From Deltaproteobacteria bacterium (GTDB lineage: Bacteria > Myxococcota_A > UBA796 > GCA-2862545), in assembly GCA_007693595.1 (NCBI GenBank), contig REDI01000002.1, positions 1-64,000 on the forward strand: a DNA stretch of 64,000 nt, given 5' to 3'. The notes beneath the pieces are model-generated. The model did not search any database. It was not told the origin of the DNA and was given only the letters and a program-made list of their open reading frames with translations. This document shows, piece after piece, positions 1 through 64,000 of the stretch (its first letter is position 1; the number at the start of each line of letters is the position of its first letter). The translations under genes and the position numbers were made by a program.

Positions 1-391
1 AGTGTTCATCGCCCTCTTCGAGCACGTCGACGTCGAGGATCGTGCCGCGACCGTCCTCGCCTTCGGGGCTGTTGCACAGATAGACCGTCTCGAGGTCCTC
101 GGAGTCATCGCCTTGAAGACCGTAGGTGATCGCGACGCCTCCGTGCTCGCAGTTCTCGTCCCCGACATCGAGATCCTCGATCGAGACGAAGGCCGCCGCG
201 CCGTCGGTCCCGTCTTCCCCATCGGCGCCGGCCGCCCCGTCGAAGACCGTCTCGCGGCTGCCGTCGGGGCAAGAGATGGTGGTCGAGCCATCGGCGTTGG
301 CGGAGACCGTGCACGGCACCGGCGTCTCGATGCAGCCAGAGAGCGCGATCAACGCGACGACAGCGGTGGAGGAGAGGCGAAGTCCAAGCAT
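1..391 (-). CDS. DUF7151-type repeat lipoprotein, 5' part only
   Basis: This is the first 130 codons of a gene that runs off the left edge of the window. The protein starts MLGLRLSS and has a lipoprotein signal with a lipobox ending LSGC (Cys 20). It continues ETPVPCTV and STTISCPDG, then an Asp/Gly-rich collagen-like hinge, then the first Cys-Gly-Gly ... Cys-Asn module. The order and wording match the start of the 1214-residue protein encoded at 594-4238, so the two are tandem paralogues. The start at 391 has a GGGAGA ribosome site just upstream. A surface-exposed, lipid-anchored repeat protein is inferred; the ligand is unknown. Total length and C-terminal domain cannot be seen here. Confidence 0.85.
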   Translation of the reverse strand, partial: MLGLRLSSTAVVALIALSGCIETPVPCTVSANADGSTTISCPDGSRETVFDGAAGADGEDGTDGAAAFVSIEDLDVGDENCEHGGVAITYGLQGDDSEDLETVYLCNSPEGEDGRGTILDVDVLEEGDEH

Positions 392-424
392 GGGGATCTC
401 CCTTGGGTGGGCATGAGGTCCCGG

Positions 425-453
425 CTTGTAGTCTTCTGCGCGATCGCTGTCAA
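425..453 (-). promoter_or_regulatory. sigma70-type promoter of the left repeat lipoprotein
   Basis: On the minus strand a perfect -35 box TTGACA (448-453) is followed by a 17-base spacer and TACAAG (425-430, four of six matches to TATAAT). Transcription would begin near 418, leaving a leader of about 27 bases before the ATG at 391. The placement just upstream of a gene with a good ribosome site makes this one of the most convincing promoters in the window. Confidence 0.65.
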
Positions 454-462
454 CATGAAACG

Positions 463-497
463 TGAACCCAGTTCACCTGGCTTGAACCCAGGTCACC
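463..497 (-). promoter_or_regulatory. paired direct repeats upstream of the -35 box (activator site?)
   Basis: Two 15-base direct repeats, TGAACCCAGTTCACC (463-477) and TGAACCCAGGTCACC (483-497), differ at one base and are spaced exactly 20 bases apart, two helical turns. They lie directly upstream of the -35 box, about 45 to 80 bases before the predicted transcription start, where activators of response-regulator type usually bind. Binding is inferred from geometry only. Confidence 0.45.
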
Positions 498-551
498 CGT
501 CTCATGGAGGGCTCACGAGCGGCCCCGGCTTCGCTCCTGGGTCCCGGAGGC

Positions 552-589
552 GCCGCGGTCTCGCCCACCACGACGAGCGAGACCGCGGC
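552..589 (-). terminator. hairpin terminator after the 1214-residue repeat lipoprotein
   Basis: A perfect 13-bp stem (552-564 pairing with 577-589) with a 12-base loop begins five bases after the stop codon of the gene ending at 594. There is no clear T-run after it on the minus strand, so it may act as a stabilising 3' hairpin or a weak terminator. It separates this gene from the promoter of its paralogue at 391. Confidence 0.6.
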
Positions 590-593
590 CGGA

Positions 594-3500
594 TCATCGG
601 CAGATCTCGTCCTGGAAGAGGGTCCGAAGTAGGTTGTTCGCCATGTCAGGCCCCATCTCGGAGGGGATGACGTCGTTCGCGAAGCCGAGCATCATGGTCT
701 GGTGGCTCGACCCCACGACGGCACAGCTCCGGTCGCCGACCCGACAGTAGGACGTCGCGGTGTCGCTGGTCCGCTGCATCGACCAGCTCGGAGACACGTC
801 CGACTCGAAGTAGGGAACCAAGTTGACCAGGTCCACCGTGGAACCCACCGCCCCACCCCGGAGCGGATCCAGCGGGCTCATGCTTTCGAATACGCCCCAG
901 AACTCATAGGTCACGTCGAAGAGGGAGGCCAGTTCGGCCCCTCTGGATTGATCCGAGACGATCAGCCGCCCACCCCTATCGAGGTAAGCCTGCATGGCGC
1001 TCTGATCTTCGGAGCTGATCGCCGTCACGCCTCGCGCGTCCTGATTGAAGATGATCACCGCTTCGGCGTTGGCTTCGTCCGCACCCGTGACGGCTTCACG
1101 GATCGTACCTCTGGGATGGTACTCGAAGTTGCTGGAGGCTTCCATGGCCGCAAGGCCTGACTCGATCTCGTCGAACAGCCCGGCATACTTCTCGCCGCCC
1201 CCGTAGTAGTAGACGCTCATGCGGTCCAGGCAGGCATCGGGGACGAAGCCTGAACCACCCGCCCCATTGCAGACGACAAAGAAGTCCATGTCGGGGGGGG
1301 TTTCGCCCTCGAGGCCGTAGTAGACCTGAACGCCACCGGCCTCACAGCCTCCCTCTCCGGGCTTGAGATCCTGCACAAAGAAGACGGCGGACAACCCATC
1401 GGAGCCCGGAGACCCCTCGCTGCCTTCCTCCCCATTGCAGACTGGGAACTCCTCGGCTGGGTCCCCGACCTCGAACACCCATCCTCCCGCCGGACACTCG
1501 TCGAGGTCCGCCGGCCGGACGTCGAGGTGTGCGTCTTCGCCGGGGGAGCCGTCCTCGCCGGGTGCCCCATTGCAGACCTCGTGCTCTTCGACCGGATCAC
1601 CGGAGCGGATCACGACGCCTCCGAAGCGGCACCGTTCGCTGGAGTCGACGTACTCGACCTCGATGAATCCAGACGCGCCGTCCGCCCCGTTGCAAAGTAT
1701 GAAATCACCGATCCAGCCGTCGGTCGTCCCGTAGCGAACCAGCACACCGCCGTTCCCGGCCTCGCAACGATCGTCGCCGTCCAAGATCTCTACCGTCTCG
1801 ATCACGGCCGAGGCCCCATCGGAACCCGAAGTTCCATCCGCGCCGTTGCACACCTCGTGAGAGCGAAGATCATCCGCATCGAACCCATAGCGGATCTCGA
1901 CCCCGCCGGAGGGGCAGCGCTCGCTCGCGTCGAACTCTTCGATCTCGAGGATCGGCGTCGCGCCCGGGGGGCCCGTCTCGCCCTCGGGGCCGTCTGCCCC
2001 GTTGCACAAGGGGAACTCCCCGCTCAGGCCGTCGGTGGTGCCATAGCGGACGAGCACGCCGCCGTTCCCCGCTTCGCACCGTGCGTCCCCGACCGGGATC
2101 TCCTCGGTCTCGATCACGGCCGAGGCCCCATCGGAACCCGAAGTTCCATCCGCGCCGTTGCACACCTCGTGAGAGCGAAGATCATCCGCATCGAACCCAT
2201 AGCGGATCTCGACCCCGCCGGAGGGGCAGCGCTCGCTCGCGTCGAACGCTTCGATCTCGAGGATCGGCGTCGCGCCCGGGGGGCCCGTCTCGCCTGGGGG
2301 ACCCTCGAGGCCGTTGCAGAGCTCGATGGTCGTCAGCTCATCGTCGGTGTCCAGGCCGAAGGACAGGGCGTAGCCCCCCGTCTCGCAGCGCTCATCGCCC
2401 GGATCGATCCGCACCGCCTCAAAGACCGGCCGGCCCTCGCTGCCCCCCGAGCCATCGACGCCGTTGCAGATCTCGACCAGCTCGAGATCCTCGCCCTCGT
2501 AGCCATAGGCGATGACGATCCCGCCCGCCGGGCACTCATCGGTCGTGGCAGGGGTGACGTTGAACACCGCGTTGCGCCCGTCGGAGCCGTCCGCGCCATC
2601 ACACAAGAGGAAGCTGTCGAGATCTTCGCCGGCGACCCCATAGAAGACCTCGACCCCGGAGATGCCGAGCCCACAGCGCTCATCCTCAGCGGTGAACGTA
2701 TCGATATCAAAGACAGCGGAGGCCCCGGCCTCGCCGGCTGACCCCGTGGCGCCGTTGCACACGAGCTCCGTGTCGGGCTCTTCGCCCTCGTAGCCATAGG
2801 TGATGAGGATGCCGCCCTCGTCACACGCCCCGTCGGGGGCGTCGGTCACGGTGAGGACAGCGCCTCGACCATCGACCCCGTCGAGGCCGTCGCAGACGAC
2901 GAAGCTGTCCATCTCATCGCGTGAGTCGCCTTCGTTGCCGAAGAAGACCTCGGTCCCGCCCGCCGGGCAGCGGTCATCGCCTTCCTCGATGACCTCAAAC
3001 TCATAGATGGCCGCCGCACCTGCGGTGCCGTCGGAGCCGGGGGCGCCGTTGCAAACCGGCATCTCGGTGGGGGAGCTCTCGTCGCCGAAGAGCAGGACCA
3101 CCCCCCCGTACTCGCAGTCGTCTTCGTCCGCGTCGACGATCTCGAAGTAGGCGCTGCCTGGCGAACCCGCGCGTCCATCGGCGCCGTTGCAGAGCACGAC
3201 GCGGTCTAGATCATCGGGATCATCGCCTTCGTAGCCATAGATAAGCTCGACACCCCCCTTGCCCTCATCGCACCGATCATCGTCGTCGCCGAACTCCTCG
3301 ACCTCGAACCAGGCAGCCCGCCCGTCGGCGCCCTCGGAGCCATCGGAGCCATCGCACACGTGCACCGTGGTGAGGTCGTCCTCGTCATAGCCATAGACGA
3401 TGGTCACGCCGCCATCGGGGCAGTCCCCCTCGTCGGCTTCTGAGACCGTGAGGATCGCGTCGAGTCCGTCGACCCCATCGATGCCATCGATGCCGTTGCA

Positions 3501-4238
3501 CAGCAAGAAGCTCTCGAGGTCGTCGAGCTCATCGCCCTCGTGGCCGTAGAAGACCTCGACCCCGCTGCGGCCCTCGCCACAGCGCTCGTCCTCGGCCTCG
3601 AAAGACTCGACATCGAACCAGGCGGGGCGCCCTTCCGCTCCATCGCAGACGTGCACCGTCTCGAGATCCTCTTCGTCGTAGCCGTAGACGATGGTCACCC
3701 CGCCGTCGGGGCAGTCCCCTTCGTCGGCCTCGGACACGGTCAAGATCGCGTCGAGTCCATCGACGCCATCGATGCCATCGATGCCGTTACAGACATAGAC
3801 CACCTCGAGGTCGTCGGGATCATCGTCGTCATAGCCATAGGTGACCGCGAGGCCCCCGCTGGGGCAGTTCTCATCGCCCTCGTCCAGCACCTCGACGTCG
3901 AGGATCGTGCCACGGCCGTCTTCGCCATCGGCGGAGTTGCAGAGGTAGACCGTCTGGTGCTCGTCGGAGTCTTCCCCTTCGAGGCCGTAGGTGATGGCGA
4001 CGCCGCCATGCTCGCAGTTCGGATCACCGACCGGCAGATCTTCGAGCGAGACGAAGGCCGTCGAGCCATCCTGGCCGTCCGCTCCGTTGAAGATGGTCTC
4101 GGTGGTGCCGTCGGGGCACGAGATGGTGGTGGACCCATCTTCGTTGCCTACGACCGTACACGGGACCGGGGTCTCGACGCAGCCGGACATGGCGAGGATC
4201 GCGACGATCGTAGTGGAGGCGTAGCTGAGGCGTGTCAT
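594..4238 (-). CDS. 19-module Cys/collagen-like repeat lipoprotein (DUF7151 type) with GATase-like C-terminal domain
   Basis: The 1214-residue protein has a lipoprotein signal (lipobox LAMSGC, Cys 20). About 19 modules of 45-55 residues follow (about residues 44-998). Each has the pattern Cys-x(2-4)-Gly-Gly, a YG or FG motif, an acidic stretch and [VL]C[ND]G, followed by a Gly-x-Asp/Gly-x-x hinge. Each module carries one Cys pair, which suggests a disulfide. Residues about 999-1214 lack the repeats; VIIFNQD, a YLDRGGRLIVSD strand and a helix-rich end recall ThuA/class-I-amidotransferase-like folds. The start at 4238 is chosen for its AGGAG ribosome site and lipoprotein signal; an upstream GTG at 4262 is unlikely. 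An extracellular fibrous, acidic, possibly Ca-binding surface protein is inferred; its role is unknown. Confidence 0.85.
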   Translation of the reverse strand: MTRLSYASTTIVAILAMSGCVETPVPCTVVGNEDGSTTISCPDGTTETIFNGADGQDGSTAFVSLEDLPVGDPNCEHGGVAITYGLEGEDSDEHQTVYLCNSADGEDGRGTILDVEVLDEGDENCPSGGLAVTYGYDDDDPDDLEVVYVCNGIDGIDGVDGLDAILTVSEADEGDCPDGGVTIVYGYDEEDLETVHVCDGAEGRPAWFDVESFEAEDERCGEGRSGVEVFYGHEGDELDDLESFLLCNGIDGIDGVDGLDAILTVSEADEGDCPDGGVTIVYGYDEDDLTTVHVCDGSDGSEGADGRAAWFEVEEFGDDDDRCDEGKGGVELIYGYEGDDPDDLDRVVLCNGADGRAGSPGSAYFEIVDADEDDCEYGGVVLLFGDESSPTEMPVCNGAPGSDGTAGAAAIYEFEVIEEGDDRCPAGGTEVFFGNEGDSRDEMDSFVVCDGLDGVDGRGAVLTVTDAPDGACDEGGILITYGYEGEEPDTELVCNGATGSAGEAGASAVFDIDTFTAEDERCGLGISGVEVFYGVAGEDLDSFLLCDGADGSDGRNAVFNVTPATTDECPAGGIVIAYGYEGEDLELVEICNGVDGSGGSEGRPVFEAVRIDPGDERCETGGYALSFGLDTDDELTTIELCNGLEGPPGETGPPGATPILEIEAFDASERCPSGGVEIRYGFDADDLRSHEVCNGADGTSGSDGASAVIETEEIPVGDARCEAGNGGVLVRYGTTDGLSGEFPLCNGADGPEGETGPPGATPILEIEEFDASERCPSGGVEIRYGFDADDLRSHEVCNGADGTSGSDGASAVIETVEILDGDDRCEAGNGGVLVRYGTTDGWIGDFILCNGADGASGFIEVEYVDSSERCRFGGVVIRSGDPVEEHEVCNGAPGEDGSPGEDAHLDVRPADLDECPAGGWVFEVGDPAEEFPVCNGEEGSEGSPGSDGLSAVFFVQDLKPGEGGCEAGGVQVYYGLEGETPPDMDFFVVCNGAGGSGFVPDACLDRMSVYYYGGGEKYAGLFDEIESGLAAMEASSNFEYHPRGTIREAVTGADEANAEAVIIFNQDARGVTAISSEDQSAMQAYLDRGGRLIVSDQSRGAELASLFDVTYEFWGVFESMSPLDPLRGGAVGSTVDLVNLVPYFESDVSPSWSMQRTSDTATSYCRVGDRSCAVVGSSHQTMMLGFANDVIPSEMGPDMANNLLRTLFQDEICR
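1801..2294 (-). repeat. 312-bp tandem internal duplication in the repeat lipoprotein gene
   Basis: About 180 bases starting at 1801 recur almost base for base starting at 2113, a period of 312 bases or 104 codons, which is exactly two protein modules. Only about one base differs in the core, so this duplication is recent or maintained by gene conversion. Flanking modules are similar only at protein level. Confidence 0.8.
3388..3798 (-). repeat. 291-bp older internal duplication in the repeat lipoprotein gene
   Basis: The stretch near 3400-3507 recurs near 3691-3798, a period of 291 bases or 97 codons (two modules). The encoded residues from DAILTV through GVTIVYGYDE are the same in both copies, although the DNA carries many synonymous differences. 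The conserved protein over diverged DNA indicates selection on the module sequence. Confidence 0.65.
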
Positions 4239-4431
4239 GGAGGACTCCTGGTGTCGGGGCAAGCCATGGACGCTACCAACTCATGTGCCTGGGCGTCAAC
4301 GCGCGCGGCTCCGCTCGGAGGCGCGCGTGCCGAAGACCGCGTCGCATCGACTCGGGCGGACCGAGAGAGCTAGGATCAAGGGTCCTCGGGTTCTCTCCGG
4401 CCAAGGTGGCTCGGTACGCGCAGGAACCGGA

Positions 4432-6762
4432 TCAGCCGTACAGCAGAGTGCAGATCACCACCGCGGCGATGACCCCCGCGAGGTCGGCGGTGAGCGCGGC
4501 GTACATGGCGTGGCGGATGCGCTTGATGCCCACCGCGCCGAAGTAGACCGCGAGCACATAGAAGGTGGTCTCGGTGGAGCCCTGGAAGGTGCTCACCAAG
4601 TAGCCCGCGTAGCTGTCGGGGCCGATCGCAGGATCCGCGATGATGCTGACCAAGACCCCATACGCGCCCGATCCCGAGAGCGGACGCAGCAGGGCCATGG
4701 GCAGCGCCTCACCCGGCAGGCCGACGGCCGAGGTCCACGGGCCAATCAGGCCGACGAACGCGTCGAGGGCCCCCGAGGCGCGGAACATGCCGATGGCGAC
4801 CAGGATCCCAACCAAGAAGGGGATGATGCGCACCGCGACCTGGAAGCCATCGCGGGCGCCGCCGACGAAGGTCTCGTAGACCGGGACGTTGCGGAAGAAG
4901 CCGAAGGCGAGCAGGCCGAGCACGATGAGGGGGATGAGCCAGGGGACTGAGGCCTCGATGTAGGGGCGGGTCCAGGGCAGCAGGGCGAGCGGAATCAGGC
5001 TGAACAAGGCCAGGAGCGCGAGCCCCGTGACCCAGCCGGGGTACGCGGCGCTGGCCTCGTCGGGGAGGGCCTCGGGCTCTTCGTCGGGCGAAGTCGAGGG
5101 CTCTTCCGTCGTGACGGGCTCTGGCTCGTGCGGACTCGAGTCGGCGGTGGGAAGGGGGCCGAGAGGCGTGAAGCGCTGCATGGTCTTGGAGGCGACGATC
5201 GCCACCGCCGTCGAGCAGAGCGTCGCGAAGAGGGTGGTGACGAGGATGCCCCCCGGATCGGCCGAGCCGGTCGCGGCGCGCAGGGCGATGACGCCCGTAG
5301 GTAGGATCGTGACATTCGACGTATTGATCGCCAGAAAGAGCGCCATGGCGTTGGTCGCGGTGCCCGGCCGCTCGTTGAGCTTGTCCAGCTCCTCCATCGC
5401 GCGGATCCCGAAGGGCGTCGCCGCGTTCCCGAGCCCGAGCGCGTTGGCCGACATGTTGAGCACCATCGCCCCCATGGCGGGGTGGTCAGGGGGTACATCG
5501 GGAAAGAGGCGCACCATGAGCGGACGGATCAGCTTGGCGAGGATGGTGAGCAGCCCGCCCGCCTCGCCGACCTTCATGAGCCCCAAGAAGAGCGTCATGA
5601 CGCCGATGAGGCCGATCGCCAGCGTGACGGCTGCACCCGCGGAGTCGATGATGCCCATGCCGAGCGACTCCATCGGCGTGGTCGGACGCACGGTACGCCA
5701 CGTGCCGCGATCCGCGTCGAGCACGGTCGCGCCCGGCTCACCGCCCCCGATGGCGGCGAACCCTGATCGGGTGTTGACCCCGACGGCGCTCAGCCGGGGC
5801 TCGGCGATGGGGGCGAGGTCTTGCCAGGATTCTCCGAACCGGGCTTCGGAGGTGAGCAGCGGAGCGCCGCGGCCCGAGCGCCCGCCGACGATCACCGCCT
5901 CGCCGTCGACCAATCCAGCCGCCGCGCCGATCCGGCCCTGGCTGAGCTTGCCGGCGATCCCCCAGGTCATGCTCACCGGATCGAGGATCTCGGCGGAGGG
6001 GAGCGCTTGTTCGACGAGGTTCTCTCCCCCGACCAACAGCACGCCCTCGGCAGGGAGCTCGAGGAGCTGATGGCCGACCCTTGGCATGCGCGGACCTGGG
6101 TACGCCTCCCAGGCCCGCTTGGCCATGCGGTAGACCAGCAGGGTGGACGCCGCTTGACCATCGGTGGTGATGCCCCCGACGACCACGGGATCGTCGCCCA
6201 TCAGCGCGACGGCCGCCTGCGCTCGAGGCTCCGGCATAGGCGGGAGGCGCTCCCACATCCCCGCATCGGGAGCGTAGCGCCAGGCTCCGGTGACCGGGGC
6301 CTCGCCATCGTGCCCACCGAGCACCAGCACCGAGGCGTCGGGGAGCGTGAGCACGTGAGGCTCGGCGATCGCGATCGGCATCGGATCGGCGCTCGTCCAC
6401 CGTCCGGCCAGCGCATCGAAGCGCTCGACCTGGTTGGTGAGGGTGAGCTCCTCGAGCGCGAAGAGGCGGCGGAGGGTCGAGAGCACGCCGCGCTCCTTGG
6501 CGTATCCCCCGAAGAGCAGCAGGTCCCCATCGGGCAGACCCGCGCTACCCGCGCTGCGCCGTACCGTCGCGGGCGCTTCGAGGGGCTCCCAGCGCTCCCC
6601 GTCGAAGGTCGAAGCGCCTGAGTACCCGACCACCGCCGCGCGTCCATCGGCCAAGCGGGCCACGGTACGGCCCTGCTCCGCCTCGGGAGGGCTCCAGGTG
6701 ATCTGGAACCACGCCGCGAACACAAAGGCGATCAGCACCAGACCGAAGAAGATGCGGTTCAT
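4432..6762 (-). CDS. SpmA-SpmB fusion with a Kelch beta-propeller inserted in the SpmA half
   Basis: A 776-residue membrane protein. Residues 1-20 form the first transmembrane helix of SpmA type. Residues 35-360 are a six-bladed Kelch-like propeller with GG doublets near 85, 149, 196, 245, 293 and 339. Residues 372-530 resume the SpmA nucleoside-recognition/gate domain, with PDVPPDHPAMGAM, LGLGNAATPFG and LAINTSNVTILPT. A charged linker (540-570) leads to SpmB (600-776), with LLRPLSGSGA and FQGSTETTFY. SpmA and SpmB are known from Bacillus spore maturation, and fused forms occur in Gram-negatives, probably as transporters of an unknown solute. The propeller would face the periplasm. The start at 6762 is preferred because SpmA proteins begin this way. 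Confidence 0.85.
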   Translation of the reverse strand: MNRIFFGLVLIAFVFAAWFQITWSPPEAEQGRTVARLADGRAAVVGYSGASTFDGERWEPLEAPATVRRSAGSAGLPDGDLLLFGGYAKERGVLSTLRRLFALEELTLTNQVERFDALAGRWTSADPMPIAIAEPHVLTLPDASVLVLGGHDGEAPVTGAWRYAPDAGMWERLPPMPEPRAQAAVALMGDDPVVVGGITTDGQAASTLLVYRMAKRAWEAYPGPRMPRVGHQLLELPAEGVLLVGGENLVEQALPSAEILDPVSMTWGIAGKLSQGRIGAAAGLVDGEAVIVGGRSGRGAPLLTSEARFGESWQDLAPIAEPRLSAVGVNTRSGFAAIGGGEPGATVLDADRGTWRTVRPTTPMESLGMGIIDSAGAAVTLAIGLIGVMTLFLGLMKVGEAGGLLTILAKLIRPLMVRLFPDVPPDHPAMGAMVLNMSANALGLGNAATPFGIRAMEELDKLNERPGTATNAMALFLAINTSNVTILPTGVIALRAATGSADPGGILVTTLFATLCSTAVAIVASKTMQRFTPLGPLPTADSSPHEPEPVTTEEPSTSPDEEPEALPDEASAAYPGWVTGLALLALFSLIPLALLPWTRPYIEASVPWLIPLIVLGLLAFGFFRNVPVYETFVGGARDGFQVAVRIIPFLVGILVAIGMFRASGALDAFVGLIGPWTSAVGLPGEALPMALLRPLSGSGAYGVLVSIIADPAIGPDSYAGYLVSTFQGSTETTFYVLAVYFGAVGIKRIRHAMYAALTADLAGVIAAVVICTLLYG

Positions 6763-6875
6763 GAGGGGGCGCTCCGGGACCGCTGGCCCCATAACGTCCG
6801 CGCACCGACCGTCCCGACGTAGAGGGTCGAAAGCCCCCTCGCGCCCAATGTCGCGATGGGCTAGAGTCCGCGGCG

Positions 6876-7814
6876 ATGTCGCTGCCAATCGCCCTTCTTC
6901 TGCTCACATCGAGCCCCCCCGCCCACGCCGAGGGGCCCGCCTCGGTGCTGATCGAGGCTCAGCTCCCCGTCGACAACGACGAGGTCGACGTGATCACCGA
7001 GGCGCTGTGGGAACGGTTCGCCCGCCACAACGGCGCTCCTTGGTGGCTGCACGAGAAGAAGATCAAAGACCGCTTCGGCCACTCCCAGCTCGACAACGCA
7101 CAGTTCATCGTCGAGCGCTTTCGGGAGCACGGGCTGCCCGACGCCCTCGCCCTCGCCGCCATCGTCAACGCCCTGATGGAGTCGAGCCTGCTCTCCGATC
7201 GGGTACACCCCGTCAGCAAGGCCGCGGGCCTCTTTCAGTGCTGGCGGAACCCACGGCTCTCGGTCAACCTGCCCGGAGGTGGTGCGGGCAACGGCACCCC
7301 CGGCTTCGACTGGGGCAACGGCGACGGGATCGACGCCACCCGCGAGCAGATGCTCGACCGGGAGCGCAACCTCGACCGCATCGTGTTCGAGCTCCGACAC
7401 GTCGAGAACACCACGGGCAAGGTCTTCTTCGGGGTCGAGCCCGGCGAGTCTTTCGGGGGCTACCTCCTTGAGCGAGCCGAGCAGGGCGCGAGCGTGGCCG
7501 AGCTAGCGGCGCTGTGGGGCCAGCGCATCGAGCGCTATCGACCCAACCCTGGTGGTAGCTATGCCTTCCGAAGCAAGATCGCCGAGCAGCTCTTTGGCGA
7601 TCTGGCCCACGCCGACACGAGCCGCTGGCGCAAGAACACGCGCGCCGAGCCCGCCCCCTGCACGCCCCCGAGCCCCCTGCTCGGCCTGCACCTCGAGCAT
7701 CGGGTCGACGCCCCCTTACAGAGCGGCTGGCGAGCCATGCAGCCCTGGCGGCTCACCGGCGCGGGGCTCAGCTTGTGGCCTGGGCTGGAGCCCGAGCTAC
7801 CGCCGTGCTCGTGA
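6876..7814 (+). CDS. secreted lysozyme-like protein
   Basis: The 312-residue protein has a signal peptide (MSLPIALLLL..., cleavage after about Ala 18 at AHA). Residues about 80-220 resemble the phage-tail-lysozyme/soluble lytic transglycosylase fold: NALMESSLLSD gives the catalytic-type Glu, followed by KAAGLFQCW, matching the usual E-S-x-n-A-x-G-L-x-Q pattern. A Gly-rich insert follows (LPGGGAGNG). The C-terminal 70 residues are not assignable. A role in peptidoglycan turnover or predation-related lysis is plausible. It is divergent from the SpmA-Kelch gene, separated by 113 bases, and its 3' end overlaps the convergent RNase J gene by 18 bases. Confidence 0.65.
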   Translation: MSLPIALLLLTSSPPAHAEGPASVLIEAQLPVDNDEVDVITEALWERFARHNGAPWWLHEKKIKDRFGHSQLDNAQFIVERFREHGLPDALALAAIVNALMESSLLSDRVHPVSKAAGLFQCWRNPRLSVNLPGGGAGNGTPGFDWGNGDGIDATREQMLDRERNLDRIVFELRHVENTTGKVFFGVEPGESFGGYLLERAEQGASVAELAALWGQRIERYRPNPGGSYAFRSKIAEQLFGDLAHADTSRWRKNTRAEPAPCTPPSPLLGLHLEHRVDAPLQSGWRAMQPWRLTGAGLSLWPGLEPELPPCS

Positions 7815-9149
7815 GCCCGGTCGGCGGCGCACCTCCTCGACCCGGCGGATCCGCCCAGTGGGTACGCTGCCCACGACCCCGGTAGGCCCAGGCCCCAGCC
7901 GAACCAGGTGGCCATTGCGGATCTGAAGCGCTCGACAGCCCAGCTCCTCGGCCAGCTCCGCGTGCGCGCGAAGGTGGGAGGGGGTGCCGTGCACGGGGAT
8001 CACGGTCTGGGGTCGCACCCAGCGGTATACGGTGCGCAGCTCCTCGCGGCAGGGGTGGCCGCTGACGTGTACGAAGGCCTGCTCGGGCCCGATGGTCCGA
8101 ACTCCGAGCGCTGCGAGCAGAGCCTCGAGGCGGTCGCGAAAGAGCTCGTTCCCAGGGATGCGACGCGCGCTGAAGATCACCGTGTCACCCGGCTCGAGAT
8201 AGACGTCCCGCCGCCGCTGCTCCGCGAGCTTGGACAGCGCGGCGCGCGGCTCACCCTGGGAGCCGGTGCAGAGCAGCAGGACCTTTTCTGGTGGTAGGAA
8301 GCCGAACTCTCGCGGCTCAATGAAGGCGGGCAGGGCCTCGAGGTAGCCCGCCAGCCGCGCTGCGCGGATCGTTCGATCCAGCGAGCGTCCCAAGGCGACG
8401 ACGTGCCGCCCGGTGGCCTCAGCGATCTCGGCGAGGGTGCGGATCCGGGCGACATTCGAGGCGAAGAGCCCCACGGCCACCCGTCCGCGGGCGGCCCTGA
8501 TCACCTGGGTCAGCCCCTCGACGAGCGCCCCCTCCGAGGGCGTCCATCCCTCGACGTGAGCATTGGTGGAGTCTGAGACGCAGGCGGTGATCGTCTCGTG
8601 CCGCAGCGCGCGGAGCGCCGCCTCGTCGGTGCGTCGTCCCACCCGAGGATCAGGGTCGAGCTTGAAGTCGCCGGTATGAAGCACCGTGGCGGCCTTGGTT
8701 CGCACCACCAAGGCGCCGGACTCCGGGGTGGAGTGGGTGAGAGGGATGCGCTGCAGATCGAAGGGCCCCACCGAGAACCGCTCGGACTGCCCGATCACCC
8801 GCAGCGGGACCTGCTCGTGGATCCCCGCCTCGATCAGGGCCCCTCGGAGCATGTGCGCTGCGAAGGCCGTGAGGTAGACCGGGCACCTCAGGGAAGGCCA
8901 GAGATCGCGCACCGCGCCGAGGTGGTCTTGGTGGGCGTGGGTGAGGACGAGCCCATCGAGCTGCTCCCGCCGCGCCGCGATGAAGGAGGCGTCGGGGTGG
9001 AGCGCGTAGTGCACGTGAGGACCTTCCCGCCCGAACATCACCCCACAGTCCACCATCAGCCACCGCCCCTGGTGGTGGTAGAGGTTGAGGTTCATCCCGA
9101 TCTCGCCGGTCCCTCCCAGCGGGAGGAGATGCAGGGCTGACGCGTCCAT
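7797..9149 (-). CDS. rnj: ribonuclease J family metallo-beta-lactamase/beta-CASP nuclease
   Basis: The 450-residue protein opens with LLPLGGTGEIGMNLNLY, the RNase J N-terminal signature. It carries the zinc motif THAHQDHLG, the HTGDF strand, the beta-CASP segment SDSTNA and the closing IPVHGTPSHLRAH. RNase J is an endo- and 5'-exoribonuclease in mRNA decay and rRNA maturation. At 450 residues it lacks the usual C-terminal oligomerisation domain of the 550-residue Bacillus enzymes, so it may be a shorter paralogue. The start at 9149 places the first strand directly at the N-terminus; upstream in-frame sequence looks non-coding. Confidence 0.85.
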   Translation of the reverse strand: MDASALHLLPLGGTGEIGMNLNLYHHQGRWLMVDCGVMFGREGPHVHYALHPDASFIAARREQLDGLVLTHAHQDHLGAVRDLWPSLRCPVYLTAFAAHMLRGALIEAGIHEQVPLRVIGQSERFSVGPFDLQRIPLTHSTPESGALVVRTKAATVLHTGDFKLDPDPRVGRRTDEAALRALRHETITACVSDSTNAHVEGWTPSEGALVEGLTQVIRAARGRVAVGLFASNVARIRTLAEIAEATGRHVVALGRSLDRTIRAARLAGYLEALPAFIEPREFGFLPPEKVLLLCTGSQGEPRAALSKLAEQRRRDVYLEPGDTVIFSARRIPGNELFRDRLEALLAALGVRTIGPEQAFVHVSGHPCREELRTVYRWVRPQTVIPVHGTPSHLRAHAELAEELGCRALQIRNGHLVRLGPGPTGVVGSVPTGRIRRVEEVRRRPGSRARR

Positions 9150-9480
9150 GCCCCATCCTACCGCGAGTTCCCAGAAGGAACCTAGCGCCCTGGGTGAGCG
9201 GAGCCCACGAGGAGCGGATAGGACCTGCGGATGGAGTCCGCATGATCGCGCCACATCCTCGACAGAGCTTCACCCCACCACGACACGACACGATCGAGCT
9301 CGAGGGCTCGAACCAGTCCCACGGCCTTGAGACCTGGGATCCATGCGAGAGTCCACCCCCGACCCCGGTCACCTCTCCCGCCCGCGGGCTCGACCGAAGG
9401 CCGCGAGCCAACCCACTGAGCAAGGAACCGGACGCCCTGCTGCGCGGAGCTGGCGCGGGCGAGCCGCTGGAGGTCTGCTG
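9150..9480. other. 331-base divergent intergenic region
   Basis: This region separates the divergent RNase J and SDR genes and must contain both promoters. No convincing -35/-10 pair is visible. A small perfect hairpin (TGCGGA 9226-9231, five-base loop, TCCGCA 9237-9242) is the only clear structure. The last bases carry the GGAGG ribosome site (9469-9473) of the SDR gene. No coding potential is seen. Confidence 0.5.
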
Positions 9481-10194
9481 ATGCCCCTCGCCCTCGTCAC
9501 GGGCGCGTCTTCGGATCTCGGCGCCGCCATCGCCACGGCCCTGCTCGACGCGGGTCACGACGTCCTCGTCGCCGGCCGGCGTGAGCACCGTCTGGCTCCT
9601 CTGGGGGAACGAGGTGCTACACCGATGATCGGGGATCTGCTCGATCCGGCTCACCTCGAGGCCCTCCTCTCCACCGAGGCGACCGTGTTGATCCACGCCG
9701 CGGGCCATGGCTTTGCCTACCAGCGCTTTCACACCACGCAAGCCGGGCTGAGCGACGCCGTGTGGCAGGTGGACCACCACGCCTTCGCGCACCTGTGCCG
9801 AGGCCTGCTCCCCGCCATGATGCGCGCTCGGCACGGGCGGATCCTGGCGCTCACCTCGACCGCTGCGCGGATCGGTGCGGACGGCGCGTCGATCTATGCG
9901 GCCGCCAAGGCCGCCTCCGAGGCGCTCATCCGAAACATCGCCCTCGAGTACGGCCGCTTCGGCATCACCGCGAACGCCGTCGCGCCGGGCCCGGTCCTCA
10001 CCGAGCGTCTGAGGTCGCGCGTGGCCGACGGCGCGTCGATCGACCACCTCGCGCGGGCCTCGGCCCTACGCCGCCTCGCCACCCCCGACGAGGTCGCGGC
10101 CGCGGTCGCTTTCTTGTGTAGCGACGCCGCTGCGGCGATCACCGGCGCCACCCTGCCGGTCGACGGGGGACTGGGGCTGGCCGGTCGGTGGTGA
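9481..10194 (+). CDS. short-chain dehydrogenase/reductase
   Basis: A 237-residue classical SDR. It has the cofactor loop TGASSDLGAAIA (residues 7-18), the catalytic Ser in LTSTAAR, the YAAAK motif and APGPVLTERL. The C-terminal segment VAAAVAFLCSDAAAAITGATLPVDGGLGL is typical of FabG-like oxidoreductases. The Arg after the second beta strand (AGRREHR) favours NADPH. The substrate is unknown; the FabG-like ending fits 3-oxoacyl or polyol reduction. The ATG at 9481 has GGAGG seven bases upstream. It converges with the hydrolase gene ending at 10201. Confidence 0.85.
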   Translation: MPLALVTGASSDLGAAIATALLDAGHDVLVAGRREHRLAPLGERGATPMIGDLLDPAHLEALLSTEATVLIHAAGHGFAYQRFHTTQAGLSDAVWQVDHHAFAHLCRGLLPAMMRARHGRILALTSTAARIGADGASIYAAAKAASEALIRNIALEYGRFGITANAVAPGPVLTERLRSRVADGASIDHLARASALRRLATPDEVAAAVAFLCSDAAAAITGATLPVDGGLGLAGRW

Positions 10195-10200
10195 GTCCGC

Positions 10201-11310
10201 TCAGCGCCGCTCCAGGTAGGCGTGGGGGCTGAGCTCCTGCTGCCGTAGGTGGTCTTCGTATCGGTCATCGCCCTCGACCCGACTCCGCAGCCAGGCCGTG
10301 ATCACCCGTGCGGTGAGCGCTTGACCGATCTCGGCATCGAGGAGGCCGAGGTCCTCGTCGCAGTCGCCATGAAAGGGTAGGATCCGGCAGATGTCCGAGA
10401 AGGCCGCGTAGTGCCCCGCCTCAGGGAAGCGGAGCAGGTCCGAGGGCTCTGCCATCGCGTGCCAGGTAGGCCGCTGCTCGACTTCGTAGTCGAGCACCCC
10501 GTCGCGCTCCCCGGCCAGCACGAGCGATGGGGGAAGGGCCGCGAGATTCTCGCCGCCCGGACCAAAGGCGTACCAGCCCCCGACGCTGAGGGGGACGATC
10601 GCGTCGACACGAGGATCTACGAGGTCGTAGGCGGCCTCATCGGTCTCCTGCACCGCGGAGAGCACCCGGCAGCCGATGCCTGAGCGGCCCTCGCACCACG
10701 TCGCCACGCCGCTACGATCGATGGTCGCCCCCCCGAGCATCAGGGTGGTGACCGCCCCGAAGGAGTGCCCAAGCATCACGTAGCGTTCGTCGTCGACCGC
10801 CCCCGCCAGTCGGTCGGTCGGATCGGCCGCGCGCTCGAGCACGGCGTCGACGGCGAGCCGCACATCGCCAGGTCGACGCGCGACCGAATCGCCCATGTGG
10901 TCCCAGTCGACCGAGATCAGGATGGTGCCTGGATGATCGGGCGCGACGACCACGTAGCCATGAGAGGCGAGGTACTCGCACAGGTGGGCGGACTGAAAGC
11001 GGATCCCCCCAAGTCCGTGACTGAACGCGAGCAAGGGGGCGGGGAGTCCGTCGGGATCCACAGGGACATCGCGATAGGCACCCAGCGTGAGGGGCAGCTC
11101 AGGATACGGAGAGGGGATCAGCGAGTCCGAGACCCGCGCGGGGTACCAGACCTCGACCCGGAGCGTTCCTCCCCGAGGATCTTCGACGTCGAGCGTGGTG
11201 ACCCCCGGGGCGTAGGGCCCTGGCTCCGAGGGATCGAAGAAGGGTAGCTCCTCATCGGGTGCTTCGATCGAGCACGCCACGAGCCAACTCACGCAGAACC
11301 ACCGCCACAT
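10201..11310 (-). CDS. alpha/beta-hydrolase lipoprotein (PAF-acetylhydrolase/dienelactone-hydrolase type)
   Basis: A 369-residue lipoprotein with lipobox LVAC near residue 13. The hydrolase domain shows the oxyanion segment LAFSHGLGG, the nucleophile elbow GHSFGA, an acid in AGERDGVLDYE and the catalytic His in PEAGHYAAF, in the order expected for platelet-activating-factor-acetylhydrolase-like or Atu-type dienelactone hydrolases. WYPAR near the start is typical of the same family. It probably hydrolyses short esters at the outer membrane or in the periplasm. The ATG at 11310 has GGAGG four bases upstream; the longer start at 11331 would break the signal peptide. Confidence 0.75.
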   Translation of the reverse strand: MWRWFCVSWLVACSIEAPDEELPFFDPSEPGPYAPGVTTLDVEDPRGGTLRVEVWYPARVSDSLIPSPYPELPLTLGAYRDVPVDPDGLPAPLLAFSHGLGGIRFQSAHLCEYLASHGYVVVAPDHPGTILISVDWDHMGDSVARRPGDVRLAVDAVLERAADPTDRLAGAVDDERYVMLGHSFGAVTTLMLGGATIDRSGVATWCEGRSGIGCRVLSAVQETDEAAYDLVDPRVDAIVPLSVGGWYAFGPGGENLAALPPSLVLAGERDGVLDYEVEQRPTWHAMAEPSDLLRFPEAGHYAAFSDICRILPFHGDCDEDLGLLDAEIGQALTARVITAWLRSRVEGDDRYEDHLRQQELSPHAYLERR

Positions 11311-11387
11311 CAGGCCTCCACCCCCTCTCACTAACCGACGTGACCTGCCTCGAGTCTCGCGAGGTGGAGAGAGGTTATGGAGGACGG

Positions 11388-12209
11388 ATGAAGATCCACC
11401 ACCTACACTGCTTCACGCTCTGCCCCTTCGGCGGCCGGGCCCTCTGGGGGCATCCTCCTCACATGGTGGGCCACGTGCTCGCCATCGAGACGGAGCACGA
11501 TGGCCTCGTCCTCGTCGACACGGGCTTGGGCCTGGATGACTTCGCGGATCCCAAGGGACGCCTGGGCCTCGTCGGTCGGTTCGGCGGGCTGGTCGTGGAG
11601 CCCGAGCGCACGGCGATCCGTCAGATCGAGGCGCTGGGCTACGCAGCCACCGACGTCCGACACATCGTCGTGACCCACTTCGACCTGGATCATGCCGGAG
11701 GTATCCCCGACTTTCCCAACGCCACGGTCCACCTGCTCCGCAGCGAGCAAGAGGCCGCCCTCAACCCTCCCACCTTCCCCGAGTCCCAGCGCTACCGCCG
11801 GCCTCACGTCCAGGCGGTGGCGAAGTGGCAGACCTACGAGGGCACGGGCGAGGCGTGGCACGGCTTTCCTGCGGCCCAACCCCTGGAAGGACTGCGCGAG
11901 GAGCTGGTCATCGTGCCCCTGATCGGCCACAGCCGAGGCCACGCGGCGGTGGGGGTGCGACAGGGCGAGGGCTGGCTCCTTCACTGCGGCGATGCCTACT
12001 TCAACCGCAAGGTGATGCTCGGCGCTCGCTCCCCCAGAGGGCCGCGGATCTTCGAGCGCCTGGTCGCGTGGGACTATCGACGCGTCCTAAAGAACCACGA
12101 GCGTCTGCGCGAAGCGGCCCGCGATCCCGCGCTCACGCTCTTCAGCGCCCACGATCCCACCGAGCTCAGCGCTTGTCTTCACCACTCGGAGCCCCAGGAC
12201 GAAGAATGA
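11388..12209 (+). CDS. metallo-beta-lactamase-fold hydrolase (AHL-lactonase-like)
   Basis: A 273-residue MBL-fold protein with the metal motif THFDLDHAGG, later ligands in GHSRGHAAV and CGDAY, and a final SAHDP His. This layout matches the quorum-quenching lactonase/AttM-like and related hydrolases, but the true substrate is unknown. No signal peptide, so cytoplasmic. The GGAGG at 11379-11383 fixes the ATG at 11388. Its stop overlaps the start of the next gene (ATGA), so the two are translationally coupled, which suggests that the lactone or ester product and a phosphoester are handled together. Confidence 0.7.
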   Translation: MKIHHLHCFTLCPFGGRALWGHPPHMVGHVLAIETEHDGLVLVDTGLGLDDFADPKGRLGLVGRFGGLVVEPERTAIRQIEALGYAATDVRHIVVTHFDLDHAGGIPDFPNATVHLLRSEQEAALNPPTFPESQRYRRPHVQAVAKWQTYEGTGEAWHGFPAAQPLEGLREELVIVPLIGHSRGHAAVGVRQGEGWLLHCGDAYFNRKVMLGARSPRGPRIFERLVAWDYRRVLKNHERLREAARDPALTLFSAHDPTELSACLHHSEPQDEE

Positions 12210-13435
12210 TTGAGCGACGCACCTTCCTGAGTATGCTGACCGCCACCGCGACCGCCCTGGTCCTGCCTGGGTGCGCGACGCCTCGAACCTATGAGCCCGT
12301 AGAACCCGTCACCCTCACCAAAGGGCCATACCTGCTCATCCTCGACGCCACCACCGCGAGCCTGCGCTTCGAGACGCGCGAAGATCTGCCCGTTCAGATC
12401 CAGATCATCGGGCCTGAGGGGATCGTGCACGGCACCGCTCGTCGAAGGGCGGAGCACGTCGGCCTGCCCTGGGGAATGGAGATCTCGGGCAACCCCCTCG
12501 ACGAGGAGGGCGAGCACGTCCTGCACGAGATCGTGCTGACCGATCTCACCCCAGGCGCCACGTACCGCTGGCGGCTCCAGGCCAGCCCCGATGTGGTGAA
12601 GTCCGGCCGGTTCCGCGCCCCCCCGAGCCCCACCTCCTCGACGGTCGTCGCCTTCATCGCCGACACGATGTACCCCTCCAGCGCCGGGGTCGCGGCCATG
12701 CTCGCCTCCCACGAGCCCGAGGTAGTGGTGCACGGTGGGGATATTCAGTACCGGACCAACCCCGCGGATACCTGGAACGGCTTCTTCCTCGCGATGGAGC
12801 CGCTGCTCGCGCTCGGCCCCTACCAGGCCTGCTTCGGCAACCACGAGCTCGATGAGCCCGAAGAAGCCGAGTATTACTTCGACCGGCTGTGGGCAGGTCA
12901 GGGGGCGAGCTCGACCCCACGCTACCACGCGATCCCCTGGGGACCGCTTCTGCTCCTGTGCCTCGACAGCGAGACGAGCGATCTCGGGGATCCCCAGAGC
13001 CCCCAGGTCGCCTGGGCCCACCAGACCCTCGCCGAAGCCCGAGAGAAAGGGCTCCACCCGGTCCTCTTCTTTCATCGTCCAACCTACACGCTGTCCAAGT
13101 ACGGCCCTCGCAACCTCAACGCGAGACAGGTCGTGCACGACCTGGCGACCACCTACGACTGTCCTGCCGTGCTCGCAGGCCATGTCCACGGCTACGAGCG
13201 GTTCGAGGTCGATGGCATCGTCTACCTGATCGATGGGGGGGGCGGGGCCCTGCTCACCAACCTCGAAGAACGACGCGACGAGATCGAGGACGCCAGACCC
13301 GGTGAGCCCGACCTTCGACAGGTCGCTCACCGAAGCTTCGGAGGCACGATCCTCCGCGTGGACGACGGCACGCTCCGGATTGAACGCTACGAGCTCGACG
13401 GCACGCTCACCGATCAGGTCGATATCACCCTGTAG
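12206..13435 (+). CDS. Tat-exported lipoprotein metallophosphoesterase (purple acid phosphatase type)
   Basis: A 409-residue protein. The N-terminus MIERRTFLSMLTA carries a twin-arginine motif and ends in a lipobox VLPGC, so it should be Tat-exported and lipid anchored. A fibronectin-like N-terminal domain (about 40-140) precedes a calcineurin-type phosphatase domain with VHGGD, CFGNHELD, FFHRPTY and LAGHVHGYER metal ligands, the domain order of purple acid phosphatases. Export of a folded metal enzyme fits the Tat route. The ATG overlaps the previous stop by four bases. It converges on hflC with a 15-base gap. Confidence 0.8.
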   Translation: MIERRTFLSMLTATATALVLPGCATPRTYEPVEPVTLTKGPYLLILDATTASLRFETREDLPVQIQIIGPEGIVHGTARRRAEHVGLPWGMEISGNPLDEEGEHVLHEIVLTDLTPGATYRWRLQASPDVVKSGRFRAPPSPTSSTVVAFIADTMYPSSAGVAAMLASHEPEVVVHGGDIQYRTNPADTWNGFFLAMEPLLALGPYQACFGNHELDEPEEAEYYFDRLWAGQGASSTPRYHAIPWGPLLLLCLDSETSDLGDPQSPQVAWAHQTLAEAREKGLHPVLFFHRPTYTLSKYGPRNLNARQVVHDLATTYDCPAVLAGHVHGYERFEVDGIVYLIDGGGGALLTNLEERRDEIEDARPGEPDLRQVAHRSFGGTILRVDDGTLRIERYELDGTLTDQVDITL

Positions 13436-13450
13436 CGGCGCCCGACGCGG

Positions 13451-14548
13451 TCACTTGCTGCTCGCGCTGCGCAGGTAGCGATAGTACTCCGCATCGGTTC
13501 CCAGCAGCAGGGTAGACTTGCTGTTGACGGTCTTGTGGTAGCTCTCGAGGGTCCGGTAGAGCTCATAAAACTCCGGGTCAGAGCTGAAGGCCTCGTTGTA
13601 GATCTTGGTGGCCTCGGCATCGGCTTCACCGCGGATGATCTGCGCCTTGCGCTCGGCTTCGGAGCGGATCTCGGCCAGCTCGCGCCGGGCCTCACCCAAG
13701 ATCCGTGCGCTCTGCCCTTGACCTTCGGAGCGAAAGCGCTCGGCGCGGCGCTGCTGGTCGGAGATCATACGGCGGTAGGCCTCTTCCTGGACCTTCTCGT
13801 TGTAGTTGATGCGCTTGATCTGCACATCGATGAGCTCAATACCATAGTCTTCGACCATGACCCTCGATTTCTTTAGGATCTTACGGGTGAGTTCCTGACG
13901 CCCCATCTCGACCTTCTCGGTCAAGGCCTTCAGCTCGTCACGCTCGAGCTGCAGCTCGGCCTGGGCGAGCTCGTCGGGGAGGTCGAGCTGCTCGGCTTCG
14001 TCCTCGGAGTCTTTGGACGCGTCGTCGTCGACACTGTCGGGGACCGGGGTTTTGATGGTCTGGGTGGGCACCGCGCCCCAGTCGCTGGACCGGACGATCT
14101 CGACGAGATCCGTACCCGCGATCTGATCGCGTACGACCGAGTCGATGATGTCGTTGAGGCGGGCGCGGGCGCGGCTCTCGTCGCCCACGCTCTCAAGGAA
14201 GAGCTGAGGCTCGACGATGCGCCAACGGGCCGTCGTGTCGACGTAGATGAACTCGCCGCCGGCGGTGGGCATCTCGTTAGGCTCACCATCCCAGGCGTGC
14301 AGGCGCCTGTCGAAGCGGCGGACCTCTTGGATCATGGGGATCTTGAAGTAGAGCCCCGCCTCCGTGACCTCACGCACGGGGTTTCCGAACTGGACGACGA
14401 CCGCCTGCTCGACCTCGTGGATCGTATACATCGCCGAGGAGAGACCGAAGAAGCCGATCACTCCCGCGATTCCGACCACACCGAGCACGGCGAGGCCCAT
14501 CGCCCCCTTGGGACCCTTGGACTTGGGGTTGAGCTTGACGACGGTCAC
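13451..14548 (-). CDS. hflC: HflC, SPFH-domain regulator of FtsH
   Basis: A 365-residue protein with one N-terminal transmembrane helix (about 17-38), an SPFH domain (YTIHEVEQAVVVQFG, FKIPMIQEV), an acidic insertion (about 170-215) where family members also vary, and a long C-terminal coiled coil with EGQGQSARILGEA and RGEADAEATKIYNEAFSSDPEFYELYRTLESY, diagnostic of HflC. HflK/HflC form a membrane cage around the FtsH protease. It starts with GTG and overlaps the hflK stop (GTGA), so the two are produced together. Confidence 0.93.
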   Translation of the reverse strand: MTVVKLNPKSKGPKGAMGLAVLGVVGIAGVIGFFGLSSAMYTIHEVEQAVVVQFGNPVREVTEAGLYFKIPMIQEVRRFDRRLHAWDGEPNEMPTAGGEFIYVDTTARWRIVEPQLFLESVGDESRARARLNDIIDSVVRDQIAGTDLVEIVRSSDWGAVPTQTIKTPVPDSVDDDASKDSEDEAEQLDLPDELAQAELQLERDELKALTEKVEMGRQELTRKILKKSRVMVEDYGIELIDVQIKRINYNEKVQEEAYRRMISDQQRRAERFRSEGQGQSARILGEARRELAEIRSEAERKAQIIRGEADAEATKIYNEAFSSDPEFYELYRTLESYHKTVNSKSTLLLGTDAEYYRYLRSASSK

Positions 14549-15552
14549 TTGGCACCTCGCGCGCGGGAGCTATCGAGATTCATCAGGGGGAGGGGCGACG
14601 AGCTACCCGGCTCGATGACGTAGATCTGGCCGGCCTTGGGCAGCACCTCGTCGAGGGTCTCGAGGTAGAGCCGGCGGCGGGTCACGTCGGGGGACTGGCG
14701 ATACTCGAGCGCGACGGCTCGGAAGCGAGAGGCGTCGCCCAAGGCGCGGTTGATGCGCTCGGCCCGGTAGCCTTCGGCCTCGTTGATGAGCTGCTCCGCC
14801 TCGCCCTTGGCGCGGGGGATCTCTTGGTTACGACGTTTCTCCGCCTCGTTGATGAGCCGCTCGCGCTCCTGTTGGGCCTCGTTGACGGCGTTGTAAGACG
14901 GGCGGACCGTCGCAGGGGGCACGACGTCTTGCAGCTCGACGGTGCGGATCGCGACGCCCATCTGATACTCGCTGAGGATCTCGCCGATCTCGATCTGAGC
15001 GAGGTGAGAGATCTCGGTCCGGCCCTGGCCGCTGAGGGTCTCGCTCAGGAGGCGGTTGCCCACGATCCTGCGCATGACCGCTTCGGACACATCGCGGATC
15101 GTGCGCTTGCGCTCCCGAATGTTGTGCACGAACTGCACGGGGTCGGTGATGCGATACTGCACGACCCACTGGACCTCGACCACGTTGAGATCGCCCGTGA
15201 GCATGAGGGCTTCAGCGAGGTGCTCGGGCAACTGGGCGTAGTCGGAGCGGGATCCGACCGAGCGGGTGCGGAACCCGAACTCTTCGTTGAGCACGCGCCG
15301 CTCGTTGGGCACCCGCTCGATGACGTCGACCCCGAAGGGGATCTTGAAGTGGAGGCCTGAACCCCGCACGTCGTGCAGCGCGCCGAAGCGGGTGACGACC
15401 GCGCGTTCTTCGGGCTCGACGGTGTAGACGCTGGTGAGCGCCCCAGCCGCAACAAGCACCACCAACAGACCGATAGCTACCGTCGTGCCTGTCAGCCCAC
15501 CGATCACCCTGCGGATGAGCTGCTCCGCCGGATCGGGCTTCTTTGAACTCAT
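14545..15552 (-). CDS. hflK: HflK, SPFH-domain regulator of FtsH
   Basis: A 335-residue partner of HflC. It has one transmembrane helix (about 22-43), the SPFH signature VEPEERAVVTRFG, LHFKIPFGVDVIE, WVVQYRITDP and the coiled-coil segment RINRALGDASRF near the C-terminus, typical of HflK. The Gly/Pro-rich N-terminal extension of E. coli HflK is missing. The ATG at 15552 follows GGAGG at five bases. It heads the two-gene hflKC operon, transcribed leftward from the 193-base divergent region shared with the Spy-like gene at 15746. Confidence 0.92.
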   Translation of the reverse strand: MSSKKPDPAEQLIRRVIGGLTGTTVAIGLLVVLVAAGALTSVYTVEPEERAVVTRFGALHDVRGSGLHFKIPFGVDVIERVPNERRVLNEEFGFRTRSVGSRSDYAQLPEHLAEALMLTGDLNVVEVQWVVQYRITDPVQFVHNIRERKRTIRDVSEAVMRRIVGNRLLSETLSGQGRTEISHLAQIEIGEILSEYQMGVAIRTVELQDVVPPATVRPSYNAVNEAQQERERLINEAEKRRNQEIPRAKGEAEQLINEAEGYRAERINRALGDASRFRAVALEYRQSPDVTRRRLYLETLDEVLPKAGQIYVIEPGSSSPLPLMNLDSSRARGAK

Positions 15553-15745
15553 ACGACCTCCAAGGCAAGGCCTGGGCCTATCGTGGCCTTGAGCCAAGCG
15601 CGACCAAGAAACGCGGGATCGCGCGCAAGCCCTCAGCGCCGGACCTTCGAAGACACGGCGTGACGCGCGGTGACCGCAATATTCAGCGCTCTCCCGCGTC
15701 TTCGAGAGTGCCAGATGCGGCACCACCCCGACCCGAGAGGTTGTC

Positions 15746-16207
15746 ATGAACAAGATCCTTCGCCCCTTCGCCCTCCTGGGCCTGCTCGGCGCCCTCACCT
15801 TGCCTGCCTTCGCGGGCGGGCCTCGCGGTGCCGACGGTCTCCAGCGCCACATGCAGCAGCTCGACTTGACGACCGAGCAGCGCGCCGAACTCTCGGCCCT
15901 TCGCGAGAGCCGGGCCCCCGAGCTCAGGCAGGCCCGGATCGAGGTTCGCAAGGCGGACCGCGCGCTGTCCGACGCCATCGAGAGCGACGCCGACAAGAGC
16001 GCGATCGCCGACCTCGCGATCGCACGACACGAGGCCAAGCTGGGCGCACAAGAGGTGAACCAGAGCCTCCGCGCCGATCTGCGCGCCGTGCTGACCGAGG
16101 AGCAGGTCGCTCAGCTTCAGGACCGTCGCAAGAGCCGTGGCTACAAGAAAGGTCCTCGCGGGGACCGTGGCTCGGACGGCATGCGTCGCGGCCCGCGCGG
16201 GCGCTGA
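15746..16207 (+). CDS. Spy/CpxP-like periplasmic LTxxQ protein
   Basis: A 153-residue protein with a signal peptide cleaved near AFA-GG (residue 23). It has the helical motif LDLTTEQRAELSALR and, later, AVLTEEQVAQLQDRR, the paired LTxxQ pattern of Spy and CpxP envelope-stress chaperones and metal sensors. The C-terminal 25 residues are strongly basic and Gly-rich (YKKGPRGDRG). Its position back to back with hflKC, another envelope quality-control system, is suggestive. It ends before a bidirectional hairpin terminator. Confidence 0.7.
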   Translation: MNKILRPFALLGLLGALTLPAFAGGPRGADGLQRHMQQLDLTTEQRAELSALRESRAPELRQARIEVRKADRALSDAIESDADKSAIADLAIARHEAKLGAQEVNQSLRADLRAVLTEEQVAQLQDRRKSRGYKKGPRGDRGSDGMRRGPRGR

Positions 16208-16221
16208 GGCGCGTCGACCAC

Positions 16222-16246
16222 GGCGCTCCGGCTCGCCCGGAGCGCC
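16222..16246. terminator. bidirectional hairpin terminator
   Basis: A perfect 10-bp stem GGCGCTCCGG (16222-16231) and CCGGAGCGCC (16237-16246) with a five-base loop lies between convergent genes ending at 16207 and 16250. A short pyrimidine-rich run follows. It probably terminates both transcripts. Confidence 0.65.
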
Positions 16247-16249
16247 TCC

Positions 16250-16660
16250 TTAGACCCAATCGTCGCCACTCGTCATGCGCTCGAAGAGGCTCATGCCGAG
16301 GAAGACCGCCACGAGGAGCGGCCCGAAGAGGAACATGAACGTCTCGCGCCCGGTCAGCTTGCCCACCGCCTGGGGCAGCCGACATCGCCACGGCGCCTGG
16401 GGATCGTAGACGACGACGGCGTGCGGTGGATCCTCGCTGACGTTGCAGATGTGAGACGCCCCTGCGCGGTCGACGAAGTGGAGGTTGTGCCCACCTCGCG
16501 GGACCGAGGTGATCTGAGTGACGCGGGCCTCGACCCCCGTGGTAAGGAGCGCCCGACCGTCGAGATAGGACCAGGCGCCATAGACGAGGAAGCCCACGCC
16601 GAGCACGACGAAGCTGACCTTGGCGACGATCCTCCGAAGGGGCGACATTCCAAAGAGCAT
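16250..16660 (-). CDS. small membrane protein, DUF3592-like
   Basis: A 136-residue protein with an N-terminal transmembrane helix (about 12-32) and a second one near 105-125. The loop between them carries a small beta domain with VVVYDPQAPWRCRL and two Cys, the pattern of DUF3592 membrane proteins, whose function is unknown. The start is either 16660 or the internal ATG at 16648; neither has a strong ribosome site. It converges on the Spy-like gene across the hairpin at 16222-16246. Confidence 0.55.
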   Translation of the reverse strand: MLFGMSPLRRIVAKVSFVVLGVGFLVYGAWSYLDGRALLTTGVEARVTQITSVPRGGHNLHFVDRAGASHICNVSEDPPHAVVVYDPQAPWRCRLPQAVGKLTGRETFMFLFGPLLVAVFLGMSLFERMTSGDDWV

Positions 16661-16746
16661 GGGCCTCACGGGGCTGGGGGGGGCACCGTGGAGTCTACCA
16701 CCTGTGCCGCGCCCCTCACACGGGCTTGACCCCGTGAGCCCCCGGA

Positions 16747-16785
16747 GCCATACCCGCGCGTATGGCGACAGGTTACACCCCTGTC
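16747..16785 (+). promoter_or_regulatory. two adjacent palindromes upstream of the fatty-acid oxidation operon
   Basis: GCCATAC and GTATGGC (16747-16753, 16760-16766) form a 7-6-7 perfect inverted repeat. It is followed immediately by GACAGG and CCTGTC (16767-16772, 16780-16785), a 6-7-6 repeat. Both lie 20-60 bases before the thiolase start. A TTGACC (-35-like) box sits near 16725-16730. Operators for a fatty-acid-responsive repressor are a reasonable guess; the regulator is not in this window. Confidence 0.35.
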
Positions 16786-16807
16786 CCGCCCTTTCCAAGG
16801 AGCACCC

Positions 16808-18013
16808 ATGCCCGAAGCCTTCATCTACGATGCCGTGCGCACGCCGCGCGGCAAGGGCAAGTCGAGCGGCAGCCTGTACGTGCAGCGCCCCATCGACCTC
16901 GCCGCCACCGCACTCGCCTCTCTGCGCGACCGGACCGGCCTCGACACCTCCCTGGTCGACGACGTGGTGCTCGGCTGCGTCACCCAGGCCAAGGAACAAG
17001 GCGCGTGCATCGCGCGCTTCGCTGCGCTCCAGGCCGGCTACGACCTCGACGCCCCCGGATCGACCGTCAACCGCTTCTGCGGATCGGGGCTCGAGGCCGT
17101 CAACTCCGCGGCGAGCATGGTCGGTTCCGGCTTCTTCGACTGTGCCATCGGAGGCGGCGTCGAGTCCATGTCGCGGGTCCCCATGGGCAGCGACGGCGGC
17201 GCCATCTTCGACGTGAGCCAGCAGTGGTCGTTCGGCTCGGTTCCTCAGGGGATCAGCGCCGACCTCATCGCCACCATGCGCGGCTACTCCCGCGCCGACG
17301 TCGACGCCTTCGCCCTCGAGAGCCAGCGCCGGGCAGGTCGGGCCATCGAAGCCGGCGTACACCAGGGCAGCCTCGTGCCCGTGCTCGACGAGTCCGGACT
17401 GCCGATCCTCGCCGTCGACGAGCTCCCTCGCCCCGACTCCACCCTCGAGGGCCTGGGCAAGCTCCAGCCCGCCTTCGAGATGATGGGGCGGCAGTTCAAG
17501 CTCGACACCCTCGTACGCAAGCAGTACCCCCACGTCCACCGCGTCGAGCACGTTCACACCGCCGGCAACAGCTCGGGCATCGTCGACGGCGCGGCCGCCG
17601 TCCTGCTGGGCAACGCCGAGCTGGGGCAGAGGCTCGGGATCACGCCTCGCGCTCGCGTGCGGTCCATGGCGGTGGTCGGCGAGGAGCCCTTGATCATGCT
17701 CACAGGCCCCATGCCCGCGACCCGCAAGGCGCTCCAGCGCGCCGGAATGAGCGTGGGCGACATCGACCTCTTCGAAGTCAACGAGGCCTTCGCCTCGGTG
17801 GTCCTGGCCTTCATGGAAGAGCTCGACGTCCCCCATGACAAGGTCAACCTCTGGGGAGGCGCCATCGCCTATGGCCACCCCCTTGGCGCGACAGGCGCCA
17901 TGCTGCTCAACACCGCCCTCGATGCTCTGGAACAGAAGGGCCTCGGCACCGCCTGCATCACCCTGTGCATCGGCGGCGGAATGGGCATCGCAACCATCAT
18001 CGAGCGGGTGTGA
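16808..18013 (+). CDS. fadA: acetyl-CoA C-acyltransferase (beta-oxidation thiolase)
   Basis: A 401-residue thiolase. The nucleophilic Cys is residue 91 in [12 protein letters not shown], the general-acid/base motif is [11 protein letters not shown], and the C-terminal CIGGGMG carries the second catalytic Cys. NEAFA gives the Asn of the active-site pocket. Length and motifs fit the degradative 3-ketoacyl-CoA thiolases, which cleave 3-ketoacyl-CoA to acetyl-CoA and a shortened acyl-CoA. It is followed after two bases by the FadB-like gene, so the two make a trifunctional beta-oxidation complex. An AGGAG ribosome site precedes the ATG. Confidence 0.88.
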
Positions 18014-18015
18014 AC

Positions 18016-20154
18016 ATGGCTGAACTACTCAAGAACTCCCTCGGCACCCTCTCCTTCGACGAGTCCTCCGGCGTGGCCACCCTGACCATGGCCATGGAGG
18101 GCGGCGTCAACAAGGTCAACGACGCCTTCGGCCTCGGTCTGAACGAGGCGCTCGATACGCTGGCGCAGCTCGACGGCCTCAAGGGGCTGGTCCTAGCCTC
18201 GGCCCACCGCGACTTCTGCGTGGGCGCCGACATCGACATGCTCTACAAGCTCACCGATCCGGCGGACGTCTTCTCGATGGTCAGCCAGATTAACGCCCTC
18301 TTTCGCAAGCTCGAGACCTTCGGTAAGCCCGTGGTCGCCGCCCTCACCGGCACGGCCTTGGGCGGCGGCTTCGAGCTGGCCCTAGCTTGTCACCACCGGA
18401 TCGCGCTAAACGACGCGCGCATCCAGGTCGGGCTACCCGAGGTCATGCTCGGGGTGATCCCCGGGGCCGGGGGCACCCAGCGCCTCCCAAGGCTGATCGG
18501 GATCCAGCCTGCCGTCGAGCTCATGGCCCAAGGAGCCCGCGTGCGCGCCCCCAAGGCCAAGGGCAAGGGCCTGGTCGACGCCCTGGTCGACACCCCCGAG
18601 CAGCTCCTCGATGCCGCCAGGGCATGGATCGTAGCCAACCCGCGCGCGAAGCAACCCTGGGAGTCCCGGTCCTTCGCCTTCCCCGGTGGGGTCCAACCCC
18701 AGACCACCGATGCGATGAACCTCTACACCGCGGCCTCGGCCATGCTCTACGACAAGACGGCCGGCGCGCTGTGCGCCCCCGAGGTCTTGCTGCAAGTGGT
18801 GCAGGAGGGCTGCCGCATGAGCTTCGAGCGATCGCTCGAGCGCGAGGCGCGCGCGTTCACCAAGCTCGCCACGTCCGGCCAAGCCAAAGACATGATGCGC
18901 ACCTTGTGGTACCACAAGAACGCCGCCGACAAACACGAGGGTCTGCCGCGAGCTGAGGCCGAGAACATCGAGAAGATCGCGATCCTCGGCGCGGGCATGA
19001 TGGGGGCGGGGCTGGCTTCGATCTGCGCCCAGGCCGGCTACTCCGTCGTCATCAAAGACATCGCCCAGGCTCCTCTCGACGCCGCCGAGAAGCGGGTGCG
19101 CGACAACCTCAAGGCCATGCGGCACCTGAGCGCCGACGAGCGCGAGGAGGTCGCCGGACGGGTGAGCTATACCCTGGAGCTCGAGCTGCTTCGGGGCACC
19201 GACCTGGTGATCGAGGCGGTCGTCGAGAACCTAGAGGTCAAGCACAAGGTCATCGCCGAGGTCGAGCCCTTGCTCGCCGGAGGTGCGATCTTCGCCTCGA
19301 ACACCTCAGCCCTGCCGATCTCCGATCTCGCCAAGGCCTCGGCACACCCCGAACGCTTCATCGGCCTGCACTACTTCTCCCCCGTCGAGAAGATGCCGTT
19401 GCTCGAGATCATTCGCGGCGAGGCCACCTCCGACGAGACGCTGGGGCGCTGCCTGCGCTTCGCCAAGCGCACCAAGAAGACCCCCATCGTGGTGAACGAC
19501 GGCTACGCCTTTTACACCACGCGGCTGTTCTCGGCCTATACCCTCGAAGGGGTACAGCTCGTCGCCGAGGGGCACGACCCGCGGCTGGTCGAGTGGGGCG
19601 CCCGCACCGCCGGCATGATCGTCGGCCCGCTCCAAGTCTTCGATGAGGTCACCCTCACCCTTGGCCTGAAGGCCATGGAGGGGGCGAGCGCCTACGGCTA
19701 CCATCTGGCGGACCTGCCGGGCGTGGCCTTGCTGCGCACCCTGGTCAACGAGCACGATCGGCTCGGTAAGGCGCACGGAGCTGGGTTCTACGACTACGAA
19801 AAGGGGCGTCGAAAAGGGATCTGGTCTGGCCTGACCGAACTCACGCCGCCTCCCCCCGCCGAGACCGGCATCGACATCGTCCGCCGCCGACTCATGCTGA
19901 TCCAGGCCGCTGAAGTTGGCCGCGTCCTCGACGACGGGGTGCTCCAGCGCCACCGCGACGCCGAGGTGGGCGCGATTCTGGGCCTGGGCTTCGCACCCGG
20001 AACGGGTGGTCCCCTCTCCTGGATGCAGCGCCAAGGCCTCGCCGCCCTCGTCCATGAGCTCGAGGAAGCCGCCGCCAAGTGGGGCGACCGCTACGCACCG
20101 AGCCCGACCCTTCGCGACATGGCCGACAAGGGCGAAGTCTTCTTCCGGGACTGA
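18016..20154 (+). CDS. fadB: multifunctional fatty acid oxidation protein (enoyl-CoA hydratase/3-hydroxyacyl-CoA dehydrogenase)
   Basis: A 712-residue fusion. The N-terminal crotonase domain (1-190) has [11 protein letters not shown] and [21 protein letters not shown], supplying both catalytic Glu residues. The Rossmann NAD domain starts near 318 with [29 protein letters not shown] holds the catalytic His of the dehydrogenase. Two C-terminal helical domains follow ([32 protein letters not shown]). It hydrates enoyl-CoA and oxidises 3-hydroxyacyl-CoA. It lies two bases after the thiolase stop, in the same operon, in the reverse order of E. coli fadBA. Confidence 0.93.
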
Positions 20155-20219
20155 GCCTCTGGGGTTCGCAACGGGCACCGCCTATTCGCTCCCTTCTTCA
20201 CCCTCTCCCCGGACACCCC

Positions 20220-21566
20220 GTGACCTCCCTCGACAGCCTCGACGCCCTGCTCGACCACATCGAGACCCGCGATCCGCACCAGCCCGAGTTCCGACAGGCG
20301 GTCGAGGAGGTGATGGGACCCGTCTTTCCCTACCTCGACGAGCACCCCGAGCTGATCGGCGACGGCCTGCTCGCGCGCCTGATCGAGCCGGACCGGGTGG
20401 TGCAGTTTCGGGTCCCGTGGATCGACGATAAGGGCCAGGTCCACGTCGAGCGAGGCTACCGGGTCCAGTTCAACGCCGCGCTCGGGCCTTACAAAGGGGG
20501 GCTGCGCTTCCATCCCAGCGTCAACCTGAGCATCCTCAAGTTTCTCGCTTTTGAACAGATCTTCAAGAACGCCCTCACGGGGCTGCCCATGGGCGGTGGG
20601 AAGGGGGGGGCGACCTTCAACCCCAGAGGGCGGTCGGATCACGAGATCATGAGGTTCTGCCAGAGCTTCATGACGGAGCTCTTCAGGCACCTGGGCCCTA
20701 CAACCGACGTACCCGCCGGCGACATCGGGGTCGGCGGGCGCGAGATCGGCTACCTCTTCGGTCAATACAAGCGCCTCGCAAACGCCTTCGACGGCACCTT
20801 GACCGGCAAGGCGGTGGGCTGGGGCGGCTCCGAGCTGCGCACGGAAGCCACGGGCTACGGGCTGATCTACTTGGCCCAGCATGCCTTGGAGCATCGCGGC
20901 GAAGCCCTGGAAGGCAAGCGGGTCGCCATCTCGGGATCGGGCAACGTGGCGCTCTATGCCGCGGAGCTAGCGATCGAGTGCGGGGCGAGGGTGCTCACCC
21001 TCTCGGACTCCGATGGCTTCGTGCACGACCCCGAGGGCCTCGACACCGAGAAGCTCGACTGGATCAAGGCGCTCAAGCAGGAGCGGCGGGGCCGTATCCA
21101 CGACTATGCACAGGCGTTTTCCGGGGTCAGATTTCACGAGGGGCAGGCCCCATGGGGCGTCGAGGTGGACCTGGCGCTGCCCTGCGCGACCCAGAACGAG
21201 CTCGACGACGAGGCCGCACGGGCCCTGACGCACAACGGCTGCGCCGCCGTGCTCGAGGGGGCGAACATGCCCTGCACCGCAGGAGCCGTTCGGGTCCTTC
21301 GGGGGGCTTCGGCACTCTTCGTGCCGGGCAAGGCGGCCAACGCTGGAGGGGTCGCGACCTCGGGCCTCGAGATGAGCCAGAACGCTGCGCACCGGGCCTG
21401 GTCCCGCGATCGGGTCGAGCGCCGACTGCGCGAGATCATGGCCGCGATCCACGAGCAGTGCATCGCCTATGGCGAAGGCGATGACGGGGTGGACTACGTC
21501 CGAGGCGCCAATCGGGCAGGCTTCGTGCGAGTGGCGCGTGCCATGCAGGCCCATGGCGTGGTCTGA
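20220..21566 (+). CDS. gdhA: NADP-specific glutamate dehydrogenase
   Basis: A 448-residue enzyme closely matching the hexameric NADP-dependent GdhA: RVQFNAALGPYKGGLRFHPSVNLSILKFL, LPMGGGKGGATF with the catalytic Lys, DVPAGDIGVGGREIG, the Rossmann SGSGNVA and FVPGKAANAGGVATSGLEM. It converts 2-oxoglutarate and ammonium to glutamate. A GTG at 20220 is the start, because translation from there reads TSLDSLDALLDHIETRDPHQPEF, aligning with known N-termini; longer reading frames upstream are non-coding. It lies 65 bases after fadB but is probably transcribed separately. Confidence 0.92.
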   Translation: MTSLDSLDALLDHIETRDPHQPEFRQAVEEVMGPVFPYLDEHPELIGDGLLARLIEPDRVVQFRVPWIDDKGQVHVERGYRVQFNAALGPYKGGLRFHPSVNLSILKFLAFEQIFKNALTGLPMGGGKGGATFNPRGRSDHEIMRFCQSFMTELFRHLGPTTDVPAGDIGVGGREIGYLFGQYKRLANAFDGTLTGKAVGWGGSELRTEATGYGLIYLAQHALEHRGEALEGKRVAISGSGNVALYAAELAIECGARVLTLSDSDGFVHDPEGLDTEKLDWIKALKQERRGRIHDYAQAFSGVRFHEGQAPWGVEVDLALPCATQNELDDEAARALTHNGCAAVLEGANMPCTAGAVRVLRGASALFVPGKAANAGGVATSGLEMSQNAAHRAWSRDRVERRLREIMAAIHEQCIAYGEGDDGVDYVRGANRAGFVRVARAMQAHGVV

Positions 21567-21665
21567 GGGGGCACACTCGTCCACAGGGTCGGCCGTGAGG
21601 GTTCGCTCCGATTTCCGCTATCGCGGCGAGGCGTCTTCACGACCCACCTTGGCGGAGCCGATGCT

Positions 21666-21680
21666 GGGAACCATGTTCCC
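21666..21680 (+). promoter_or_regulatory. GGGAAC-CAT-GTTCCC palindrome at the ribosome-binding position of sua5
   Basis: A perfect 6-3-6 inverted repeat ends three bases before the ATG of the threonylcarbamoyl-AMP synthase gene. It occupies the position of the Shine-Dalgarno sequence. It could be a repressor site or an RNA hairpin limiting translation. No other purine-rich ribosome site is visible. Confidence 0.3.
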
Positions 21681-21683
21681 GTC

Positions 21684-22772
21684 ATGAGCAGAGTCGTCCC
21701 CCCCACCGAGCCCAACCTCGACGCCGCCGCGGCGCACCTCCGCGCTGGAGGCTTGGTGGGGCTACCCACCGAGACCGTGTACGGCGTCGCGGCCCACGCC
21801 CTCGACACCCAGGCGGTGAGCCGGATCTACGCCGCCAAAGATCGGCCGAGCTTCAACCCCCTCATCCTGCACGTCCCCGTCGAACAGGCCAACCTCGCGG
21901 CCCTCGATCGCGCCGGGCTCGTGCGCGCCAACGCCCTCGATCCAGAGGCCCAGCGGGTCGTGGAGCGGCTGAGTGAGCGCTGGCCCGGCCCCTTGACGCT
22001 GGTGCTCCCCAAGGGGCCCCGCGTTCCGGATCTCACCACCGCGGGACTCGACACGGTGGCGATCCGGTGCCCGGACCACCCCGTCGCCCAAGCGCTCCTC
22101 CGTCGATTGGATCAGCCCCTCGCCGCACCGAGTGCGAACCGCTCGGGTCGGATCAGCCCAACCAGCCCTCAAGATGTGCTCGAAGAGCTCGGCGACGCGC
22201 TCGGTCTGATCCTCGATGGCGGGCCTTGCGCCGAGGGCTTGGAGTCTACCGTGGTGCATGTCGGGCCCGCGGGCAGCGTCACGCTGCTCCGCCCGGGCAC
22301 CTTGGATCGCGCGACCCTCGAGCGCCTCACCGACGGCCCGGTTCACATCTCTGAGGCCGATCCGGCGAGGCCCCGCTCACCGGGCCTGGACCATCGGCAC
22401 TACGCTCCCCAGACCCCCTTCCTCGCGCTGCCCACACGCTGCGGGGACCTCCCCGAGCCCCTCTGGCGACGCCTTCGGGAGCGCGCCTCGCGCGCGAGCG
22501 TGATCGGGGTGCTCTGCTGGACCGCCGAAGACGCGAGCCGCGTGCCACGCTGCCTTCCGGGCGTCGAGGTCCATGCCCTCGCTCTGACCCACCACGGGGA
22601 TCCCCACGAGGGAGCACGGCGGCTCTTCAGCACCCTGCGCGCCCTCGACGCGCTGGGCGCGGACCTGCTGCTCGCCGAGCCCTGCCCCCCTGCGGTCGAC
22701 CCCCACGGCCTCGACTTCGCGTTGCGCGACCGGCTCCGGCGAGCGGCCACCGCCCTACACGACGAGCCTTGA
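21684..22772 (+). CDS. tsaC: L-threonylcarbamoyladenylate synthase (Sua5 type)
   Basis: A 362-residue Sua5-like enzyme. The N-terminal YrdC domain has GLPTETVYGVAAHA, YAAKDRPSFNPLILHV, WPGPLTLVLPK, SANRSGRISPT and GLESTVV. The C-terminal 130 residues (from about 225, RSPGLDHRHYAPQTP) are the Sua5 domain that distinguishes the long form from short TsaC. It makes threonylcarbamoyl-AMP for the universal t6A37 tRNA modification. It stands alone between gdhA and a small lipoprotein gene on the opposite strand. Confidence 0.92.
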   Translation: MSRVVPPTEPNLDAAAAHLRAGGLVGLPTETVYGVAAHALDTQAVSRIYAAKDRPSFNPLILHVPVEQANLAALDRAGLVRANALDPEAQRVVERLSERWPGPLTLVLPKGPRVPDLTTAGLDTVAIRCPDHPVAQALLRRLDQPLAAPSANRSGRISPTSPQDVLEELGDALGLILDGGPCAEGLESTVVHVGPAGSVTLLRPGTLDRATLERLTDGPVHISEADPARPRSPGLDHRHYAPQTPFLALPTRCGDLPEPLWRRLRERASRASVIGVLCWTAEDASRVPRCLPGVEVHALALTHHGDPHEGARRLFSTLRALDALGADLLLAEPCPPAVDPHGLDFALRDRLRRAATALHDEP

Positions 22773-22780
22773 GCCCCACG

Positions 22781-23116
22781 CTACTCCGATGCCGAAGCCG
22801 TGTCGCTGGCGGCTCCAGCCCCCGATCCCGTCTCGGCCACACAGGTCTGGTCGACACAGTCGAGGGTGATGCTCGGGCAGGGAGCGCAGCTTCTAAGCTC
22901 ATCACACCGGCGCTGCTTGCGGCTGCGCTCCGCCGCCCATCGGGTCGTCTCGGTGTAGCTGATCGCGTCGATGTCGCACTCACACTCGCACACATCGCCG
23001 ACGTAGACGGCCCGGCAAGTATTGGCGATCTCGCAGGTCTGATCGTAGCCGTCGACCGACATGTCGGTGTTTCCGCAGGCTGCGAGCATCAAGGCGAGCA
23101 AGATGGCGCGTCGCAT
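22781..23116 (-). CDS. small Cys-rich lipoprotein
   Basis: The 111-residue protein has a lipobox LMLAAC. The mature part holds ten further Cys residues, including a dense CECEC-type cluster (VCECECD) and CAPC, suggesting several disulfides or a metal site. The C-terminus is Ser/Ala/Thr-rich (SDTASASE). No homologue is recognised. The start at 23116 follows a GGAGGG ribosome site at three bases; the longer reading frame from 23164 would bury the signal peptide. It converges with sua5 and is divergent from the tyrosine-degradation operon. Confidence 0.7.
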   Translation of the reverse strand: MRRAILLALMLAACGNTDMSVDGYDQTCEIANTCRAVYVGDVCECECDIDAISYTETTRWAAERSRKQRRCDELRSCAPCPSITLDCVDQTCVAETGSGAGAASDTASASE

Positions 23117-23150
23117 GGACCCTCCAATGCCAGGGAGCATAGCACTTGCA

Positions 23151-23200
23151 GACCGAGCGCCCACCCCCGTCCACCGGGGAATCGCCTGCCAGGCTCGGTC
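23151..23200 (+). promoter_or_regulatory. stem-loop leader of the tyrosine-degradation operon
   Basis: An 8-bp perfect stem (GACCGAGC 23151-23158 with GCTCGGTC 23193-23200) encloses a second hairpin, CCCCG-tccac-CGGGG (23165-23179). The pair sits 40-90 bases before the fumarylacetoacetase start. It may be an RNA leader structure or a long-arm operator. No known riboswitch core is recognised. Confidence 0.35.
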
Positions 23201-23241
23201 GGACTCGTTAGGCCTCCGGTCCCCCCTTCCCCTGAGGTCCC

Positions 23242-24219
23242 ATGAAGCTCGCCACCCTCGCCGACGGAACCCGCGATGGCGCCCTGATCGTCGTCAGCCC
23301 CGATGGCGTCACCTTCGCCCGCGCCCACCACATCGCCCCGACCCTCCAGGCCGCCCTCGACAACTGGGAGGGGGCCGAGCCCGGTCTGCGCTCCCTCGAG
23401 CAGATGCTCGGCAACGGCGAGCTGACCGGCGAGCCCCTCGATCCGAACCAGCTCCTCGCCCCGCTCCCTCGGGCCTATGAGTGGATCGACGGCAGCGCCT
23501 ACCTCAACCACGTGCGGCTCGTCCGCAAGGCGCGCAACGCCGAGCCCCCCGCCACCCTCGAGACCGATCCCTTGGTCTACCAAGGCGGCAGCGGCACCTT
23601 CCTCGCCCCCACCCAAGACATCCCCCTGGTCGACCCCGACTGGGGGCTCGACTTCGAGGCCGAGATCTGCGTGGTGCTCGGCGACACCCCCCAAGGCGTG
23701 CGCGCCGAACAGGCGGAGCCCTACGTCAAGCTCCTGATGGTCTGCAACGACATCACCCTGCGCAATCTGATCCCCACCGAGCTCAAGAAGAACTTCGGCT
23801 TCTTCAACTCCAAGCCCTCGACCGCCTTCGCGCCCTTCGCCATCACCCCCGACGAGCTCGGCGCGGCCTGGCAGGATGGGCGCGTGCACCTCCCGCTGTC
23901 GACCTGGCTCAACGGCGAGCTCGCGGGCGACCCCGAGGCCGGCCCCGAGATGCACTTCAGCTTCTTCGACCTGATCGCCCATATCACCAAGACCCGCGCC
24001 TTCACCGCCGGGACGATCCTGGGGTCGGGTACGGTGTCGAACGAAGACCGCGAGCGCGGCAGCTCTTGCCTCTCCGAGAAGCGCATGATCGAGATCATCG
24101 ACGGTGGCGAGGCGCGCACCCGGTACATGGGGCCCGGCGACCGTGTGCGCATCGAGATGCTCGACGAAGAAGGCCGCAGCCTCTTCGGGGCCATCGAACA
24201 GGTGGTGGTGAAGGCGTGA
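23242..24219 (+). CDS. fahA: fumarylacetoacetase (FAH family)
   Basis: A 325-residue FAH-family hydrolase with the metal ligands in DFEAEICVVLGD, ICNDIT-like VCNDITLRNL, KPSTAFAPF and the active-site GTILGSGTVSNED. The bacterial short form of about 325-330 residues that cleaves fumarylacetoacetate to fumarate and acetoacetate is the best match, supported by the maleylacetoacetate isomerase and HPPD genes behind it. Its TGA overlaps the isomerase GTG by four bases (GTGA), so the two are coupled. Confidence 0.88.
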   Translation: MKLATLADGTRDGALIVVSPDGVTFARAHHIAPTLQAALDNWEGAEPGLRSLEQMLGNGELTGEPLDPNQLLAPLPRAYEWIDGSAYLNHVRLVRKARNAEPPATLETDPLVYQGGSGTFLAPTQDIPLVDPDWGLDFEAEICVVLGDTPQGVRAEQAEPYVKLLMVCNDITLRNLIPTELKKNFGFFNSKPSTAFAPFAITPDELGAAWQDGRVHLPLSTWLNGELAGDPEAGPEMHFSFFDLIAHITKTRAFTAGTILGSGTVSNEDRERGSSCLSEKRMIEIIDGGEARTRYMGPGDRVRIEMLDEEGRSLFGAIEQVVVKA

Positions 24220-24845
24220 AGCTCTACGGATACTGGCGCAGCTCATCGAGCTGGAGGGTGCGCATCGCGCTGAACCTCAAGGGGCTCGACGTGACGTATG
24301 TGCCGGTCAACCTCTTGCATGGCGAGCAGCTTGAGCCGCCCCACCGCGCCCGCAACCCCCGCGGGCAGGTGCCGGTGCTCGAGCTCAACGACGGCACCCA
24401 GCTCTATGAGTCCTTGGCGATCGTGCTCTGGCTCGAGCAGCAGGTGCCCGATCCTGCGCTGCTCCCCGCCGAACCGCTGCGCCGCGCGAGGGCCTGGCAA
24501 GCAGCCGAGGTCGTCAACGCGGGGATCCAGCCCCTCCAGAACCTCGCCGTGCTCAAGAAGCTCGACACCCTCGGGGCCGATCGGGCCACCTGGGCGCGCG
24601 AGGTGATCGCCAGCGGCCTGGACGCCGTCGAGTCTATCGCTCACGACATGCCCGGTGACTTCGTGGTCGGCGATCGACCCACCGTCGCCGATCTCTGTCT
24701 GGTGCCGCAGCTCTACAACGCGCGGCGCTTCCAGGTCGACCTCGAGCCCTACCCTACGCTGCTCTCCGTCGAAGCACGCTGTGCGGAGCTGCCCGCCTTC
24801 CAGGCCGCACACCCCAGCGCTCAGCCCGACGCCATCGCCCCCTGA
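24216..24845 (+). CDS. maiA: maleylacetoacetate isomerase (zeta-class GST)
   Basis: A 209-residue zeta glutathione-S-transferase. KLYGYWRSSSSWRVRIALNLKG contains the Ser-Ser-Cys-like SSS glutathione motif (here Ser for Cys). YESLAIVLWLE and a helical C-terminal domain with DRPTVADLCLVPQ follow. It isomerises maleylacetoacetate to fumarylacetoacetate with glutathione. The GTG start at 24216 overlaps the preceding stop. The SSxS rather than SSC motif is seen in some members. Confidence 0.88.
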   Translation: MKLYGYWRSSSSWRVRIALNLKGLDVTYVPVNLLHGEQLEPPHRARNPRGQVPVLELNDGTQLYESLAIVLWLEQQVPDPALLPAEPLRRARAWQAAEVVNAGIQPLQNLAVLKKLDTLGADRATWAREVIASGLDAVESIAHDMPGDFVVGDRPTVADLCLVPQLYNARRFQVDLEPYPTLLSVEARCAELPAFQAAHPSAQPDAIAP

Positions 24846-24859
24846 ACCTCGGAGTCCCT

Positions 24860-26014
<1,155 letters not shown>

Positions 26015-26037
26015 CGACAGGGGCTTCACGGGCGCCG

Positions 26038-27390
26038 CTACACCGCCTGACTGAAGCGAAGCCCTTCGCTCGATCCGCCGAGGTAGGCGTCGAAGACCTG
26101 GGCGACGCGCCGGACGAGGATCCGGGCATCCTCGGGGACCTGAAGCCCCGCCTCGGTGCGTAGGACCAGACCATCTCGCTCCAGGGGCGCCAGTCGATCG
26201 AGCTCCGAGCGGAAGTGATCTTGCATCTTGAGCCCAAAGCGCTGCTCGACTTCGTCGAACGAGAGCTTGAGGGTACACATGATGCGCTCGATCACAAAGG
26301 CGCGGAGCTTGTCGTCGGCCGTCAGCATCCGACCGCGCTCGAGCTGCGGCAATCCCCGCTCGATCGCCTTGTACCACGAGCCGAGCTTGCTCCGCTGCTG
26401 AAGGAAGCGATCGGGCAGCTCGCTTATCGCGCTCATCCCCAGACCGATGAGGGGCGCGGCGGGGCGGTCGGTGTAGCCCATAAAGTCGCGCCGCAAGGTG
26501 CCATCGTTCGCCCCCATGGCCAGGGCGTCGTCGACCCGGGCGAAGTGATCCAGCCCGATCGGGCGGTAGCCGGCTCCGGCGAGGCGGCGTTGCGCGAGCC
26601 GATAGAGCTGGGCCCGCTGCAAGGGGGTGGGGAGCTCTCCTTCACCGAGGGAGCGCTGGTGGGGCTTGAGCCACGGGACGTGGGCGTAGCCAAACAAAGC
26701 GATGCGATCGGGCCCCATCGCCACGACCTCGTCGAGGGTGCGCGCGAAGCGGGCCGGCGACTGCCCTGGTAGGCCGTACATCAAGTCGAGGTTCAGCCCG
26801 CTCATGTCGAAGGATCGCGCCAGGTCGAGCAGCTCCGCCACGCGACGCCCCTGCTGCGGACGCCGAACCCGTGCCAAGACGTCTGGATCGAGGCTCTGGA
26901 CCCCGAGCGAGATCCTCGTCACGCCCAGCTCGGCGAGGACGTGAAGGTGCTCGTCGGTGGTCACGTCGGGGTCGACCTCGACCCCCACCTCCGCGCCCGG
27001 CAGCACCAAGAACCTGGCACGGATCAGTGAAAAGAGTCGACGAAGCTGGGCTGGACTCAGCCAAGTCGGGGTGCCCCCCCCAAGATGGAGCCGAACAGCC
27101 GGCAGGCGGCGACCGGGCAGCGGGAGGGTCTCGAGCTGCTTTTGGAGCACATCAAGGTAGCGATCGCCGACCCGCTGGAGCCCTGAGACGACCATATTGC
27201 ATCCGCAGAACGAACATTGTTCCTTGCAGAACGGGATGTGAACATAGACGCTCACCGCCCCGTCGAGCTGCGCCAGCCCCTCGTGGAGCCAAGGATCGGG
27301 GGGGTCTTCCGTCCACGCGGGCACCGTAGGGTAGCTCGTGTATCGGGGCCCAGGACGGGCATACCGTAAAAGGAGGTCGTCGGTGATCAT
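26038..27390 (-). CDS. hemN: oxygen-independent coproporphyrinogen III oxidase
   Basis: A 450-residue radical-SAM enzyme. The [4Fe-4S] motif is CKEQCSFCGCN, in the HemN form C-x3-C-x2-C-x-C. HLGGGTPTWL, the PGPRYTSYPTVP N-terminus, LDHFARVDDAL and the C-terminal HemN domain (IERIMCTLKLSF) are diagnostic. It decarboxylates coproporphyrinogen III to protoporphyrinogen IX without oxygen. It follows a glycosyltransferase gene after nine bases on the same strand, so it is probably the last gene of a transcript with unrelated cell-surface functions. Confidence 0.93.
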   Translation of the reverse strand: MITDDLLLRYARPGPRYTSYPTVPAWTEDPPDPWLHEGLAQLDGAVSVYVHIPFCKEQCSFCGCNMVVSGLQRVGDRYLDVLQKQLETLPLPGRRLPAVRLHLGGGTPTWLSPAQLRRLFSLIRARFLVLPGAEVGVEVDPDVTTDEHLHVLAELGVTRISLGVQSLDPDVLARVRRPQQGRRVAELLDLARSFDMSGLNLDLMYGLPGQSPARFARTLDEVVAMGPDRIALFGYAHVPWLKPHQRSLGEGELPTPLQRAQLYRLAQRRLAGAGYRPIGLDHFARVDDALAMGANDGTLRRDFMGYTDRPAAPLIGLGMSAISELPDRFLQQRSKLGSWYKAIERGLPQLERGRMLTADDKLRAFVIERIMCTLKLSFDEVEQRFGLKMQDHFRSELDRLAPLERDGLVLRTEAGLQVPEDARILVRRVAQVFDAYLGGSSEGLRFSQAV

Positions 27391-27399
27391 GTTGGAAGA

Positions 27400-28692
27400 C
27401 TATGCGAGGTCCGTGCCAACCTTCGGTGGGTCGCCTCGCTGTTGGCTCGCCGAGGTCCGCCTTCGGGCGACCCTGTCCAAGAGAGCGGCATAGCGCAGGG
27501 CGAGCTGGCGCCGATCGAAGTGAGCCTCGACGAAGGCGCGGCCCGCCTCGCCCATCGCCTGACGACGGGGCTCGTTGTGGCTTAACGCACACACCGCCTG
27601 GGCGAGCGCGACCGGATCCTCGGGAGGCACGACGACCGACGCCCCGCTTCGTTCGGCCAGCCGCGCCGCCTCGCCTGCGACCCCGAGCACCAGCGGTCGC
27701 CCCATCGCCCAGATCTCAAACATCTTCGAGGGGAGCACCGTGCGGAAGACCTCCAGATCACGCAGGGGCACCAAGCAGAGATCCGCCATCGCGTAGATCT
27801 CGGGCATCCCTTCCGCCCCTACTCCGGGGTGAAAGGTGATGTTGGGCGCACCGTCCGCCTCGACCCTCAGCGCCTCCTTGCAGGCCCCCTCACCCACGAA
27901 GGCCCAGTGCACCTCGGGGGCCCGACGCGCGGCCTGGATCACCGTCGACAGCCCATGCGCCAGGCCGTGAGTCCCCGCGTACAACGCCAGGGGTTTATCG
28001 CGGGGCAGGCCCAAGCGGGCCCTGACCGCGCCCCCGTCGAGTTTGGGATCGAAGCGCTCCAGCCGCACCCCGTTGGTGATCACGGGGAGGTCCTGAGCCT
28101 GTACCCCTGGGAGGTGGTTGGCGATCTCGGCACGGAACGCCTCGCTCACCACGACGATCTCGTCGGCCTGTCGGTAGAGCCAGCGCTCGAGCTGCTCCAA
28201 GACCTTGATCGCGGGGTGGTGCCGGGACATCGCACCGACCTCCCAGATCGACCGGGGCCAGAGATCGCGGATCTCTAGCACCAGCGGCACGCGCCGGCCC
28301 CGCGAGAGCAGCGCCCCCGAGACCGCGGCCAAAAACTGGGGGCTGGTGGCGATCACCACGTCGGGATCCTCGACACGGCGCTGCCCGATCGCCAGCACCG
28401 AAGCCGCGAAGCTCGCATAAGCCAGACTTCGGCGCACCCTGCCCGCGTTGGGTGTGGGATAGATCCAGGTGCGATGAACGAAGATCCCATCCACCACCTC
28501 GTCGCTGTAGAGCCGTCCGCGCCACCGGGGCGGCACGACCCCCGTAGGATGGCTGGGAAGCCCGCAGAGCACGTGGACCTCGTGACCCAAGGCGACCCAG
28601 GCCCGACCGAGATCGTGCACCCGCGTGGCGAGGGCTCCGAGATCGGGCGGGAAGTGCGCGGCGACGACGAGGATCCGAAGGGACAAGCTCAC
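27400..28692 (-). CDS. GT4-family glycosyltransferase (WbuB-like)
   Basis: A 430-residue GT-B fold enzyme. The start VVAAHFPPDLGALATRVHDLGRAW, the DLWPRSIWEVGAM segment and PSKMFEIWAMGRPLVLG are typical of WbuB-like GT4 enzymes of surface polysaccharide synthesis. The donor and acceptor sugars cannot be told from sequence. It begins with GTG at 28692, overlapping the stop of the WecA-like transferase (GTGA), which indicates that it extends the lipid-linked sugar that transferase makes. Confidence 0.85.
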   Translation of the reverse strand: MSLSLRILVVAAHFPPDLGALATRVHDLGRAWVALGHEVHVLCGLPSHPTGVVPPRWRGRLYSDEVVDGIFVHRTWIYPTPNAGRVRRSLAYASFAASVLAIGQRRVEDPDVVIATSPQFLAAVSGALLSRGRRVPLVLEIRDLWPRSIWEVGAMSRHHPAIKVLEQLERWLYRQADEIVVVSEAFRAEIANHLPGVQAQDLPVITNGVRLERFDPKLDGGAVRARLGLPRDKPLALYAGTHGLAHGLSTVIQAARRAPEVHWAFVGEGACKEALRVEADGAPNITFHPGVGAEGMPEIYAMADLCLVPLRDLEVFRTVLPSKMFEIWAMGRPLVLGVAGEAARLAERSGASVVVPPEDPVALAQAVCALSHNEPRRQAMGEAGRAFVEAHFDRRQLALRYAALLDRVARRRTSASQQRGDPPKVGTDLA

Positions 28693-30212
28693 CCCTTCTT
28701 CGAGACGAGTCGAGGCCCAAGCGGGACTACGCTGGACTCACAGGCGAGCTGGAGCAGGCGGTCCCGAACCGTGAGCGCGAGCAGATCGTAGCCGGTCGAG
28801 GCCGGGATCTGCAGGGTCGCTTCGTCGGTGTGCCACGAGAAGGACAGGCGACCCAGGATCTCGACCCCGGCGAGCGACCAGTCGAGCCGATGTTCGAGCC
28901 GCTGCACCGGCCGACCCTCGAGCTGCGCCCCGTCGTCGCGGCTCCAGTCCACCGTGACCCGGTTGCGCTGCCCATCCGCGCTCAGGGTGATGGCGTCGAG
29001 GTGGATCTCATCGAGGTGAACTTGGTCGGCGACGGTATGGATGATCTCGACGACCTCCTCGGGGGTCTCGGCGGCTCGGATCTGATCGACGGCCCGACCG
29101 AGGGCTTGGAGGTGAGCTTTGGCGCGCTGCTGCTGAAGCAGGCCGTACCGGACCGACTGGTTGAAGGACTGCACGTCGAGGAAGCCTACCAGCTTGGCAA
29201 ACGTGAGGACCGCGACCAGAAAGACCCCAAGGATAAGCGCGCTCACCACCGAGTTGGCATAGACCATGGCCAGCGAGAGCCCGGTGAAGACCACGCAGAT
29301 CCCATACAGCACCAGCACCACTTGACGGTGGGTGAGGCCGAGATCCAGCAGGCGATGGTGGATGTGCCCACGATCCGCGCCAAAAATCGGCCGCCCCGCT
29401 AGGAATCGCCTGAGGATGGCCAGCGAGGTGTCGAGCAGCGGCAGACCCAGCGCGAGCAGGGGGATGGTGAGGGCTACGAGGGTGGAGGACTTGGCCGAGC
29501 CAGAGATCGCAGTGGTCGAGAGGACGAAGCCCAGGAAGAGCGATCCCGAGTCCCCCATGAAGATCGAGGCCGGGTTGAAGTTGTAGCGAAGAAACCCAAT
29601 GAGGGCCCCCGCCAGGGCCGCCGCCGTGAGCCCCACAACGACGTTCCCGCTCACGAGCGCCAACAGAAAGAGCGTCAACACCGAGAAGAGGCTCACCCCA
29701 CCCGCCAGACCATCGAGCCCATCGATGAGGTTGATCGCATTCATCACGCCCACGATCCACAGCACCGTGACCGGGAGCGAGAAGAGCCCGAGATCGAGGT
29801 TCGGGCCAAAGGGGTTCGCGATGCGGCCGATCTGATAGCCCAGAAAATACACGCCGATCGCGACGGCGACCTGAACGGCGAACTTGGTGCGCGGGCGCAG
29901 ACCGAAGACGTCGTCGGCGAGCCCGAGCAGCACGACCACCACCGCCCCGCCGAACAGGCCCACGACCCGGCTCAGATCACCTAGGTAGGCGCTGGACACA
30001 TCGTTATCGTAGAAGAACAAGCCGACGATCGGCGTGAAGAAAGCGACGGCGATGGCGATTCCACCGAGCCTGGGGATGGGCGCGCGGTGGACCTTGCGCG
30101 TCTGAGTAGGCGAGTCGACCAGCCCCGCGCGAACGGAGCCCCACCGAACCGCTGGTGTCAGGAGCAGGGCGGTAAGGAGCGAGAGCGCGAAGGCTACGAG
30201 AAAAGTGAGCAC
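28689..30212 (-). CDS. WecA/TagO-like undecaprenyl-phosphate sugar-1-phosphate transferase with extra C-terminal domain
   Basis: A 507-residue polytopic enzyme. Residues 1-345 are a MraY/WecA-type phosphoglycosyl transferase with HRAPIPRLGGIAI, LGLADDVFGLRPRTKF, NAINLIDGLDGLAGG, GDSGSLFLGF and GADRGHIHHRLLDLG. These proteins start O-antigen or exopolysaccharide chains on undecaprenyl phosphate. Residues about 350-507 are unusual: a helical linker (QQQRAKAHLQALGRAVDQIRAAETPEEVV) precedes a soluble beta-rich domain like GAF or a related sensor. The usual length is about 340-380. It probably starts at GTG 30212 without a strong ribosome site. Confidence 0.82.
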   Translation of the reverse strand: MLTFLVAFALSLLTALLLTPAVRWGSVRAGLVDSPTQTRKVHRAPIPRLGGIAIAVAFFTPIVGLFFYDNDVSSAYLGDLSRVVGLFGGAVVVVLLGLADDVFGLRPRTKFAVQVAVAIGVYFLGYQIGRIANPFGPNLDLGLFSLPVTVLWIVGVMNAINLIDGLDGLAGGVSLFSVLTLFLLALVSGNVVVGLTAAALAGALIGFLRYNFNPASIFMGDSGSLFLGFVLSTTAISGSAKSSTLVALTIPLLALGLPLLDTSLAILRRFLAGRPIFGADRGHIHHRLLDLGLTHRQVVLVLYGICVVFTGLSLAMVYANSVVSALILGVFLVAVLTFAKLVGFLDVQSFNQSVRYGLLQQQRAKAHLQALGRAVDQIRAAETPEEVVEIIHTVADQVHLDEIHLDAITLSADGQRNRVTVDWSRDDGAQLEGRPVQRLEHRLDWSLAGVEILGRLSFSWHTDEATLQIPASTGYDLLALTVRDRLLQLACESSVVPLGPRLVSKKG

Positions 30213-30399
30213 GTCGGTAGACCACAGCGGGGAGAGGGGAAGGCCGTGCCGGCGGCACGCCGCCTGGATCCCACTAACGGGGTGTCCTCAGAACGGCCCA
30301 ACCTTCAGCCTCACTCCGGCTCGCGGTGGCAGGAAGCGGCCAGACATCGGCCGAACGTCATGCTAGGTTGCCTTCCTCGCCAAGAAAAGGAGCGGCGTC

Positions 30400-32595
30400 A
30401 TGCGCCTAGGTTCCCTCTCCCTCCCCCTCGCCCTCCTCGGCTGCGGAGCCTCCCCCCAGCCTTCCGCCTCGTCATCCGATCTGCCCACGCAGTCGAGCTC
30501 CGATACCAGCACCGCCTCCGGCACCCACTCCGACTCGGGCTCCGACACCAGCACCAGCTCCGAATCGGGCTCCGACACGCACACCGAAGCCGCGGCCGAG
30601 GTTCGCTTCGCCCACTTCGGAGTCTTTCCCGGCCGTATGCACTCCGGGGTCGACCTCCACCTCGACGAGACCCTCATCCACGAAGACGCCACCTACCTCC
30701 AGACCTTCGGCACCACCCTGGTCGACCCCGGCACCTACGAGATCCGGGCCCATCTCTCGGGAAGCGACGGGGCCCCCATCGCCCAGACCTCCATGATCCT
30801 CGACGCCGAGGAACAACGGTCCATCGTGCTGATCGGCTACCAAGAAGACGGCCTGACGCCTCCCCTCAGCCTGATCCACTTCGTCGACGACCACGGCGAC
30901 GAGCTGCAGCTCCGCCTGGTTCACGCCGCCCCCCTCCACGCGCTCGAGGCGGTCGACATCTGGCGTGTCGACGAAGACTGCGAACCCATCGGATCCGATC
31001 CCTTGGTCTCGGGGCTCGATTACAGCGCGTTGTCGACCGTGCGCGAACTGCCAACCGGATCCTTGGGCCTCGCGCTCGACCTGGCTTCCACCGATGAGCT
31101 CGACGGTTGCTTTCTGCTCGGTGACCTGCACGACAGCATCGACGGAGGGGGGGTGGTGAACCTCTACGCCATCAACGACGACAATGACGCGCTCTCGATG
31201 GTCGCTCACCTGCCCGACGGCACCCCACGGATCTTCGACGCCGAGCCCTCAGATACCGGGCCTGTGGGCTTCCTGCGCTTCGTCAACGCCGCGGCCTTCC
31301 CCAGCGATGCGGTCACCACCCGGGCCCTCTTCGCCTCCCCGGACCTGCCCCCGATCAGCCTGGCCCTCACCCAGACCAGCAACTTCGTCAGCCTCCCGGT
31401 GGGTCCCCGCGACATCACCGTCGAAGTCGACGGAGACGTGAGCCCCCCCTTCCCCGTCGACATCGAGGAGGGCAGCTACACCTCGCTCGCCCTCGCCGGA
31501 GCCTTCGAGCCAGATGGCGAGGAGGCGGGAGCCACCCTCCTGGGCACTCCGCACGACACGTCCGGGCTCGATGGGCGAAACGCACGATTCAACATTACGC
31601 AGGCCCATCCAGGGCCCGAGTTCGCGTTGGTCGACCTCCTGCCCTCCACCGATCGCTGCGATCCCCCGACAGGCCCCGAGCTGGCGAGTCGCCTGCCCTT
31701 CGCGGGTCAGGTTCGCAACCACGATACCACCGCCAGCACCTTCGGCTTTCTGGTTCGTCCCGCGAGCGGGGGCTCAGAGGCCTGGTGCTTCCGCGTGCAC
31801 CCCGCCCCCCTCGGCGAGGTCACCGACCTCTACCTCTTCCGCGAGGCCGACGGAGAGCTCGCCCTGCTCATCCACCCCCCCGACGATCCCTCCCTCGTGA
31901 TCAAGCCAGACCTGGTCACGCTCGAGACCGAGGACAGCGCTCGGATGCGCTACCTCCACCTCGGCGTTCCCGCCGAAACTCGGGAGCCCTTTCTGTTCGG
32001 GATCGACGAGGACTTCGTCTCGCTCAGCTACGAGCAGGGCTCAGACTGGATCGAGCGAGCGAGCGGCGCGGGCACCTTGAGCATTCTCAACGACCGAGGG
32101 GACGCCTTGGTGCGAGACGCGCTCCTCCTCGAGCCCGAGACCGCCACCACCATCGTCTCGATCGGCTACGAGACCCCTCCCGACGAGGGGTTCGCTGAGT
32201 TCGCCTTCCTGACCCTCCTCGACGAGCCCTTCTCACCGGATGACGACAGCATCTCCGCACGGGTCGTGCACGCCGCGGCCCACCCCAAGGCGGACGCCCT
32301 GAACGTCTACAGCGCCCGCGACGACCGATGTCTGGCCGAGACCAACCTGGTCCGAGATCTATCGTACACAGGGGACCGGAGCGTCACGCTCGACGAGCCG
32401 GTCCCCTACCTCCTGGTGCTCGATGGGGCAGGCTCCACGATAGGCTGCTACCACGTTCGCGAACCCCTCGTGACCGCCCGAGGACAGTCGGTCCACCTCT
32501 TCATGAGCTGGATCGAGAGCGAGCGCAGCTCGATCCCCTTCCTGATGTTTCAGTACCCCGACGGCGAGCTCGTGCGCGTGGAGCCAGAGCCCTGA
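30400..32595 (+). CDS. DUF4397-repeat lipoprotein
   Basis: The 731-residue protein has a lipobox LALLGC and a low-complexity Ser/Thr linker (about 20-65). About three DUF4397-like beta domains follow, recognised by VRFAHFGVFPG, VDLHLD, LRLVHAAPL, VGFLRFVNAAAF and ARVVHAAAHP. Such proteins are common surface lipoproteins in Myxococcota and other phyla; function unknown. The mature part is acidic. Convergent with the beta-propeller gene, ten bases away. Confidence 0.75.
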   Translation: MRLGSLSLPLALLGCGASPQPSASSSDLPTQSSSDTSTASGTHSDSGSDTSTSSESGSDTHTEAAAEVRFAHFGVFPGRMHSGVDLHLDETLIHEDATYLQTFGTTLVDPGTYEIRAHLSGSDGAPIAQTSMILDAEEQRSIVLIGYQEDGLTPPLSLIHFVDDHGDELQLRLVHAAPLHALEAVDIWRVDEDCEPIGSDPLVSGLDYSALSTVRELPTGSLGLALDLASTDELDGCFLLGDLHDSIDGGGVVNLYAINDDNDALSMVAHLPDGTPRIFDAEPSDTGPVGFLRFVNAAAFPSDAVTTRALFASPDLPPISLALTQTSNFVSLPVGPRDITVEVDGDVSPPFPVDIEEGSYTSLALAGAFEPDGEEAGATLLGTPHDTSGLDGRNARFNITQAHPGPEFALVDLLPSTDRCDPPTGPELASRLPFAGQVRNHDTTASTFGFLVRPASGGSEAWCFRVHPAPLGEVTDLYLFREADGELALLIHPPDDPSLVIKPDLVTLETEDSARMRYLHLGVPAETREPFLFGIDEDFVSLSYEQGSDWIERASGAGTLSILNDRGDALVRDALLLEPETATTIVSIGYETPPDEGFAEFAFLTLLDEPFSPDDDSISARVVHAAAHPKADALNVYSARDDRCLAETNLVRDLSYTGDRSVTLDEPVPYLLVLDGAGSTIGCYHVREPLVTARGQSVHLFMSWIESERSSIPFLMFQYPDGELVRVEPEP

Positions 32596-32604
32596 GCGAC
32601 GAGC

Positions 32605-34734
32605 CTACTCACCCTGGCGAAACAACACGACATCCCCGGCTTCGCTCCCGACGGCGACGAACCTGCCCCCGGGGCTCACCGCCACGGCGGTCGGATCGGC
32701 GCGCAGCCGGAGCTCGAAGGACTGGTGATGGGCGCCGGTGTCGGCCAGGTAGAGGTGCAGCACGCCGCGGCTGGTGACGAGAGCCACCGTCCCCCCGCCG
32801 ATAGCCCCGCAGCACAGCTCGCTCGATCCGGTCAGAGCCAGGTCGACGCCCCCCTTGGCCTCCCCGCCGAAGATCCGCCCTGAGCCCCGCGCGTCGAGCA
32901 CGAGGACCTGCCGCGCGTCGGCGGCGACGATCCGCGGCGTTCCCAGCCCGAGGGCGTAGGTGGCGACGGGGGCCGTCTTGGTCCAGCTCCAGGCGTAAGC
33001 GCGGTCCCCCACCTCGTCGCGCGCCACCGCGATCACCCGGTCGCGGCCAGGCACCCGAACGGCGGTCTCGGCATCGGGGCCAGGGCCTCCATCGCGACCG
33101 ACCCAGCGCGGCAGCGACCGTGCCCGACCTCGACCTGCGGGGGCGAGGGCAGCGCTGAACTCACCGAGCAGGAGGACGTCGGAGCCGTCGGACGCCAGCA
33201 GAGCCTCGGGGGCGTCGCGGGCCACCAAGGCGTCGCGGCCTCGGTCCTCGGCGCGGAGCGGCTGACGGGCGACCCGCCAGGCAAAGGGCCCTTCCTCGGT
33301 CTGAGGTTCGACGGCGAGCGCCACCACCTCGCTGTCGTCGAGGGCGAGCCCCCGCACCTCGCCCTGCATGGTCCAGACCGCAGCGCGATGCTCCCGAGCG
33401 CGTCGAAAGCGACCTTCCTCATCACCACTCAAGACGACCCCCCGGTCGTCGACCACGAGCGCAGAGATCGGAGCCAGGTGGGCGGTCGGGGGGGGAGGCA
33501 CGGGGGAGCGAAGATCGAGGACCGCCACATGATCGGGCCGGGCTTCGACAAAGAGGAGCTTGCCCGTGGCGCTAAAACCTCGGAAGCCTCGGACGTCGGG
33601 CAGGGTCGCGCGCACCCGACCGTCGTTGCCGATCACCCGGAGCTGGGTGCGGCCCTGCTCCCGCTCCACCACCGCGAACGCCCCCGCATCAGGAGCAGGA
33701 TGCACGGCCTGAATCGAGCCATGGACGGGCACGGACCACCGCACCGCCCCGTCTGCGAGGTTGACCACCCTCAGGCGCTCGGCGCCCCAGACCAGCAGGC
33801 CGGCGTCGGGCGTGTAGGTCGCTCCTTCGAGATCGTCCAGCTCCAGCAAGACCTCGCCGGTCGTGGCGGCGCGCACCACCCCGTAGCGGCGCCCGACTCG
33901 ACCATGACGCTCCACCACGGTCGAGCCATCGGGCGCGATCGCGCTCCAGAAGGGCGCCTGCTTCGTCTCCCAGGCGATGACCTCGCCTTCATCGAGATCG
34001 TAGACACACCGGATCTGACCCATGGTGTAGGCCATGCGTCCGTCCTCGCTCACGTGGACGACCTCGGACCACTCGGGGCAGCTCTTGAGACGCCGGGCGG
34101 AGGACGGATCCCAAGGATCGTCCCAGACCTGATAGTTCACCTTGATGGCGAGGCGGCCCCCGCGATCGAGACTGCGGGTCGTGGTGTCGACGAAGACGCG
34201 GTCGCTGCGTGCGGACTTGACGCGGCGATGCGGAAACCAGGCTCCGACCTCGCGGCCGGAGGGCTTGGGGCCCCAGCGCCGCTCGAACAAGCCATCGACC
34301 GGGGTGCTCGGATCGGGCTCACGGGTGCGGGTGAGCAGCTCGCCCGTTTCGAGCCAGCGAAGATCCAAGACCCTCGCGCCGGCGGGAGTTCGGCCGAGGG
34401 CCTCGAGGCGGCCGGTCTGCGGATCGAGGATCGCTACCCGCAGCTCCCCGTCACGGGGCCCAGCCACGACAGCCAGCCCCCGCGGACCGAAAGACACCGC
34501 ACCAACTACGCCGCTGGTCGCCCGCACCACCGACACCCTGAACCGGACCTGCTGGCGCCCTGCATCGTACAGCGTGACCCGCCCCGCCCCATCGAGCACA
34601 GCCACCAGCTCGTCGGAGTCGTCGCTCGCGACCACCCAAGGCAGGGTCAAGGCCCCGAGAGTTCCCGCGCTCCAACGCTCGGCCTCGTGAAAAGGCTCGG
34701 CGAACGCCATGACAGCGAGGAGGAGGAGCAGCAT
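32605..34734 (-). CDS. secreted WD40/PQQ-like beta-propeller protein
   Basis: A 709-residue protein with an N-terminal signal peptide (MLLLLLAVMAFA). Repeating beta motifs such as LVAVLDGAGRVTLYD, GLAVVAG, AFAVVEREQGRTQLRVI, ALVVDDRGVVLSGDEEGRF and ATAVAVSPGGRFVAVGSEAGDVVLF are typical of WD40-like propellers, here perhaps two propellers in tandem. No catalytic motif is seen; a binding or assembly role is inferred. The ATG at 34734 begins right at the signal peptide. Confidence 0.65.
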   Translation of the reverse strand: MLLLLLAVMAFAEPFHEAERWSAGTLGALTLPWVVASDDSDELVAVLDGAGRVTLYDAGRQQVRFRVSVVRATSGVVGAVSFGPRGLAVVAGPRDGELRVAILDPQTGRLEALGRTPAGARVLDLRWLETGELLTRTREPDPSTPVDGLFERRWGPKPSGREVGAWFPHRRVKSARSDRVFVDTTTRSLDRGGRLAIKVNYQVWDDPWDPSSARRLKSCPEWSEVVHVSEDGRMAYTMGQIRCVYDLDEGEVIAWETKQAPFWSAIAPDGSTVVERHGRVGRRYGVVRAATTGEVLLELDDLEGATYTPDAGLLVWGAERLRVVNLADGAVRWSVPVHGSIQAVHPAPDAGAFAVVEREQGRTQLRVIGNDGRVRATLPDVRGFRGFSATGKLLFVEARPDHVAVLDLRSPVPPPPTAHLAPISALVVDDRGVVLSGDEEGRFRRAREHRAAVWTMQGEVRGLALDDSEVVALAVEPQTEEGPFAWRVARQPLRAEDRGRDALVARDAPEALLASDGSDVLLLGEFSAALAPAGRGRARSLPRWVGRDGGPGPDAETAVRVPGRDRVIAVARDEVGDRAYAWSWTKTAPVATYALGLGTPRIVAADARQVLVLDARGSGRIFGGEAKGGVDLALTGSSELCCGAIGGGTVALVTSRGVLHLYLADTGAHHQSFELRLRADPTAVAVSPGGRFVAVGSEAGDVVLFRQGE

Positions 34735-34938
34735 ATCTAGCGCCCCCTGCCGATCGGTCGGAGCCCTACCGGCCCGAGGGAAGCATCGACCCAACCGCAG
34801 GCGGCCCGACTTCGGAGTCGCGCGCGCGGGGTGGCAAGCGAACGATGAGAATACGATGGCATAATCGGCCAGACTAGGTTCATTCTTGAGGCCTGTGCCA
34901 CCGTGACGACCGCGCGGCGCGTGCCTACCATCTTACAC

Positions 34939-34954
34939 TGAGGTGTCTACCTCA
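34939..34954 (+). promoter_or_regulatory. TGAGGT-GTCT-ACCTCA palindrome before the methyltransferase
   Basis: A perfect 6-4-6 inverted repeat lies 40-55 bases before the proposed methyltransferase start. It covers an upstream GTG at 34943 that could be misread as the start. An operator role is inferred. A CATAAT element near 34860 has no good -35 partner. Confidence 0.3.
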
Positions 34955-34993
34955 CGCGGCTGCCCCCGCCCACCTGCTCACCCCGGAGGAGCC

Positions 34994-36019
34994 TTGACCG
35001 CCGTCGCCCCGACCACCCGTGCCCGCTACTACGCCCAGCGATTCACCTGGCTCGCCCAGGGCATCGCGCTCCGAGGCATGCTCGGGCTGGTCGAAGAGCA
35101 AGCCCAGTATCCACCCGAGCTGATCCAGGGGGTCCGGGAGCGCTACCGTGAGCTCATGGAGCGCGACCTCCAGAACGCAGCAGAGGGGTACTATCCTCGC
35201 GAGCTGCTCTTTGACATGCCCAGCCGTCGCCGCCTGGCGCGCTTCGTCGCCGACGTGCCCCGGAGCCGAAAGCGCCGTCAGACCCGCGCGTGGCGCGACC
35301 TCCCCCCCGACGTGAACACCTCTTCTTATCCCCCCTACTACCAAAGAACCTTCCACTGGCAGACCGACGGGTGGTTCAGCAAACACAGCGCCTCGATCTA
35401 CGACGTCTCGGTCGAGGTGCTCTTCCTCGGTTCCGCCGACGTCATGCGCCGGCAAGCCATCCCTCATCTGGTTCGCGAGTCTCGCCGCCGAGGCGATGAG
35501 CCTCTTCGGATCTTGGATGTCGCCTGTGGAACGGGCCGCTTCCTCGGTCAGCTGGCGCGGGCCATGCCCGACCACCGCTACACCGGCCTCGACCTCTCCG
35601 CCTGGTATCTCCAAGAGGCCCGTGAACAACTCGATGGCGTGCGACACCTCTCCATCGTCGAGCACGACGCGGAGCACCTCCCCTTCATCGAGGCGAGCTA
35701 CGACGCGATGACCTGCATCTACCTCTTCCACGAGCTCCCCCCCCGCGCCAGGGGTCAGGTCTTGCGCGAGATGTTCCGGGTCCTTCGCCCCGGGGGACTC
35801 TGCGTGCTGGTCGACGCGATCCAGCTCGTCGACCGACCGGAGCTCGAGCCCATCCTCGAAGCCTTCCACAAGAGCTTTCACGAGCCCTTCTTCCGCAACT
35901 ACATCGAGGAGGACCTGGCGGCGCGGGCCACCGAGGTCGGCTTTCAGGTCGAGACCACCGAGACATGGCACGTGAGCAAGATCGTGGTCGCCCGAAAGCC
36001 TTCGGGGCCCAAGGAATGA
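34994..36019 (+). CDS. class I SAM-dependent methyltransferase with N-terminal helical domain
   Basis: A 341-residue protein. Residues about 1-150 form a family-specific N-terminal region (YYAQRFTWLAQGIALRGMLGL, PYYQRTFHWQTDGWFS). Residues about 165-330 form a class I methyltransferase: ILDVACGTGRFLGQLARAMP is motif I, AEHLPFIEASYD is the acidic motif and VLREMFRVLRPGGLCVLVD is the post-motif strand, as in UbiE-like enzymes. Substrate unknown; a lipid or quinone is plausible. I prefer a TTG start at 34994 with GGAGGA upstream over a GTG at 34943. Its stop overlaps the next gene (ATGA). Confidence 0.78.
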   Translation: MTAVAPTTRARYYAQRFTWLAQGIALRGMLGLVEEQAQYPPELIQGVRERYRELMERDLQNAAEGYYPRELLFDMPSRRRLARFVADVPRSRKRRQTRAWRDLPPDVNTSSYPPYYQRTFHWQTDGWFSKHSASIYDVSVEVLFLGSADVMRRQAIPHLVRESRRRGDEPLRILDVACGTGRFLGQLARAMPDHRYTGLDLSAWYLQEAREQLDGVRHLSIVEHDAEHLPFIEASYDAMTCIYLFHELPPRARGQVLREMFRVLRPGGLCVLVDAIQLVDRPELEPILEAFHKSFHEPFFRNYIEEDLAARATEVGFQVETTETWHVSKIVVARKPSGPKE

Positions 36020-36558
36020 CGCCCCTGTGGGTCCTCGCCGTGGCGCTCGGCCAGTCCGAACCGGAGCCTGAGCCGCAGAACGAGCCGAGCTACGTGCTCG
36101 CCCTCGGGCAGCGCGGGATCGCGAGCCTCACCACGAGCGGCCGCGCCCCGCGACACTTCGATACGACGACCCACATCTCGCTCGAAGTCCCGCTCGACCC
36201 ACGCACCTCCCTACGCTTCGAGGTAGGCTACTTTCCGGTGCGTGAGCGGGTACATCTCGCAGGAGTGGCGCGGGGATACCCCCTCGGAAGGCGCACGGTG
36301 AGCGGCTTCATGGAGGTCGGGGTGCACGCGCAGCACACCGGCCCCCAGTACGACGCCCAGGACTGGACCCCCGAGCCCGCGAGCGTCTGGATCAGCGCCC
36401 CCGTCTTCCTCTCGGGTGGAGCCCGCGCCAGCAACGACCGCTTCGTCGCCGAGGTGGCGGCAGGTGCCGGGACGCTTCTCATGATCCATCCCAGCACCTT
36501 CGCGATCAACGTCGGGCTGTCCCTCACCGCCTCGGCCCAGGTCGGCGTCCGCTTCTGA
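36016..36558 (+). CDS. small outer-membrane beta-barrel-like protein
   Basis: A 180-residue protein with a short hydrophobic N-terminus (MTPLWVLAVALGQ) acting as a signal. The rest shows alternating-residue beta strands, for example RTSLRFEVGYFPVRERVHLAGVARG and FAINVGLSLTASAQVGVRF ending in Phe, the usual closing residue of outer-membrane barrels. No family is recognised. The ATG overlaps the methyltransferase stop by four bases, so the two are translated together; the pairing of a cytosolic enzyme with a barrel is unexplained. Confidence 0.6.
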   Translation: MTPLWVLAVALGQSEPEPEPQNEPSYVLALGQRGIASLTTSGRAPRHFDTTTHISLEVPLDPRTSLRFEVGYFPVRERVHLAGVARGYPLGRRTVSGFMEVGVHAQHTGPQYDAQDWTPEPASVWISAPVFLSGGARASNDRFVAEVAAGAGTLLMIHPSTFAINVGLSLTASAQVGVRF

Positions 36559-36560
36559 GT

Positions 36561-37403
36561 CTACTCCGCCAGGACCTTGTCGATGTCCTTGGGGAAGGCG
36601 CGCTTCAGCGTTCGCTCCACCGCTCCCTTAAGCGTGAGCACACTCGCCGGGCACGACGCGCAGGCCCCGCGCAGACTGACGTAGGCCACGCCATCGTGCA
36701 CCCGGAGCAGCACGATGTCCCCGCCGTCCCGGTGCACCCCTGGAAGGACCTCTTCCTCGAGGACGCGTGCCACCTCAGCCTCGAGGGGATCCTCGCGCTG
36801 CGCCGCCCGATCGCCGTCGAGGACGGGCGCACCACGCAAGATATGCGCGCGGAGCGCCGCATCGACATGCCGATCGATCGCGGACCAAGGGTGGGAAGGT
36901 TCCCGCTCGATGGTCAGCGTGTGCTCTCGCACAAGAACGCTTCGTACCGCCTCAGAAGCAAACAGGTCGCGCACGAGCTTGGGGGGCGCCCCGTCGGACC
37001 GCTGAAAGAAAGCCGGGCGTCCCTGGTGCAGCACCCGATCCACCTCGTAGAGGCGACCGTCGGGGTTCGGAGTTTCGCGGGCGCCGACCTGAAGCTCCAG
37101 CCGAACGACCCAGCCGCCTCGTTGGTAGTCCAGGATCAGGCCTACCAGGCGCTCCGCATGGGAAGGCTCTGCCCACAGGCCCTCTTGAAGCTCCACCATC
37201 GTCGTTCGATCGGGCGGCTCTTCGTCGACGGCCGCCAAGTAGCCGCCATCGACCGGCACCGCCCGCACCACCAGCTCATGACCGGGAGCGAGACGCTCCA
37301 GCCGGGCGCGGCCCATGCGGCTGAGCGAGAGCGGGGCGGGCTCCCTGGGACGGATCGGGCGAGAGAGCCCCAACGCCCCCATCACGGTGTCGAGCAGTCC
37401 CAC
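36561..37403 (-). CDS. NfuA-like Fe-S carrier with three domains
   Basis: A 280-residue protein. Residues about 30-125 resemble a degenerate A-type carrier. Residues about 135-200 look like an Nfu N-terminal domain (VLHQGRPAFFQRSDG, LFASEAVRSVLVREHTLTIER). Residues about 215-280 are a NifU-like C-terminal domain with the cluster-binding pair CASC in GACASCPASVLTLKG. NfuA-type proteins deliver [4Fe-4S] clusters. The GTG start at 37403 has GGAGG five bases upstream. The three-domain arrangement differs from E. coli NfuA (two domains). It converges with the barrel gene and is divergent from the desaturase. Confidence 0.78.
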   Translation of the reverse strand: MGLLDTVMGALGLSRPIRPREPAPLSLSRMGRARLERLAPGHELVVRAVPVDGGYLAAVDEEPPDRTTMVELQEGLWAEPSHAERLVGLILDYQRGGWVVRLELQVGARETPNPDGRLYEVDRVLHQGRPAFFQRSDGAPPKLVRDLFASEAVRSVLVREHTLTIEREPSHPWSAIDRHVDAALRAHILRGAPVLDGDRAAQREDPLEAEVARVLEEEVLPGVHRDGGDIVLLRVHDGVAYVSLRGACASCPASVLTLKGAVERTLKRAFPKDIDKVLAE

Positions 37404-37467
37404 GCGCGCCTCCACGGATGCGGTCCTGGTATCACGCCACCTCGTCACGCGAAGCCCACAGTTTTCG

Positions 37468-37481
37468 ACCGACCAGTCGGT
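37468..37481 (+). promoter_or_regulatory. TetR-type palindromic operator ACCGACCAGTCGGT
   Basis: A perfect 6-2-6 palindrome lies in the 242-base region between the Nfu and desaturase genes, about 165 bases before the desaturase start. The core resembles sites of TetR-family regulators (ACCGAC ... GTCGGT). It may control either divergent gene. No TetR gene is nearby. Confidence 0.45.
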
Positions 37482-37536
37482 ATTTGATGGGCCTCGTGGA
37501 AGCTTCGATGGACGGGTGGGCGAGATGTTCGTTTTA

Positions 37537-37557
37537 TAGGGGTAATACCTCTATATT
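37537..37557 (+). promoter_or_regulatory. AT-rich promoter region with second palindrome before the desaturase
   Basis: A 17-base inverted repeat with one mismatch (TAGGGGTA-A-TACCTCTA, 37537-37553) overlaps a TATATT box (37552-37557, five of six matches to -10). The surroundings (37530-37600) are the most AT-rich stretch seen here. No clear -35 is visible. The arrangement suggests a repressible promoter for the desaturase. Confidence 0.4.
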
Positions 37558-37645
37558 TTGGATAGTTCTGAAGAAGTTTCGAAGCGACCGTTGGTTCTGG
37601 AACGCTCGTTCTGCTACCTGCGCAGCGTGTTTCCGGAGGTCTTTC

Positions 37646-38656
37646 GTGCGGACTGGTAACGAGCTGATGCGGGCAACCAAGCCCTATTCCAAAGAGCTTC
37701 CCTGGCGATCCTGGTATGGACTGATCTCGTCCATCGTGGTCTGGGGTGCCCTGATGGCCGCGGTGGTGCTGCTACCCTGGTGGTGGGCCAAGCTGCTCGC
37801 CGGGCTCATCCTGGGCCTGACCATCGTTCGATTGTTCGTGATCTATCACGACTACTGCCACGGCGCGGTCTTCCGCGGCTCCAAGATCGCCAAGCCCATC
37901 ATGGCGGCGATCGGCTGGTACACCATGGCCGTCCCGAGCGTCTGGCGCGAGTCCCACAACTACCACCACCGCAACAACAGCAAGCTCACCGGCTCCTCGA
38001 TCGGCAGCTACCCCATCGTCTCCCTCGGGGTCTACAAGGTGCTCAAGCCCGAGAAGCGCCGGCAGCTCAAGATCGTCCGCCACCCCCTGTTCATGCTCGG
38101 CGGTCTCTTCACCACCTTTTTGGTCGGCATGTGCATCTCGCCCTTCCTGCGCGACAAGAAGAGCCACTGGACGGCCCCCCTCTCGGCCGTGGTGTGGTGG
38201 GGCATCTTCGCGGCGCTCTTCGCCCTGGCGGGCTGGCAGATCGCGGTCTTCGGCTGGCTACTCCCCGGCGCGATCAGCTGTACCGCTGGCTCCTACCTCT
38301 TCTATGCTCAACACAACTTCCCCGACGCCAAGTTCCAGGGCCGCCGTGAGTGGGAGTTCACCCGCGCGGCGCTCGAGAGCAGCTCGATGTTCGACATGAA
38401 CCCGGTCATGCACTGGTTCACCGGCAACATCGGCTACCACCACATCCACCACCTCAACCATCAGATCCCCTGGTATCGCCTGCCCGAGGCCTACGCTGAG
38501 GTCCCCGAGCTGCAACAGCCTGGTCGCACCTCCTGGGCTCTCCGCGACATCCTCGCTTGCTTTCAGTGCCACGTCTGGGATCCAGAGCGGCAACGCATGG
38601 TCAGCTTCACCGAGGCGGATCAGGCCATGATGGCGGAGCCACTGGCGGCGAAGTGA
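37646..38656 (+). CDS. membrane fatty acid desaturase
   Basis: A 336-residue protein with about four transmembrane helices and the three His boxes of integral-membrane desaturases: HDYCHG, ESHNYHHRNN and YHHIHHLNH. These bind a di-iron centre. It introduces a double bond or hydroxyl into lipid or acyl chains; the region of the chain is not predictable. The GTG start at 37646 has GGAGG six bases upstream. Its stop overlaps the pdxH start (GTGA). Coupling to pdxH has no obvious metabolic reason. Regulated presumably through the palindromes upstream. Confidence 0.82.
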   Translation: MRTGNELMRATKPYSKELPWRSWYGLISSIVVWGALMAAVVLLPWWWAKLLAGLILGLTIVRLFVIYHDYCHGAVFRGSKIAKPIMAAIGWYTMAVPSVWRESHNYHHRNNSKLTGSSIGSYPIVSLGVYKVLKPEKRRQLKIVRHPLFMLGGLFTTFLVGMCISPFLRDKKSHWTAPLSAVVWWGIFAALFALAGWQIAVFGWLLPGAISCTAGSYLFYAQHNFPDAKFQGRREWEFTRAALESSSMFDMNPVMHWFTGNIGYHHIHHLNHQIPWYRLPEAYAEVPELQQPGRTSWALRDILACFQCHVWDPERQRMVSFTEADQAMMAEPLAAK

Positions 38657-39237
38657 TCGAGGCTCAGGACCCCCTGGGTCTGTGGAAGGCCTGGTACACC
38701 GAGGCCATGGCCTCCGAGCGCGACGTTCCCGACGCGATGCAGGTGGCGACCCTCGGTCAGGACGGGCGACCTCATCTGCGCACGGTGCTAGCCAAGCAGG
38801 TCGACGAGGCGGGGGTGGTCTTCTACACCAACCTCAACAGCCGCAAGGGGCAGGACCTCAAGGGTGACGCCCGCATCGCCGCGACCTTCCACTGGAAGTC
38901 GCTGGAACGGCAGGTCCACGTTGAGGGCCGTGTGCGCCCGGTGAGATCCTCGGAGGCCGACGCCTACTTCGCCAGCCGCCCTCGAGGCAGCCAGATCGGC
39001 GCCTGGGCCAGCGCTCAGAGCCAGCCGGTGACGAGCCGCGAGCTCTTGGAGCGCCAGGTCGCCGAGGTGTCGAGCCGCTTCGAGGGGCGCGAGGTTCCTC
39101 GGCCGCCCCACTGGAGCGGGTTTCGTATCGTGCCGGAGCGCTGGGAGTTTTGGCAGGGTCGCCACGACCGGCTGCACGATCGCTTCGAGTTCCTGCCCGA
39201 GGGGCCTGGCTGGACGATGCGTCGCCTCCAGCCCTGA
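38653..39237 (+). CDS. pdxH: pyridoxamine 5'-phosphate oxidase
   Basis: A 194-residue FMN enzyme. MQVATLGQDGRPHLRTVLAK, VVFYTNLNSRKGQDL, AATFHWKSLERQVHVEGRV, SRPRGSQIGAWAS and the C-terminal WSGFRIVPERWEFWQGRHDRLHDR form the complete PdxH pattern. It oxidises pyridoxamine or pyridoxine phosphate to PLP. The GTG start at 38653 overlaps the desaturase stop. It is convergent with purB, six bases away. Confidence 0.93.
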   Translation: MIEAQDPLGLWKAWYTEAMASERDVPDAMQVATLGQDGRPHLRTVLAKQVDEAGVVFYTNLNSRKGQDLKGDARIAATFHWKSLERQVHVEGRVRPVRSSEADAYFASRPRGSQIGAWASAQSQPVTSRELLERQVAEVSSRFEGREVPRPPHWSGFRIVPERWEFWQGRHDRLHDRFEFLPEGPGWTMRRLQP

Positions 39238-39243
39238 GGGAGC

Positions 39244-40677
39244 TCAGACCCTCAGCCCGCGCGGCGCGACCGGCTCGATCCCTTCGAGGGCGGGCTCCAC
39301 GTCGGCGCGCAGGAAGGCGAGGACCTGCTCGGGGGCCCGGCCGATGAAGGTGCGGGGATCCAGGAGGGTGTCGAGGCGATCGTGGATCGGAGCGAAGGCA
39401 GGATCCGCGCGGACGCGATCGACCAGGTCGTTGTCGAGGCCACGCTGCTTGACCTGGGCGGCCGCCGCGAGGCTGTGGACCCGGATCGCCTCGTGCACCT
39501 CTTGTCGGTCGGCCCCGGCCTTGACCATGGCCATGATGAGGTTCTCGGTCGCCATGAAGGGGAGCTCCGAGGCGACCCTGCGGGCGATGACCTTGTCGTA
39601 GACCACCAGCCCGGCCGTCACGTCAAGCAGGGCTTCGAGCACGGCATCGGCGGTGAGGAAGGCCTCGCTCAGGGTCAGGCGGCGGTTCGCCGAGTCATCG
39701 AGGGTGCGCTCGAACCACTGGACGGCGGCCGTGTGTGCCGTGTTGGCCGGAAGGGTCATGAGGTGGCGTGAGAGGGCGCAGATGCGCTCCGATCGCATGG
39801 GGTTGCGCTTGTAAGCCATCGCGGAGGAGCCGATCTGCTTCGCGCCGAAGGGCTCCTCGAGCTCCTTGAGGTTGGCGAGCAGGCGCAGATCCGTGGCGAT
39901 CTTGTGGGCCGAGGCGCCGAAGCTACCGAGCACCATGACGTGCTCGTGATCGACCTTGCGCGGATAGGTCTGGCCGGTGACGGCGTAGGTCTGTTCAAAG
40001 CCAAAGGCCGCGGCGACCTCGCGGTCGAGGGCCTCGACCTTATCGTGATCGCCGTCGAACAAGGTCAGGAAGCTGGCCTGCGTGCCGGTGGTGCCCTTGA
40101 CCCCCCGGAAGCGGATCTGGGCGCGCAGCCGACGCAGGCTCGCCAGATCGATCAAGAGTTCCTGGATCCACAAGCAGGCTCGCTTTCCGACGGTGGTGAG
40201 CTGTGCGGGCTGGTAGTGGGTGAAGCCCAAGGTCGGCAGCTCGCGGTAGGTCGAGGCAAAGTCGGCGAGCTGCCGAATGACTCCGGCAAGCTTGGGCACC
40301 AGCAGATCGACCGCGTCGCGCAGGATGAGCAGATCGGTGTTGTCACCCACAAAGCACGAGGTGGCGCCGAGGTGCACGATGGGGCGGGCCTTGGGCGCCA
40401 CGTCCCCCAGGGCGTGCACGTGGGCCATGACGTCGTGGCGCAGCTCGCGCTCGTAGCGGGCGACCGCGGGGTAGTCGATGTCGTCGAGGTGGGCGCGTAG
40501 GTCGGCGAGCTGGTCCTCGGTGATGGGCAGGCCCAAGGCGGCCTCGGCCTCGGCGAGGGCTAGCCAGAGGCGGCGCCAAGTTCGGAACTTGTGATCGTCC
40601 GAGAACAAGGCCCCCATCTCAGGGCTGGCGTACCGGCCGGTCAAGGGGCTGCGCCACCGCGCGTGTTCGCTCGACAT
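39244..40677 (-). CDS. purB: adenylosuccinate lyase
   Basis: A 477-residue fumarase/aspartase-superfamily enzyme. The signature [14 protein letters not shown] contains the catalytic Ser. [15 protein letters not shown] and [16 protein letters not shown] are family motifs. It splits SAICAR and adenylosuccinate in purine synthesis. Length matches the roughly 475-residue vertebrate-like form, longer than the 456-residue E. coli enzyme. A strong GGAGGAGAG precedes the ATG at 40677. It stands alone, divergent from the Pro-rich outer-membrane protein across about 206 bases. Confidence 0.92.
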
Positions 40678-40883
40678 CTCTCCTCCAAGGCGGGACGAGT
40701 CGTAACCGGGCGCGAGCTCCGCCTTGACATCCTTTCACACGGCCCGTTGAAGAAGAGGTCCAACGCCTGAGAACACTCCCGCGAACCACAGCCTCCGGTC
40801 AACCTTGGTCACGCCTACGCCGCCGCTCGATGCTCACGGTCCCCGGCGCCGTCCCACGTTCCACTGTTCCGCTTGGAGTTCCG

Positions 40884-42632
40884 ATGCCTACCACCCGCCT
40901 CGCGCTGCTGGCGCTCCTCGCGCCCCTACCCGCCCTCGCGCTCGAGGACGACCCGGACCACTTCCCCGTCGAAGCGCCGGTCGAAGTACGCGAGCTCCCC
41001 GCGCGGGCGCCCCCCTCCGAGGAGCCTGTCCGCACCCGCGAGGAGCTCCGCGGCGTGTCCACCGAGGAGGAGGTCATCGTCGACACCTCCGATCCCAGGC
41101 CACTTCCGCTGGCGCTCCCAATCGACGAAGCGCCCACGCGCGCCGCGCCCGCGCCGCTCCCGCTCGCGACCCAAGCCCACGAAGAGCCGCCTGCGCCGAG
41201 CGAGCCGAGCGAAGCGGTGCGCGCCGAGATCGCAGAGGCCCTCGCCTCGACCCCTGGGTCGAAGGCGGACGATCCCGATCCCCTTCCCCTTCGGGCCCCA
41301 GCGCCAGAGACGACGCCGGACGATCCTGATCCCCTGCCCCTTCGGGCCCAAGCGCCGGAGACGACGTCGGACGATCCTGATCCCCTGCCCCTTCGGGCCC
41401 AGGGACCCGAGCAGGCGGAGGCGCCCCCCTCCCCCCTCGTGCTGGCGGAGTCAGAGGTCGCGCCGCCGCTCCCGGTCACCACCCACAGCCCGGCCCCTCC
41501 CGCGCCCCCTCCTGTCGCCGCGTCGAGCGTCGGGACCGGCGCCGACCCTTCCGCACCCGATCGGGTATCGCCAGATCCATTCGGAATCTTCGACGAGGCG
41601 TCTCCCGCCGCTGCGCCCCAGAGCGCCTCGCGCGCCGAGGCACCGGCGCGCCCCTCACCCACCGCCTCCAGCCGAAGCGAGAGCAGCTTGGCCTACCTCT
41701 TTGAGCGCACGGAGGCGGCCCCAGAGCGCACGGAGACGCCCCCAGAGCGCACGTCGACGGGATCTACGTCCCGAACCACGCCTACAACACCCTCTCCCCA
41801 GGCGCGCACCCGCGCCCCCGTGCTCTCCCAGGGGCGCTCGCCAGCGCACGCGATCGCCTCGGCCCGCGCCTCCATAGCCGACGCGCGGGCGGCGATGGAG
41901 GACCTTCAGGGGAGTATCCGAAGCGAGATGGAGACCCTGCGGCGAGAGATGAACGGGAGCTTGGCGCTCGCGGGCGGGGCGCCTCCTCCCCCCCAGGTCA
42001 TGCCCCAGGAGCGTCGCACAGCCCCCATCCAGCCCTCCAGGGTCGGGCCTCCACCGCCCCGGAGCGCCCCTCCGCCGCCGCGGGCCGCTCCGCGCGCCGC
42101 GCCTCCCCCGGGCCTGGGCGCCCCCCCCCGCTCGCTGCCACCCTACGACCCATGCCTCGACGAGGGCCAGTGCGAAGAGGAGCTTCGCCGCGCCGGCCTC
42201 TTCGTCGGAGGACAGGCAGACTTCACGACCCTCGGCAGCGGGGCGGCGCGAACCTACGCCGGCGAGGTCGGCGGACACCTCGGTCGGGCCTTCACCCTGA
42301 GCCTCGTCGCCGGCCACACCCAGAGCCTCGAGACCTCTTCGGACCTGGGCTTCATCGGCCTGCGTCCCGGCGTGAGTCTCACCCCGGATCAGACCTTCAG
42401 CGTCAGCGGAGACCTCCTGCTCGGGATCGGCGCGCCGACCCACCAGCTCGGCACCGACGCCCTTCAGCCGATCAACCTCTACGAGCCGCGGCTCGGGCTG
42501 GGCGTTCGCCTCGGCTCTTGGGGGCGCCTGCAAGGACACGCCGGCTTCCGCCACATCCCCGCAACCCACCCCGGCGCGGCGGAGCTCACCGGCCCGACCG
42601 TCGGGGTGGGGCTGCGGATCGGCGCCTTCTGA
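40884..42632 (+). CDS. secreted Pro-rich protein with C-terminal outer-membrane barrel
   Basis: A 582-residue protein. A signal peptide (MPTTRLALLALLAPLPALA) is followed by about 400 residues of acidic and Pro/Ala/Ser/Thr-rich low-complexity sequence. This stretch contains 17-residue tandem repeats (DDPDPLPLRAxAPETT) and a proline-rich PPPP segment near 395-415. The last 155 residues are beta-strand-rich (TYAGEVGGHLGRAFTLSLVAGH, LYEPRLGLGVRLGSWGRLQGHAGF) and end in Phe, typical of an outer-membrane barrel. The long disordered part probably spans the periplasm or peptidoglycan. No function known. Confidence 0.6.
   Translation: MPTTRLALLALLAPLPALALEDDPDHFPVEAPVEVRELPARAPPSEEPVRTREELRGVSTEEEVIVDTSDPRPLPLALPIDEAPTRAAPAPLPLATQAHEEPPAPSEPSEAVRAEIAEALASTPGSKADDPDPLPLRAPAPETTPDDPDPLPLRAQAPETTSDDPDPLPLRAQGPEQAEAPPSPLVLAESEVAPPLPVTTHSPAPPAPPPVAASSVGTGADPSAPDRVSPDPFGIFDEASPAAAPQSASRAEAPARPSPTASSRSESSLAYLFERTEAAPERTETPPERTSTGSTSRTTPTTPSPQARTRAPVLSQGRSPAHAIASARASIADARAAMEDLQGSIRSEMETLRREMNGSLALAGGAPPPPQVMPQERRTAPIQPSRVGPPPPRSAPPPPRAAPRAAPPPGLGAPPRSLPPYDPCLDEGQCEEELRRAGLFVGGQADFTTLGSGAARTYAGEVGGHLGRAFTLSLVAGHTQSLETSSDLGFIGLRPGVSLTPDQTFSVSGDLLLGIGAPTHQLGTDALQPINLYEPRLGLGVRLGSWGRLQGHAGFRHIPATHPGAAELTGPTVGVGLRIGAF
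41268..41402 (+). repeat. 51-base tandem repeats in the Pro-rich gene
   Basis: Copies start at 41268, 41319 and 41370, each 51 bases or 17 codons (third copy partial), with only a few base differences. They encode the DDPDPLPLRA unit. The low divergence suggests recent slippage expansion. Confidence 0.75.
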
Positions 42633-42639
42633 TCGGGGG

Positions 42640-42669
42640 TTGACAATCGCCCGTAAATGAGGCTAGTCC
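42640..42669 (+). promoter_or_regulatory. candidate promoter of the dCMP deaminase gene
   Basis: A perfect TTGACA (42640-42645) begins eight bases after the preceding stop codon. An 18-base spacer leads to TAGTCC, a weak -10. The start codon at 42693 would be about 20 bases from transcription start. The -35 is strong but the -10 poor. Confidence 0.35.
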
Positions 42670-42692
42670 GACCTTCTAGCCCAGGGACCCCC

Positions 42693-43169
42693 ATGAAGCC
42701 CAAGCACGTCAAGATCCGCATCGAACAGTGCCTCGCCCTGGCCCGCGCCTCGAACTGCCCGCGGCGCAAGTTCGGCGCGCTCCTAGTCGATCCCGAGCGC
42801 AACGTGATCTTGATGGATGGCTACAACGGCGGCCCCCGCGGAGGCGGATCGCTGTGCGGCGGCGAGGTCTGCCTTCGCGACACGATGGGGGTCCAGTCCG
42901 GCACCCGGATGGAGATCGGCTGCCACCACGCCGAGATGAACGTGATCTGCAACGCGGCGGCCAACGGAGTGCCCACGCGGGGCGCCTGGCTCATCGTCAC
43001 GGGCGAGCCTTGCCTGATGTGCGCCAAGCTCATCCACCACGCGGGCATCGTGCGGGTGCTCGTGGTCGATGGCGGCTACGCCGGCGCGAACGGGGTCGAC
43101 TACCTGCTGCAGCACGGGGTGCTGGTGGTGCGCAACGAGGGCCCTAAGGATCCCCGCGCTCAGACCTGA
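42693..43169 (+). CDS. deoxycytidylate/cytidine deaminase-family protein
   Basis: A 158-residue zinc deaminase of the dCMP-deaminase (ComEB-like) family. CHHAEMN supplies the catalytic Glu and a zinc His, GEPCLMCAK gives the two zinc Cys. RKFGALLVDPERNVILMDGYNGGPRG is the N-terminal strand pair typical of dCMP deaminases. It converts dCMP to dUMP in thymidylate supply, or a related nucleotide. It converges on the Rossmann-like gene after 10 bases. Confidence 0.82.
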   Translation: MKPKHVKIRIEQCLALARASNCPRRKFGALLVDPERNVILMDGYNGGPRGGGSLCGGEVCLRDTMGVQSGTRMEIGCHHAEMNVICNAAANGVPTRGAWLIVTGEPCLMCAKLIHHAGIVRVLVVDGGYAGANGVDYLLQHGVLVVRNEGPKDPRAQT

Positions 43170-43179
43170 GCCCGCCCGC

Positions 43180-44667
43180 CTACTTGCCCCGCAGCAGCGC
43201 CGCGAGGAGCGAGGGGCGCCGCAGGAGCCCCTGGACCGCCGCGAGTTGGATCTCGCCGTACATGGCCCAGGGTTGGGCGAAGACCCCGCCGTGGACCTGT
43301 TCGCAGAAGAGCAGCGCGGCCCGCTCCGCGCCCCGCTCGGGTCGCGCGGCGGAGCCCGGTGCGTCGGGATCGATCAGATCGCCGATCATCAGCAAGCCGT
43401 TCAGCGAGCGGGTGGTGTCGGGCTCGCTGATCATGACCTGCCACGTCGGAGCCCCGATGAAGCCCGCCTGGAAGAGCGGGTGAGAGAGCGAGCGGGTGTT
43501 GGTGATGGGGGCGGTGTTCGCGCTGACGGTGAGTGGCGCGTCGGGATCATCCGTCAAACCGAAGACCGCGAAGGATTCGGCCGCCAGGACCTTACCGACG
43601 TACTGCGCCGCCTGGTAGCTCACCCCTTGAATGGGTACGATGGCATCGCCTACGCGACTCTCGCCGGCCTCGACCCCCGCTGGGCGAAGGACTCCAACCT
43701 TGCCCATCAGCTTCTTCCAGGCGGCCGCCTTCGCGCGACGCTCGCGGGCGACGGCGAGATCTTCGGGGGTGGCCATCGCGACGGTGGTCGGCGAGATCAG
43801 CAGCGAGATCGAGGCGACGACCTGAGGCCCCAGGTGCGCGGCGATGGCGTTCATCGAGGCGGTGAGCCGCCACTCCTGCCCCTCCCCGCCAGCGTAGGCA
43901 TACATCCCAAGGTGTACCGGGTCAGCCCCGGCAAAGGCGCGCACCGCCGCCGCCACCGAGGCGGGATCGGCGAGCAGGTCGCCTGGACCCTCGGGCACGA
44001 AGAGGCGACCCCCCAGATCGTCGGCCTGGAGCAGCTCGGCGGGAGGCTCGCGCAAGTCGATCCAGAGCACGTCCGCCCCCGCTGCCAGGAGCAGCCGAGT
44101 CGGCGCCAGCTCCGCGCCCGCGCCGAGCAGGGCAAAGCGCTGACCCTTCAAGGAGAAGCGACCATCTTCAGCTTCGGCACGGTCGATCAAGTCACCGACC
44201 CGATCCCGCGCGGCGTCGGTGAGGTGGCGGATCTCGTTCTCGCGACGGAGCCAGTCCTTGAGGGCCGCGCCGCCGATCTCGGAGCCGTGGATCGCGACCG
44301 CAGGCAGAAGCCGCCCAGGCCCATGGGTCTGGTGGAGGGTGAGGGCGGGCTCCGGCCGCGCTTGGGCCACCGCGTCGGCGAGAGGGCGAACCCCGTCGGC
44401 GTCGATGAAGCGCATGGCCCCGTCGGCCGAGGCGCGGATCTGCCGCGCGATCGAGGCCCGCTGTTCCGAGGCGACCCTCGCGGCCTCGAAGCGGGTCAGA
44501 CAGCGCCCGAAGCTCTTCTTGAAGGCGCGGGCGTCGTGGGGCAGCCGCGCGGTGGCGAGGGCTTCGGGGAAGGCCTTGGCCGCCTCGGTGAGGAGCTCAT
44601 GGAGGAAAGACGAGCCCGTATGACCCTCAGGGAGGGCCACACCGGAGACTTGCGGACGACTGGACAT
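43180..44667 (-). CDS. unassigned 495-residue protein with Rossmann-like segment
   Basis: The sequence FALLGAGAELAPTRLLLAAGADVLWIDLREP (about residues 180-210) is a Rossmann-type nucleotide-binding fingerprint (Gly-x-Gly-x(2-3), acidic end). The rest is alpha-helical at the N-terminus (about 1-100) with a further conserved-looking C-terminal half (YQAAQYVGKVLAAESFAVFGL, GAPTWQVMISEPDTTRSLNG). No family is recognised and no signal peptide is present. A cytosolic NAD(P)-linked or related role is possible. The ATG at 44667 with GGAG six bases upstream is preferred over a GTG six bases upstream at 44673. Divergent from a sterol-desaturase-family gene. Confidence 0.65.
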   Translation of the reverse strand: MSSRPQVSGVALPEGHTGSSFLHELLTEAAKAFPEALATARLPHDARAFKKSFGRCLTRFEAARVASEQRASIARQIRASADGAMRFIDADGVRPLADAVAQARPEPALTLHQTHGPGRLLPAVAIHGSEIGGAALKDWLRRENEIRHLTDAARDRVGDLIDRAEAEDGRFSLKGQRFALLGAGAELAPTRLLLAAGADVLWIDLREPPAELLQADDLGGRLFVPEGPGDLLADPASVAAAVRAFAGADPVHLGMYAYAGGEGQEWRLTASMNAIAAHLGPQVVASISLLISPTTVAMATPEDLAVARERRAKAAAWKKLMGKVGVLRPAGVEAGESRVGDAIVPIQGVSYQAAQYVGKVLAAESFAVFGLTDDPDAPLTVSANTAPITNTRSLSHPLFQAGFIGAPTWQVMISEPDTTRSLNGLLMIGDLIDPDAPGSAARPERGAERAALLFCEQVHGGVFAQPWAMYGEIQLAAVQGLLRRPSLLAALLRGK

Positions 44668-44797
44668 AGGCACTCCACAGAGGAGGGGCCGGGTAACCCA
44701 AGCTACACGGCGTGGCAGCGGGGATCACGCAGGTCCCCGACGCCACCTCGACCCTCCGTGTGATCCAGATGGCGCCTCCATCGGCTACACTACCGAC

Positions 44798-45706
44798 ATG
44801 GCACGCACCGTCTACAACTGGCAGCCCTACCGCCTCAGCTACAAGCTGTACCCCTTGCTGATCGTGGGGGCGGTCTTCGCGCTCTGGCTCAGCCCCCCGG
44901 GCTGGGCGCTCTTCGAGGTCCTCACGACGTCCGTGCCCGACGTCGTGCTCGCCGCCGGCGGTCTCGCGGTGCTCGCCGTGACGATCACCTACGGCAGCAT
45001 CGCGCTCTTCCACCTCGCCGACGAGAAGGGCTGGCCCGCCTGGATCGCCCGCCGAAAGATCCAGCAGCCCTTCGTCGATCCCAAGCGCCCCCCCTGGCCA
45101 AAGGCCCTGGCGGTCCTCCTACGAAACCACCTGATCCTGGGCCTGGGGCTCGCGGGCTTTGGCTACCTGCTCCACCTGCGCGGCTGGACGGCGGGCCCGG
45201 TGCCAGCCTGGTACATCATCGCGCTCCAGCTCCTCGCCATGGGTCTGATCACCGAGGTCCTGTTCTACTCCGCGCACCGCCTGCTTCACGTCCGCTGGTT
45301 CTACCGGCGCATCCACCATGTGCACCACGAGTACCGCACCCCCACCGCCTGGTCCGCCCAGTATGCGCATCCCATCGAGTATTTCTTCGGCAACATGCTG
45401 CCCATCGCCATCCCCATGCTCGTGGTAGCGCCCGATCTGATCACCCTGTGGGCCTTCGGAGCCATCGTGCTCCTCAACACGCAGCTCGTGCACTCCGGCT
45501 ACCAGCTCCCCCTCGCCCCCTGGGCGGTCTCCCACGACCTCCACCACTACAAGGTCAACGTCAACTACGGCTCCACCGGCCTCATGGACACCCTCGCAGG
45601 CAGCCGCCTCGACCACCCCGACGGCAACGAGGCCGCGAAGGGGGCGCGCCCCTCTCCACTCCTCCCACTCCCCGCCGAGGCCAAGGCCGATCTCGAGCGG
45701 GCCTGA
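44798..45706 (+). CDS. sterol desaturase/fatty acid hydroxylase superfamily protein
   Basis: A 302-residue integral membrane protein with several hydrophobic helices and the His-box set of the superfamily: SAHRLLH, HHVHHEY and HDLHHY. These bind a di-iron oxygenase site. Family members hydroxylate or desaturate sterols, fatty acids or carotenoids. A TACACT box lies close to the ATG. The next gene starts 17 bases downstream on the same strand, so the two are probably co-transcribed. Confidence 0.8.
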   Translation: MARTVYNWQPYRLSYKLYPLLIVGAVFALWLSPPGWALFEVLTTSVPDVVLAAGGLAVLAVTITYGSIALFHLADEKGWPAWIARRKIQQPFVDPKRPPWPKALAVLLRNHLILGLGLAGFGYLLHLRGWTAGPVPAWYIIALQLLAMGLITEVLFYSAHRLLHVRWFYRRIHHVHHEYRTPTAWSAQYAHPIEYFFGNMLPIAIPMLVVAPDLITLWAFGAIVLLNTQLVHSGYQLPLAPWAVSHDLHHYKVNVNYGSTGLMDTLAGSRLDHPDGNEAAKGARPSPLLPLPAEAKADLERA

Positions 45707-45723
45707 GCCGCTTCGTCCCGCGC

Positions 45724-47199
45724 ATGACCGACTCCCCCCGGTTTCACCCCTCCGAGATCGCGGAAGCCAGACGCGTCCTGGGCCCCGGCGCCCCCTTCGA
45801 GTCCTACCTGCTCCGACAGCGGAGAGCGCGGGAGCGGGTCGCGCTCAAGCGTGCCTTCTACCTTCGCTACCCCTGCCGGATGGCCACCCTGCATCGGCTC
45901 GCCAGCACCGCCATCGCGATCGCCCGGTTCGCGGCACTCTCAGAGTGCTACGACGAGATCGGAGAAGGCCTCATGCCCGTGACGCGCGAGGGCAGGCCCA
46001 AGGGGCCCCACTGGGAGTCCTACACCCGCGCCTTCGAGCAAGCCTTGCCGGCCGACGTTCGCGAGGAGCGCTGGCTCATCGCACAGTTTCACGACATGGA
46101 GCAGGTCAAGGCCGAGGGCTGGGTGGAGCGCTTCTACGAAGAGCAAGAGGCCCACCCGAACGATCCGACTTGGGCCTTGCTCCGGCACCACATGGACGTC
46201 AGCCTGGGAACGCGGCTGCAGGACGGCGAGGCCCTCGCCGGTCAGGTCGCGCTCGAGACCGCGATCACCTCCTCGCTTCGGGAGCTCGTGGGTCGACGCC
46301 TCTGGCAGACCCTCCGCCTGGTAGCCGGCTACTCCGCCGCCTCCGCGCGGGCGATGATCCTCGGCGGCCCCAGGGTCCAGCCCCACTTGCCGAGCGATCG
46401 CGGGCTTGTCTGGCAGCTCGTCGTCAGCACCGCGCAAGCCGCCCGGATCACCCGCGTGGTCCGCGCCGGGATCCGGCACTCTAACCGAGGGATCGAGCGG
46501 CTCGATCAGGCCTGGTCGCTCCTGCCTTCCCTCGAGCGGGCGCTCGGGTCGCAGGTCCACGACCTCCACCCCTCCATCGCCCAGCTCTTCTCGGCCATGC
46601 ACACCTTTCGGATGGTCGTCTCGGTCCACCTCACCAACCGCCTGACCGGCTGGCTGGCCTGGGGCGCGACCCTGCTCGTGGGCCAGGGCATGTACGAGCA
46701 GCATCTCGACTCGGTGCCCGCCCGGTTCCGACTCTTCAAGCGGCCGGATGACTCCCTGAACTTCGTGAGGGAGTTCTGGTGTGACGAGGCCGTGCGGGTC
46801 TTCGACAGCGACTTCGTCGTGCGCGAGGTGGACGGCCATCCCACCCTTCTCGAGGTCTTTCGCGAGCTGGGCGTCGCCGCGCAGATGCGTACCGAGGTGC
46901 TCGAAGATGGCGGTTTGTCGATGACGATCGTGCGGCTCTTCGTCCGAGGGTTCCCGGTTGGTATCGGCTCTTTCTTCGTCCGCTTCGAGACCCGCCCCGC
47001 TGGCGAGCGCGACATCGTGGTCACAGGGGTGCTCGAACTGCGGCCCAAGGGCACCCTCGGACGCGGGTTCTGGCACAGCCTGCTGCGGCTGCCCCAACAC
47101 CTCGGCGCGATCCGCTACGAGGCCTCGCCGGTGGGGAGAGAGGGCTCCGGCGGTGCGGAAGAACCCGACGCCATCACCCCACCCGAGGGGAGCTCGTAG
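45724..47199 (+). CDS. unassigned 491-residue protein downstream of the desaturase-family gene
   Basis: No known domain recognised. The N-terminal part is basic (LRQRRARERVALKRAFYLRYP). The middle is helix-rich with possible amphipathic segments (LTGWLAWGATLLVGQGMYEQ). The end is beta-rich with FVREFWCDEAVRVFDSDFVVRE and FFVRFETRPAGERDIVVTGVLEL. Probably cytosolic or membrane-peripheral. Co-transcription with the His-box membrane enzyme suggests a lipid-linked role. Its last 85 bases overlap the opposite-strand gene ending at 47115. Confidence 0.7.
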   Translation: MTDSPRFHPSEIAEARRVLGPGAPFESYLLRQRRARERVALKRAFYLRYPCRMATLHRLASTAIAIARFAALSECYDEIGEGLMPVTREGRPKGPHWESYTRAFEQALPADVREERWLIAQFHDMEQVKAEGWVERFYEEQEAHPNDPTWALLRHHMDVSLGTRLQDGEALAGQVALETAITSSLRELVGRRLWQTLRLVAGYSAASARAMILGGPRVQPHLPSDRGLVWQLVVSTAQAARITRVVRAGIRHSNRGIERLDQAWSLLPSLERALGSQVHDLHPSIAQLFSAMHTFRMVVSVHLTNRLTGWLAWGATLLVGQGMYEQHLDSVPARFRLFKRPDDSLNFVREFWCDEAVRVFDSDFVVREVDGHPTLLEVFRELGVAAQMRTEVLEDGGLSMTIVRLFVRGFPVGIGSFFVRFETRPAGERDIVVTGVLELRPKGTLGRGFWHSLLRLPQHLGAIRYEASPVGREGSGGAEEPDAITPPEGSS

Positions 47200-47960
47200 A
47201 GCAGCGTGAGGACCAGCACGCCAAAGACCCACAGCCGGTGCCGAGCCGAGGCGCCTCCGGGCTCGGGGTTGACCTCGATCTCCTCGCGGAGCCAGCGCAC
47301 ATAGCGTGGCCGCGCTCCGGCACGCACCACGTAGAGCCCGGGTCCCCCAGGCCTCCCCCCGCGCTCGGTGAGCACCAAGCGCTCCCCCTCCTGCACGACC
47401 CGGAAGATCACCGCCCAGGCTCCCCCAGGGATCGGAAAGGCGATCCGAACCACCGGATCGGGCTCGCTTGGCACAGAGGCAGCCTCGTAGCAGCTCACAT
47501 ATAGGGCCCGATCGGTGCCCTCGTAGCAGCGGACCCACAGTCGGTGGGGACCCACCCCGAAGAGCTCGTTGGTCAGCCCGGAGCCGTTCCGAAACGGCAG
47601 CTCGAGCTGTCCCCACCGCCTGCCGTAGAGGGCTCCGAAGATCCCCACCGCCAGGCTGAAGGGGAAGCGCCAACGCACATCGACTTCGAGGCTATAGCGA
47701 GCCGTGTGATGGTAAAAGTCAACGATGGCCTGCGAGAGCGCTTCGGGATCCACGTTGGGGCCCGCCAGCCGGGCGAGGTCGACGAGCCCCCCATCGGGCA
47801 GCGGCCGGAGTGGCTCGCCTTGGGACGCCGCAAAGCGGGCGGGCCAGCTCGGGCCGATCCGCTCGTCTTCCGCGGCCATGGGGATGTCGCGCAGGGCGTC
47901 TACGTCGACGGCGGGCAGGAGTCTGGCGAAGACCCAGTGGAGGCGGTCGAGGAGGTGCAT
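47115..47960 (-). CDS. unassigned 281-residue protein following the symporter
   Basis: A protein with a helical N-terminus (LDRLHWVFARLLPAVDVDALRD), a beta-rich middle (DVRWRFPFSLAVGIFGALYG, LWVRCYEGTDRALYVSCYEA, AFPIPGGAWAVIFRVVQEG) and a probable transmembrane helix near residue 245-262 (LWVFGVLVLTLLYEL). No family recognised. It follows the symporter gene after seven bases on the same strand, so they form an operon. The last 85 bases are antisense to the 3' end of the unassigned gene at 45724-47199; both frames look genuinely coding over most of their length. Confidence 0.6.
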   Translation of the reverse strand: MHLLDRLHWVFARLLPAVDVDALRDIPMAAEDERIGPSWPARFAASQGEPLRPLPDGGLVDLARLAGPNVDPEALSQAIVDFYHHTARYSLEVDVRWRFPFSLAVGIFGALYGRRWGQLELPFRNGSGLTNELFGVGPHRLWVRCYEGTDRALYVSCYEAASVPSEPDPVVRIAFPIPGGAWAVIFRVVQEGERLVLTERGGRPGGPGLYVVRAGARPRYVRWLREEIEVNPEPGGASARHRLWVFGVLVLTLLYELPSGGVMASGSSAPPEPSLPTGEAS

Positions 47961-47967
47961 GGGACCC

Positions 47968-49536
47968 TCAGAGCTCGGGGGATGAAAGGCGCCCCTTGGC
48001 GAAGTCTAGATCGGAGGACGCGCCGGGCTGGAGGGAGCGGCGGCCAGCCCGATCCGCGAGGCTGACCAAGATCCCCGCCGCGAACGCGCAGAGAAAGGCC
48101 GGGGGCAGCTCGTTGAGCTCGTGGAAGAAAGGCCCGATCCAGGGCAAAGCGGGCACGACGAAGGTGAAGAGCGGCACGGCGAGAAAGCCGGTCGTCATGG
48201 CGGCGATCGCACCCCGGCGGGTCGTGCCGGACCAGAAGAGCGAGAGGATGGTGACGGGGCAGAAGGTGGCGCTGATCCCGGACCAGCCGAAGATCACGAA
48301 CCAAAACACCGTGCGGCCCGGCACGAAGACCGCCACCCCGATCGCGATGGCGAGCGCGAGGAAGGCCAGGACGAAGGTGACGACACGGCTCATGCCCACC
48401 AGCGCCCCGTCGGGGGTGTCGGGGCGACGCACCTTCTGGTGCACATCGCGCACGACGGCACTCGAGGCCACCACCAACAAGGAGTCCACGGTGGACATGA
48501 TGGCCGAGAGCACGATCGCCACGTAGATCGCGACGATTAAGGGCGGCATCAGGGCCTCGACGCTCATCGCGAGCACGTGCTCCGCCCCGGTGCCGAGCAG
48601 CTCGGTCACGTCCTGGCCGGGCTTGGTGAACAGCGCCCGGCCGATCATGCCGATCAGGACGGCGCCGCCATCGGCCAACAAGGTAAAGACCACCGCGACC
48701 AACGCGCCCTTGTGGATCTCGTGCTCGGACTTGAGCGCGATGAAGCGCACGAAGACCTGAGGCGATCCCAGAAAGCCAAGCCCGATCAGCGCCAGCCCCA
48801 GCACGCTCGCGACCGAGACCGCCGTGAAGCCTTCGCGACCCAGAACGTGAAGCAGGCTCGGGTCGATGGCGGTGAGCTCGCGGACCAAGGGCTCGACGCC
48901 CCCGAGCGCCACCAGCCCCGCGATGGGCAGGACCACCAGCCCGATCAGCATGAGGAAGCCCTGAAAGACGTCGGACCACGCCACCGCCAGGAAGCCTCCG
49001 GCCAGGATGTAGCCGAGCACCACGGCGAAACCGACGAGCAGCCCCACCCAGTAGTCGTAGCCGTAGAAGTAGGGCGAGGGCATGAAGCTCTCGACCGCCT
49101 TGCCCGTGGCGTCGAGCTGGGCGCTCACGTAGACCGTCACGAAGACCACAAGAGCCCCGGCCGAGATCAGGCGCAGCAGATGGGAGGGATCGCGAAAGCG
49201 GGACTCGAGGTAGTCCGGCACGGTGATCGCGTCGTAGCGATCGGTCAGCCGCTTGAACCGCCGGCTCATGAGCCACCACGCACCCGCCACACCCAAGACC
49301 TCACCCACCACCACCCACATCGCCTTGAGCCCGAACATCGCCCCCATGCCGGTGAGCCCGATGAGAAGCCACGCCGACTCGCCCGTCGCCCGAGCCGAGA
49401 AGGCCACCGCCAGATAGCCGAGGCCCTTGCCCGCTGCGAAATAGTCCCGCAGATCCTTCATTCGGCGCGACGCGACGACTCCGATCCCCAAGAGGATCGC
49501 CAAGTAGATCGCCACCATCACGAGCTTCAAAGCCAC
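47968..49536 (-). CDS. sodium:solute symporter (PutP type)
   Basis: A 522-residue protein with about 13 transmembrane helices of the SSS family (LeuT fold). Typical segments are ARATGESAWLLIGLTGMG, YILAGGFLAVAWSDVFQGFLML, GLGFLGSPQVFVRFIA, VLSAIMSTVDSLLVVASSA and FGWSGISATFCPVTIL, as in sodium/proline symporters of PutP type. The last Ser-based sodium site is visible in SAIMSTVDSLL. The substrate, proline or another small organic solute, is not certain. It lies in an operon with the unassigned gene at 47115-47960. Confidence 0.88.
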   Translation of the reverse strand: MALKLVMVAIYLAILLGIGVVASRRMKDLRDYFAAGKGLGYLAVAFSARATGESAWLLIGLTGMGAMFGLKAMWVVVGEVLGVAGAWWLMSRRFKRLTDRYDAITVPDYLESRFRDPSHLLRLISAGALVVFVTVYVSAQLDATGKAVESFMPSPYFYGYDYWVGLLVGFAVVLGYILAGGFLAVAWSDVFQGFLMLIGLVVLPIAGLVALGGVEPLVRELTAIDPSLLHVLGREGFTAVSVASVLGLALIGLGFLGSPQVFVRFIALKSEHEIHKGALVAVVFTLLADGGAVLIGMIGRALFTKPGQDVTELLGTGAEHVLAMSVEALMPPLIVAIYVAIVLSAIMSTVDSLLVVASSAVVRDVHQKVRRPDTPDGALVGMSRVVTFVLAFLALAIAIGVAVFVPGRTVFWFVIFGWSGISATFCPVTILSLFWSGTTRRGAIAAMTTGFLAVPLFTFVVPALPWIGPFFHELNELPPAFLCAFAAGILVSLADRAGRRSLQPGASSDLDFAKGRLSSPEL

Positions 49537-49684
49537 CGTCGACCTCCGCGGGATGAACGACTCCGGCGGAGGCTGGTCGCGATGGACCGCGCAAGGAACA
49601 GGACCTCGGCGCCGGAGCTAGACCGCCTCTAACGGAGAGCAGACTTCACGGCAGAGGAAGCTCACAAGGGGGGCCCCGGCGGCG

Positions 49685-50302
49685 CTATCGATCGCCGAAC
49701 ACGAAGACCCGCTCGCTCGAAGCCCACGCGATGTCCCCATCCTCGCCTTCGACCAGCACGTCGACCTCGCCCCCGACAGCCTCGCCGTCGAAGCGCGCGG
49801 TCAGCTCCAGGCCGTAGGGAGTCCCCTCGTCGGGCTGGTAGACCTCCTCGATGAGGGCCGGCGGCAGGGAGACTCGAACCCAGAGCTCGTCCTCATCGTC
49901 GGGGAGCACGACCACGTTCACGCTCTGGACCTCCGAGAAGACCCCATCGGACGTCAGGAAGAGCACTTCGACCGGAAGCTCCAGGTACGCGGGGCAGCCC
50001 CCCTCCTCGCCTGGCTCCTTCCACACCACGGAGTCTCCCTCGCGGTGGACGGCGATCTGCACCTCGATCTCTTCATCGCGGTCGGTGTAGCCTCCCGTGG
50101 TGTGGTGCTCGCCTTCGGCGAGCGCGAGCAGGTCTTCGGGGATCTGGCCGCTCGGCGCCTCCTGGTCCCAGGCGAGGCTGTGGTCCACATAGTCGCACTC
50201 CACCAGGTCCCAACCCAGGTCCAGCTCAGCCTCCGAGCCAGGGCATGCGCTGAGCGCCAGCGCTGCGGGGAGGATGTAGGGGACAAAGAGTCGGGTAGGC
50301 AT
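49685..50302 (-). CDS. small acidic lipoprotein
   Basis: A 205-residue lipoprotein (lipobox LALSAC near residue 20). The mature part is acidic with predicted beta strands (WVRVSLPPALIEEVY, GLELTARFDGEAVGGEVDVLVEGEDGD). No family recognised; possibly an immunoglobulin-like sandwich. GGAGG is four bases upstream of the ATG at 50302. Confidence 0.65.
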   Translation of the reverse strand: MPTRLFVPYILPAALALSACPGSEAELDLGWDLVECDYVDHSLAWDQEAPSGQIPEDLLALAEGEHHTTGGYTDRDEEIEVQIAVHREGDSVVWKEPGEEGGCPAYLELPVEVLFLTSDGVFSEVQSVNVVVLPDDEDELWVRVSLPPALIEEVYQPDEGTPYGLELTARFDGEAVGGEVDVLVEGEDGDIAWASSERVFVFGDR

Positions 50303-50416
50303 CGGACCTCCAAGGGTGTACCGGAGATTACTGCAAGGCACGTGCCGCCGAAAAACCGCGGTTCTCCCAGCACCCCACGGTCCTGGCCGGTGCGGACCGC
50401 GACGCCTGGATCGCGG

Positions 50417-51613
50417 TCACCCCGAGGAGCGCCCAGGGTAGACCTGGAGAGCCTCGGCGAGGACCTCACCGGCGCGCTCGAGCAGGGGGGCCCCGAGCAC
50501 CGCGGCGAGGCGGACCTCGTGGCGACCTTGGCTGGGATCGGCGTAGAAGCCTGGCCCCGGCGCGACGATCACACTCTCGCCCTGGGCGGTGCGGAAGTCT
50601 TCGACCAGCCAGCGGGCAAAGCGCTCGCTGTCGTCGATGGGCAGCTCGATCATGGAATAGAAGGCGCCGGCGGGTTGTGGCACGGTGACGCCGGGCACTC
50701 CCGACAAGGTGCCTGTGAGGGCCTCGACGCGGCGCTGGTAGGTCTGGCGCACTTGGGTATAGTAAGCCTCGGGCAGATCCAGGGCGGCCAAGGCTACTTC
50801 TTGGGCGAGGGGCTGGGGGCCCAGCCGCGCCTGGCCCAGCCGCTCGACCTTCTCCATGAGCTCGGTGTTGCGGCTGATGAGAAAGCCCAGACGCAGGCCG
50901 CAGGCCGACCAGGTCTTGCTCATGGAGTCGATGACCACGACGTGCTCGCACACCTCGTCGAGCTCGAGTGCGCTGGCGGGGGGGGTGTGGAACCAGATCC
51001 GGCGGTAGACCTCGTCGGCGATGAGGAAGAGCCCCCGCTGCACAGCCCAGGTCGCCAGGCGTTCGACCTCGGCCCGGCCGTAGACCGCACCCGTTGGGTT
51101 GGCGGGGTTGCTGAAGACGATGGCCCGGGTGCGCTCGGTCACAGCGGCGTCGAGGACCTCGTTCGAGGGGATCGCGAAGTCCTGGGCGAGGTGGGTGCGC
51201 ACCGCCCGAATTTGAGCCCCCGCGACCGTCGCGAAGCCGTTGTAGTTGGTGTAGTAGGGCTCGAGGACCAAGATCTCGTCGCCGGGGTCACAGATGGCGG
51301 TAAAGGCGAAGAGCAGGGCCTCGGAGCCGCCGGTGGTGACCGCGACGTGCTCAGCCCTCAGCTCGGGGCACCACTGCGCGTGGTAGCGCGCCGCCGCCTT
51401 GCGGGTCACGGGCAGCCCGCTCGCGGGACCATAGCCGATGACTTCGGGCTGAAAGGACAAGATCGCGTCGAGCATGGGAGGGGGGGTGGGCACGTCAGGC
51501 TGGCCGATATTCACCCGAAAGAAGCGCACCCCGGTCTGCTGGGCGACCCGCTGATCGAGCTTTCGGATCGCGCTCTCTTGCAGGGCCAGCGCGCGTTGGG
51601 ACAGTCGTGGCAT
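50417..51613 (-). CDS. PLP-dependent aminotransferase (class I/II, aspartate-type)
   Basis: A 398-residue fold-type I aminotransferase. The PLP Lys lies in DSMSKTWSACGLRLG; NPANPTGAVYGRAEVERL and VNIGQPDVPTPP are family motifs. Members include aspartate and aromatic aminotransferases. The window carries tyrosine-degradation enzymes elsewhere, so tyrosine transamination is possible but unsupported. GGAG is seven bases before the ATG at 51613. Divergent from the tail-fibre-like lipoprotein. Confidence 0.85.
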   Translation of the reverse strand: MPRLSQRALALQESAIRKLDQRVAQQTGVRFFRVNIGQPDVPTPPPMLDAILSFQPEVIGYGPASGLPVTRKAAARYHAQWCPELRAEHVAVTTGGSEALLFAFTAICDPGDEILVLEPYYTNYNGFATVAGAQIRAVRTHLAQDFAIPSNEVLDAAVTERTRAIVFSNPANPTGAVYGRAEVERLATWAVQRGLFLIADEVYRRIWFHTPPASALELDEVCEHVVVIDSMSKTWSACGLRLGFLISRNTELMEKVERLGQARLGPQPLAQEVALAALDLPEAYYTQVRQTYQRRVEALTGTLSGVPGVTVPQPAGAFYSMIELPIDDSERFARWLVEDFRTAQGESVIVAPGPGFYADPSQGRHEVRLAAVLGAPLLERAGEVLAEALQVYPGRSSG

Positions 51614-51705
51614 CGAAGCACTCCAGGGTAGCGATCGCGTATCACGGCCCGATGGACGCGCGCTCCTCCGCTCCGACCGAGGTAGACTGCCCCGCAGGAG
51701 GTCCG

Positions 51706-53025
51706 ATGAGAACACTGCTCTGTCTCACCCTGATCGGGTGCGGCGTCTCCCTCGACCCTGGGAGCGTCGGAGATCTCGAGCTCGCCGAGGGCGCGGTCCA
51801 GCCTCCCTCCCTGGGCGCGGGGGCGGTCACCACCGAGGCCCTCGCCGATCGCTCCGTCACCTCACCCAAGCTGGCCCTCGGCGCGGTCGACGACGAGGCG
51901 CTGGCCGACCAGGCGGTCACGGCCCGCGCCCTGAGCCCCCACGCCGTACGGGGCGAGGCCATCGCCGACGGCGCCATCGAGGGCCGCCACATCAGCGTCG
52001 ACCTCTTCCGCGACCAAGGGATCCCCGCAGGAGGCGTCGACAGCGCCGCCCTCGCAGACGGCGCCGTCCAGGCCCGCCACCTGGGCGAGGGCGCGGTCAC
52101 GCCGAGCGCGGTCGATGCCGGCGCCATCCAGTCCCGGCATCTAGACCTGGGATCGGTCGACGGGCTCGCCCTCGCAGACGGCTCGATCTCCCCACAGCAC
52201 TTCAGCCCTGGCGCCGTGGAGCGCAGCGCCATCGCCGGCCGAGCCGTCGACGGCACCAAGATCGCCATGAACAGTGTCGACAGCGAGCACCTGCGCAACA
52301 ACGCGATCCTTCAGCAGAACCTGGCGGCGAACTCGGTGGGCACCGACGAGCTCCAGCGCTTCATCAACCTGGGGAGTAGCGGACAGAACGGCGTCCTCAA
52401 CGTGCTCAACGCCTTTGACGGGGACGATCCGAGCACCCGCCTGTCTACCCTCACGAACGGCACGGGCCTCGTCCAGACGCGCTACGTCAGCAACAACCGC
52501 GCAGCGGTGCTCACCACCTTTTCGGGCAGCGGCAAGGCCTACATCGGGGCCAACGACGACGACGACGCCTGCTGTGAAGCGGGCATCTACGTCGACGACG
52601 AGGGCAACGGCGTGGTCTTCGGCGACGTCAAGACCTTCGTCACCGAGCACCCCGACGATCCCGATCTGGTGATCGTCTACGCCTGCCAGGAGGGCCCCGA
52701 GGCGAGCGCGTACGCCCGCGGTACCGCCACGCTGCGCAACGGCCAGGCGGTGATCGATCTGCCCGAGCACTTCGCCACCGTGGTGGTCGACGGGGGACTC
52801 ACCGTCCAGCTCACCCCCACCTCGGCGATGAGCAAGGGGCTCGCCGCCGTCGACGTCACGCCCTACCAGATCATCGTGCAGGAGCTCGGCGAGGGCGACG
52901 GGACCTACGCCTTCCACTGGCGGGTCGAAGGGATCCGCGAAGGCTTCGAACACTGGCAGGCGGTGCGCCCCGCATCCTCGATGCGACCCGATCTCGACGA
53001 AGCGCAGTCCTACGGAGCGCCTTGA
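51706..53025 (+). CDS. tail-fibre-like repeat lipoprotein
   Basis: The 439-residue protein has a lipobox LTLIGC. Residues about 25-200 are a chain of short repeats such as LADGAVQARHLGEGAVTPSAV and SVDGLALADGSISPQHF, which resemble the pattern GAVT-x-x-LA-DGAV found in phage tail fibres and trimeric bacterial adhesins. Residues about 320-430 contain a domain with HPDDPDLVIVYACQEGPEAS and QAVIDLPEHFATVVVDGGLTVQLTP, similar to C-terminal domains of many such fibres. A lipid-anchored trimeric surface fibre is inferred. GGAGG five bases upstream of the start. Stops abut the pirin gene as TGATCA. Confidence 0.75.
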   Translation: MRTLLCLTLIGCGVSLDPGSVGDLELAEGAVQPPSLGAGAVTTEALADRSVTSPKLALGAVDDEALADQAVTARALSPHAVRGEAIADGAIEGRHISVDLFRDQGIPAGGVDSAALADGAVQARHLGEGAVTPSAVDAGAIQSRHLDLGSVDGLALADGSISPQHFSPGAVERSAIAGRAVDGTKIAMNSVDSEHLRNNAILQQNLAANSVGTDELQRFINLGSSGQNGVLNVLNAFDGDDPSTRLSTLTNGTGLVQTRYVSNNRAAVLTTFSGSGKAYIGANDDDDACCEAGIYVDDEGNGVVFGDVKTFVTEHPDDPDLVIVYACQEGPEASAYARGTATLRNGQAVIDLPEHFATVVVDGGLTVQLTPTSAMSKGLAAVDVTPYQIIVQELGEGDGTYAFHWRVEGIREGFEHWQAVRPASSMRPDLDEAQSYGAP

Positions 53026-53910
53026 TCAGCGCGCCTTGAGGGGGCCGCGCAGCGGGGGGGCGGGGACCCTAGGGCGATCGCCAAAGACCGAGAGATCGCC
53101 GTGCCCCTCGCCCCGCGCCCACGCCTCGTGCGCCGCGCGGAGCTCGTCGTTCGTGCGCACGACCCAGTTCCACCCCATCAGGAGCGTCTCTGGAAAGGGC
53201 TCACCGCCGAGCAGGATCACCCGCGCGTCGGGTCCCACGCGAAGCGCTAGTCGATCCCGCCCCGGAGGGAGGTAGAGCAGCTCGCCCGGCGCGAGGGGCT
53301 CGCCGGCGATCTCGGCGTGGCCCTTCACGACGACGAGGCCGTGCTCAAAGTGGAGGCGGAGCGGGACCTCGGTGAGGTCGCCGGAGCCGAGGAGCTCGAT
53401 CATGAGCAAGGGTGTGAAGACCTGCGCCGGCGAGCGCTCCCCCAGCAGCTCGCCCACCACCAGCGTGGCCCGTAAGCCACCCTGGGTGATCTGAGGCAGA
53501 TCGTGGTGGTGGGCGAAGGTGGGCTCGACGTGGCGGGCCGTGTCCGGCAGGGCGATCCAGAGCTGCACCCCGTGCAGGCCCCGAGGACTCTCGCCGACGT
53601 CCTCGCTGTGGGCGATGCCGCGACCCGCCGTCATCAGGTTGAGCTGCCCTGGCCGGATCACCTGCGAGAAGCCCACCGAGTCGAGGTGGTGGATCTGCCC
53701 CTCGAAGAGCCAGCTCGCGGTCTGAAGCCCGACGTGGGGGTGAGGGCCGACGCTCATGCCCCCCGCACCGGCTGGGACGGGGCCGAAGTGGTCGAGGAAA
53801 CACCACGCCCCGATCCGGCGGCGAAGCCGGGTGGGAAGCAGGCGAGTGACGTGACTGCCGGGACCGATCTGCTCGCTCCGACCGGGGATCCGCTCAAGGT
53901 CCGCGCTCAT
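53026..53910 (-). CDS. pirin-family protein
   Basis: A 294-residue bicupin. The N-terminal pirin domain carries the metal residues in FGPVPAGAGGMSVGPHPHVGLQTASWLFEGQIHHLDSVGF, with His ligands, and RGIAHSEDV. The C-terminal cupin is degenerate. Pirins can be quercetinases or redox-dependent regulators; this one is unassigned. The ATG overlaps the stop of the subtilase gene (ATGA), so they are in an operon. Confidence 0.88.
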   Translation of the reverse strand: MSADLERIPGRSEQIGPGSHVTRLLPTRLRRRIGAWCFLDHFGPVPAGAGGMSVGPHPHVGLQTASWLFEGQIHHLDSVGFSQVIRPGQLNLMTAGRGIAHSEDVGESPRGLHGVQLWIALPDTARHVEPTFAHHHDLPQITQGGLRATLVVGELLGERSPAQVFTPLLMIELLGSGDLTEVPLRLHFEHGLVVVKGHAEIAGEPLAPGELLYLPPGRDRLALRVGPDARVILLGGEPFPETLLMGWNWVVRTNDELRAAHEAWARGEGHGDLSVFGDRPRVPAPPLRGPLKAR

Positions 53911-56060
53911 CGGCGCCTCCGAGACAGCAAGAGGAGGACCGGCCAGAGCAGGGTGGCCGAGGCCCCGACGGTCGCGCAAGCTCGGCGTCCGTGCCGCACC
54001 CCGGTCGCGCAGTCGCCCTCGGGACCGCCCGGGTAGACCCGCGGATCGGTGTCGTCGCAGTCGCCGGGCCGAGCCGCGTAGCCCTCGGGCTGCTCGCAGG
54101 CCTGGATCGGCTCACCGACGCCGTAGCCATCGCCATCGGCGTCGCGCCACCACCACGGCCCGGCGTCCTCGTCGATGATCCCGTTGCAGTTGTCGTCGAG
54201 GCCGTTGCAGCGCTCGTCGATCCCTGGACGGATGAGCCCGTCGGTATCGTCACAGTCGTCGTCGGGTCGCTCGGCCAGCGGGTACCACCCCTGGGCGGGG
54301 GGCTTGCAGTCCATCACGGTCTCGCCCGCTCCATGCCCGTCGTCGTCGAGGTCGGCCACCCAAGGCTCATGCAGGCCGCTGTCGATCACCCCATCGCAGT
54401 TGTCGTCGAGGCCGTTGCAGCGCTCCGGCGCGCCTGGGTAGCGATGGGGATCGGTATCGTCGCAGTCGACCGAGGCCGGGAAGCCATCGTTGTCGAAGTC
54501 GTCTTCGCAGGCGATCGGCAGGATCAGCCGCGCGTGACGCTCACGGCCCAGGTCGTCGAAGATCGTCAGATCGCAGGAGACCTCGCGCGCGTCGCAGGCG
54601 GCGTCGATGGCGACGAGAAAGCCCGTGTTGAGGACCGACGTGTCGAGGGTGCCTGAGACACCCCCCAGGCGGATCACGTCGCGCAGGACCTCGGACCCCG
54701 AGTCGTCGCAGGACAGGCGCGCTCGCACGTCCGACCATGGGCTCGGCTGATCGAGCCGGAACCCGACCTCGACGGTCTCGCCGTTCTCAGCGATGCCGTC
54801 TCCGTCCCCCACCGTCGACCCGCTGCCGTCGTCGCGGAGGAGCAGCTCGGCGAGGGGACGCAAGCCGTCGAGGGCCTCGGCCAGATCCAGCCGGGGAATA
54901 CGCCAGGTCGTCTCGCCGCGGGCGTCGATCACCTCGTGGGGGGTGCGCCGCAGGCGATCGAGCACCTCTTCGGGGCTGAGCGATCGGTCGAGGGAGGCGA
55001 TCACCGCCACCGCCCCCGCCACCGCCGGCGCGCTCATGGAGGTGCCCGTGCGCTGGCTGCCGCCGGCCTCGATCTCGGTTCCGGGCGCCGCGAGGTCGAT
55101 GAGCGGCCCGGTGTTGGAGTTGCGCCAGATGTCGTCGGTATCGAGATCCTCGATGGGGCGGGTGACGCTATTGGCGATGGCGAAGGTGGTCGACAAGCAG
55201 CTTGGGTAGGTGCTGCCCGTGGGGTCGCCCTGGTTGCCCGCCGAGACGACCACGGGGACGCCCACGGAGCGAAGGGTCGCGATCGCTCGGGTGTAGCCCA
55301 CGATCTCGTCATCGCAGTAGGTGTCGCGCCGGGCGCCACTGCCGAGCGAGAGGTTCACCACAGCCAGCCGATGGGCGCGCCGCTGGGCCAACAGATCGTC
55401 GAGGGCGCGGTTCGTGCGGCTGTGAAAGGCGCTGCGGCAATCGTTGTGGCTCTCGTTCATGACCTTGTGGATGATCAGGTCGGCGCCCGGAGCCACCGCC
55501 GCTGCGATGCCCGCCACGTTGCTGCCGTGCCCGCTGCAGTCGTGGATGTCGCCGTTCTGATCCGCGTGGTCCCAGCCCCAGATCGCCCGCGTCTGCAGCG
55601 CTTCCTGGTCGTCGTAGAGGCCCGAGTCGACCACTCCGATCGCGACGCCTTCACCCAGGGTCCCGAGGGCGTCCCAGGCGGCGGGGGCCTGGATGAGGGG
55701 CAGCATGTGATCGACCTGCGCGAAGCTCTCGCCATCGTCGCCGATCCGGGCCACCGTAGGGCAGCTCGAGGCGCGTCGAACCCCCTGCGCGTCGAGCTTG
55801 AGGTGCAGCATGGGGACGCGCACATAGCGGTGCAGCACCCGCGACGGGTCCGGCGCGATACACTGGATCGCCGCGTCTTGGGCCTGGCGGATCGCGGCGG
55901 TCCACGCCTCGTCGTCGCGAGGGTCCTGGGCAGACAGCTCGAGCTCGACCAGCACGGAGCGCTCGACCGAGCGCGCCATCGCTTCCTGAAGATCCGCCTC
56001 AATAGGCGCTGGTTCAGGCGAGGCGCAGGCCATGAGCAGCAAGGTGGACAGTCGACGCAC
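53907..56060 (-). CDS. subtilisin-like protease lipoprotein with MopE-type repeats and MYXO-CTERM-like tail
   Basis: A 717-residue protein. Residues 1-12 form a short lipoprotein signal (LLMAC). The S8 protease domain spans about 125-400 with catalytic Asp 145 (GVVDSGL), His 178 (SGHGSN), Asn 276 (SAGNQGD) and Ser 341 (GTSMSAP). A beta-sandwich domain follows. Residues about 545-690 hold three putative metal-binding MopE motifs (CDDTDP ... CNGLDDNCDG). The end, CATVGASATLLWPVLLLLSRRRR, has a Cys, a hydrophobic helix and Arg cluster like MYXO-CTERM sorting tails. The GTG at 56060 has GGAGG five bases upstream. A secreted Ca-dependent surface protease is likely. Confidence 0.85.
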   Translation of the reverse strand: MRRLSTLLLMACASPEPAPIEADLQEAMARSVERSVLVELELSAQDPRDDEAWTAAIRQAQDAAIQCIAPDPSRVLHRYVRVPMLHLKLDAQGVRRASSCPTVARIGDDGESFAQVDHMLPLIQAPAAWDALGTLGEGVAIGVVDSGLYDDQEALQTRAIWGWDHADQNGDIHDCSGHGSNVAGIAAAVAPGADLIIHKVMNESHNDCRSAFHSRTNRALDDLLAQRRAHRLAVVNLSLGSGARRDTYCDDEIVGYTRAIATLRSVGVPVVVSAGNQGDPTGSTYPSCLSTTFAIANSVTRPIEDLDTDDIWRNSNTGPLIDLAAPGTEIEAGGSQRTGTSMSAPAVAGAVAVIASLDRSLSPEEVLDRLRRTPHEVIDARGETTWRIPRLDLAEALDGLRPLAELLLRDDGSGSTVGDGDGIAENGETVEVGFRLDQPSPWSDVRARLSCDDSGSEVLRDVIRLGGVSGTLDTSVLNTGFLVAIDAACDAREVSCDLTIFDDLGRERHARLILPIACEDDFDNDGFPASVDCDDTDPHRYPGAPERCNGLDDNCDGVIDSGLHEPWVADLDDDGHGAGETVMDCKPPAQGWYPLAERPDDDCDDTDGLIRPGIDERCNGLDDNCNGIIDEDAGPWWWRDADGDGYGVGEPIQACEQPEGYAARPGDCDDTDPRVYPGGPEGDCATGVRHGRRACATVGASATLLWPVLLLLSRRRR

Positions 56061-56146
56061 GAGAGCCTCCGTGCCCAGTCTGCCCGGATCGCGCGCCGAA
56101 CGCCAGCGCGGCGGGGTTAGGAGCTCGACACCATCAGGGAGCTATC

Positions 56147-57157
56147 ATGTCCGACCGCCCACTGTCCGCCTATCCCCGCGTCCGCCCTCGTCGAAACCGG
56201 CGCAGCCCCGCCGTACGCGCCCTCGTCCAAGAGCACCGACTCAGCGCGGCCGATCTGATCCTGCCCGCCTTCGTCCACGATGGCCCAGGCGGGCCCGAGC
56301 CCATCTCCTCGATGCCGGGCACCGTCCGCCACAGCCGCGCCTCGCTCTTGGAGCACGCCGCGCTCGCCCACAGCCTAGGGATCCCCGCGCTGGCGATCTT
56401 CCCTAAGGTGAGCGACGATCGGAAGTCCGTCGACGGTCGCGAGGCCTGGAACGACGACGGGCTGGTCCCCGAGATGGTGCGGGCGCTCAAGCGCGAGCTC
56501 CCCGAGCTGCTCGTCATCACCGATGTCGCCCTCGATCCCTACTCTAGCCTCGGGCAGGACGGGGTGGTGGCCGACGGAGTGATCCTCAACGAAGCCACCA
56601 TCGACGCCCTCGTGCAGCAAGCCGCCTGCCACGCCCGTGCCGGCGCCGATATGGTCGCGCCCTCAGACATGATGGACGGCCGAATCGGCCGGATCCGGGA
56701 CCACCTCGACGCCAAGGGCTACCATCAGACCGGCATTCTGGCCTACTCCGCCAAGTTCGCCAGCGTCTTCTACGGCCCCTTCCGCGACGCCCTCGACAGC
56801 GCGCCCCGAGGTGGCGCCGACAAGAAGACCTACCAGATGGACCCCGCGAACTCCGACGAAGCCCTCCACGAGGTCCGGCTGGATCTCGACGAGGGGGCCG
56901 ACATGGTCATGGTCAAGCCCGGCCTGCCCTACCTCGACGTGCTTCATCGGGTCAAGGCAACTTTTCAGCGTCCTACGGCCGTCTACCAAGTCTCGGGAGA
57001 GTACGCGATGCTCAAGGCCGCCGCGCAACATGGCTGGCTCGACGAGCGCGCCGCGGTGCTCGAGTCCCTGCTGGCCTTCAAACGCGCCGGCGCCGATGCG
57101 ATCCTGACCTACTTCGCCATCGAGGCGGCGCGGTGGCTCCAAGAAGGGGGGGCGTGA
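56147..57157 (+). CDS. hemB: delta-aminolevulinate dehydratase (porphobilinogen synthase)
   Basis: A 336-residue enzyme. Key motifs: YPRVRPRRNRRSPAVRALV, the active-site Lys in YSAKFASVFYGPFRDA, the second Lys in ADMVMVKPGLPYLD and AVYQVSGEYAML. The DTAL-type metal region has no Cys-rich zinc cluster (APSDMMDGRIG), so it is a magnesium-type enzyme. It condenses two aminolevulinates to porphobilinogen in haem synthesis. The start at 56147 has GGGAG five bases upstream. Confidence 0.94.
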   Translation: MSDRPLSAYPRVRPRRNRRSPAVRALVQEHRLSAADLILPAFVHDGPGGPEPISSMPGTVRHSRASLLEHAALAHSLGIPALAIFPKVSDDRKSVDGREAWNDDGLVPEMVRALKRELPELLVITDVALDPYSSLGQDGVVADGVILNEATIDALVQQAACHARAGADMVAPSDMMDGRIGRIRDHLDAKGYHQTGILAYSAKFASVFYGPFRDALDSAPRGGADKKTYQMDPANSDEALHEVRLDLDEGADMVMVKPGLPYLDVLHRVKATFQRPTAVYQVSGEYAMLKAAAQHGWLDERAAVLESLLAFKRAGADAILTYFAIEAARWLQEGGA

Positions 57158-57167
57158 GCTGGGCCAC

Positions 57168-57196
57168 TTGACATAATACTGAACGCATGGTACGAT
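57168..57196 (+). promoter_or_regulatory. strong sigma70-type promoter of the small membrane protein
   Basis: A perfect TTGACA (57168-57173) is followed by a 17-base spacer and TACGAT (57191-57196). The surrounding 60 bases are unusually AT-rich. Transcription would start near 57203, about 45 bases before the small gene at 57250. Confidence 0.65.
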
Positions 57197-57249
57197 AAAA
57201 TGGAAGTAAGGCCCAGACACCTTGCCCGAACCCCAACCATGGAGGCCTC

Positions 57250-57432
57250 ATCTACTCCCAGCCCAGCTCGAAACCCACCCTCTCTGAACAGCTCGGCTTC
57301 ATCCACGAGGATGACTACCTTCGACCCGTCTCGCGGCGCACCCCCTACGCGGTCGTCATCGTCGGACTGCTCACCGTCGCCACCCTCTTCGGTGGCATCG
57401 GCTATGCCTTGGGCGCCGCGATCGGCTCCTAA
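57250..57432 (+). CDS. 60-residue single-span membrane protein with no ATG, GTG or TTG start
   Basis: Reading from an ATC at 57250 gives 60 residues ending TAA at 57432. The last 28 form a transmembrane helix (TPYAVVIVGLLTVATLFGGIG). An acidic-aromatic segment LGFIHEDDYLRP precedes it. Third codon positions are nearly all G or C, as in neighbouring genes, while the overlapping frame from the ATG at 57239 is not. The frame has an upstream TAA at 57195-57197 and no ATG, GTG or TTG in between. GGAGG (57241-57245) lies four bases before the ATC. A perfect -35 promoter is upstream. A non-standard start, or an indel, must be assumed. Confidence 0.55.
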   Translation: MYSQPSSKPTLSEQLGFIHEDDYLRPVSRRTPYAVVIVGLLTVATLFGGIGYALGAAIGS

Positions 57433-57630
57433 CGCCACGACCTCCCACGATCCTCGCCCAACCCAGACGTAGGGTCGCGCCAGCTCGTGCTCGAACGAGG
57501 GCCCTCCTTCGGAGCCCGCGCCGCCATCCGGCGCGCGCGGCCGACGCGCTATCTGCGAACCGGCGCTCGGGGAACCGGGTTAAGGGCCCCCATGCCCGAG
57601 CCCTCCGCCCCGCTCGCGGCCGGAGTTCGC

Positions 57631-58059
57631 ATGCCCGACCGATTCCTCGTGTGCGTCGACTTCAGTGCTCTGACCGACAAGACCCTCCAACGCGCCATCA
57701 AGCTGGCCGGGTCCGGCGAGGTCGTGATCGACCTCCTGCATATCGTGCCCCCGCCCCGCACCGCCTCGCGCGGCAGCTACGCCGGGCGCATGATCGTCGA
57801 ACAAGCGCAGAAGGCCAGCCGCGACGCCGCCCACCGCAAGGCCACCCCCCTGCTCGATCGCGTCCCTGAGCCCCTGCGTGGCGAGGTGCTTGTGCGCGAC
57901 GGCATCCCCGCCGACGAGATCACCGAGCTCGCCAAGAAGGGCTATGACATGGTGATCCTCGCGACCCACGGCCGCACGGGAATGAGCAAGGCCCTGCTTG
58001 GCTCGGTCGCAGAGCGGGTGGTGCGCTACAGCCCCATCCCTGTCCTCGTGGTGCGCTGA
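57631..58059 (+). CDS. universal stress protein (UspA family)
   Basis: A 142-residue Usp fold. It starts MPDRFLVCVDFSALTDKTL, the beta1 strand and Asp of UspA, and ends with VILATHGRTGMSKALLGSVAERVVRYSPIPVLVVR, the family signature including the ATP-type loop. An upstream ATG at 57592 adds 13 residues without a better ribosome site; GGAG precedes 57631. It is directly followed by the thioredoxin-like gene (TGA abuts GTG), so stress sensing may pair with redox repair. Confidence 0.85.
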   Translation: MPDRFLVCVDFSALTDKTLQRAIKLAGSGEVVIDLLHIVPPPRTASRGSYAGRMIVEQAQKASRDAAHRKATPLLDRVPEPLRGEVLVRDGIPADEITELAKKGYDMVILATHGRTGMSKALLGSVAERVVRYSPIPVLVVR

Positions 58060-58584
58060 GTGGATCGCAGCTTCCTGGTCGGTCTGGCGCGAGACTGGGG
58101 CATCGCCCTGGTTGCGGCGTTCCTGCTCATCGGCGGCTGGGTCTGGTTCTTCGGAGGGGGCCCTGCCAGCGGCGATGCCCCCGCCCTGCGCGCCCAGACC
58201 CTCAGCGGCGAGACCTTCGACCTGCACGAAGGTGAGCCTGGCCCGCTCCTGATCAACTTCTGGGCCACCTGGTGCGGCCCCTGTCGCGCCGAGATCCCCG
58301 CCCTGTCCGCCTACGCCGACCAGGCCGAGGTGCCCCTGCTCGGGGTGAGCGTCGACGAGCAGACCAGCCTGCCCCAGCTCGAGCGCTTCAAGAAGCGCAA
58401 CGACATGCGCTACGAGGTCGTGTGGGACGCGTCGGGCGACGCCTCCCGCGCCTGGGGCGTCGGCACCCTGCCCACCACCTTCGCCGTGAGCCAAGATGGC
58501 CACATCGTCGACCACCGCGTAGGCACCGTCACCACCGACACGCTCAAGACCATGGCGAGGCGGGCGGTGGAGCATGGGCACTAG
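58060..58584 (+). CDS. membrane-anchored thioredoxin-like protein (TlpA/ResA type)
   Basis: A 174-residue protein with one N-terminal transmembrane helix (about 14-31), then a thioredoxin fold with the redox motif WCGPC in NFWATWCGPCRAEIPAL and the cis-Pro loop GTLPTTFAV. Such proteins act in the periplasm in cytochrome c maturation or disulfide reduction. The GTG at 58060 directly follows the UspA stop. The CPC motif and context give good confidence in the family but not in the substrate. Confidence 0.88.
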   Translation: MDRSFLVGLARDWGIALVAAFLLIGGWVWFFGGGPASGDAPALRAQTLSGETFDLHEGEPGPLLINFWATWCGPCRAEIPALSAYADQAEVPLLGVSVDEQTSLPQLERFKKRNDMRYEVVWDASGDASRAWGVGTLPTTFAVSQDGHIVDHRVGTVTTDTLKTMARRAVEHGH

Positions 58585-58648
58585 CAGGCCGTAGCGCAGA
58601 GGAACCGAGGGCTACAGACGGCAGGTTCAAGTCCGGTCGGCCTTCCCG
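58585..58648 (+). ncRNA. tRNA-like remnant
   Basis: The sequence shows AGGCCG (58586-58591) pairing with CGGCCT (58639-58644), TA at tRNA positions 8-9 and a T-arm-like GGTTCAAGTCC (58624-58634) in about 64 bases. The anticodon arm is not foldable in the usual way and the T stem has one mismatch. It looks like a degenerate tRNA gene or a mimic. It lies between the thioredoxin-like gene and a small membrane protein gene. Confidence 0.3.
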
Positions 58649-58784
58649 AAACCACGGCCAAGGACCCCTCGACGCGTCGGATGGTGCCTACTCTGCAACG
58701 CGCGGGTCGGTGCAGCCGGAGGGTCGTGGTGCTTCTGCTCAGCCCCAACCTTCCAGGGACCTCACGCTACGCTAAGCTCCCTCC

Positions 58785-59267
58785 ATGTGGTCCTACGTCC
58801 AACATGTGCAGACCCCCGATGAGCACATGTGGATCCTTCGGCCCACGCTCTTGCTCCGCGCCTTGCTCCTGCTCATCCTCGTCGCCTCGATCGCCGGTCT
58901 GATTCTGCTCGTGGGCTCTTCCTTCCTCGGAGTTCTAGTCGCCCCGATCTGCCTCATCTTCGGCATCGGCGCGATCGGGGTCTGGCGATACGCGCACCGT
59001 CCGAACTTCTTGGCGCTAAGCCGGCATACGCTCGACTTTCACGACCGAGACGGCACCAAGGTCTCGATTCGTACCGATCGTATCGAGCAGATCGTCCACG
59101 TTTCCCGGCTCTCCGACCCGGGCTACCACCAAAGAATGGGCGGCTGTGTGCGGATCACCTGCCGCGACGACCCCAACCTCACCATCGCGTTCGGCCAGGA
59201 GCTCCTCGAGGTCGAACAGGAGCAGATCGCCGACATCATGAACGCCTTCCTCCGCGGTCAACGCTGA
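58785..59267 (+). CDS. two-span membrane protein with PH-like domain
   Basis: A 160-residue protein. Two adjacent transmembrane helices (LLLRALLLLILVASIAGLILL, GVLVAPICLIFGIGAIGVW, about 23-68) are followed by a small beta domain (ALSRHTLDFHDRDGTKVSIRTDRIEQIVHV) resembling bacterial PH-domain (bPH/DUF304-type) membrane proteins. No function known. Confidence 0.6.
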   Translation: MWSYVQHVQTPDEHMWILRPTLLLRALLLLILVASIAGLILLVGSSFLGVLVAPICLIFGIGAIGVWRYAHRPNFLALSRHTLDFHDRDGTKVSIRTDRIEQIVHVSRLSDPGYHQRMGGCVRITCRDDPNLTIAFGQELLEVEQEQIADIMNAFLRGQR

Positions 59268-59421
59268 CAACGCCGGCGGCCGGGACGTGGCCTCGGCACC
59301 CCTGGGCGGACCTTAGCCCCTTCGAGAGCGATCGTTTCTGGACGGTAGCCGGGGTCAACGCGATGGCCGCCCTCCTCCAGCGCAGGCGGCGCGCTACCCC
59401 CCGCCTTCACCCCTAGGCGTC

Positions 59422-60255
59422 TCACCCGATGGGGCTCGGACCGGCCCCGCCCCCCCCCTCTGTCGGCTCGGGCGCCGCCCCCTCGTTCCCCACCTCACAC
59501 GGCGGGCACCCGCGGTTGGGCAGGACCGCCGGCACGACCTTGTCCCACCGGAAAATGAGCGAAGCGCCAACCTGACCGACTACGCCCGGATGATCGACGG
59601 TCGGTGTGATAAATCCTCCGTGCAACCGGAAGTCAAAGCGGCCGACGTGGAAGTTCGCGACCAGCCCCGAGCGGAAGATGGAGTAGAACTTCAGCTCGTA
59701 GCTCAGCATCTCATCGACGTCCAACAGCTCCTCGACGTCGGGATCGTCGAAGAAGACCTCGCTCACAGCCCCCCGGAAGTGGAGGTCGAAGCCACCCTCG
59801 ACCCAGGGCACCAGGCTGAACCACGGCGTCGGCGACACGACGACGCCTACCCGCAACAGCGCCGGCAGATCGACCTCGACGCTGCGGGGTCCGACCATGG
59901 CCATCGGCACGATCCCCGGAGAGATCTGAAGCTGCGCGCGAGGGACGCCGTTGTCGAAGCGCTCGGCGAGCGAGACACTAAACTTGGTCATGCTGCTGGC
60001 CGCCACGCCGTGAAACGTACCTTCCTGAGTGTCAGCGAAGTTAAGGTAATGAAGCCCGAAGTTCGCCGTCACCTCGCTCGAGGTCGAGGTGAAGGTGGTC
60101 AGGTAAGTGCCGTGCCAGCCCGTGCCAGCCGGAGCGAAGACCGCCGTACCATCCAACCCAACGCTCGAGGCCCTCGTGTCCGTGATCACCGTACTATCGG
60201 GCAGCATAGCGGGCCTGGCCTGGGCTAGTGAGAAGAGCAGGCTCAACACAATCAT
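59422..60255 (-). CDS. outer-membrane beta-barrel-like protein
   Basis: A 277-residue protein with a signal peptide (MIVLSLLFSLAQA). It contains many amphipathic beta strands, for example SVSLAERFDNGVPRAQLQISPG and LVPWVEGGFDLHFRG, as expected for an outer-membrane barrel. The C-terminus is a Cys-containing, Gly/Pro-rich tail (CPPCEVGNEG). The ATG at 60255 is chosen for GGAG six bases upstream and the signal peptide; longer reading frames upstream do not add one. Function unknown. Confidence 0.55.
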   Translation of the reverse strand: MIVLSLLFSLAQARPAMLPDSTVITDTRASSVGLDGTAVFAPAGTGWHGTYLTTFTSTSSEVTANFGLHYLNFADTQEGTFHGVAASSMTKFSVSLAERFDNGVPRAQLQISPGIVPMAMVGPRSVEVDLPALLRVGVVVSPTPWFSLVPWVEGGFDLHFRGAVSEVFFDDPDVEELLDVDEMLSYELKFYSIFRSGLVANFHVGRFDFRLHGGFITPTVDHPGVVGQVGASLIFRWDKVVPAVLPNRGCPPCEVGNEGAAPEPTEGGGGAGPSPIG

Positions 60256-60476
60256 AAGACGCTCCAGAGTCTGGAAAGGCCGCCACGAGACCGCGGCGTT
60301 CATGGTGTAGATCACACTACACAAGTCTGGCGCTCCGCAATAGTCGTAGGACTACGTAGGTCGACCAGGCCGACGGAGGCGACAGGGGCTTCATCGCCAC
60401 CGCCTCGGAGCGCTTCCCTGGACGAGCCCGAGCCGCTCAGGCGTTCGGTGATCCACCCACGGGTTAGAGGTCTCGC

Positions 60477-61217
60477 ATGCTCACCCTCCTCTTCCTGACC
60501 CTCGCCAGCGCCTCCCCCGAGAGCGAGGACCTGCCCGCCATGGCCAAGAAGTACGGCTGGGCCACCGTCGCATCGGTCGTGCACTCCTCCGCCGCGAGCG
60601 ATCGATCCCTCAGCGAGATCCACGCGAACCTGCGCGAGCTGGGCCTGCATCGCCTCGAGCTGCCGCTCAACGTCGATCCTGGGCTCAAGGCGCTGCGAGA
60701 CGTCGGCCCGATCACCGCCTGCGGCTGGAACCAGGGGGTGGCCTGCCGCCTCGATCTCCCGGCTGGGTCGCCCAAAAAGAACCTCTTCGAGGCGCGCTGT
60801 CGTCGCGGAGAGACCGACCTCGAGCTGCGCCTGCCGCTGGTCTTCGACCCGGCGCCGACTCCCGACTCCGCCGGCGTGGCCCACCTGCAAGATCTACTGC
60901 CCTGCTGGGATGCGGGGGGCGACAACGTGCGGCTGGTCCCTGTCCCTCCTCAAGGACCCACCCTGCGGGTCGAGGGCATGTCCTCCGCCGAGGCGCGCGT
61001 CCTCTTGCAGCCCTTCGCTGAGGCCCTCGAGGCCTGCGCGGGGGAGCCTCCCCGCGAGCTTCGGATCACCGATGCGGGGGAGCGCCCCTCGGTCCTGGTC
61101 TTCGTGGGCGAGGCCGAGCATGTGCAGGGGACCGCCTGCGCTCAGCGCGCCCTGTCGGAGCTGCGCGCGGTGCCCGACGGGGCCTTGATCTATCTCTCGC
61201 TACCGCTGCCCTGGTAG
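60477..61217 (+). CDS. unassigned secreted 246-residue protein
   Basis: A short N-terminal hydrophobic segment (MLTLLFLTLASAS) could act as a signal peptide. The mature part has helical and beta segments with several Cys (TACGWNQGVACRLDL, CRRGETDLELRL, DLLPCWDAGGD, TACAQRALSEL). No family recognised. GC-rich codon use is like the neighbours. Its stop lies 13 bases before the RsmC-like gene start proposed below. Confidence 0.55.
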   Translation: MLTLLFLTLASASPESEDLPAMAKKYGWATVASVVHSSAASDRSLSEIHANLRELGLHRLELPLNVDPGLKALRDVGPITACGWNQGVACRLDLPAGSPKKNLFEARCRRGETDLELRLPLVFDPAPTPDSAGVAHLQDLLPCWDAGGDNVRLVPVPPQGPTLRVEGMSSAEARVLLQPFAEALEACAGEPPRELRITDAGERPSVLVFVGEAEHVQGTACAQRALSELRAVPDGALIYLSLPLPW

Positions 61218-61230
61218 CGCTGGAGCTCCC

Positions 61231-62235
61231 ATCGCCATCGACCGCGACGCCTGCGCTGAGCTACTGATTGACGCCCTCGCCGATGCTCCGCGCGGGCGGT
61301 GGGTCCTCGCGGGGGATCTGCCCGAGCGGGTGGACGAGGCTCTGCGCGCTGGTTCGTCTGAGGTGGAGCGGTGGAGGCGGTACGCGGTCGGCGGGTCAGC
61401 CTCCATCGAGCCCCCCAAGGGCCCCTTCACCGCCGCCGCCCTGCGCCTGCCCCGTTCCCGCGAAGCCTTGGAACTCAGCCTTCACTTGCTCGCGGCGAAG
61501 CTGCCCGAGGGCGCGCCCCTCTACCTGCTCGGGCGGAACGACGAGGGCATCAAGTCGGCGGGCAAGCGGCTGCGGGGGCTCTTCGGATCGGTCGAGACCC
61601 TCGACACGCGGCGCCACGCCCGGCTCTGGCGAGGCCGGCGCGAGGCCTCCTCGGCCCGAGCCTCGATCGAGGACTTCGTCCAGCACCACACGCTCACGCT
61701 CCCCAGCGGGCCCGCCGAGCTGCGGAGCTACCCCGGCTGTTTCGCCAAGGGTCGGCTGGATCCCGGCACGGCCCTGCTGTTGCGGCACCTCGGGCGCGCC
61801 CTCGACCCCAGCCCTCGCGCCGTGCTGGATCTAGCCTGTGGGATCGGGGTGATCGGCGCCGCCTTGGCCCCGCTCTTGCCCGAAGCCAAGCTGGATGGTT
61901 GCGATCTCGACGCCCTCTCGGTCCACGCCGCCACGCGCAACGTCGCCTACCACCGGCTCGGCCTCGGCGACGGCCCCCACGCGCTCGAGCCCCCGCCCGG
62001 GGGCTGGGACCTGATCGTCAGCAATCCCCCTCTCCACCGCGGCTTCGACGAAGATGTCGGGATCCTGCACGCCTGGATCGAGGCCCTGCCGGCGCTGCTC
62101 AGTGCGCAGGGGCGCGCGCTGCTGGTCGTGCAGCGGCAACGTCCGGTGAGCGGGCCCGTCACCCGGGCGCTCGGGGCGGTCGAGGTCCTCGCCGACGAGG
62201 GCGGCTTTCGGGTCTACCTGTGCCATCGCGGCTGA
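61231..62235 (+). CDS. RsmC-like class I methyltransferase; possible ATC start
   Basis: A 334-residue protein if the ATC at 61231 is the start. The C-terminal half holds a methyltransferase domain: VLDLACGIGVIGAALAPLLP is motif I, and IVSNPPLHRG is the NPP[HL] motif of the RsmC/RsmD m2G rRNA methyltransferases. The N-terminal half is the degenerate first domain. Coding potential, with G/C at most third positions, continues upstream of the first standard start (GTG at 61330) to 61231 but there is no ATG, GTG or TTG before an in-frame TGA at 61186. GGAG lies five bases before the ATC. A CTG at 61264 is another choice. Confidence 0.75.
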   Translation: MAIDRDACAELLIDALADAPRGRWVLAGDLPERVDEALRAGSSEVERWRRYAVGGSASIEPPKGPFTAAALRLPRSREALELSLHLLAAKLPEGAPLYLLGRNDEGIKSAGKRLRGLFGSVETLDTRRHARLWRGRREASSARASIEDFVQHHTLTLPSGPAELRSYPGCFAKGRLDPGTALLLRHLGRALDPSPRAVLDLACGIGVIGAALAPLLPEAKLDGCDLDALSVHAATRNVAYHRLGLGDGPHALEPPPGGWDLIVSNPPLHRGFDEDVGILHAWIEALPALLSAQGRALLVVQRQRPVSGPVTRALGAVEVLADEGGFRVYLCHRG

Positions 62236-62927
62236 TCCGCCTCGATCGCCTGCTCGCCAACCGGGGCCTCGGCTCGCGGAGCCAGGTCCGTGCCTTGATC
62301 CGCCGGGGCGCCGTCGAGATCGAGGGGCAGGTCGAGCGAGACGCGCGGCGCAAGGTCTCCGAGGACCTGACCGTGGTGGTGCACGGGGAGCCCTGCTTAG
62401 CTCCGGCCCGCCTTGCTCTGCTACACAAGCCGCTCGGCGTCCACAGCACCGTGGGCGATCCTCAGGGCCGTCCCAACCTTGCCGAGGCTGCGGCCCCTCT
62501 GCTTCGCCAGGGCCTCCACCCCGTCGGGCGCCTCGACCACGACAGCGAGGGTCTGCTGCCCTTCTCGGCCGACGGCGCCCTGACCCAACGCCTCCTCCAC
62601 CCCCGCCACGGCGTGCGAAAGATCTACGACGCCACGGTCCAGGGCCAGGCGCCGTCCGATCTCGGGGAGCAGCTCGCCCGCGGGATCCCCGCTGCGGACG
62701 GCCTCTGCTTCGCAGAGCTGATCGAGGTGGACGACCAGCGAGTCCGGGTCGCCGTCACCGAGGGGCGTCACCGCATGGTCCGACGTATGCTCGCTAACGC
62801 CGGACTGCCGGTGGTCCGGCTCGTGCGGATCGCCTTCGGGACGCTCGAGCTCGGGGAGCTGGCGCCGGGTGCCCACCGCGTCGCCACCGAGGACGAGCTG
62901 GACTGGGCGCGATCGCTGATCGGGTGA
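62220..62927 (+). CDS. 16S/23S rRNA pseudouridine synthase (RsuA/RluB family)
   Basis: A 235-residue enzyme. An S4 RNA-binding domain (LIRLDRLLANRGLGSRSQVRALIRRG) precedes the catalytic domain with HPVGRLDHDSEGLLPFSADG, which holds the catalytic Asp. Family members modify rRNA at the peptidyl or decoding centre; which uridine is uncertain. The GTG at 62220 overlaps the end of the RsmC-like gene by 16 bases, so the rRNA-modifying pair is coupled. Confidence 0.9.
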   Translation: MPSRLIRLDRLLANRGLGSRSQVRALIRRGAVEIEGQVERDARRKVSEDLTVVVHGEPCLAPARLALLHKPLGVHSTVGDPQGRPNLAEAAAPLLRQGLHPVGRLDHDSEGLLPFSADGALTQRLLHPRHGVRKIYDATVQGQAPSDLGEQLARGIPAADGLCFAELIEVDDQRVRVAVTEGRHRMVRRMLANAGLPVVRLVRIAFGTLELGELAPGAHRVATEDELDWARSLIG

Positions 62928-63020
62928 GCCCCCTGCGGCAAGCCCCCCGACCGACAGGGCATTACAGGCGAGAGTCATGGATGTCCTCCCCGCCGTCGGC
63001 GGCCTACCTTGGAGCCTCAT

Positions 63021-63575
63021 ATGATCCGCACCTTCCTCTCTTTTTCCGCCCCGACGACCCTGGTGGTCGCGAGCCTTGTGATCGCACAAACCCCCGCTCT
63101 CGCGGAGCCCTCCGGAGACGATCCTGCTGCGCTCGACGCCGTGATGCAGAGCCACGTCGAGCTCACCATGATCGAAAAGAAACTCAACGAGAACGCCGAG
63201 AAGGCCCTCGCCAGACCCAAGGTCGCGACCGAGCAGGCCCGGATCCAGGAGTGGATGCTGTCTGAGATGCGTAAGATCGAGCCGCGGACGCAGGAGCTGA
63301 TCGACACGCTCCAGGGGCTTGAGCCCAAGATCCTCGCCGCGAACGAGGGCACCGACGAGCATCGGGACCTCATGACTCAGGCGGTCTTCACCATGAACCA
63401 GCTCCAGATGGTCGAGGAGCGGATCAAGCAGACCCCTGAGTTCAAGGCCGAAGAGGCGAAGATGATGGAGCTGATCTATGCGGAGCTCGGCGAGATGGAT
63501 CCCGAGCTCAAGGCGCTGGTCGACCGTCGCGCCGAGCTCAAGGCCATCCAGACCGAGGGATCCCAAGAGGGCTGA
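63021..63575 (+). CDS. secreted helical protein, unassigned
   Basis: A 184-residue protein with a signal peptide (MIRTFLSFSAPTTLVVASLVIAQTPALA). The mature part is almost entirely helical and charged, heptad-rich (MIEKKLNENAEKALARPKVATEQARIQEWMLSEMRKIEPR), suggesting coiled coils. No family recognised. GGAG is six bases upstream of the ATG at 63021. It converges on the Nfu gene after 15 bases. Confidence 0.6.
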   Translation: MIRTFLSFSAPTTLVVASLVIAQTPALAEPSGDDPAALDAVMQSHVELTMIEKKLNENAEKALARPKVATEQARIQEWMLSEMRKIEPRTQELIDTLQGLEPKILAANEGTDEHRDLMTQAVFTMNQLQMVEERIKQTPEFKAEEAKMMELIYAELGEMDPELKALVDRRAELKAIQTEGSQEG

Positions 63576-63590
63576 AGCCCCAAGACTGCC

Positions 63591-64000
63591 CTACCGAAAG
63601 TAGGGATCCGTACCCGCCGCGTGGTCCGTCTGGTCGTAGATGGCGCGGATCTCGGGGATCTGATCCTTGAGCTGACGCTCGACGCCCTGACGGAGGGTGG
63701 CCTGGGACTGCGCGCAGCCCTGACACCCCCCCCCCATGTGGATGTAGAGATCGCCCTCGCGGTAGTCCACCACCTCGATGAAGCCGCCGTGTGACGAGAG
63801 GGCTGGGTTGATGTCGCGGTCGAGGATGACCTGGACCCGCTCACGCACTCCGTCGACGTCGGCGGGGGTGGAGGGGCCCAGAGCACCTCGGACTCCGGGC
63901 TCGATCTGAGGAAGGATCGAGGACCAGCCGACGGACTCGTCGCGAGCGAGGATGATCAGGGTGTCGCGGGCCACCACCGAGACCACGCCTTCGATCCCGA
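63591..64000 (-). CDS. Nfu-type Fe-S carrier, 5' end beyond window
   Basis: The visible C-terminal portion (about 135 residues) reads GIEGVVSVVARDTLIILARDES, the end of an Nfu N-terminal domain, then a NifU-like domain with the cluster-binding pair in GGGCQGCAQSQATLR. It is a second Nfu paralogue beside the three-domain protein at 36561-37403. Its start lies right of position 64000. A short hairpin CCCTAC-CGAAA-GTAGGG (63589-63605) spans its stop codon. Confidence 0.85.
   Translation of the reverse strand, partial: GIEGVVSVVARDTLIILARDESVGWSSILPQIEPGVRGALGPSTPADVDGVRERVQVILDRDINPALSSHGGFIEVVDYREGDLYIHMGGGCQGCAQSQATLRQGVERQLKDQIPEIRAIYDQTDHAAGTDPYFR

Follow-up and report, generated by a model that had tools for sequence, protein, structure and literature searches.

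The window, the stretch of 64,000 nucleotides analysed here, encodes a fused SpmA-SpmB protein (SpmAB) in which a Kelch propeller is inserted into the loop between the first and second transmembrane helices (TM1 and TM2) of the SpmA half. The evidence leaves very little doubt about this architecture, and the insertion is real, unusual and found in one genus only. Two Gate domains (PF07670; 5284-5616 in the SpmA half and 4522-4833 in the SpmB half, both over the cut-off in a Gate search of the genome) and the Kelch region lie in one frame, and the initial annotation was right to place an SpmA-SpmB fusion at 4432-6762. The gene starts with the ATG at 6762, the N-terminus MNRIFF agreeing with the start of most relatives. 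Its parts, all on the reverse strand, are as follows.

4432..6762 (-), whole gene, SpmA with Kelch propeller insert plus SpmB, 776 aa and stop (from translation, Pfam Gate and Kelch, and the same-genus homologue)
6697..6762 (-), first SpmA helix (TM1), residues 1-22 (helix at 2-21 according to AlphaFold2; matches the N-terminal end of SpmAB proteins that lack the propeller)
5677..6696 (-), inserted seven-bladed Kelch propeller and its tethers, residues 23-362 (Pfam Kelch, DSSP of the model, VIA-align, one Trp per blade); blades at about residues 33-61, 72-125, 136-173, 184-222, 232-272, 277-316 and 327-358
5176..5676 (-), rest of SpmA with the first Gate domain, residues 363-529 (Gate match 5284-5616, invariant columns, AlphaFold2 models)
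5038..5175 (-), acidic SpmA-SpmB linker, predicted cytoplasmic, residues 530-575 (K/R against D/E count, low pLDDT)
4435..5037 (-), SpmB part with the second Gate domain, residues 576-776 (Gate match 4522-4833, partial match to NCBIfam PRK10519)

Architecture and fold of the inserted propeller

Relatives that lack a propeller possess an N-terminal helix (MNxIF..LV..AF..A) that leads, directly or via a short loop, into the sequence starting here at residue 361; they align to residues 1-28 and then again from about 360. Since this alignment resumes after the propeller, the domain has been inserted inside SpmA after its first membrane helix rather than joined end to end, as had been proposed. The initial annotation had SpmA broken off after residues 1-20 and resuming at 372; the split itself is confirmed, while the resumption belongs at about 361-363. 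The domain search that it recommended recovers both families, with a Gate match at residues 383-492 (E 5e-19) and Kelch models scoring well above cut-off, their motifs extending from residue 53 to about 300, between TM1 and the first Gate domain. The PRK10519 match on the SpmB part falls below that model's own cut-off. The linker region (528-575) carries one K/R against 11 D/E and has low pLDDT in the AlphaFold2 model.

A full-length AlphaFold2 model built from 60 sequences (mean pLDDT 81.9, pTM 0.76) folds both propeller and core, and so answers the call for a structure prediction with a propeller folded within the TM1-TM2 loop. It comprises a helix at 2-21, seven four-stranded groups between 33 and 358, and a long helix from 363; pLDDT is mostly 75-93 in blades 1-4 and modest, mostly 57-83, in blades 5-7. 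The propeller had been described as six-bladed, but it has seven blades, as judged from the strand groups, the best whole-length structural matches and a Trp in each blade (W58, W122, W170, W218, W267, W313, W355), all seven of which are kept in the homologue from the same genus (L002), as are most of the GG motifs. The highest VIA-align scores, Z 23-25 over 296-316 residues, are to seven-bladed galactose oxidases, and the next, Z about 22-23 over about 305 residues, to PLL-type lectins; the six-bladed domains of KLHL proteins and Keap1 cover only about 230-270 residues.

The domain thus has its fold, Kelch motifs and seven blades in common with galactose oxidase-type propellers, but differs from them in sitting in a membrane-protein loop and in having no Cys-Tyr copper site. 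The only Cys residues of the protein are at 516 and 771, and the absence of Cys from residues 23-362 excludes the Cys-Tyr copper cofactor, and with it a galactose oxidase (AA5) identity. Identity as a NanM/YjhT epimerase was also rejected, with PF24996 (NANM; E 4e-5, 23.2 bits against a cut-off of 45) and TIGR03547 (YjhT; 13.8 bits against 256) both under their curated cut-offs; the NANM match in L002 (1e-9, 38 bits) is likewise below 45.

Distribution of the architecture and growth of the TM1-TM2 loop

We searched 379 sampled genomes of the phylum, 63 of the order, 21 of the family, 398 of Pseudomonadota, 241 of Verrucomicrobiota and a plasmid collection; the phylum and order counts include the window's genus, leaving 61 other genomes of the order. 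Among all of these, matches run through the propeller only in the window protein and in one from G298, the one further genome of this genus in the sample. Its gene (locus L002), 54-56% identical, repeats the architecture and is broken by contig ends, the last residues lying on another contig. No propeller was seen in SpmAB homologues outside the genus in the sampled phylum, the order, Pseudomonadota, Verrucomicrobiota or the plasmid collection, such that the search for the same architecture elsewhere succeeded within the genus and failed across the rest of the sampled phylum. Apparent matches into the propeller in six further genomes (G142, G225, G282, G006, G235, G259) proved to be inserts of 0-71 residues without Kelch motifs. 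Nor did we find a Kelch-SpmA architecture described in the open-access literature. An architecture seen in two draft genomes only might be suspected of arising from chimeric assembly or from a gene call that wrongly joined Kelch and SpmAB genes, but this is wholly implausible: the order and insertion point agree in two independent genomes, whose parts are 39-73% identical, and a single open frame carries TM1 before the propeller and SpmA after it.

SpmAB itself is widespread. The window protein has the two Gate-domain halves of Bacillus subtilis SpmA and SpmB (dacB-spmA-spmB) in the same order, but here the halves are fused into one chain, and a propeller of 340 residues separates TM1 from TM2 in SpmA. 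SpmA and SpmB act in spore core dehydration (PMC8745062), a role that does not carry over to the window protein, and have no known biochemical activity (PMC3533761). To regard the gene as a Bacillus spore function retained by a non-spore-former was an overstatement, homologues being common in non-spore-formers (Pseudomonadota, Legionella, Prevotella, Bacteroides); matches at 41-48% identity carry spore maturation or nucleoside recognition domain annotations, among them spore maturation proteins of Legionella adelaidensis, Prevotella nigrescens and Vescimonas. Closer at hand, SpmA-SpmB fusions without a propeller, from Pseudomonadota and from the window's own order, share TM1, the fusion and a core that is mostly 54-69% identical, but their loops hold 0-160 extra residues of other make-up. 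Two members of the same family (G015, G301) gave no SpmAB match at all, and hence the gene may be dispensable.

The TM1-TM2 loop of SpmAB is an insertion hotspot. Most of the 124 homologues with a measurable loop have no extra residues, many close relatives have 10-50, mostly of low complexity, and longer inserts reach 103-104 residues (L007, L018), 160 Ala-rich residues (L012), and 341 and 358 residues in this genus. The L007, L018 and L012 inserts differ from Kelch and are apparently helical. A further set of SpmAB proteins (L087-L092, L095, L097-L099, L101-L108), mostly from f4, another family of the order, independently carries an apparently beta-strand-rich insert of 64-81 residues in the same loop, and the one scanned had no Pfam match for it. 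In a tree of the core, the genus pair forms a clade (100/98) inside an 18-row clade (100/99), every other member of which has a non-Kelch insert of 10-160 residues; f4 falls in a separate clade, and therefore the loop grew at least twice. Pseudomonadota fusions (L038, L039, L040; loci L157-L161), 61-69% identical, branch within the clade to which the window's relatives belong, a pattern suggestive of transfer of the gene from one phylum to another.

The genus's two genomes show no shared operon around SpmAB. In four other family members a DsbA-like gene, and in three an AhpC/TSA-like gene, lies beside SpmAB, and neither kind adjoins the window's gene; these DsbA-like (Thioredoxin_4) and AhpC/TSA genes are at L150:6070-6639, L150:8121-9260, L153:4535-5587, L152:4241-5380, L154:5226-8400 and L155:3031-3687. 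The window's gene adjoins one (594-4262, reverse strand) for a 1222-residue lipoprotein-like protein with many acidic DUF7151 repeats and collagen-like GxDG spacers. No Kelch gene adjoins propeller-free SpmAB in eight neighbourhoods, and the Kelch_6 model finds no further Kelch gene in the window's own genome (G000); several relatives have Kelch genes elsewhere in the genome.

The membrane core and the position of the propeller

The core is predicted to adopt an elevator transporter fold resembling that of the concentrative nucleoside transporters (CNTs; SLC28), to which it would be distantly related. Modelled alone (361-776; pLDDT 89.5), it retrieves CNTs in all of the top twelve VIA-align rows (Z 13.4-15.2 over 273-280 residues, CNTnw and vcCNT best), with the bacterial CNTs aligned from residue 93-95 onward; VcINDY, TRAP and ArsB, of elevator-type or related fold, rank next. 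In Foldseek, CNTnw came out at E 0.04 and YdaH at 0.006, with no match below E 0.001; the relation is therefore drawn from VIA-align, the Gate domain and what has been published on SpoVV, another Gate-family protein that has already been likened to CNTs (PMC5629000). At a Z of about 15 the predicted fold is held in common with CNTs, but the window core has two extra helices between its halves and a sequence identity of 11-16%, and a profile search of PDB sequences with the SpmAB family gave no match. All family-invariant core residues are present in the window protein. The transporter-like core of the initial annotation thus stands.

The same fold allows the propeller to be placed. In CNTs the C-termini are extracellular and the two hairpins oppositely oriented (PMC6986796). 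SpmAB TM2 matches CNT TM3, and counted back from the last helix, this helix would begin outside, which would put the propeller loop in an extracytoplasmic position. The charge pattern agrees, with a basic stretch, KRIRH, preceding the last helix and further basic residues following the final helix of SpmA. Both the fold and the charges therefore favour a propeller that faces the periplasm, as had been supposed. Both published assignments (PMC7440666, PMC6986796) count CNT TM3 and TM6 as scaffold, which is largely unchanged in transport (PMC6986796); with TM2 equivalent to TM3, the propeller would be anchored to the immobile part. In the AlphaFold2 model, tethers of about 11 and about 4 residues connect it to TM1 and TM2, respectively.

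What the propeller may do

On the stem of one genus, a short extracytoplasmic loop would have been replaced by a complete seven-bladed Kelch propeller, leaving the core to work as in propeller-free relatives, with two inverted Gate halves whose hairpin tips would carry a small solute. The predicted fold and the retained family-invariant residues are consistent with transport of this kind. The propeller may then be a fixed periplasmic module beside the transporter, binding a partner (envelope protein, glycan or solute) and so placing or feeding the transporter and not switching it. We give about an even chance to this reading, the likeliest of those considered, of a periplasmic binding or docking domain on an otherwise ordinary SpmAB transporter. 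A more elaborate form, in which the propeller built into an elevator-type transporter would sense or capture a ligand and then either pass it to the transport core or gate that core, as a receptor resembling a substrate-binding protein set in the scaffold, is doubtful.

Identity between the window protein and L002 is 73% in TM1, 69% in the core, 42% in the linker and 39% in the propeller; the propeller diverges about as fast as the linker, and therefore a specific conserved binding site is not supported. On these two sequences, no clear excess conservation of binding-face loops is seen (BC 41% and DA 44%, against 39% for the whole domain), and a conserved ligand-binding pocket, for which a check had been recommended, is not supported. 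Such rapid divergence, in a loop with such varied inserts (none, 10-50 residues, 64-81, about 104 or 160), would also be expected if the loop tolerated almost any insert and the Kelch domain were a nearly neutral accretion of little or no function. An unused domain of 340 residues should decay, however, whereas seven blades, all seven Trp and most GG motifs have been kept despite the large divergence, and third codon positions vary most between the two genes; we consider accretion no better a prospect than the elaborate form above.

Somewhat less probable again is the sensor-gated permease originally suggested, in which the propeller binds a periplasmic ligand and allosterically controls the transport cycle. 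The short tethers are in its favour, as are the ligand-binding lectins and peptide-binding Kelch domains among the structural matches, and both termini lie on the same (DA) face, which, judging from the fold, would turn the usual Kelch ligand face toward the membrane core. Yet the propeller sits between TM1 and the equivalent of a scaffold helix, its BC and DA loops are conserved little differently from the whole domain, all other SpmAB homologues sampled do without it, and no genomic signal points to sensing; gating is thus unsupported.

A propeller enzyme (mutarotase, oxidase or the like) could also prepare a solute at the mouth of the transporter, as NanM may do in sialic acid uptake. The fold match to galactose oxidases and the weak NANM matches in both proteins lean this way, but with no Cys for the oxidase cofactor, both epimerase models below cut-off and NanM being six-bladed, we rate it a poor candidate.

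The TM1-TM2 loop of a widespread family accepts whole folded domains, and a single tree shows every stage from an insert-free loop up to a propeller of seven blades. If the propeller binds a solute or a partner, it would offer a direct handle on the role of SpmA and SpmB, a question that goes back to the work tying them to spore core dehydration.
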